Source: Candidatus Fermentibacterales bacterium (GTDB taxonomy: Bacteria > Fermentibacterota > Fermentibacteria > Fermentibacterales > JAFGKQ01). Taken from it: 6,374 bases of DNA. A program made the position numbers and the translations under genes. The notes under the pieces were generated by a model that saw nothing but the letters and a program-made list of their open reading frames with translations, did no database searches and was not told the DNA's origin. Positions within the stretch are counted from its first letter, which is position 1, and each line of letters begins with the position of its first letter. The stretch spans positions 1 to 6,374 of the forward strand of contig JAFGKQ010000045.1 in assembly GCA_016928495.1 (NCBI GenBank). The letters run 5' to 3'. This document shows, piece after piece, positions 1 to 6,374 of this stretch.

Positions 1-726
1 ATCCTCGAGGTGCTGGAGACTGCGCTCGGCTTCCCCGTCGACATCGAGTTCGCCTATGCGGGGGACATCCAGACTCCCTACCTGCTCCAGTGCCGCCCGC
101 AGAGCTACGGGGTGTCCCGGAGCAGCGTCTCGATCCCGACAGGGGTCCCACAGTCGGACCAGCTCTTCACCGCCAACAGGTTCGTCACCGACGGCCTTGC
201 CGAGGAGATCGAGTACATCGTCTTCGTGGATCCGATGGAGTACGATCTCCTTCAGGGCATGGAGGACCTGATCGAGGTGGGCCGAGCGGTCGGCACGCTC
301 AACAAGAAGCTGCCGGCCAGGAGGTTCATACTGATGGGCCCCGGCCGCTGGGGCAGCAGGGGCGATATCAAGCTGGGCGTACGTGTCGGCTACAGCGACA
401 TCAACAACACCGCTGTCCTGGTGGAGATGGCCTTCACGAAGCGGGGCTACGTCCCGGAGCTCTCCTTCGGCACCCACTTCTTCCAGGACCTGGTCGAGGC
501 CGGCATAAAGTACCTCCCCCTCTACCCGGACGACCCCTCGACCTTCTTCAACCGGGAGTTCTTCACTCTCTCCCACAACCAGTTGAAGCGCCTGATACCC
601 GAGGCGCGGCACCTCGAGAAGGTGCTGAAGGTCATCCGCGTCCAACGCGAGGTACCCGAGGCGAACGTCTCGGTCGTGATGAACGGCGAGCAGGACCTCG
701 CCATGGGCTACATCAAGAGGCTCTGA
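1..726 (+). CDS. PEP/pyruvate-binding (PPDK N-terminal-type) family protein, C-terminal part only
   Basis: The reading frame is open from the first base, so the start and most of the ATP-grasp domain lie upstream; 241 residues remain. The visible part begins in the last segment of a PPDK/PEP-synthase nucleotide-binding domain: a DIEFA strand near residues 14-18 and LLQCRPQ near 28-34, the counterpart of the LLQxRP motif that closes this domain in PEP synthases. A further region follows with GPGRWGSRGDIKLGV (from about residue 113), a YSDINN stretch and FGTHFFQDL. No phosphohistidine domain or TIM barrel follows; the protein simply ends after this region. The same GPGRWGS and HFFQ landmarks recur in the next gene, 16 nt downstream, so the two are diverged paralogues and probably share a transcript. 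From family knowledge, the ATP-grasp part binds ATP in phosphoryl-transfer enzymes; the actual reaction here is unknown. The family is secure, the function is not. Confidence 0.85.
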   Translation: MLEVLETALGFPVDIEFAYAGDIQTPYLLQCRPQSYGVSRSSVSIPTGVPQSDQLFTANRFVTDGLAEEIEYIVFVDPMEYDLLQGMEDLIEVGRAVGTLNKKLPARRFILMGPGRWGSRGDIKLGVRVGYSDINNTAVLVEMAFTKRGYVPELSFGTHFFQDLVEAGIKYLPLYPDDPSTFFNREFFTLSHNQLKRLIPEARHLEKVLKVIRVQREVPEANVSVVMNGEQDLAMGYIKRL

Positions 727-742
727 CGGGACCTCCCCGCCC

Positions 743-3733
743 ATGAACACCGAGGAACGGGACTGCGCTCACGCCCTCAGGCTTGAGGGCTCCTACATCT
801 CCAGGCTGAAAGGGCTCCGGCCCTTCCAGATCAGGAAGGTCCTGCTTGTGGCCAGCCTGTACGACTACTTCCTACTGGAGGAGGACGGAAGGCTGGGCGA
901 TCACCTGGCCAAGGCCTACAGGGGCCAGGAGAGGGACTACGTCCCGGTCCTGACCCAGGTTTCAGGCGGAGAGGCGGCGCTCCGGGAGCTCGACGGTTCC
1001 GACTACGACCTGGTCGTGTCCGTGATGCGGGTAGGAGACATGGATCCCAACACCTTCGCGGCCAGGGTCAAGCAGGTTCGCCCGGGGACCCCGTTCGTGA
1101 TGATCGCCTACAACACTCCGGAGCTTCCGCGGCTGGTCGAGAGTAGGGATCCGGATTGCATCGACAGGATCTTCGTCTGGCAGGGGGACGGGAGCATCCT
1201 GCTGGGGATCATCGAACTGATCGAGGACCTGGAGAACGCTGCCTTCGACTCGGAGTCGATAGGCGTGCAGAACCTCCTGCTCGTCGAGGACTCGATATTC
1301 TTCTACTCCAGGTACGTCCACAGGGCCATGGACGTCATCCGGGAGCTCATGAACGACATCCTGGGCACCAGCCTGCCGATGGTGCAGCGCAAGCTCAGGG
1401 CCAGGACACGGCCGAAGCTCCTGCTGGCCTCGAGCTTCGAGGAAGCGGCAAGCCTCTTCGAGACCTACGGGCCGAACATCCTCGGGGTGATCAGCGACCT
1501 GTGCTTCCCGCGAGGCGGGAAGGAAGAGGCCGATGCCGGGCCCGAGCTCGCCCAACTGGTGCGCGAGTCCATGCCAGGGCTGCCCATCCTGTTCCAGTCC
1601 AGCCGGCAGGATGCCGCGAGAGTAGCCGGGAAGATGGGGGTGGGCCTGCTGCGGAAGGACTCCCCTACTCTCATGGCGGACCTGGAAGGGCATCTCCGCA
1701 CCTCGTTCGGATTCGGCGACCTGGTGTTCAGGGCCGAGGATGGGTCCATCAAGGGGACGGTCGGCAACGTGGACGCGCTCTACCTGGCTCTGGGCCGACT
1801 GGATCCGGCCGTGGTATCCCGCTACGTCGTCGGCGGCGAGCTGACCAGGTGGCTGCGCGTTCACACGGAGCTCGAGCTGGCGGACCGGATCAGCTCCCTC
1901 TCGGGGGCGGAGAGGAGCTCCGCACGGGAGATACGGGATGCGGTGCTGGAGACCATGAGGAGCTTCAGGGAGGAGAGCCACCGAGGTTCGGTCGTGACCT
2001 ACTCGCGAGCCTTCTACGAGGACTACTCGAGGTTCAGCAAGCTTGGCGGGGGCTCGGTCGGCGGCAAGGGGAGGGGCCTTGCCTTCATGGACAAGGTGCT
2101 CACGAACAACCTCGACCCGGAGAGGTTCCGGAAGATCTCGATCTCGGTTCCGAGGACGCTGGTGCTGGGGACCGACGTGTTCGACCAGTTCATGACCGAG
2201 AACGATCTACTGGGGTTCGCCCTGGGCCAGGAGAGGGACCTCAGGATCATCAACCGATTCCTGCAGTCGGACCTTCCCCCGACCATCCTGGGCGATCTCA
2301 GGGACTTCGCGAGGGCCATCACCAGCCCCCTGGCGGTGCGCTCCTCCAGTCTCCTCGAGGACGCCCTCTATCAGCCGTTCGCCGGCATCTACTACACCAA
2401 GATGCTGCCCAATAACCACATGGAGTTCGACAGCAGGTTCAGGGACCTTACGGGGGCCATCAAGCTGGTCTACGCCTCCACGTTCCTGCAGGGCGCAAGG
2501 TCCTATATCGAGGCGACCAACCATCGCGCCGAAGAGGAGAAGATGGCCATCCTGATCCAGGAGGTCGTGGGTGACAGGCACGGAACGTGCTTCTACCCGC
2601 ACATCTCCGGGGTGGGAAGGTCCTACGACTACTATCCTGTCGGGTCCGCCGTCCCCGAGGACGGCGTCGTGAACCTCGCGCTCGGGCTGGGCAAGACGGT
2701 CGTGGATGGGGGCGTCTCTCTGAGGTTCACCCCGAGGTATCCCGGGGTCCTCCCTCAGTTCCCCGACACCGCCTCGATGCTGAGGGACTCCCAGAAGACC
2801 TTCTGGGCGATCGATATGGGCCATTCCTCCAGCGTGAGCATGCAGGAGGACGAGGACCAGTACCTGCTCAACCTGGGCCTCGAGCGAGCCGAGGAGCAGG
2901 GAGTGCTGGAGTATCTGGCCTCCACCTACTCCCCGCAGGATGACGTGATCTACGACGGAGTGAACAGGGCGGGACCCCGTGTGCTCAACTTTGCCCACGT
3001 CCTGAAGAACAGGGTGATACCTCTTGCCGAGATACTGGACACACTCCTGAAGATGGGCGAGCAGGCGATGGCCTGCCCGGTGGAGATCGAGTTCGCGGTG
3101 CGGCTCGGAAGTGACAGGCCGACCCCGGCGCACTTCCACCTTCTCCAGATCAGGCCGATGGTGGTGGGTGACGAGCTGGTGGAAGTGGACCTGCAGGGAG
3201 TGGGCGATGAGGGCTCCGTTCTCGTCTACAGCGAGGCAGCTCTCGGGAACGGTGTGATCGAATCGCTGATGGACATCATCTACGTCGATCCGGAAGCCTT
3301 CGACGCTTCGAGCACCAGGGAGATCGTGGAGGAAATCGGCAGCCTGAACCGCACGGCGAGGGAGCGGGGCGACAAGTACCTTCTGATAGGGCCCGGAAGG
3401 TGGGGCTCGTCCGACCCATGGCTGGGCATCCCCGTATGCTGGAATCATGTAAGCAACGCCCGCGTGATCGTCGAGACAGGGCTTGCCAACATGAACGTCG
3501 ACCCGTCCCAGGGCTCCCACTTCTTCCAGAACCTGACTTCGCTCAGAATCGGCTACTTCACCGTGCCATGGCAGAGCGGGAGCGCCAGGATAGACTGGGA
3601 ATGGCTTGCCTCCATGGAGCCGGCCGAGAGCACCGAGCACGTCCGGCGCCTCCGACTGGACAACGCCATCCGCGTGATGATCGACGGAAGGTCCGGGAAA
3701 GGCCTTATTCTCAAGCCATCCGTCGGCAACTGA
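743..3733 (+). CDS. Tandem receiver-like domains fused to a PPDK/PEP-synthase-type ATP-grasp domain
   Basis: A 996-residue soluble protein without signal peptide or membrane segment. REC-like 1 (about 32-165) starts KVLLVAS; the usual phospho-aspartate is replaced (DLVVSVM, Val94), so it looks like a pseudo-receiver. REC 2 (about 177-325) keeps the acidic pair in LLLVEDS (E182, D183), a candidate phospho-acceptor D252 in GVISDLCFP, S286 and K305. The PPDK N-terminal module (about 425-806) shows GGGSVGGKGRGL (K442), PLAVRSSSLLED (R533), EEEKMAILIQE (597-607), LALGLGK (645-651), EIEFA (781-785) and HLLQIRPM (799-806). The C-terminal region has GPGRWGSS (883-890) and SHFFQNLTS (925-933), as in the upstream paralogue. 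The phosphohistidine and PEP/pyruvate barrel domains of real PEP synthases are absent. A phosphorylation-controlled ATP-binding enzyme or regulator is an inference. The start is ATG at 743; no good Shine-Dalgarno precedes it, so coupling to the upstream gene is likely. Databases may label such proteins PEP synthase, which the domains do not justify. Confidence 0.93.
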   Translation: MNTEERDCAHALRLEGSYISRLKGLRPFQIRKVLLVASLYDYFLLEEDGRLGDHLAKAYRGQERDYVPVLTQVSGGEAALRELDGSDYDLVVSVMRVGDMDPNTFAARVKQVRPGTPFVMIAYNTPELPRLVESRDPDCIDRIFVWQGDGSILLGIIELIEDLENAAFDSESIGVQNLLLVEDSIFFYSRYVHRAMDVIRELMNDILGTSLPMVQRKLRARTRPKLLLASSFEEAASLFETYGPNILGVISDLCFPRGGKEEADAGPELAQLVRESMPGLPILFQSSRQDAARVAGKMGVGLLRKDSPTLMADLEGHLRTSFGFGDLVFRAEDGSIKGTVGNVDALYLALGRLDPAVVSRYVVGGELTRWLRVHTELELADRISSLSGAERSSAREIRDAVLETMRSFREESHRGSVVTYSRAFYEDYSRFSKLGGGSVGGKGRGLAFMDKVLTNNLDPERFRKISISVPRTLVLGTDVFDQFMTENDLLGFALGQERDLRIINRFLQSDLPPTILGDLRDFARAITSPLAVRSSSLLEDALYQPFAGIYYTKMLPNNHMEFDSRFRDLTGAIKLVYASTFLQGARSYIEATNHRAEEEKMAILIQEVVGDRHGTCFYPHISGVGRSYDYYPVGSAVPEDGVVNLALGLGKTVVDGGVSLRFTPRYPGVLPQFPDTASMLRDSQKTFWAIDMGHSSSVSMQEDEDQYLLNLGLERAEEQGVLEYLASTYSPQDDVIYDGVNRAGPRVLNFAHVLKNRVIPLAEILDTLLKMGEQAMACPVEIEFAVRLGSDRPTPAHFHLLQIRPMVVGDELVEVDLQGVGDEGSVLVYSEAALGNGVIESLMDIIYVDPEAFDASSTREIVEEIGSLNRTARERGDKYLLIGPGRWGSSDPWLGIPVCWNHVSNARVIVETGLANMNVDPSQGSHFFQNLTSLRIGYFTVPWQSGSARIDWEWLASMEPAESTEHVRRLRLDNAIRVMIDGRSGKGLILKPSVGN

Positions 3734-3759
3734 GAGAAAGCCCATCCGCGCATAGCGGA

Positions 3760-3786
3760 AGGGCGGGCCCTGGATGGGCCCGCCCT
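3760..3786. terminator. GC-rich hairpin between convergent genes, likely bidirectional terminator
   Basis: A perfect 11-bp inverted repeat (AGGGCGGGCCC, loop TGGAT, GGGCCCGCCCT) starts 26 nt after the stop of the receiver/ATP-grasp gene and lies 22 nt beyond the stop of gdhA on the other strand. The symmetry lets it serve both transcripts. Neither side has a convincing T-tract, so it is not a textbook intrinsic terminator; it may act as a U-poor terminator, with Rho, or only as a 3'-end stabiliser. A smaller hairpin (TCCGC, loop GCATA, GCGGA; 3745-3759) sits directly beside it. Confidence 0.7.
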
Positions 3787-3808
3787 GACAGTCGGTTGGT
3801 GTCGGGTT

Positions 3809-5173
<1,365 letters not shown>

Positions 5174-5177
5174 TCAG

Positions 5178-5184
5178 CTCCTTC
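5178..5184 (-). promoter_or_regulatory. Ribosome binding site of gdhA
   Basis: On the minus strand GAAGGAG lies 7 nt before the ATG of gdhA. It is a near-consensus Shine-Dalgarno at ideal spacing and fixes the start at 5170. Confidence 0.85.
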
Positions 5185-5250
5185 CGCTTTTCGCGCGCCT
5201 GGCGAAATGGAAGATGTGGGACTGGAACGAGGGACCAATTGGAACGGCTA

Positions 5251-5279
5251 AGGCTACGCTATCCCGCGCTGACCGTCAA
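5251..5279 (-). promoter_or_regulatory. Candidate sigma-70-type promoter of gdhA
   Basis: On the minus strand TTGACG (5279-5274) matches five of six bases of the -35 consensus. After a 17-nt spacer comes TAGCCT (5256-5251), which keeps the first, second and last bases of the -10 consensus. Transcription would begin near 5244, giving a leader of about 75 nt before the gdhA ATG. The spacing and strong -35 favour it; the -10 is mediocre, and promoter consensus in this lineage is unknown. Confidence 0.4.
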
Positions 5280-5318
5280 CCTCCTGTCCGCTATCCCATC
5301 CGTTTGCCTGCTCGGTAC

Positions 5319-5347
5319 TTGCGGAAAGGCGCAAAGGCGCTTATCAA
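5319..5347 (+). promoter_or_regulatory. Weak candidate promoter for the secreted repeat protein gene
   Basis: TTGCGG (5319-5324), a 17-nt spacer and TATCAA (5342-5347) form a modest sigma-70-like pair, with three and four consensus bases respectively. Initiation would fall near 5355, leaving a leader of about 115 nt. The spacer is filled by a tandem repeat of AAAGGCGC. In a GC-rich region a chance match is quite possible. Confidence 0.25.
5325..5340 (+). repeat. Tandem duplication of an 8-bp unit
   Basis: AAAGGCGC occurs twice in a row without mismatch or gap. It lies inside the spacer of the weak plus-strand promoter candidate and about 46 bp upstream of the gdhA promoter candidate, where a direct-repeat operator could act. 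It also overlaps a short inverted repeat, TTGCG (5319-5323) with CGCAA (5330-5334). No regulator gene in the window points to a partner. Confidence 0.8.
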
Positions 5348-5455
5348 CTGTCGTGGTGCTCGTGAGGGCAAGAGGGGGTGTGTATCCTCGGAGAGGTACC
5401 GCCTCGAGTCCCTCCCTTGCTCGGGTATTCCGCAGCGCTGCAGTGTCTTCTATGT

Positions 5456-5461
5456 GAAGGG
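5456..5461 (+). promoter_or_regulatory. Ribosome binding site of the FG-GAP repeat protein gene
   Basis: GAAGGG lies 10 nt before the ATG at 5472. It is a moderate Shine-Dalgarno with slightly long spacing. An in-frame GTG at 5454 overlaps it and is therefore a less likely start; the ATG also gives a clean signal peptide. Confidence 0.6.
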
Positions 5462-5471
5462 CTGGCTCAGC

Positions 5472-6374
5472 ATGAACTCCCGTCGTCTTGCGTTGCCTCT
5501 TGTCGCGTTCGCCTGTCTCGTCGTCGCCCCCCTGGCAGGCGCGGTCAGTCAGACTCAGACGAGCTGGACCGGAGGACCGGGCGTGGCCGGCCCCGTATCC
5601 ACCTGGGGCACGAGCTTCAGCAGCTCCGCATACATCGAGTACACAACCTACCCCGGCCAGTTGTTCCTGGATCAGGTCATTCTCGGCACTCCAGTGCAGC
5701 ACACCGTGAGGACCAACCTGAACTCGCTGAGGTGGACCTGGGGCGCAGACATCGACATGGACGGGGGCCAGGACCTCATAGCTGCGGTGTCCGGAACCGA
5801 CGACATAATCTGGTGGGAGAACTACGACGATTCCGGGGACACCTGGATCGACCACCTGGTCGACGGCAGCTTCGATGGAGCCTGTTGCGTCATGGCCGCG
5901 GACATCGATGACGACGGGGACACGGACCTCTTCGGCGCCGCCTCCGTGGCGGACGACGTCGCATGGTGGCGTCACGACGGCTCGTCCTGGACGAAGATCC
6001 AGGTGGAGGGCTCTTTCGACGGCGCCTGGACCGTCTACGCTGCCGACATCGATCGTGACTCCGACCTGGACATAGTAGGCGCTGCCAGGAACGCCGACGA
6101 CGTCTGCTGGTTCGAGAACATCGGCGGGATGGGCGCGAGCTGGGTCGAGCACACCATCGACGGCTCATTCGATGGAGCAAGCCACGTCGTCTGTGCCGAT
6201 GTCGATTCCGATGGCGACAAGGACGTGGTTTGCGCCGCCGAGTTCGGCGACATGATAAGCTGGTGGAGCAACAACGGCTCCGGCACATCGTGGAGCGAAC
6301 GGGTTGTCGCCACCGGCTTCGAAGGTGCTTCCTGCGTTCAGGCAGTCGACATGGACGGCGACGGTGACATCGAC
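5472..6374 (+). CDS. Exported FG-GAP/VCBS-repeat protein, N-terminal 301 residues, continues past the window
   Basis: The frame runs open from ATG 5472 to the last base, with no stop in the window. Residues 1-24 form a signal peptide: MNSRR, a hydrophobic core (LALPLVAFACLVVAPL) and an AGA cleavage site before VSQT. Cys15 does not fit a lipobox, so signal peptidase I is expected. Residues 25-91 hold a Trp/Gly/Ser-rich segment (SWTGGPGVAGPVSTWG) that I cannot name. From about residue 92 there are four complete repeats of 48-51 residues and the start of a fifth. Each opens with a calcium-binding-like ADIDxDGDxD motif (first Asp at 93, 144, 192, 243, 293), then a hydrophobic strand, DDxxWW or WF, and SFDGA. 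This is the FG-GAP/VCBS pattern, which normally builds a beta-propeller on secreted or surface proteins. The ligand is unknown. A C-terminal sorting or anchoring domain may lie beyond the window. Its transcription is divergent from gdhA. Confidence 0.9.
   Translation, partial: MNSRRLALPLVAFACLVVAPLAGAVSQTQTSWTGGPGVAGPVSTWGTSFSSSAYIEYTTYPGQLFLDQVILGTPVQHTVRTNLNSLRWTWGADIDMDGGQDLIAAVSGTDDIIWWENYDDSGDTWIDHLVDGSFDGACCVMAADIDDDGDTDLFGAASVADDVAWWRHDGSSWTKIQVEGSFDGAWTVYAADIDRDSDLDIVGAARNADDVCWFENIGGMGASWVEHTIDGSFDGASHVVCADVDSDGDKDVVCAAEFGDMISWWSNNGSGTSWSERVVATGFEGASCVQAVDMDGDGDID
5745..6374 (+). repeat. Protein-coding tandem repeats of about 150 bp (FG-GAP/VCBS units)
   Basis: Units begin at about 5745, 5898, 6042, 6195 and 6345; the last is cut by the window end. 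Spacing is 153, 144, 153 and 150 bp, all multiples of three. They are diverged in DNA but keep the Asp-rich loop, the WW/WF pair and a GSFDGA-like segment; the segments at 5862-5882 and 6159-6179 are still almost identical in sequence, which suggests fairly recent duplication or gene conversion. Confidence 0.85.

Follow-up and report, generated by a model that had tools for sequence, protein, structure and literature searches.

The 6,374-nucleotide stretch of DNA analysed here (the window) encodes a 996-residue protein, protein A, whose family adjoins glutamate dehydrogenase (GDH) genes in many distant bacteria and is therefore probably a signal-controlled, ATP-driven switch for GDH. The protein carries two receiver folds, a PPDK/PEP synthase (PEPS)-type ATP-grasp module and a sequence-orphan C-terminal domain with a predicted swivel-like fold (Table 1). 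The architecture of the family is already known; its pairing with GDH and the cryptic swivel-like domain are new with respect to the literature that was searched. The pairing is the strongest functional clue to the family, and it was missed in the initial annotation of this DNA though it is visible in the window itself, where gdhA and a second family member flank the gene for protein A.

Table 1. Features of the window and the evidence on which each is assigned.
Feature	Position	Strand	Basis
Second family member, paralogue C, C-terminal part (ATP-grasp end and C-terminal domain)	1..726	+	ORF, Pfam
Protein A gene (996 aa): degenerate receiver, receiver, linker, PPDK_N ATP-grasp, C-terminal swivel-like domain	743..3733	+	ATG ORF; Pfam, alignment, AF2
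Receiver domain 1, residues 29-166, degenerate	827..1240	+	VIA-align to PorX and other receivers, Z about 15
Receiver domain 2, residues 175-327	1265..1723	+	VIA-align to ComE and Spo0F, Z 15-16; residue conservation
Helical linker, residues 343-425, DUF5752-like	1769..2017	+	PF19027, weak in protein A, E 0.041
PPDK/PEPS-type ATP-grasp, residues 430-811	2030..3175	+	PF01326, structural matches, conservation
C-terminal domain, residues 812-996, predicted swivelling beta/beta/alpha	3176..3730	+	AF2 domain model, VIA-align
GPGRWGS motif, residues 883-889	3389..3409	+	G885, R886 and G888 invariant in all paralogue types
H926 codon, candidate phosphohistidine	3518..3520	+	helix N-terminus, within PSQG[ST]HFFQN
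gdhA, NADP-specific glutamate dehydrogenase (453 aa), convergent with A	3809..5170	-	NF006929, 743 bits; adjacency kept across loci

The open reading frame of protein A is not a product of chance, since its relatives, close as well as remote, are spread over many phyla. A scan of genome contigs returned at least 570 relatives, mainly from Bacteroidota/Ignavibacteria, Acidobacteria and related phyla, which bears out the initial suggestion that the architecture recurs in other bacteria. The 80 relatives that were kept as homologue loci come from Bacteroidota, Ignavibacteria, Chlorobi, Acidobacteria, Gemmatimonadales, KSB1, Eisenbacteria, Zixibacteria, Calditrichaceae, Fermentibacteraceae and others, and two of these loci (L039 and L097, named Fermentibacteraceae and Aegiribacteria) apparently belong to the window's own order. 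No viral contig encoding a relative was found. Fusions of the same architecture are publicly named 'PEP/pyruvate-binding domain-containing protein', among them a Parabacteroides match that is homologous over 97% of the length. In our search on the receiver-PPDK architecture, DUF5752 and a GDH linkage, which covered the literature incompletely, only a passing remark was found, in an archaeal census that calls such combinations 'Bacteroides-like' (PMC5847659), and neither a function nor a link to GDH. An Rfam search found no RNA in the window, and a defence role for protein A is unsupported because the PADLOC search for defence systems gave no match.

A GDH gene lies within the fetched flank in 45 of the 80 homologue loci, from many phyla, and within 1 kb in 42 of them; in 30 loci, the two genes share a strand and lie no more than 300 bp apart. 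The next commonest neighbour family occurs in 9 of the 80 loci. In several loci (e.g. L053, L055 and L063) GDH and family genes alternate. The window's own order, sampled as 40 genomes with 36 A genes, shows the same adjacency, with 25 of the 36 A genes at most 1 kb from gdhA, some convergent with it and others divergent, and the three genomes of this sample that are devoid of A are also devoid of an NADP-type gdhA (Fisher p 0.0004, a value that is not independent because the two genes adjoin). Genomes that hold the two genes apart are the Bacteroides- and Mediterranea-like gut genomes (G042 and G043) and G064. At one locus (L103:7132-9357), the GDH/A pair is adjoined by two genes that look like a pair of NADPH-dependent glutamate synthase/ferredoxin-NADP reductase type, one of which has relatives in 6 loci.

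The linkage extends to the paralogues. In 11 genomes reached through the homologue loci, 19 genes encode the C-terminal domain and most of them are found beside a GDH gene; among these are paralogues from contigs that had played no part in the selection (G049:C6 and G048:C138). Paralogues B and C carry the ATP-grasp and C-terminal domains with no detectable receivers, yet they too are found at GDH genes. A draw of 61 genomes from a single phylum (60 plus the centre, G045) contains 10 genomes that carry 19 family genes, of which 11 have a GDH gene within 1 kb and 15 within 5 kb, where 0.08 and 0.17, respectively, would be expected; leaving out the selected centre gives 9 of 17 and 13 of 17. In this draw, different paralogue types go with different GDH subclasses: the A-type co-occurs with a subclass of 72-75% identity (7/8 versus 0/53), and the C-type with gdh2, the best-scoring second GDH class (5/5 versus 0/56, at a threshold chosen after seeing the data). 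The p-values overstate independence because the sampled genomes are related, although the effect is still large. Both the GDH neighbourhood and the co-occurrence of the protein A family are thus beyond chance, and the genomic adjacency is a mark of functional association, not of the reaction. The start of the window (G000:C129) and the start of contig G000:C34 look like two parts of one C paralogue, the N-terminal part of which (L001:1-1704, minus strand) lies directly downstream of a different GDH gene; on the contig join that we infer, the genes would run gdh2 - C - A - gdhA. At the other end of the window (5469-6374), the contig breaks off within an FG-GAP repeat protein, leaving its N-terminal part, whose start resembles a signal peptide.

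Pfam assigns one strong domain to protein A, PPDK_N (PF01326; 133.9 bits against a cut-off of 27, residues 438-810), and NCBIfam returns only PEPS/RPH-like ATP-grasp stretches far below cut-offs. In an alignment of 72 sequences (protein A and 71 homologues of 36-45% identity), K442, R533, E781, E783, Q802 and R804 are invariant, and the EIEFA and LLQIRP motifs are present, as the initial annotation of an intact PPDK-type ATP-grasp had held. These six residues are the counterparts of the Lys, Arg, acidic, Gln and Arg positions with which PPDK forms its ATP site. The module superimposes best on RPH (5hv1, Z 26.6), PEPS (2ols, Z 26.1) and PPDK (1dik, Z 18.4). The reported absence of a PEP/pyruvate barrel likewise stands, as Pfam gives no PF02896 match in protein A and the chain stops at residue 996, after the C-terminal domain. 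The AF2 model of the full-length protein (pLDDT 86.2, pTM 0.74) contains no third module of the kind that serves RPH as a separate acceptor-binding module, and all 996 residues are assigned to the receivers, the linker, the ATP-grasp and the swivel-like domain. The DUF5752 family (PF19027) to which the linker is weakly matched is above its curated cut-off in several paralogues.

The remaining 185 residues were originally read as devoid of a catalytic-His swivel domain, which made protein A an 'orphan half' of a PEPS-like enzyme; both statements are probably wrong. Modelled alone, the C-terminal domain (pLDDT 88.5, pTM 0.88) has the predicted order strand-strand-helix-strand-short helix-strand-helix-strand-helix-strand-strand, which is presumably that of the PPDK phosphohistidine domain; H926 opens the helix corresponding to the one that bears the catalytic His in PPDK. 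Alignment of the full model on PEPS (2ols; residues 429..993 on 8..467, 369 aligned) and on PPDK (1dik; spanning 7-511) reaches into the His domain of both enzymes. The best VIA-align matches to the C-terminal domain alone are RPH (5fbu, 755-867, Z 6.8) and PPDK (384-510, Z 6.5 and 6.3), followed by the C-terminal domain of a pyruvate kinase (Z 6.3), EIN-Ntr (6.1), PtsI (5.8) and, lower, other proteins, all at Z values below 8 that may reflect just a common arrangement. H926 is the only invariant one of the 17 histidines of protein A (72/72 sequences, and 99/99 with the paralogues included). The sequence itself carries no such signal: PF00391 is unmatched in protein A and in 75 C-terminal domains of the family, Pfam, NCBIfam and PDB sequence searches gave no match to the domain, and hhalign of its profile against the PPDK and PtsI swivel domains gave a probability below 1%, no better than the reversed control. 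Foldseek with the structure of the domain alone found nothing in the PDB at E <0.001. The GGxT[SC]H/GGxTSHAA motif of phosphohistidine domains is replaced in the family by PSQG[ST]HFF, and the most conserved patches of the domain are GPGRWGS and WLGIPV. On the predicted fold and the invariant His, we consider it likely that this is a true phosphohistidine-type domain.

The order of modules in protein A, an ATP-grasp and after it, in cis, a divergent domain of predicted swivel-like fold that bears one invariant His, is then as in PEPS and PPDK, which makes a stand-alone His protein acting in trans unnecessary. The view first taken, that an ATP-grasp without a His domain phosphorylates a PF00391-type acceptor in trans, could appeal to the missing PF00391 match inside protein A; it is most improbable given the predicted domain in cis, and given that a genome search for a stand-alone PEP-utilising His protein gave PF00391 matches only as parts of long ORFs (596-1224 aa), PPDK-like and PtsI-like ones among them. 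The want of any phosphohistidine sequence signature also lends itself to a second reading, in which protein A would be a non-catalytic ATP sensor that transfers no phosphate and that, governed by its receivers, exerts an allosteric effect on GDH, inhibitory or activating, through docking of its C-terminal domain. The genomic linkage to GDH agrees with such a sensor and the GPGRWGS and WLGIPV patches could form its binding surface, but the invariance of all expected catalytic ATP-site residues and of one His goes beyond what a pure sensor would need, and we regard this reading as unlikely, if worth weighing.

Two receiver-like domains had been reported at the N-terminus, and both folds are recovered by structural alignment (Z about 15-16), with a receiver match in Pfam that is sub-threshold; only the second, however, keeps the residues for phosphorylation. 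The phospho-acceptor position of receiver 1 (residue 94) is Val in protein A and is never Asp in the 72 aligned sequences, so that this degenerate domain departs from the residue pattern of a response regulator. Receiver 2, which carries an insertion between helix 1 and strand 2, conforms to that pattern and retains the acidic pair E182/D183, the phospho-acceptor D252 (codon 1496-1498), S286 and K305 in the same alignment. Sensor input is plausible because a sensor kinase gene follows the A gene in one locus and a PAS-REC-REC paralogue type exists. The former, a PAS-PAS-HisKA_3-HATPase protein encoded directly downstream of A (L040:8927-10366), is a candidate cognate kinase. In several Bacteroidales-type loci, a longer paralogue (about 1200 aa, with DUF5752) is encoded directly upstream of A (L086:2094-5906, L077:2257-5907 and L042:2318-5905); PAS was detected in L086, and receivers in L086 and L042. 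An intact receiver 2 would also suit a phosphorelay, in which the ATP-grasp phosphorylates H926 and the phosphate then passes to D252 of the same or another receiver, transfer from His-P to Asp-P being the chemistry of two-component systems. Protein A would then be an unusual histidine kinase with GDH as one of its outputs, which we consider very unlikely, as paralogues B and C, with no detectable receivers, still sit at GDH genes.

Comparison with known systems places protein A among the dikinases while setting it apart from each of them. It shares with PEPS and PPDK the ATP-site residues of the ATP-grasp and, by prediction, a following swivel-like domain with an invariant His, whereas it lacks the PEP/pyruvate barrel and the GGxTSHAA motif, its C-terminal domain has no sequence homology to theirs, and two N-terminal receivers and the linkage to GDH are its own. 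RPH, its best structural match, and the two-component dikinases HpeHI, CreHI and PpsAB offer a likeness in that a dikinase layout serves a non-pyruvate acceptor, whereas protein A has receivers and is without a rifampin- or phenol-binding module between the ATP-grasp and the swivel domain. The dikinase domain class is known from HpeHI to work with variable acceptor modules (PMC12167813). The C-terminal domain also matches the EIN portion of PtsI and EIN-Ntr (Z 5.8-6.1); PtsI, unlike protein A, has no ATP-grasp and is charged from PEP, not ATP. The swivel His domain of PtsI hands its phosphate on to another protein, which is a precedent for a target that is itself a protein.

These relatives raise the alternative that protein A is a small-molecule dikinase in the manner of RPH, HpeHI and PpsAB, with a metabolite of the GDH reaction, or a nitrogen metabolite related to it, as its substrate (e.g. 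2-oxoglutarate, glutamate or a signal compound), so that adjacency to GDH would reflect a shared pathway and not direct control. The nearest structural relatives, RPH, PEPS, PPDK and HpeI, do act on small molecules, and HpeHI pairs the ATP-grasp and His domains with other acceptor modules (PMC12167813), but no acceptor-binding domain is left in the 996-residue chain and signal receivers are commoner on regulators; we judge this alternative unlikely. With no acceptor module left in protein A, its output, whether phosphate or conformational signal, must be exerted on a partner, for which the genomic data make GDH the first candidate.

Our preferred reading, which we hold tentatively and at somewhat less than an even chance, is that protein A works as a dikinase-like phosphotransfer protein, gated by a signal and dedicated to GDH; the phosphorylation of H926 and the target are both steps that we infer. 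A sensor kinase would phosphorylate D252 of receiver 2, with receiver 1 acting as a structural or dimerising pseudo-receiver, and this phosphorylation would gate the PEPS/PPDK-type ATP-grasp, which would bind ATP and pass a phosphate to H926 on the C-terminal swivelling domain, as in PEP synthase. The putative phosphohistidine would then hand its phosphate to the neighbouring GDH, or GDH would read its state, and the enzyme would be switched on or off by the energy and nitrogen state of the cell. The narrower proposal, that a receiver-gated, PEPS-derived dikinase reversibly phosphorylates GDH through its cryptic phosphohistidine domain, with one kinase paralogue for each GDH type, is possible and on the doubtful side.

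Hundreds of genomes carry this family under no better label than 'PEP/pyruvate-binding domain-containing protein', and its pairing with GDH offers a testable role at the junction of ammonia, 2-oxoglutarate and glutamate. To our knowledge, the control of GDH activity is poorly understood in these phyla, gut Bacteroidota included. In Bacteroides fragilis, GDH was reportedly subject to a reversible inactivation in vivo in work of the 1980s, by an agent that was not known, and the protein A family would be a direct candidate for that agent. If the GDH-phosphorylating reading is true, the family would represent a new kind of protein-modifying enzyme and a dedicated nitrogen/energy switch for Bacteroidota, Acidobacteria and related phyla.
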